Shown here piece by piece: positions 1-21,370 of a stretch of DNA of 21,370 nucleotides. Source of the stretch: Saccoglossus kowalevskii (taxonomy: Eukaryota; Hemichordata; Enteropneusta; Harrimaniidae); NCBI RefSeq assembly GCF_000003605.2, contig NW_003146281.1, positions 68,858-90,227 of the forward strand. Reading direction: 5' to 3'. The stretch's first letter is position 1. Every line of letters begins with the position of its first letter. The notes under the pieces are model-generated. The model did not search any database. It was not told the DNA's origin and saw nothing but the letters and a program-made list of their open reading frames with translations. The position numbers were made by a program, and so were the translations under genes.

Positions 1-885
1 TCTGCACTAAAAAAATAGGGGTGTTTTCAGCAAAAAACGAATAACCCTGGAATACACACAATATACTGAATTTCGGAACAAATCGTGCATTACTTACAGC
101 AGCAGAATACCACAGAAATATCAGACGAAACATGAAAACACTATATATTGTATTTCAGCTTGAACCCTCTATATTGCAATTCAAGGAATTAACCCCATAT
201 GTGCATCCATTTCCCACCTTGGTATCACCCACCCCTGAAAACAAACTCTTAATACCACGCTGAAGCGTTTGGTAATAAGATCCAAAACAGCTGGCTGCTT
301 CTCGTCCCAGAAAAACATTTAAATGTTGCGGTTTAATTTTCCATGATTTAATACTGCAACATTATGTATGTGGAACGCTCAACATTTAACATCTGAAGCA
401 GAAAGCAAACATTTCATTGCTCCATTCTAGGTGGCGCACTTCGCCGGTATGTGAAATTGCCCCAGCAAAATGCGCAAAGCGTAGACACCAAACTAACACG
501 CGGGGTGACGAGAAGCAAAACGTTCTTGCATTACCAATTTATATCACACTGAATATATTCTATTACCACATCATGAATATGCATCGTGTAATCTGAGGAA
601 TACGTTCTCGAGGAGGTTTTGCACCCAGAACGTGACTTGCACATATGGTGACATGTCAGTAAATGTGCTTCTATATGACATTTCTGAAAAATGAACAAAG
701 AGGACCCAAATATAGTCGCAGGAAATTGTTGTCCAAATTTTTAAAATTTGTTCAGGATTACTTCAAAGATGAGTTTGTGTTGTTTTCTCGAATTTTCACC
801 GGCTCGACCGGCGTTCCACAGCAGCGCGCACAGAGCCCATAGAAATGCATGTACAGTGGTGCGCGTCTTAGCAACGTGGGACGTC
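1..885. other. Upstream intergenic DNA, no gene seen
   Basis: No convincing coding frame, splice pattern or RNA gene is visible. The only structure I see is a weak inverted pair: the block around 262-300 (TTGGTAAT, then GCTTCTCGTC) reappears in reverse complement around 503-541. This would fit a decayed inverted-repeat element of about 280 bp. Confidence 0.5.
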
Positions 886-963
886 TTGTGACGTAGCTCC
901 GCCCCCGAGGATACTTAAACTGAGCAGGGAGGCCTATCTAATCACTATTCTCCTTTTTTACAG
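886..963 (+). promoter_or_regulatory. Probable core promoter of the glycosyltransferase gene
   Basis: The stretch has a CRE-like TGACGTAG at about 890, a GC-box-like CTCCGCCCCC at 896-905, an AT-rich TATA-like ACTTAAAC near 913-920 and an initiator-like TCACTATT near 942. The TATA-like to initiator spacing is close to 30 bp. The ATG at 978 has A at -3 and G at +4. A caveat is that CTCCTTTTTTACAG ending at 963 also looks like a splice acceptor, so a 5' non-coding exon may lie upstream and this may not be the true start site. Confidence 0.35.
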
Positions 964-977
964 AACACATCGGAACT

Positions 978-3900
978 ATGGCTTTTCGATGGAAAAAGAC
1001 AAAATTTGCTGTCACTTGTCTTTATTTACTCATAATTATCAACTTTTTGGTGCTGTTTTATTACGTGCATTTCTCCACCTCAGAACAGAAATCAAAATTT
1101 GGTGGAAGAATTATATCAGAAGCTAAAGTCATCCTAAGAAAAGAATTCCTGAGAAAAATATACGAGGATGGAGAAATTATTGGTGCTGCGGACTTTGATA
1201 ATAATGTTGTTTTAATGTCTAGAGAATCAGAGGAGAAACAAAAAGCGGAGAAAATAATTCAAAACTATGTTATTGGTAATCATAAAGAAGAAATTTTGGC
1301 GGAAAATGAATTGTTTGAAGATGATACAGTTCCTAGAAATGTCATTGTGGCTGAAAATGAACTGAATGAAGATGATACAGTTCCTATACAGACCGATAGT
1401 CTGTCCGTGCATATTGACAATAATGCCCTCAATGGTGAAAACAGTGAAAGCCTGAATACCGAGGATAAACATTATTATGTGAAATATTTAGAAGATGAGC
1501 TGCATGATAGCGTATTAGCCATGTCGATCAGAGGAAAATTGCAGTTACCAGTTGAAGAAGTGCAAAAGAGGATCTTACCGTTGACTAATCTTCTGACCAA
1601 TCACGAAGGCGCTTGTCGTAATTTAAAAGGCATTTCATTGGTCACCTTTGTGACGTCATTGCCGGAAAATGTCGAACAAAGAGAGACTATAAGGAACACG
1701 TGGGGTAAAGTGTTAAAAGAACGCTATAATGCGGCAGTAATGTTCGTAATTGGTGTGAGTTTAGATGACGATATTGATATCAGGAGTGAACACGTTTATT
1801 CTCAAGATATTATTCAAACAAGTTTTTTAGATACCAGCAAGACCCGTATACTAAAAACAATTACTATGCTGAGATGGATTACAGAGTTCTGTGCAAATGC
1901 GAAATTTATTTTGAAAACAAACGATGCCACTTTTATACAACCCGAGATTCTTTTTTCGGAGCTTGGGCACGTGAATGATTCAAAGATAGTAATTGGAAGG
2001 GCTCTTGCTGGAATACGCCCGCAACGAGATCCCAATAAACATACTTTCGTTTCTATTGATACATGGCCTGAGTCTAGATACCCAGTATATCTGGAAAATC
2101 CAACGTATATCTTGTCTGGGGATGTTGCTCATGAACTATATGTAGTTGCCATGGAAACTCACCTATTTCCACATGATGATGTTTACCTTGGAATACTTCT
2201 TCATGGAATTGATGTGGAGCTACGTGAGTCAGCCAGGATCGACCCAAGAGGAGTAACACGGTTTATTTGTGATGTTTCTAATGCATTGTCTATAAGCTCT
2301 CTTAACAAAAACACAATAGAAACATATTGGAACACATTGGAAGTATATCCAGGAATTTGTAAAGATGATGAGACTTTTGAAGAGAAACAACTCTATGTAC
2401 AGAATCCCTACTATCAGTGTGCACAGGCTTCTCTCACTCGGAAGACAGTGCTCCTTTTTCTGATATTCAGTGATGCTGTTAACGCCCCGCAAAGATATTC
2501 CATAAGAGACACATGGGCGAACTACAATCAGATGAATCTGAATAATGCAATAACTATCTTTGTCATCAGAATGCCCAAAAATAAGATATTAAAGGCGTCA
2601 GTAGAAGTGGAGAACCATGAATTCGCAGATATTCTCGTTTTGTCAAATAATCTTGGGAAGATTGATATCATTTTATCTGCCTTACAGTGGGTTAAACGTT
2701 TCTGTTATACTGTCAGTTTTGTTGTCAGAGTAGAAGACGATGTCATATTTCTGTCAAATAATTTGTTGAAAGTTTTAGAAATGATCCCGAATAAACGACT
2801 AGCCCTTGGTGATGTACGTGAACGTGGAGAACAGTTATTCCATAGAAAGGGGAGTCAATGGGTTCTAGACAGTCATCCTAGTCCGTCCTTAAAATATATT
2901 GACTCGCATGCATATGTTATATCCTATGACCTTATCGGAGACATTTTGCACATTTCTGAAAACTACAAAATGATCAATGTCAGTGAGGAATCCTATTTTG
3001 CAAAAATATTCAATGATTTAAATATTAACCTTGTGCATCATCCTGGATTTGATAGTCGTGGTCAGCTTAGACATCTCTGTGATTTGAACCGAGCAATCAC
3101 ATCAAGATACATGTCAAGTACTGATGACATGATGTTCAAATATTGGAAAGGCATCAACGAATGGGCGCCATTGTTATGTCACAGTGTAAACTTAGGAAGA
3201 TCAATTATGATTGGTGGAGGAAGCAAAGTCAGAGAATCTAATGTACAGTTCAGTCCGCATGACTATGTTTACCTGATAAATGAACCTGAGAAGTGTTCTG
3301 TGTTTGACAGCACTCAAGAGCTTACCATATTGTTGGGGATCGTATCCAGGGCACGAGAATCACAAATTAGGCATATCATCCGTTCTACCTGGGGGAGCAA
3401 GTATCACCATGGTAACGTGAGGGTTGTTAGCGTGTTTATGATTGGCACAGAGAGTAATGGTGAAAATAAAATTGCAGAAGAATCTTATTTATATGGTGAC
3501 ATAATACAAGAGAACATCAAAGAGAACTACAAGAACTTAACTCTCAAAACGATAATGTTATTGAAGTGGGCATCTACGTATTGTACACGTGTTGATTACG
3601 TCATCAAAATCGACACAGATGTGTTCCTCAACGTTGATAATATGGTGGAACTGCTGAAATATGCCCCGAGAACGTCATTCTATCTTGGGGAGACAAAGGT
3701 TGAGACCCACCCTATTAGACAGCCACGGAGTAAGTGGTACACCCCTGTAGATGCCTGGATTGAGTCTACTTATCCCCCATATAATGATGGCCATGCCTAT
3801 GTTATGTCTATAGATGTTGTCCAAAAAGCATACCACGCATCGATGACGTCAGTTTTATTTCCTTGGGAGGATGTCTACATTGGTAACCTCCTAGCAAATT

Positions 3901-4967
3901 TTGGAGTAGCTCCTCTACCTCATAAACGTTTTGATCGGATGAATTTCTACAAGAGGGCCTGTGACTTGAGGCATTGTCTCACCTCTCATGGATTTGATCC
4001 AATGCGAATGTTTTACAGTTGGTCATATCTGGAAAAATGCAACACCGATCCCAATGGATGTATCTGCAATAATAAGCAACCAGGACACGTGACATTCAAT
4101 GACCTATCATGGAATAACAAGAAGAACATACGCCACCCGTCAGATTGTCTTCAAAGTGACAATGCTGACACATTTCTTCTCGTCGTTGTCATGACATCTT
4201 CAGTCAAATACTCCTCTCGGATGATGGCACGCCTGTCGTGGGCGATGCCTAAGTCGGTAGATGGGAAAAGGGTTCAAATCGTGTTTTTAGTGGGCTCTAC
4301 TGAAGACGTTTATCTTCAAACGTTCATATTTAATGAAAACATTGTCGAACAAGATATACTTGTAGGGAGATTCCCAGAGCATAACTCGGCAAAAGGATTT
4401 TCTGAAATGCAGCAATTTGCCATTCAGTGGTCATCTCAATGCGGATTTCCCGAATATATGATGTTTGTGACAGAGGACATGTTTGTAAACGTTGACAATG
4501 TAGTAAGATTTCTGGTCAATGATGCTGTTTCATCGCCATTGGATGCACCATCGGGGCTTGTGTATCACTGTATAGGTAGCTTCTGTAAATGTAAACAGCA
4601 TGATTATCCTGATAGTGTAAACTCTGTTAGTATTCTGTCCCACCAGACACTGAGAAAATTAGTAAGATATATGCAACACTTGAGGCAGGAACCCGCGCTG
4701 AAACAAACATACGATTTAGTTGAAATGTATCAGCTGGTGAATGTTTCTGTGAGAAGTCCGCATGCTTTTGATGTTAGAGGGCGCTATATGTACCGTCACT
4801 CAGGCATGTGCAAGTTACATCAAGTATTGGTGGCGTCACACTTCACTACCCACCAGTCCGTTGTTGCTCAGTCATTCCTAGATGAGTCTTACTACGCATG
4901 CGCAAACTATTTACGCGACCAAGAAAAAGCCATTGGCAGCAGTGTTTGCACGGCTCATTTGAATTAA
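978..4967 (+). CDS. Four-domain GT31 (beta-1,3-galactosyltransferase-like) type II membrane protein, single exon
   Basis: The 1329-residue product has a short basic N-terminus, one signal-anchor helix (about residues 10-31) and a charged stem to about 210, the plan of a Golgi type II glycosyltransferase. Four divergent family-31 domains follow: about 216-435, 488-702, 780-998 and 1062-1280. In domain order the IRxTWG-like motifs are RETIRNTWG (235-243), RYSIRDTW (506-513), HIIRSTWG (799-806) and a decayed RMMARLSW (1081-1088). The metal-binding DxD site reads NDA (315-317), EDD (586-588), DTD (879-881) and TED (1165-1167). Domain 3 also keeps the NLTLKT block, a W-x(5)-YP-like block and WEDVYIGN (963-970), so it is the best candidate for activity. 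Domains 1-3 each end in a Cys-Asp tail (ICDV, LCDL, ACDL) and domain 4 in a related MCKL. Known GT31 enzymes add Gal, GlcNAc or GalNAc in beta-1,3 linkage; which sugar is used here is not determinable. There is no intron and no internal stop. Confidence 0.9.
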   Translation: MAFRWKKTKFAVTCLYLLIIINFLVLFYYVHFSTSEQKSKFGGRIISEAKVILRKEFLRKIYEDGEIIGAADFDNNVVLMSRESEEKQKAEKIIQNYVIGNHKEEILAENELFEDDTVPRNVIVAENELNEDDTVPIQTDSLSVHIDNNALNGENSESLNTEDKHYYVKYLEDELHDSVLAMSIRGKLQLPVEEVQKRILPLTNLLTNHEGACRNLKGISLVTFVTSLPENVEQRETIRNTWGKVLKERYNAAVMFVIGVSLDDDIDIRSEHVYSQDIIQTSFLDTSKTRILKTITMLRWITEFCANAKFILKTNDATFIQPEILFSELGHVNDSKIVIGRALAGIRPQRDPNKHTFVSIDTWPESRYPVYLENPTYILSGDVAHELYVVAMETHLFPHDDVYLGILLHGIDVELRESARIDPRGVTRFICDVSNALSISSLNKNTIETYWNTLEVYPGICKDDETFEEKQLYVQNPYYQCAQASLTRKTVLLFLIFSDAVNAPQRYSIRDTWANYNQMNLNNAITIFVIRMPKNKILKASVEVENHEFADILVLSNNLGKIDIILSALQWVKRFCYTVSFVVRVEDDVIFLSNNLLKVLEMIPNKRLALGDVRERGEQLFHRKGSQWVLDSHPSPSLKYIDSHAYVISYDLIGDILHISENYKMINVSEESYFAKIFNDLNINLVHHPGFDSRGQLRHLCDLNRAITSRYMSSTDDMMFKYWKGINEWAPLLCHSVNLGRSIMIGGGSKVRESNVQFSPHDYVYLINEPEKCSVFDSTQELTILLGIVSRARESQIRHIIRSTWGSKYHHGNVRVVSVFMIGTESNGENKIAEESYLYGDIIQENIKENYKNLTLKTIMLLKWASTYCTRVDYVIKIDTDVFLNVDNMVELLKYAPRTSFYLGETKVETHPIRQPRSKWYTPVDAWIESTYPPYNDGHAYVMSIDVVQKAYHASMTSVLFPWEDVYIGNLLANFGVAPLPHKRFDRMNFYKRACDLRHCLTSHGFDPMRMFYSWSYLEKCNTDPNGCICNNKQPGHVTFNDLSWNNKKNIRHPSDCLQSDNADTFLLVVVMTSSVKYSSRMMARLSWAMPKSVDGKRVQIVFLVGSTEDVYLQTFIFNENIVEQDILVGRFPEHNSAKGFSEMQQFAIQWSSQCGFPEYMMFVTEDMFVNVDNVVRFLVNDAVSSPLDAPSGLVYHCIGSFCKCKQHDYPDSVNSVSILSHQTLRKLVRYMQHLRQEPALKQTYDLVEMYQLVNVSVRSPHAFDVRGRYMYRHSGMCKLHQVLVASHFTTHQSVVAQSFLDESYYACANYLRDQEKAIGSSVCTAHLN
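1299..1385 (+). repeat. Duplicated acidic peptide in the stem of the glycosyltransferase
   Basis: Residues 108-119 and 125-136 are near-identical copies of AENEL(F/N)EDDTVP, separated by five residues. At DNA level the two 36-bp copies (1299-1334 and 1350-1385) are offset by 51 bp. The duplication lies in the stem, not in a catalytic domain, and so most likely lengthens a flexible acidic linker. Confidence 0.8.
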
Positions 4968-5372
4968 AGATTCAATCGACTGTTTAACCATATATTCTAT
5001 TTTTTGTATTACTGATAGAATGTGTTATTATATAAATATTAAAAACATTTTGTCGTCACACAGCGTGGTGCTAGGTAGGGAAAATAAAGACGTATACAAC
5101 GCGTTCTGGAAAGAACATTGTCTGTCAACACAAAATTCGAACGCCCTGCTCGAGAACTACCGTTCTATTATACAATTAGTATTCAATACTAAAGTAGTGG
5201 TTTATTGACAAATTATCTTCCGTTGTTATTCTTATATATATAATTATACGATCGATGATGATTTAATATGTAAACGTTGCCGTGCTATACTGAAATAAAC
5301 TTACTTGTAATGACGTATATTTGATTATGTTTACGTAAGATCGGCGCTGTATAAACTATAAATACAAAAACT
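4968..5372 (+). terminator. 3' untranslated region and candidate poly(A) signals of the glycosyltransferase gene
   Basis: After the TAA stop the sequence turns AT-rich. Two exact AATAAA hexamers occur, at 5083-5088 and 5294-5299, and either could direct 3' end formation. The open frame at 5020-5208 shows no domain and is best read as untranslated sequence. Confidence 0.5.
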
Positions 5373-5529
5373 TTAAAGCGGGAGGGTCGGCACCTGTGCA
5401 CGCGCGGGAATTGAGTCCCAGGCCGCGACGATAACAACACACGCTGCAAACGCAAAGGCTCACGGGTAGACGCTTGTATGTAAACAATGACACGCTGGCG
5501 CATGCGCAGGTGACGACACCCCGCTTTAA
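5373..5529 (+). mobile_element. TTAA-flanked inverted-repeat element (MITE-like), copy 1
   Basis: The 157-bp element starts TTAAAGCGGGAGGGTCG and ends CCCCGCTTTAA, so its ends are inverted and both abut TTAA. TTAA may be the target duplication or part of the repeat. The interior (AACAACACACGCT, ACGCAAAGGCTCA, GGGTAGACGC) is shared with copies at 19171-19316 and, inverted, at about 13350-13481. It has no coding capacity and fits a non-autonomous DNA transposon. TTAA targets are typical of piggyBac elements, but that assignment is only suggested. Confidence 0.75.
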
Positions 5530-5836
5530 ATCGTCTCGTCATATAACATCATATACCACTAAACAATTCCCCAACTAGACACGGCCCCTTTGAACACAGT
5601 GATTTGTGCATAGATCACCCAGTGGGGGGGGTGCAGTAACACTGCTGTGCCCACCGTGTAAAGCATTATTGGAGTACATTTGAAATTAGTTATCGGTAGA
5701 AATATTGCATTCGAGTACATTTTGATATCAACTACCAATACCTATTCCGCCACACTGGTTGATATCGACATCTACATCCAGTATGCAATCAAATGTGACG
5801 ATGAAACAGATAGGAATTGTTAAGTTTGGGGTTTGA

Positions 5837-6047
5837 TACACTGTGAAACACTTTATTTTAGATGAAATTTTCGCTGAAAAGGCTTTTTGGGTGTTTTGTA
5901 TGGAATTTATTTTTACTGATTTTTCATTTTTTTAATATAAAATACAGCAAAAAGGTATATTCGCTGGATTTTATTTTCACCGAATCATTCCTTCAGCGAA
6001 AATAGCGGAAATGAATTCCAAGAGAAAATAACGTATTTTACAGTATG
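5837..6047. mobile_element. Inverted-repeat element (MITE-like) with TTTTCGCTGAA arms
   Basis: The left arm begins near 5837 with ACACTGTGAAACAC, then TTATTTT, and runs to TTTTCGCTGAAAAGG. The right arm, in reverse complement, reads CATACTGTAAAATACG, then TTATTTT, and ends in ATTTTCGCTGAAGG. The arms are imperfect and extend over roughly 45-60 bp around an AT-rich centre. There is no coding frame. I infer a small non-autonomous DNA element. Confidence 0.6.
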
Positions 6048-7013
6048 TTTCCTTGTAAACGTTGTGTCTTATGCAAATTAACTCATGGTAGCCGTTAAAA
6101 GAGTGAATTCGCACAAGCACATATACCGTGATCGTCTATTTCATCATATCTTCGCAATTCCATTCTTTATTGTTTGTTTGTTTATTTGATATGTAGAAGT
6201 TGGCATTTGACACTCGTCAAAATGCAAGTACACAGAAACAAAAAACAAAATGGAAAAGCAATGTCACGCAGGCCAGCCTGTTCTTTTACGTTATACAACT
6301 GACCCTGCCTAAAAGTAGTAGGTCATGGCGGAAAATACGCCCGTGTAACAGACGATTATTTTTCCGATAATAAAATAGAAATCGGTTGATATTTTACGTC
6401 GTTTACTGGCCTGGCTGTGGCGGATGTTAGGTTAGCACGACACCCTTGTCACGACTCCGAAGAATAATAGCTCCTTGTGGTGAGGAGAATGCTAATTCCT
6501 GGTTATCAGTAATCACGTGGTCATAGACTGACCAATAACATTTTCTTATTAATCATACAATATCACAAATATAATTCTTAATATATACTATTATCGAACA
6601 ATTAAATCTTACAAGTAGCAACAATTAAACTCAATATCGTTTTGGGGACTTTATTACGAATACCGGAAGAGTGGGAAATGTGTGTAACCAAGGCAACTAT
6701 GACTAATTGTCGGAAATAACCGCAGGTGCATCCGTTTCGACTACCTATATTGTAACAATCACGAGCGCTCAAGCCAATGCGCGTGGATATATGGCTACAT
6801 TTTAATATTTAAAAAATCACAATAAAGATTGTACTTTTACTGAGCGTGACTTGCCGTGGCCCCGGACGATATCGGGATGAACTGGTTTGGGATAACAGTA
6901 CAGTGAATGCTTGGATATTGTGGCAAGTGCAGACATGTAACAGCATATGCATTGCATTTACTTTATTATTAAGTTTGTTATATATTGGGACTATTTTCTT
7001 CGTATTCCTGAAG
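6048..7013 (+). other. Intergenic DNA and presumed promoter of the lectin receptor gene
   Basis: I see no gene. Near the end, AATATTTAAAAAATC around 6802-6816 is TATA-like and lies about 200 bp before the ATG at 7014. An open stretch reads into that ATG from 6846 and encodes hydrophobic residues, but it has no ATG of its own and is probably untranslated. Confidence 0.35.
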
Positions 7014-10000
7014 ATGAATTCGACTTATTTTATTTGCGTTGCTATGGCAGTGGTACTACTAAATCAGCCAATGGTTTATACAGGTAAGAACTAGTCTAGT
7101 AGTTTTACGAAGCAAAATTATTTGTTTTGTTCGTACATTTAACAAACTCCATCAACAAATGTACATCAACAAATGCCTCGTCTAAGTATTCTTATTTCAT
7201 AACAGTAATTGAAGTACAATTTTGTTTAAATTAGTGAGATACATAAAAAAAAAACACAAGCGCGCCAGCTATCATAATAATTGAGTTGGTTTAGAAAACA
7301 TAACATTTACCTAGCACTTAAATATTTCCCAAATGTGAAAGAAAAACCACAATTAACTAAAATTAAAAAATCAGTCATTTTGTTGTTATCTCGAAATTTA
7401 CAACCAGCAAAAATAGCGGCCATTTTGAAAAGTCAAGGTATTTTAGCTTAGCTTGTAAATTGAGTTTTCTCACAATGATGACGGAATGACGTCACGGAAT
7501 GTAGAATTTGCTTATTCTGTATAAATTACCATTTGTGATTTACCGTCCTAACTGGGTTATTTGGTTTGAAGAGGCAATATGGATAACTTTTAATATATTT
7601 TGAACATTTTATTCATTATATTGCATCTTAAGATTACGATTGAGGTATGATTTTCCCATAAAAAACCTTGTTTTAACAGCAAACATCGCAGTATTCTCTA
7701 ATCTAATACGCACGCGTCACGTATTCACCAGTACGTACATTTAATTAAAAACTCATTTGTTCACTATTCCATCGAGCTGATACTGATATGTTTGCAACAG
7801 ACACATTATGTTACGATAAAGAATACCCTAATATTGTTTTTCAAAATGCAATATCAGACAACATTTTTTTTTACAAATGCTTAAAAATACTTCTTCGCAT
7901 TGCCGCTTTATATTTTGACAACACATATTACATAGCCCTGTTGTATTCATTGTCACAGTGCTGCGTGATCGGTGATAAATAATAAAAGTGAAAACATAAA
8001 ATGTCTCACAAAAAATATTTGAGACGATTAAATAGTACACCGAAATGAGATGAAATTGAAGTGTTTCCCAGTGACATTATTGTTTTATTGTTTTCAAATT
8101 ACCATTTCCTTCAATTCAGATATGTCTACAGAAAGCCTTGTTTCCTGTCAAGATGGCTGGGCACAGAGATCACTCAACTGTTACCAAGTGAATGAAAACA
8201 CACTGTCATGGAGTGACGCACGCAGTGCATGCCGGGAAATCACTGGAGCAGACCTTGTTTCATTTGATTCATTGGAGGAAAGAAAGTGAGAACAAGTATA
8301 CCATGTCTCTTTGTGGAAACAATCTAACCAGTCGAAATACCAATTATGAATTATAGTTGTCCCATAGCCCCTGCAATAAATCGACAGTGGAGTGACTCTG
8401 GGGATATGCATGTATTCTAACATTCGCCGTAGTAGATTAGTGATTCAAAAAAAATGCGGTTTGTGCGGTTATCACTCTGACTCGCGTACAATAAATGGGA
8501 CAAGAAAAGACAATAGTCACAATCAATGTCGCCTGAAAAAAATGTTTGGATTATCGAATGAGCGCATATACCAACGAAATAGAAAACGATGATCTTGTGT
8601 TTATTCCATTATTTTGAAATTAAAATAGATTTATTTCCTGTTTTCTATTGCAGTATTGTATCCGAGCTTATAATGCCTCCATTTCCCAATGTCTATCTCT
8701 GGATTGGAGTTACCGGTAATTACCAGGGAGACTTGATCTATAACTGGGTTACTGGTCACATGGTACCTGGCAATATACAAGGGTGGGAACAAGGACAGCC
8801 GGACAACGCAGCAGGTGAGCATGCGCAGAATTCCTATCTGCTTTTATCAATAATATATATATATATATATATTATGGTAGAGGCCAATACATTTCATCGA
8901 CATTTAATTCTGTTTTACTAAGATTTCAATGTAAAACAAATTTAGGTCATGATAGTTTTTTTTTTATTAAATACTGAATATAAATTTAGCAATATTTTAT
9001 CAATTTTATGGTGACTTGTTTTGTCACTAGTTCAGGATTATTTGATGAATGTATTTGATTTCGCTTCAAAAACAGATCGGTCTGAATCTTCGTTGATTAA
9101 TATGATGTCAAATTGTACATATAATTTCAGGTAATGAACATTGTGTGGATATATTAGCTGGAGACGCCAAAGCTACTGGTATATGGAGAGACAGGTCATG
9201 TGACACGCAAGCAGGATACGTATGTAAATACAGAAGAGGTATGTCATATCCGATGCCGTGACGTCACTGGTTCGACAGACGCAATAATTAATCAATAAGT
9301 GATAATCTAAGTATTAAGGCGCGCTGGTCGTCGCGCTACGCATGTGCGACATTTGTGTTGATAAACATTGATTTTCCCACAATCCAGTGCGCTCTTCAAA
9401 TGGAAATCACAAGTATAAGGTTTGACCTGGGCGCGACTTGCACTGAATACCGCCGGTGACACTTTCGATACCTTCCAATCACCTAAATTAATTTTACATG
9501 TCACTGTGGTTACTGCACTCACAATGAGATGCAACCAGTTTACAACAAGCGCCCTCTAACGACAACGTGCTTATGTGACTTCACTGTGTGTAAGCGATGA
9601 CGTCCAATTTGTTTGAACTGTAGCCAAGCGTCAATCACAATATTTTGGATATGTTAGATTACAAATGATAAGCGATTTTTCAGCTAAGAAGAGTTCCATA
9701 TTAAAACGGCATTGCTTACGTACATCTACTGTGACGTCACAGAAGCGGTTCGGCGGAAGAGGACTTATAAATTACCTAATTAAACTTGGAAACGCCTTAG
9801 TTTGTACTCGTTGATCTGCGCAACAGTCAAAATCGCCATCTTTGTTTATATGAGACCCATATATTTCGCGCATGCGTGGCGCGACGACTACCTAGTTTTT
9901 ATTTCCATCAAAGTTATTTTTGTCAACTAATTATGTTCAATTACATTTGCAATGATAACGAGAGATAAGTCAACTTTGGAGTGGTTATTTCAGCACCAAA

Positions 10001-13000
10001 ACGTATGTTACTGTCATCTTGTTCAATTCAAGAGAATTTTCAAAACAAGTAACAATTGGTTTTTTTTTCAGATCACATTTTACAATCTACACAGCGCCCT
10101 CCCACGACTAATATAGGGCAAACCACAATGGCACAATTCACTACGGCTGTTGAAATCGCAACGTCACAACCACCGCCCACATCGTTAACATCGCCATCAT
10201 CAACGGCAACAACAAAAACGACAACAACGAAACTGACAACATCAGAATCAATGAGTAAGTGGGCTTAGTGATCTCGGTCGAAATGATTTATGAGTTGTGT
10301 TATCTTTCACCAAATATTAATTTGTTTAAAGATATTGATCAATACCTGAAACCAATAAGAAAGTATGTCAATTTTGTTCAAAATCAACAAAGCATAAAAA
10401 TATTTTCTCAAAATGTTGACTGAAACAATATGGCGCTAAATGGATAAGTGTTGGATCAATCTAGGAAGTCTTACAATATTAAGAAACTGAAAACATTAAA
10501 TAACAATATATATATATATATTATTAAACCGTTATTAATTTTTGAAAGTATCTAATTATTAATAATTTGAATCTGAATTGATCGCATTTATGAATGAGAT
10601 TTAGCATACTCCTATTTGCTATTGTCTATTTAGCTACAATACAGTATACCACACAAACTACAATAATTGTAGAATCGTCAACAAAGAAACAAACAACACC
10701 TGTCCAAAAAACAACGTTACTTTCGACATTGACTACTCCAATGGAGCTGATGACGTCACCTTCAAATACAATGCCACAAACGTCCACGGGTGAGTAAAAG
10801 TTTTGAGTATCTGGGTAATTAAAATGATTTCAATGGTCTAGTGTAGTTGTGGCCACTGATTGTGATATACACGGGTACGCTAGGTTTTGGACGAGAAACG
10901 TCTTAGTAATAACATTTAATTGTGATTTTGTCGAACTAATACTTTAGAAGTACGATACGGATTCAAAATAAAAGTACTGCCAGCTACCTTTAAATAACAG
11001 CGTTTGTGTTGTATTATTAATTTGAAGAAAGTTGCAGTGACTGTTACGACCGACTTTGTTAGATATATGGCCGATACTTAGACTTTGATAAAACGTTCTT
11101 TATTCTCAATATTTTGTCACTGATTTGCAGACAAATATAATCAATGATAAGTTATTATTACATATTAATTATTAAAGAAATTAAATTCAGGTGTCTACTA
11201 CTTAACGCATCTTGAAACAATTTTAGTCGTGTGACTTCTTTTCATGTCATGCAATGAATAACATGTAATACTCAACTGTTGCTCTTTTTCAAACTCAGAA
11301 AAAGTAGAGGAAACGACCGTCCCGAGAATAGGCTCTGTTAAGATGACGTCATCGACTGGTAAGGCATCCGGTTGTAAAATGTCCCAGATTTTTTGTTAAA
11401 ATGTATGAAAAACTTGTACCATCCCCGTTATCATACTACAATCACGTCTTTATACCAACTCTTCGAATTGTGAGAGTACGTGACAACTCTAATAATTAAG
11501 AAAATTAAAAAATATATATTAATACATTACATCCACAGTCTGTAACAATAATTGTGATGATTTAAGCTAAAATTGTGTTTTTGTTCAAATATTTTCAACC
11601 AGGCTATATATTAACATATATTTACTAATTAAGTAGAAAATTTAGTTTTCTACCATTTATTTGTATTTAACCTTTAAGTTACCAATACATGGTGTTTTAA
11701 TTATTCTTGTGATTTATTCATTCACAACCAGTAACACTATCACGTGATGTACTGTCGACTACGACCAAGGGCACGACAGGTAAACCATTTCATCCTAATT
11801 TAATGAATGTCCCAACCCATAAGTGTTATGATTTGACACTATTTTGTAGTGAAGTTGGCGATTGTTCCCAGTTTGTATATGCACCTATAAAATATGCGGT
11901 ACTGACTATGATGTCACAATTGTCGTCAGCATTTAATAAGATGCAACCAGTTTACAGTAAGCGCCCTCTAACGACAACGTGCTTTTGTGACGCCACTGTG
12001 TGTAAGCGATTTGTTTGATCTGTAACCAAGCGTCAAATACAAATACTGTTTTTGGATATGTTATATTACAAATGATGAACGACTTCTCAAGCAAGCATAT
12101 TTCCATATTAAAACGGCATTGCTTATGTACAACTACGTCATTATTACGTCACAGAATCGGTTCGGCGGAAGAGGACTTATTGGAATAGTGTAAAATACTT
12201 ATATTCCTATCACCTGCCTTGTAAAATCTATTCAAAATGTCGTCTCTAAATTCCCATTCAATATTTACTGCTTGACTGTTTTATTAGATGCGGAACTTCT
12301 ATTTTGTGAAGACGATGTCTACAATGGTGTCCATTGGCCGGCGACTTTGTCATCACAGTCAGCAACAGTTTCGTGCCCTAGCAACCAATCAGGTAAGATA
12401 TCTAACTCCGCGTATGGTCGAAAAATATAGTATATTTTGGTCCATGACCTCTCTGTCGTCAGTTTGCTGTTTCGTGTATGGAATATTTTCATATCGTTCT
12501 GAACTTCTCGCCTAACTATGTCGTTGAAATCCCTGTATACACTGTGTGTTGATAAACTTGTGCCAAGGCGAACATGAAACAAACAACTCACTTTTTGCTG
12601 TTGAGTAATATTTTTCACAAACTTTGGAATATACCAAATAGAACAGAATAGGAAAACAAACATTAAACAAACAAACATTTACCGATAAGATAACAGCTAC
12701 AACTATTGGTGAATTGAGTACCTTCTAAAAACAATCATGTGTAAACTATCGCTAAACGTGGTAACCTGGTGTGTTACAATATATTATTCATGTTCCGGGC
12801 CATAGTTCGATATTATGTACACCACACTGGTCTTTGTCGTGAGAGTGAGCTGAATAAATTCTGAGAATGGAGAACAAATAAATCATCTATATATTAAAAA
12901 TATTATTATTTTGTGCTCTTGCGCAGGTCACGTGTCCAGATATTGTGATTCTGACAATGGGACAGCCCGTTGGAGTTTACCAGACGAGTCAGACTGTCTA

Positions 13001-16000
13001 CATTTGGAAGGGATCTTAGATGAGGTGGGAAACTAGTCAAGTGTATGCGTTGAGGGCGCTGTAGCAATTCCATTCGATGCTTTGTCACCATTTGTCGCAC
13101 CTGACCAAAACCCTTATGTCTGAAGTCACTTCGTACCAGATAATTACTTCGCACCACTTGTAAACTAAAGTTAATATCTAAGCGAGAAGGTTATTTTTCA
13201 TTAAGAAGAATATGTTGTTCATTAATAATATAGACTTGAAAATAAATAAGTTGAAATGGCCCTGGGTATTGCAACCACGAGGTACAACGTGGTCATGTGG
13301 TGCGAAATGACCGTGTGGTACAAAGTGACTTGAGACGAAATTTTGACTTTACGAAGTCAGATGGCCATAGCGTGTTTAAAAACAAGCGTCTACCCCGTGA
13401 GACAGCGTTTTAGCGTGTGTTGTTATCGTCGCTTGGAACTCAATTCCTGCGCGTGCGCAGGTGATGACCCTCCCGCTTTAAGCATAACTGATTTGTCAAG
13501 AGTGATCTTCAGATACGTCAAGTATGAGCTATTTTTCGTAATATTTCTAATACTGTTAGTTCGATTACAATCTTGCGCTTTAAGTTAACGTATTTACAGA
13601 CATCGTGTCTAAAAATAGATTAGCCCAGTTCTGGAAAGTATATATACTTACCGTATGTTAAGAATACGTAAAGGTTATTTTAGTATCATTTGTGTTGACA
13701 GGAACAACTACTATATCAGCTGACTTTGTTCACAATCATTGCTACAAGTCTGACGTCATTCTTTGCTGTTGTTATAATCGTGGCATTCCCAATTCTCAGG
13801 TAATAGAGTTAAAGATGCAATATTGATGACAAAAAATGTAATTCTAAATACTGTTGTTGAATTGTGACGATTTGTCATGAAGTTATCTAATGCCCATGTG
13901 CTCTGGTTGTTTTGGTATCTGCAATAACAATTACTGCACATGCGTAGTAGGGTTTTCAATTTCCAACGAACGAATATTTGACAGTGCGATACAAAAGCTA
14001 CAGTTTTCAGTTTACGATAAATCATAAACCATTTTGTTCTCAACGAGCGAGGATATTCAAAAATACATAAATCATTTTATAGATTAATTGGACATAAATC
14101 GCAATATTTACTCTGCCATTCTTTGGTGTACAGTACATGCTCACACAATGTTGCTATATTGTTGTGTTTATGTCAACGTATTATGGATTCCCGCATAAAC
14201 TGTGAGTGTATGCTGCGATGCGTTGCACCACGTTACATTGCGATGGGTTGGATTATATGCAATGACCTTCTACTATGAGATCCATATCCCCAAACACTTA
14301 GTTCTATCTCAGACTAGTAATACAATACAATAGTCCGAGGTTCTATACTACACACACAAACACAAACACCAACATATTATAAAGTTGCAGACTTGAATTA
14401 ATTTCTATATGCATACTTGGTACGCGTGACCCAGTACGCGTACCACGTGGTGTTGTGTGATTAATTGGTACGCGTGATCCGGTACGTGTACCACGTGACG
14501 AAGTGTGCTTACTTGGTACGCGTGATCCGGTACGTGTACTACCACGCGGTGGTGTGTACTTACTTTGAACGCGTGTATTTGCATGTTTCAAAATAAATTG
14601 TGAGATTGACAATACTCTCTTTTTTATTGCCTGACTGGTTACTGATACAGGTTATTGGGTTCCGCCAGCGTTGAAGTCGAATTCTCGTTAGCCGTCTCCA
14701 TCTTACTCATCAATCTGACGCTCTTGATTGGATATCAGAGAGCACAAAATAAGGTAAAACAAAAGAAAATCCACAAAGTGTCGCAATTGGGCGCTCTTCA
14801 TATTGCGCTGCGTTAATGCCCCCGTTTGTCTTATAGATTAGCTGTTTTAGTACACCGGGAATCAAATTTGTTACAGAAAATTCAATTAATAACAGCTTCC
14901 GTTTAATATTTGAATGGAATAGTGTTATTCACCACTGAGGTACACTAAGGGTCAGCGACCAGTTGCCATAGACAGTATCAACACACCTCGGTGATATTCA
15001 GAGAGCTTCATTAAAAATGGAATGTCCGATTGAAATGAAACTTCGAATAAGTGTTATTGAATAACAATCAAATCGATGTAAACATTATTTGCCCGCTTTC
15101 AAATAGGTTGAATAGAATAACTCGAAAACTTGAACTTGCTGTCAAATTTCTGCAATCCGGGTGTGTACGGGTTATGACGCATATACCACTTTAGTCTATC
15201 GATTCTGAGGTTTGGTCGTACATTTTCAAAAAGTCGTTTTAGTCGCGCGCGCCACGTACGTCGTGTGGTGAGCGTTCTGCCCGTATCCACGTAGTTGAAG
15301 TGCGCCCTCATAGTCCCTGCTAACTATAATCTTTATTTTCGTCACAGTTGGTGTGTACAATCGTAGCTGTTTTTCTACATTATTTGGTGACTACGCAGTT
15401 TCATTGGCTTACCATCCACGCATATAATACGTACGTCATGGTGACGACGTCGCGGCCATATTTGAGAAGACGCATTATTACGTACAGAGTGATTGGGTGG
15501 GGTAAGTGTCGATATCACTCCCTTCTGCATTAGTATGTACTCTTACTGTAGATTGGTTGCAGACTACGCGAAATTACATGTGATACGCATGCTCGACCAA
15601 ATTGACATGCATGCTCCGCCAACGTGACATGCATGCTCCGCCAACGTGACATGCATGCTCCGCCAACCCTGTAATGTATAAAGTCGTCTTAACAATTCTG
15701 AAGTTACAACAAGTGCGTTTTTAATCATAAGTGCCTTCTGTATTTGGAATTAATCATCTAGAGAGGAGGGCTAAACAAAATACATGAGTCAGAGAAATAC
15801 TAACTATGAATTGTTCGTACTCAGAGTAATAATCATAGAATAATACCAAGTATTATGTTCTATCGCAGTGTGTTCTGCCGTAGTACCTATTATAAGTGCT
15901 GGCATATACTACGATGATTACGGCGATGCATTAAGGTCGGTGTTATTCATTTGATTACTAAATGCCATAAGAGAAAATCAAAACGAATAAACCGCGATTA

Positions 16001-19000
16001 AAGTAGTAATATATGAACCCTAAACACACGGTGATAAAAGTCTGGAATTATACACTGAAATTAATGAATAGTACACATGAGCCCACATTAGCATAATTAC
16101 CCCCTCGAAAACGTGATGGCATTTCTAGTCGGCGCGGTAAAATAGATCAGTCATGAACGACAGCTTTTACAAATTTGCCCTTGAAAGCAATTCAATGTTA
16201 CATAATAAAATTGTGACGGATATGCACTTTTAGGCATAATGGTTGCAAAGATGCAAAATATTAAGTCAAAGGTCGTCTTCATGGGGTTCGTATATGGTCT
16301 AAACTCCCAAAACGGGCTACACTGAAATAGATGTATACAAACCTAGTTACCGAATCATACTTTCATCCCTGGCAGGTGTTTTCCATCGGGTATTGTGACG
16401 TACATTATGCTGGCTTCATTTGGACTACTTGTTTTGGTAAGTAATACGTAATATCATTTGTAATAAGTAATGAATGCTAAATATTGTCGTGTCATGATTA
16501 TATCTATAATTATTGGTATGGAATTATACTCATTATGTTTGTGCTTGTAAATATTCGTAGTGAAACAATGAACTGATTGAATACAAATGTTGTTTTCTTT
16601 AAAACATAATATATGTATCAATAAATCGTTAATAAACAAATAAATAAATGTAATATGATGAAACTAGATGTTTCAAACTGTTTGAATATTTTAGGTGGAT
16701 TTGTTTTTCTTGGGTTATGCTACAAAACAGTTCTCATTGTCGAATGACGAGCCCCGTGGACCTGTGACAAAAGCAAGGTACGCTAAATTGAGATATTAAA
16801 GCGTGTTCCTCTTAGTTACAATGCCATCGAGTGACATTCAATATCCCTCTAGCCCGACATATAACGAACGAACCTCACATACTAACCTCACATACTAACC
16901 TCACATACTAACCTCACATACTAACCTCACATACTAACATCACATACTAACCTCACATACTAACCTCACATACTAACCTCACATACGAACCTCATATACT
17001 AACCTCACATACAAAGCTCACATGATAGTTTTAAAGTCGAGGCATATTTTAATGTTTATCAGAACTGGGTAATCAAAGTTTCTTCGCCCCCGTACGCACC
17101 TTTTCTCGTTTGTCGCGTTACCGGAAGTGGATTTTTTTAACAGTGCGTACTATGTATACAGTATTTTTTACTACGAGATGGTCACAATGATTTGAAAATT
17201 GGGTGGTCCGAAAATGGGTGTGATCTGTACTTCCAACGACTTCCATTTTGGCGTACCACACAAGTCCAGTTCAGTTTTTCTGTAAATATAATTGTTATGG
17301 GAACCACCATTGTGTAATATTTGATATTTCCAATATGTTTTTCTATTTCAGAGATAAATTAAAAGTCAATCTGTTATTACTGGTACTATTTACTATGGAG
17401 TGGACGTTTGGAATATTATCTTTTACTCTACTACAATATCCAGTGCAATATCTATTCGCTATGGCCATGCTGTGTATTGTACGTTTTTATTACTAAATCA
17501 TTCACAATTAAAGAGATAATAGGATAATTTAAAATATTTATGATAATGTTCACGATAATTTTGCTTGATACTGTATCTTGGTTAAACAATGACATCATTA
17601 GAAAAGTGTTATTATGCGTCCGCTTAAAATTAAATGTAATTAATTCATTACTTCATAGAACAAATACTGCTAAATTTGCTGCCAAAACAAAGTTGTCATC
17701 TCACGATAATCATACACCGGTGTTTCTATCATCATCATAGAGTATCAAACACGGGAATTTGTTATCTACATTATTTAGTTTGATATGCAAGTCGTTTTGG
17801 TCTCGCCAGTACAGTATGCGTAAATGAAAATACTAGTATCAGCGTAAATTATGCACATAACGCCCTACTATTTCAATATCGCCCGGGTGGTTATTTATGA
17901 TACTGATATGGGCTAGCCGAAATTAGCTTTAATAGGAAAGTAGCAACACATTTGTTTGTTCACTGCATGAAAACTTTAATAAACGAGATAATTCTATAAT
18001 TCATATTCAGGGACCTTGTATGATTGTACCGTTTCTCACATCAGACGAAGTTCGAGAGAAGGTGGCGAATTGGATGATGGATAAAAAAGAAACTACTAGG
18101 AACGAGGTAATATGAACCCAGATAACAACCACAATACCAACACTACCTAACTCTTCAGCGCATTGTGTTCTTTAGTATAAAACACAAATTATCCCCGCAT
18201 ATGAATGTCAGTAACTCCTAAACTAATAAAAATCTTCACCCAGTAAAGCATTAAGTATTTATATATATTTCTGATTTTCAGAATGAGTTAACAGAAACAT
18301 TTAAAGCAATATTCAACGATTCGACACATGGTGAAATGACGCGACATAATACGCGACTCGCTGCATTTAACAGCAGACGTGTAGCGTACCAGGAAACGTC
18401 ATTCTCGCTGAATGGTAAACGTAGAGGGCGATGTAAAAAATTAAATATGGGGGTTCAAGGAGAGAAGAAGAGATCCCAAACCTGTAGATCTAATCACGTG
18501 GTACATCGTGATATGTGCGTGAGTATTATTTCTATTTATTTATAATTAATATTCATAATCATGTAAACAACGACGACAATTGTGTTTCTATCAATTTTTA
18601 TATGGACTCTATGGATATAAAATACGATTGAAAAAACGTCAAAGATTGGAAGTGTTTAATTATTCTTGCGTGTTTCATATATTGATATTTTAATTTAATA
18701 ACTATTTCATGTGTCATTTTATTAATGAGAATTATAATATTATGACATGAACGCATATTAAATGTTAGTTTACACGTCTAATGAGAGACAATGTGTACAA
18801 CCTTACTAGCGATATTGTATATTGGTAATGGATTCCAGCACGTTGGAAACAAATAGACAAAATTAGCGAAAGTTATTTTATATTTTAATGCAAGGATGTA
18901 ATTTGATGACGTTATTTCTAGGAACGTGGTGGACCTCTTTTTGTCAAACGAAATTTTGGAAAGGTACAACCTCCAGCGGTGAGAGTAAGTCGTCAAATTA

Positions 19001-20044
19001 TTAATAATAACTTAAAGGGGCACCTTCCAGTTAAGATTAATTTTACAACAAGTTTGCTTTCTGGGTTAAAATAACAATGGATAACAAAAGATAGATTAAC
19101 ATTGTAAACAACATAAACAATAGTGTCCCATGATTCTTTGGTGCAATCCATGGGATTGAGCGGTTCCCCTTTAAAGCGGGAGGGTCGTCAATTGAGTCCC
19201 AAGCGACGATAACAACACACGCTAAAACGCAAAGGCTCATGGGTAGACGCTCGTTTGTAAAGAATTACACGCTATGACCATCTGACGCATGCGCAGCTGA
19301 CGACTCCCCGCTTTAACAAAAGAGTGCACAGTGACCTGTTGGCAAGAACTAGTTGTTCGCTGCTGTTGTTTTTATATATGCATGTATGGTTCTAGCCAAT
19401 AAGATCACGAGCTTGTGCTGATCAGTGAGCGACATTTGTCATCAGACATGCGCAGAATGGTTGGCAAAGACGTCACAGTACACACGTTTAAATAAGTGAT
19501 ACTTGTAATATTACTTCTCCTCCAATCTCTCTGTGTGAATTTACTTTATCCAAAATATTGTATATTAATTATTTTCATAACATTGCACACATTGCAGGTA
19601 CGAAGTGTAAAAAAGATATCGCCTATGACGTCAGAGTCCGTCAATGTACAAACGGATGAACTGACCTGTACGCACCAGCATAATAAAGAACATCCACCAA
19701 AGATAAAAACAAAAGCAAGAGACAACATGCCTATTGATGGCGCTTTCTTGAAAGAAAAAAGAAAGGCTTCTTTAAACAATAAAAGTGGCAACCATAGCCC
19801 ACAGAATAAAACTTGCGCAGATTCAGAAAGTTTACCTGGAAACTCCCTCAAAGTTAAATACCCGACACCTGCTGATGCGGAATTATTAAAGGAAGTGACG
19901 TCACGCTTAACAAGAACAATGACATGCCCGTTGTACCAAGTAATGACTCCAAGAAGTATCTCTGAAATGTCACATGACTCGGGATTTTCGACTAGTTCAA
20001 CCAAGAAACGAGAAATGCTTCAAATTGATATGCATTCCATTTAA
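7014..20044 (+). CDS. Lectin-mucin-HormR seven-helix receptor (class B/adhesion-like GPCR without GAIN), 21 exons
   Basis: Assembled exons: 7014-7083, 8120-8285, 8654-8814, 9131-9238, 10072-10254, 10634-10789, 11299-11358, 11732-11779, 12288-12392, 12927-13024, 13702-13799, 14651-14753, 15348-15501, 15869-15935, 16376-16436, 16695-16777, 17352-17478, 18011-18106, 18282-18518, 18922-18984, 19598-20044. All introns are GT-AG and all junction phases agree, giving 2691 nt (896 residues plus stop). Domain order is signal peptide (1-23), C-type lectin (33-164), Thr/Ser-rich stalk (169-317), four-Cys HormR (324-376), seven helices (about 391-627) and cytoplasmic tail (about 628-896). It should be a surface receptor binding a carbohydrate-bearing ligand and signalling through G proteins, as known class B receptors do. 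The HormR exon joins the helix-1 exon directly, with no GAIN/GPS region. The weakest splice site is the donor of exon 10 (GTGGGA). The first exon is uncertain; see the alternative start at 8050. Confidence 0.82.
8050..8121 (+). other. Alternative first coding segment with its own signal-peptide-like sequence
   Basis: An ATG at 8050 opens a frame that runs without a break into the first lectin exon. Its first 23 residues have a basic start (MKLK) and a long hydrophobic core, as in a signal peptide. The TTCAG ending at 8119 would instead be a 3' splice site receiving the exon at 7014-7083, and this gives the same Asp-Met junction in the same frame. Either the gene has alternative first exons or one reading is fortuitous, because T-rich acceptor tracts naturally translate into hydrophobic residues. 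Confidence 0.35.
8120..9238 (+). CDS. C-type lectin domain module (exons 2-4)
   Basis: Three exons (8120-8285, 8654-8814, 9131-9238) encode a long-form C-type lectin domain, residues 33-164 of the model. Six cysteines are placed as expected (33, 44, 61, 137, 156, 164). The WIG core motif is at 95-97 and the W-x-x-GQPDN segment at 123-130. The calcium-site motif is QPD (127-129), which in this family usually predicts galactose or GalNAc binding, unlike the mannose-type EPN. The second site, canonically WND, is WRD (151-153), keeping W and D. Binding is therefore plausible but untested. The module is bounded by phase-1 introns on both sides, the usual mark of a shuffled domain. Confidence 0.9.
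8852..8874. repeat. (AT)n microsatellite
   Basis: This is a pure alternating AT run of about 22 bp in the intron after exon 3. A shorter similar run lies at about 10506-10521. Confidence 0.9.
9318..9893. mobile_element. Inverted-repeat DNA element in intron 4
   Basis: The left end near 9318-9350 reads GCTGGTCGTCGCGCTACGC then ATGTGCGA. The right end (9866-9893), in reverse complement, reads GGTAGTCGTCGCGCCACGC then ATGCGCGA, giving about 27-bp imperfect terminal repeats. The element is about 575 bp, has no transposase frame, and contains the dispersed repeat copy at 9526-9768. It looks like a non-autonomous cut-and-paste transposon. No clear target duplication was seen. Confidence 0.6.
9526..9768 (+). 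repeat. Dispersed 243-bp repeat, copy A
   Basis: It shares most of its length with 11938-12180 in the same orientation. Shared blocks include GATGCAACCAGTTTAC, GCGCCCTCTAACGACAACGT, CCATATTAAAACGGCATTGC and GGTTCGGCGGAAGAGGACTT. There is no coding capacity. It may be the interior of the surrounding element or a separate insertion. Confidence 0.85.
10072..11779 (+). CDS. Thr/Ser-rich mucin-like stalk module (exons 5-8)
   Basis: Four small exons (10072-10254, 10634-10789, 11299-11358, 11732-11779) encode 149 residues, model positions 169-317, dominated by Thr, Ser and Pro (for example TATTKTTTTKLTTSES). This composition predicts dense O-linked glycosylation and an extended stalk lifting the lectin away from the membrane. 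Every exon is phase 1 at both ends, so any combination can be skipped without a frameshift and stalk length could vary by splicing. Low complexity makes exon calls less certain here than in the domains, but the acceptor and donor sites are good and the phases agree. Confidence 0.75.
11938..12180 (+). repeat. Dispersed 243-bp repeat, copy B
   Basis: Direct-orientation relative of 9526-9768, lying in the intron before the HormR exons. The GTCGTC-type terminal repeats that surround copy A are not seen here, so the two copies may have different histories. Confidence 0.85.
12288..13024 (+). CDS. HormR (hormone receptor, HRM) domain module (exons 9-10)
   Basis: Exons 12288-12392 and 12927-13024 encode model residues 318-385. 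The signature is clear: Cys324, then GVHWPAT (331-337), SCP (346-348), RYC (357-359) and W368, ending SLPDESDC (369-376). There are four cysteines, as in adhesion-type HormR domains, rather than the six typical of secretin-type peptide hormone receptors. Only about ten residues separate the last cysteine from the helix-1 exon. The exon ends with donor GTGGGA, which is weak, but reading through reaches a TAG after three codons. In the same intron, no sequence resembling the GPS cleavage motif (HLT or HLS with flanking cysteines) was found. Confidence 0.85.
13119..13337. repeat. Fold-back inverted repeat in the HormR to helix-1 intron
   Basis: The left arm at about 13119-13160 (GAAGTCACTTCGTACCA, then CTTCGCACCAC) is matched in reverse complement by 13294-13337 (AAGTCACTTTGTACCAC, then TTTCGCACCAC). 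The arms are about 42 bp with a spacer near 130 bp. No protein frame explains it. It is either a small fold-back transposon or structured intron RNA. Confidence 0.65.
13350..13481 (-). mobile_element. TTAA inverted-repeat element (MITE-like), copy 2, inverted and partly degraded
   Basis: Reverse complement of the elements at 5373-5529 and 19171-19316. The end at 13463-13481 (GATGACCCTCCCGCTTTAA) is intact. The other end keeps only the subterminal GTCAGATGGCCATAGCGTGT and has lost the terminal repeat. The open frame over it (13343-13588) is transposon sequence, not an exon. Confidence 0.7.
13702..18106 (+). CDS. Seven-transmembrane class B receptor core (exons 11-18)
   Basis: Helix 1 is in 13702-13799, helix 2 in 14651-14753, helix 3 in 15348-15501, helix 4 in 15869-15935, helix 5 in 16376-16436 plus 16695-16777, helix 6 and the start of 7 in 17352-17478, and the rest of 7 in 18011-18106. 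Family marks include the helix-3 start LVCTIVAVFLHYLV, whose Cys can pair with the loop-2 Cys in ALRCFPSG, and IGW before helix 4. Others are MEWTFGILSF in helix 6, where WxFG matches the conserved class B block, and TSDEVREKV after helix 7. The usual WMxxE of helix 3 is altered to WLTIH. Gene structure (several introns within the helices) is typical of this class and unlike intronless rhodopsin-type receptors. Confidence 0.88.
14415..14576. repeat. 48-bp minisatellite with palindromic core
   Basis: About 3.3 units start at 14419, 14467 and 14515 with GGTACGCGTGA, then a fourth partial unit after a 3-bp insertion. Each unit holds GGTACGCG and near-complementary CGTGTACC or CGCGTACC, so every copy can fold on itself. 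The unit length is a multiple of three, which explains the repetitive open frame on the other strand. Confidence 0.85.
15581..15668. repeat. 22-bp minisatellite, four copies
   Basis: Units of TGACATGCATGCTCCGCCAACG start at 15581 (divergent), 15603, 15625 and 15647. The last three are nearly identical, implying recent expansion. It lies in the intron between the helix-3 and helix-4 exons. Confidence 0.9.
16871..17026 (+). repeat. 13-bp minisatellite, twelve copies, containing TACTAAC
   Basis: Units of AACCTCACATACT repeat twelve times; units 6, 9, 10, 11 and 12 carry substitutions. Junctions between units create the exact heptamer TACTAAC nine times. The array lies in the intron between exons 16 and 17, about 330 bp before the acceptor, and has no AG dinucleotide until its last unit. 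Confidence 0.92.
18282..20044 (+). CDS. Cytoplasmic tail of the receptor (exons 19-21)
   Basis: Exons 18282-18518, 18922-18984 and 19598-20044 encode model residues 649-896 plus the stop. All three are phase 0 at their internal junctions, so exons 19 or 20 could be skipped in frame. The tail is polar and rich in Lys, Ser and Thr, with basic clusters such as GKRRGRCKK and KEKRK. Near its end lies HDSGFSTSSTKKR, resembling the phospho-degron DSGxxS with Thr in the last position. No known domain is recognised. A long Ser/Thr-rich tail is usual for receptors regulated by phosphorylation and arrestins, but that is inference here. Confidence 0.78.
19171..19316 (+). mobile_element. TTAA-flanked inverted-repeat element (MITE-like), copy 3
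   Basis: The 146-bp element begins TTAAAGCGGGAGGGTCGTCA and ends TGACGACTCCCCGCTTTAA, the clearest terminal repeats of the three copies (about 19 bp). The interior matches 5373-5529, apart from about 20 bp absent here near the left end. It lies in the last intron of the receptor gene. Confidence 0.8.
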
Positions 20045-20164
20045 AGCAGACCAGAAAATGTTATAAAGTAAACTATAAATGTACTATAAATGTAAACTAT
20101 AAACGATACCAGCAATCCCAGAAGTATCATTTAGTACGTTTTTGTTTATCACATACTTTATGTT

Positions 20165-20170
20165 AATAAA
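20165..20170 (+). terminator. Poly(A) signal of the receptor gene
   Basis: An exact AATAAA lies 121 bp after the receptor stop codon and about 85 bp before the satellite array. Confidence 0.7.
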
Positions 20171-20255
20171 TGTTATTAACTTGTTTTATCTCTTTGGTGT
20201 ATTCATTTCTGTTGGTGCTACATTCACATGTATGGAGTGTGGATGATTTTTTATT

Positions 20256-21370
20256 CCACTTTAGAATGTCAAAGATCATATGGCGGCAGTCGTCTTGCCG
20301 CGTCCTGTTCGATATGGGACTCATAGCGACATATACAACGCGTGTAAAATACATTGTTTATTTACGACGACCACCGCGCTTCATATATCACAATACTTCT
20401 ACTTTAGAATGTCAAAGGTCATCTCTCAAAATATTTCCACTTTAGTATGTCAAAGGTCATCTATCACAATACTTCCACTTCAGAATGTGAAAGGTTATCT
20501 AACACAATATTTCTGCTTTAGTATGTCAAAGGTCATCTATCACAATAATTCCACTTTAGACTGTTAAAGGTTATCTATCACAATACTTCCACTTTAGAAT
20601 GTCAAAGGTCATCTATCACAATACTGCCACTTTAGAATGTCAAAGGTCATCTATCACAATACTGCCACTTTAGAATGTCAAAGGATATCTATCGCAATAC
20701 TGCCACTTTAGAATGTCAAAGGTCATCTATCACAATACATCCACTTTAGAATGTCAAAGGTTATCTATCACAATACTGCCACTTTAGAATGTCAAAGGTT
20801 ATCTATCACAATACTGCCACTTTAGAATGCCAAATGATATATATCAAAATACTTCCACTTTAGAATGTCAAAGGTCATCTATCACAATATTGCCACTTTA
20901 GAATGTCGAAGGTCATCTATCACAATACTGCCACTTTAGAATGTCAAAAGATATCTATCACAATACTGCCACTTTAGAATGTCAAAGGTCATCTATCACA
21001 ATACATCCACTTTAGAATGTCAAAGGTTATCTATCACAATACTGTCACTTTAGAATGTCAAAGGTCATCTATCACAATACATCCACTTTAGAATGTCAAA
21101 GGTTATCTATCACAATACTGCCACTTTAGAGTGTCAAAGGTTATCTATCACAATACTGCCACTTTGGAATGCCAAAGGTTATCTATCAAAATACTGCCAC
21201 TTTAGAATATCAAAGGTCTTCTATCACAATACTGCCACTTTAGAATGCCAAAGGTTATCTATCAAAATACTTCCACTTTAGAATGTCAAAGGTCATCTAT
21301 CACAATATTGCCACTTTAGAATGTCGAAGGTCATCTATCACAATACTGCCACTTTAGAATGTCAAAAGAT
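20256..21370. repeat. 38-bp satellite array, continuing past the window
   Basis: The monomer is CCACTTTAGAATGTCAAAGG followed by TCATCTATCACAATACTG (38 bp). From 20399 there are 25 complete monomers and a partial one cut by the window end. One earlier monomer (20256-20398) is split by an insertion. Marked variants recur: the series ATTG-ending, TCGAAGG, AAAAGAT starts at 20855 and again at 21273, exactly 11 monomers (418 bp) later. Open frames across the array are by-products of the repeat. Confidence 0.95.
20282..20380. mobile_element. 99-bp insertion inside a satellite monomer, with TCATAT duplication
   Basis: TCATAT occurs directly before (20276-20281) and after (20381-20386). Dropping the insert and one copy leaves exactly one 38-bp monomer, which is strong evidence for a target duplication. 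The ends are imperfectly inverted: GGCGGCAGTCGTC against the reverse complement GCGCGGTGGTCGTC. Ends and subterminal ATATGGGACTCATA resemble the right side of the element at 9318-9893, suggesting a short deletion derivative of the same family. Confidence 0.75.

Follow-up and report, generated by a model that had tools for sequence, protein, structure and literature searches.

Adhesion GPCRs of the HormR-GAIN-7TM type (ADGRL, ADGRB and CELSR, and the S. kowalevskii genes on contigs C593 and C4305) resemble the Saccoglossus kowalevskii gene described here in their four-cysteine HormR, their adhesion-like 7TM core and an adhesive N-terminal module, and the exon phases of the C593 gene are like its own. 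However, our gene is devoid of GAIN/GPS, and its HormR and 7TM matches are separated by 13 residues instead of the approximately 280-330 published for such receptors in animals, choanoflagellates and filastereans (PMC12716839). In secretin (class B1) receptors, HormR stands directly before 7TM, GAIN is missing and the TM1 exon phases are as in our gene, which differs from them by a HormR without the extra Cys, by the retained adhesion Trp of TM6, by the added lectin and mucin stalk, and by a core placed outside the secretin clade. An adhesion 7TM with no known GAIN is also found in ADGRA1 (GPR123), which has that trait in common with our gene and, unlike it, is not known to carry HormR or a lectin ectodomain. 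Amphioxus adhesion GPCRs with C-type lectin domains have been reported (PMC2246102), and a class B subfamily named 'GPRX' appears with Lectin_C and DUF3497 in a published table (PMC8687355); compared at the level of domain content, both are like our gene in the fusion of a C-type lectin to a class B 7TM. Among sponge adhesion GPCRs, 12 of 40 are reported to have no GPS; the authors describe the N-terminus of some as short and caution that models may be incomplete (PMC4302439). GPS is reported in 21 of 30 such receptors of the sea squirt Ciona (PMC2396169). These GPS-less receptors are similar to ours in having an adhesion 7TM without a detected GPS and, unlike it, show no lectin-HormR ectodomain in the available portions of the two papers (PMC4302439, PMC2396169). 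Loss of GPS as such is not new, and C-type lectins in adhesion GPCRs have already been reported. No description of the order lectin, stalk, HormR and 7TM without GAIN was found in the titles and abstract openings of the literature searched.

The window, i.e. the whole stretch of 21,370 nucleotides that was analysed, spans positions 68858-90227 of a 515-kb contig (C3684) in an assembly of 572 Mb and 4830 contigs, which was also searched. A gene of 21 exons and 20 introns, rebuilt by eye and by reading frame, occupies positions 7014-20044 of its forward strand, on which all exons given below lie. The predicted spliced product of 896 aa consists, from the N- to the C-terminus, of a putative signal peptide, a C-type lectin, a Thr-rich stalk, HormR, 7TM and a long tail. 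All 20 introns are GT-AG, all phases are consistent, and there is one terminal stop and no internal one. Pfam at E<=1 gave three matches for this protein, each above cut-off, namely Lectin_C (4.5e-16, aa 51-165), HRM (1.2e-7, aa 322-376) and 7tm_2 (6.6e-21, aa 390-602), and no GAIN, GPS or any further family. Splice sites were scored with weight matrices built from the gene's own sites, each left out in turn; 17 of the 20 donors were among the top 5% of all GTs of the window and only 8 of the 20 acceptors among the top 5% of its AGs, the weakest being the donors of exons 14, 17 and 19 and the acceptors of exons 8, 10, 11 and 21. The exon 17 donor is backed by the presence in C593 of an exon of identical 127 nt. 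Lectin, HormR and 7TM domains linked by 20 frame-consistent introns are not a product of chance. When the HormR-7TM protein was compared with the assembly at E<=0.001, 17 matches were obtained, comprising 10 of the gene's own exons and 7 places elsewhere (24-34% identity), hence no close paralog at this threshold. We take the gene to be intact and single-copy, and to encode a class B receptor. Its domain order upholds the initial annotation, in which an uncommon architecture of lectin, mucin stalk, HormR and 7TM without GAIN/GPS had been proposed. Viral contigs yielded 47 pattern matches and no relatives, and Rfam gave no match.

Two other features of the window lie outside the gene. An intronless ORF (978-4967, forward strand; 1329 aa from the first ATG) begins with an N-terminal hydrophobic stretch and contains four tandem Galactosyl_T (GT31) matches, with DxD-like motifs read by eye as NDA, EDD, DTD and TED; judging by these motifs, perhaps only some of the domains are active. 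Downstream of the gene, a 38-bp tandem repeat of approximately 26 copies extends over 20381-21366.

Exon 1 (7014-7083) carries the start codon and a putative signal peptide (MNSTYFICVAMAVVLLNQPMVYT) recognized by hydropathy only. The C-type lectin domain is encoded by exons 2-4 (8120-8285, 8654-8814, 9131-9238), a block flanked by phase-1 introns, and the Thr/Ser/Pro-rich stalk by exons 5-8 (10072-10254, 10634-10789, 11299-11358, 11732-11779), each of phase 1-1. Phase-1 introns thus bound the lectin block and all four stalk exons; introns placed in this way are typically a sign of extracellular modules that have been shuffled. The stalk (aa 169-317, 149 residues) is composed in 52% of Thr, Ser and Pro, with 32% Thr and no Cys. 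A complete Ca2+/sugar site of a C-type lectin includes EPN or QPD, plus WND. The predicted lectin domain matches C-type lectins and has QPD with the next Glu, which presumably points to a galactose-type site, and WRD in place of WND, a substitution that weakens the case for sugar binding by the lectin head.

HormR, with its four cysteines, is encoded by exons 9 and 10 (12288-12392 and 12927-13024, phases 1-1 and 1-0), and the hydropathy peaks on its C-terminal side form seven stretches according to our grouping. Exon 11 (13702-13799, phase 0 to 2) contains a short linker (EQLLYQ) and TM1. It is followed by exon 12 (14651-14753) with TM2, where VEFSL stands against HxNL or its variant in most references, and by exon 13 (15348-15501) with TM3 and the beginning of TM4, where WLTIHA stands against a VEG-like motif in most references. 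TM4 to ECL2 is encoded by exon 14 (15869-15935, 67 nt), the ECL2 Cys and the first half of TM5 by exon 15 (16376-16436, 61 nt), the second half of TM5 and ICL3 by exon 16 (16695-16777), and TM6 (EWTFG) with the first half of TM7 by exon 17 (17352-17478, 127 nt); exons 14, 15 and 17 are equal in length to their counterparts in C593. Exon 18 (18011-18106) completes TM7 and starts the cytoplasmic tail, the long remainder of which is provided by exons 19-21 (18282-18518, 18922-18984, 19598-20044; stop at 20042-20044).

In an adhesion GPCR, GAIN/GPS would be expected at the position of intron 10 (13025-13701, 677 nt), and none was found there. Phase 0 was read both at the end of exon 10 (13024) and at the start of exon 11 (13702); the rebuilt exon chain thus agrees with the in-frame joining of the HormR exon to the helix-1 exon that had been proposed. 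The last Cys of HormR is residue 376, the end of the HRM match, the 7tm_2 match starts at residue 390 and the first hydropathy peak is at 394, so the gap is short, as had been claimed, but amounts to 13-17 residues rather than about ten. The donor of exon 10 (GAGgtggga) has the top score among GTs from 12932 to the stop codon located 9 nt past it, and exon 11 could not be extended upstream because an in-frame TGA is placed 3 nt ahead of it. Intron 10 is the only place that GAIN exons could occupy, and with 677 nt it is too short for a GAIN of 320 aa, which requires approximately 960 nt. Among 25 candidate open phase-0 cassettes of at least 30 nt in this intron, none had an acceptor above 5 together with a donor above 4, a cut set by us, below which several true sites of the gene fall when left out. 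The best-placed candidate (13361-13501) scored 4.3 and 3.1 for acceptor and donor, respectively. A six-frame Pfam search (E<=10) of the segment 12927-13801 revealed no family but is a weak test, since it also missed the pieces of HormR and TM1 contained there; likewise, stop-masked frame scans of the locus gave no GAIN/GPS and are a weak test, as 7tm_2 also escaped them. The strings HLS and HLT in intron 10 (13089 and 13098) were rejected as GPS since they are without preceding C-x-C cysteines, and so was a pattern match at 12914 (CSCAGHVS), which spans the acceptor of exon 10 and is followed by HormR. An in-frame alternative acceptor, an AG ending at 13719, i.e. 18 nt downstream and with a score near that of the site at 13701, would remove EQLLYQ (13702-13719) and shorten the linker to TM1.

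Unlike the frame scans of the locus, a search of the whole assembly with the GPS profile is a useful test for GPS. It gave at least 40 matches at E<=0.01, among the 63 best candidates scored, and caught even weakly matching GPS exons in related genes, namely those of C593 (5.2e-4) and C3325:60843 (0.0017); none of the matches lies on the 515-kb contig bearing our gene. A GPS sequence pattern, which is another weak test, found three (L034, L035, L036) of the five adhesion loci that later had a GPS-model match, missing L032 and L033, and missed also the C593 locus L027. The absence of GAIN/GPS, as claimed originally, therefore holds for the Pfam search of the protein, for the length of intron 10 and for the GPS matches on the contig. 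Long, apparently intronless 7tm_2 frames, with 765-822 aa read, were noticed on contigs C644, C3372 and C221 (L001, L003 and L004); these contigs have no GPS match at E<=0.01 either, and we would guess that the frames are Methuselah-like.

Such an absence could also arise if a misassembly had joined two separate places, for example at a repeat in intron 10, the true gene having GAIN/GPS exons. A MITE-like element of approximately 150 bp with the ends TTTAAAGCGGG and CCCGCTTTAA occurs in the window at about 5372-5529 (+), 13347-13484 (-) and 19170-19312 (+), limits set by eye, and the second of these copies is inside intron 10. Its stretch 13405-13445 (41 bp) is 98% complementary to 19190-19230, and some of the GPS matches of the assembly are on contigs without a 7tm_2 match, both of which would suit a misjoin. 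Nevertheless, intron 10 contains no run of N, both of its sides are coherent in splice sites, phases and domain order, and at E<=0.001 the only matches of high identity were the exons of the locus itself, so no second copy with the missing part was found. We regard a misjoin as unlikely. Another dispersed repeat, with copies 85-92% alike at 9523-9729 and 11935-12136, is present in introns of the gene.

A separate question is whether the receptor belongs with the adhesion or the secretin family. In the HormR of secretin receptors, an extra Cys and an extra disulfide keep the helix that binds the hormone in place, and adhesion HormRs have neither (PMC3776922). The HormR of our gene has four Cys, none of them before the conserved Trp, and is thus of the adhesion type. 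The Cys of the CW motif is absent from it and from both adhesion HormRs compared in the genome, and present in all five secretin-type ones read there, a label that we gave from TM motifs, three of the five being read in the first exon only and two being included in the tree. Lacking the extra disulfide, this HormR probably does not act as a binding site for a peptide hormone. Searching PDB with HormR gave six chains, all weak, of which five were adhesion receptors (E 0.008-0.36) and one an antibody fragment (0.8); with the 7TM core, ADGRD1 (4.6e-12) and ADGRL3 (4.8e-12) were found far ahead of the best secretin receptor, CRFR2 (0.0048).

A tree was computed from 19 cores. Its five secretin receptors, of which PDB supplied three and the same genome two, formed a 100/100 clade that did not include our gene. 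The latter was paired with C593 (86/91), both on long branches. Seven of the nine same-genome cores in the tree were assembled from exon matches, some without short exons or TM1. When C593 was removed, our gene was placed weakly (74/93) with ADGRG/Mth-like rows. Raw core identity to our gene is 28.5% for C3325, 27.5% for C4305 and 26.7% for C410, against 23.8% for C593, which is, with weak support, its nearest relative among the sampled cores. The AU test did not reject a grouping of our gene with the secretins in any of three trees (p 0.218, 0.19 and 0.274), each of which has the secretins in a 100/100 clade without it, and the p value for a group of our gene, C593 and the secretins was 0.401. 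The comparison of the core with the adhesion and secretin families, advised in the initial annotation, thus places the gene outside the secretin clade (100/100), but the placement is weak and the AU values are 0.19-0.274. The same holds for the independent GAIN loss suggested there. Judged by core and HormR, it seems to be separate from that of the secretin family; the adhesion-type HormR and 7TM and the position outside the 100/100 clade speak for this, and the long branch and the AU test, which does not reject the secretins, against it.

The AU result would also be compatible with a lineage between adhesion and secretin receptors, in which GAIN had already been lost and a peptide-binding HormR not yet gained, since neither our gene with the secretins (p 0.19) nor the two with C593 (p 0.401) are rejected. 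Moreover, the secretin-type gene C1169, when read with one of its two possible donors, seems to share the joining of HormR-b straight to a TM1 exon of phase-0 start, and a 7TM region of eight exons, in which TM4, TM5 and TM7 are each interrupted, is described for most deuterostome secretin genes (PMC1764030). However, the intron in TM4 seems common in the genome and not specific for secretins, as inferred from match ends, the exon lengths are nearer to adhesion-type C593 than to secretin-type C1169 (TM4 exon of 67 versus 61 nt), and the secretins form their 100/100 clade without our gene. We find such an intermediate lineage very unlikely. The eight-exon layout of 7TM was rejected as a secretin-specific feature, as many class B matches in the genome, where 76 exon matches to class B cores were obtained, end at the same point of TM4, and the exon lengths closer to C593 oppose it too.

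The HormR of C593 (L027, L039) is split between two exons; the gene also has an exon with GPS and those of the 7TM, and 7.4 kb separate its HormR-b and TM1 exons. Pfam gave only HRM and GPS there, other GAIN exons not being recognized singly, and no lectin was found in the three forward frames of 8 kb upstream, which is a weak test. The exon lengths of C593 and of our gene are 120/105 for HormR-a, 110/98 for HormR-b, 110/98 for TM1, 100/103 for TM2, 163/154 for TM3, 67/67 for TM4, 61/61 for TM5a, 86/83 for TM5b and 127/127 for TM6/7. Their phases agree in all nine, seven of which were read from open frames, while those of TM1 and TM5b were required by the search and do not count as independent support. 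Both the HormR-b and the GPS exon of C593 end in phase 0, and the phase-0 end of the latter means that the next exon must start in phase 0. Phase 0 is the starting phase of the TM1 exon in all six other class B genes inspected in the genome (C1169, C2503, C3325, C410, C4305 and C3976). It is likewise the end phase of HormR-b in C2503 and C593, and also in C1169 if one of the two possible donors there is used. With HormR-b ending and TM1 starting in phase 0, loss of the GAIN block is frame-neutral in general.

The explanation that we favor, and consider rather probable, is that the gene encodes a class B receptor derived from adhesion receptors, its GAIN/GPS block having been lost by one deletion in a C593-like ancestor. 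The ancestral gene would have had the order HormR-GPS-7TM, resembling C593, and a single intron-to-intron deletion between phase-0 introns would have removed everything between HormR and TM1, leaving HormR directly ahead of TM1 with the frame unchanged. We infer both the deletion route and the nature of the ancestor. The secretin-like layout of the gene is then best read as convergence. A canonical GPS has HL(S/T) at the cleavage residues. The GPS exon of C593 (L027, 7179-7299) reads CQCSHPGIFAV, with HPG at this site; judged from these letters, its autoproteolysis is doubtful and it may not self-cleave. Autoproteolysis may thus have been dispensable before the GAIN block was lost.

Core motifs were aligned against nine PDB cores; conservation figures for class B core positions are given in PMC8584163. 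In exons 12 and 13 of our gene, H of the TM2 HxNL motif is changed to E, and E of the TM3 VEG motif to H. The H2.50/E3.50 pair is present in seven of the nine references and the reciprocal E/H pair in none of them; this swap suggests that a polar contact is kept, and hence constraint. W3.50, W6.53 and the TM3-ECL2 cysteines are retained, and P4.50 is changed to S, N5.50 to D and the CW of ECL2 to CF. A decaying or signalling-dead receptor, which, if kept, would serve as a lectin anchor or decoy, might be proposed on account of the loss of P4.50, N5.50, the ECL2 CW and the usual H2.50/E3.50 pair, and of the very long branch. This is at odds with 896 intact codons in 21 exons, with the preserved ECL2-TM3 cysteines, W3.50 and W6.53, and with the constraint suggested by the reciprocal change of H2.50/E3.50 to E/H, and we hold it to be quite unlikely. 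Coupling of the receptor to G proteins is plausible, not assured, from these residues.

If the receptor does signal, it would do so without autoproteolysis, without a tethered agonist and without shedding a fragment. At the far end of the stalk, the lectin would bind a glycan or glycoprotein ligand, most likely the driver of signalling, and clustering, pull or displacement of the ectodomain might be passed through HormR and the short linker (CLHLEGILDEEQLLYQ) to TM1. Gating by a lectin ligand is the least certain part of our proposal.

The prevailing view is that adhesion GPCRs gave rise to the secretin hormone receptors (PMC8584163). Such a descent requires that GAIN and the built-in agonist be lost without killing the receptor. 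It is possible, and we put it forward tentatively, that the gene described here is a natural replicate of this transition, in which the whole GAIN cassette was lost in one phase-neutral deletion to give a GAIN-free, lectin-headed receptor. A second, separate case, if true, would show how GAIN loss can happen, and the exon phases permit it in one step. Should our reading of the receptor be true, it would also allow activation of an adhesion-type 7TM without a tethered agonist to be tested directly.
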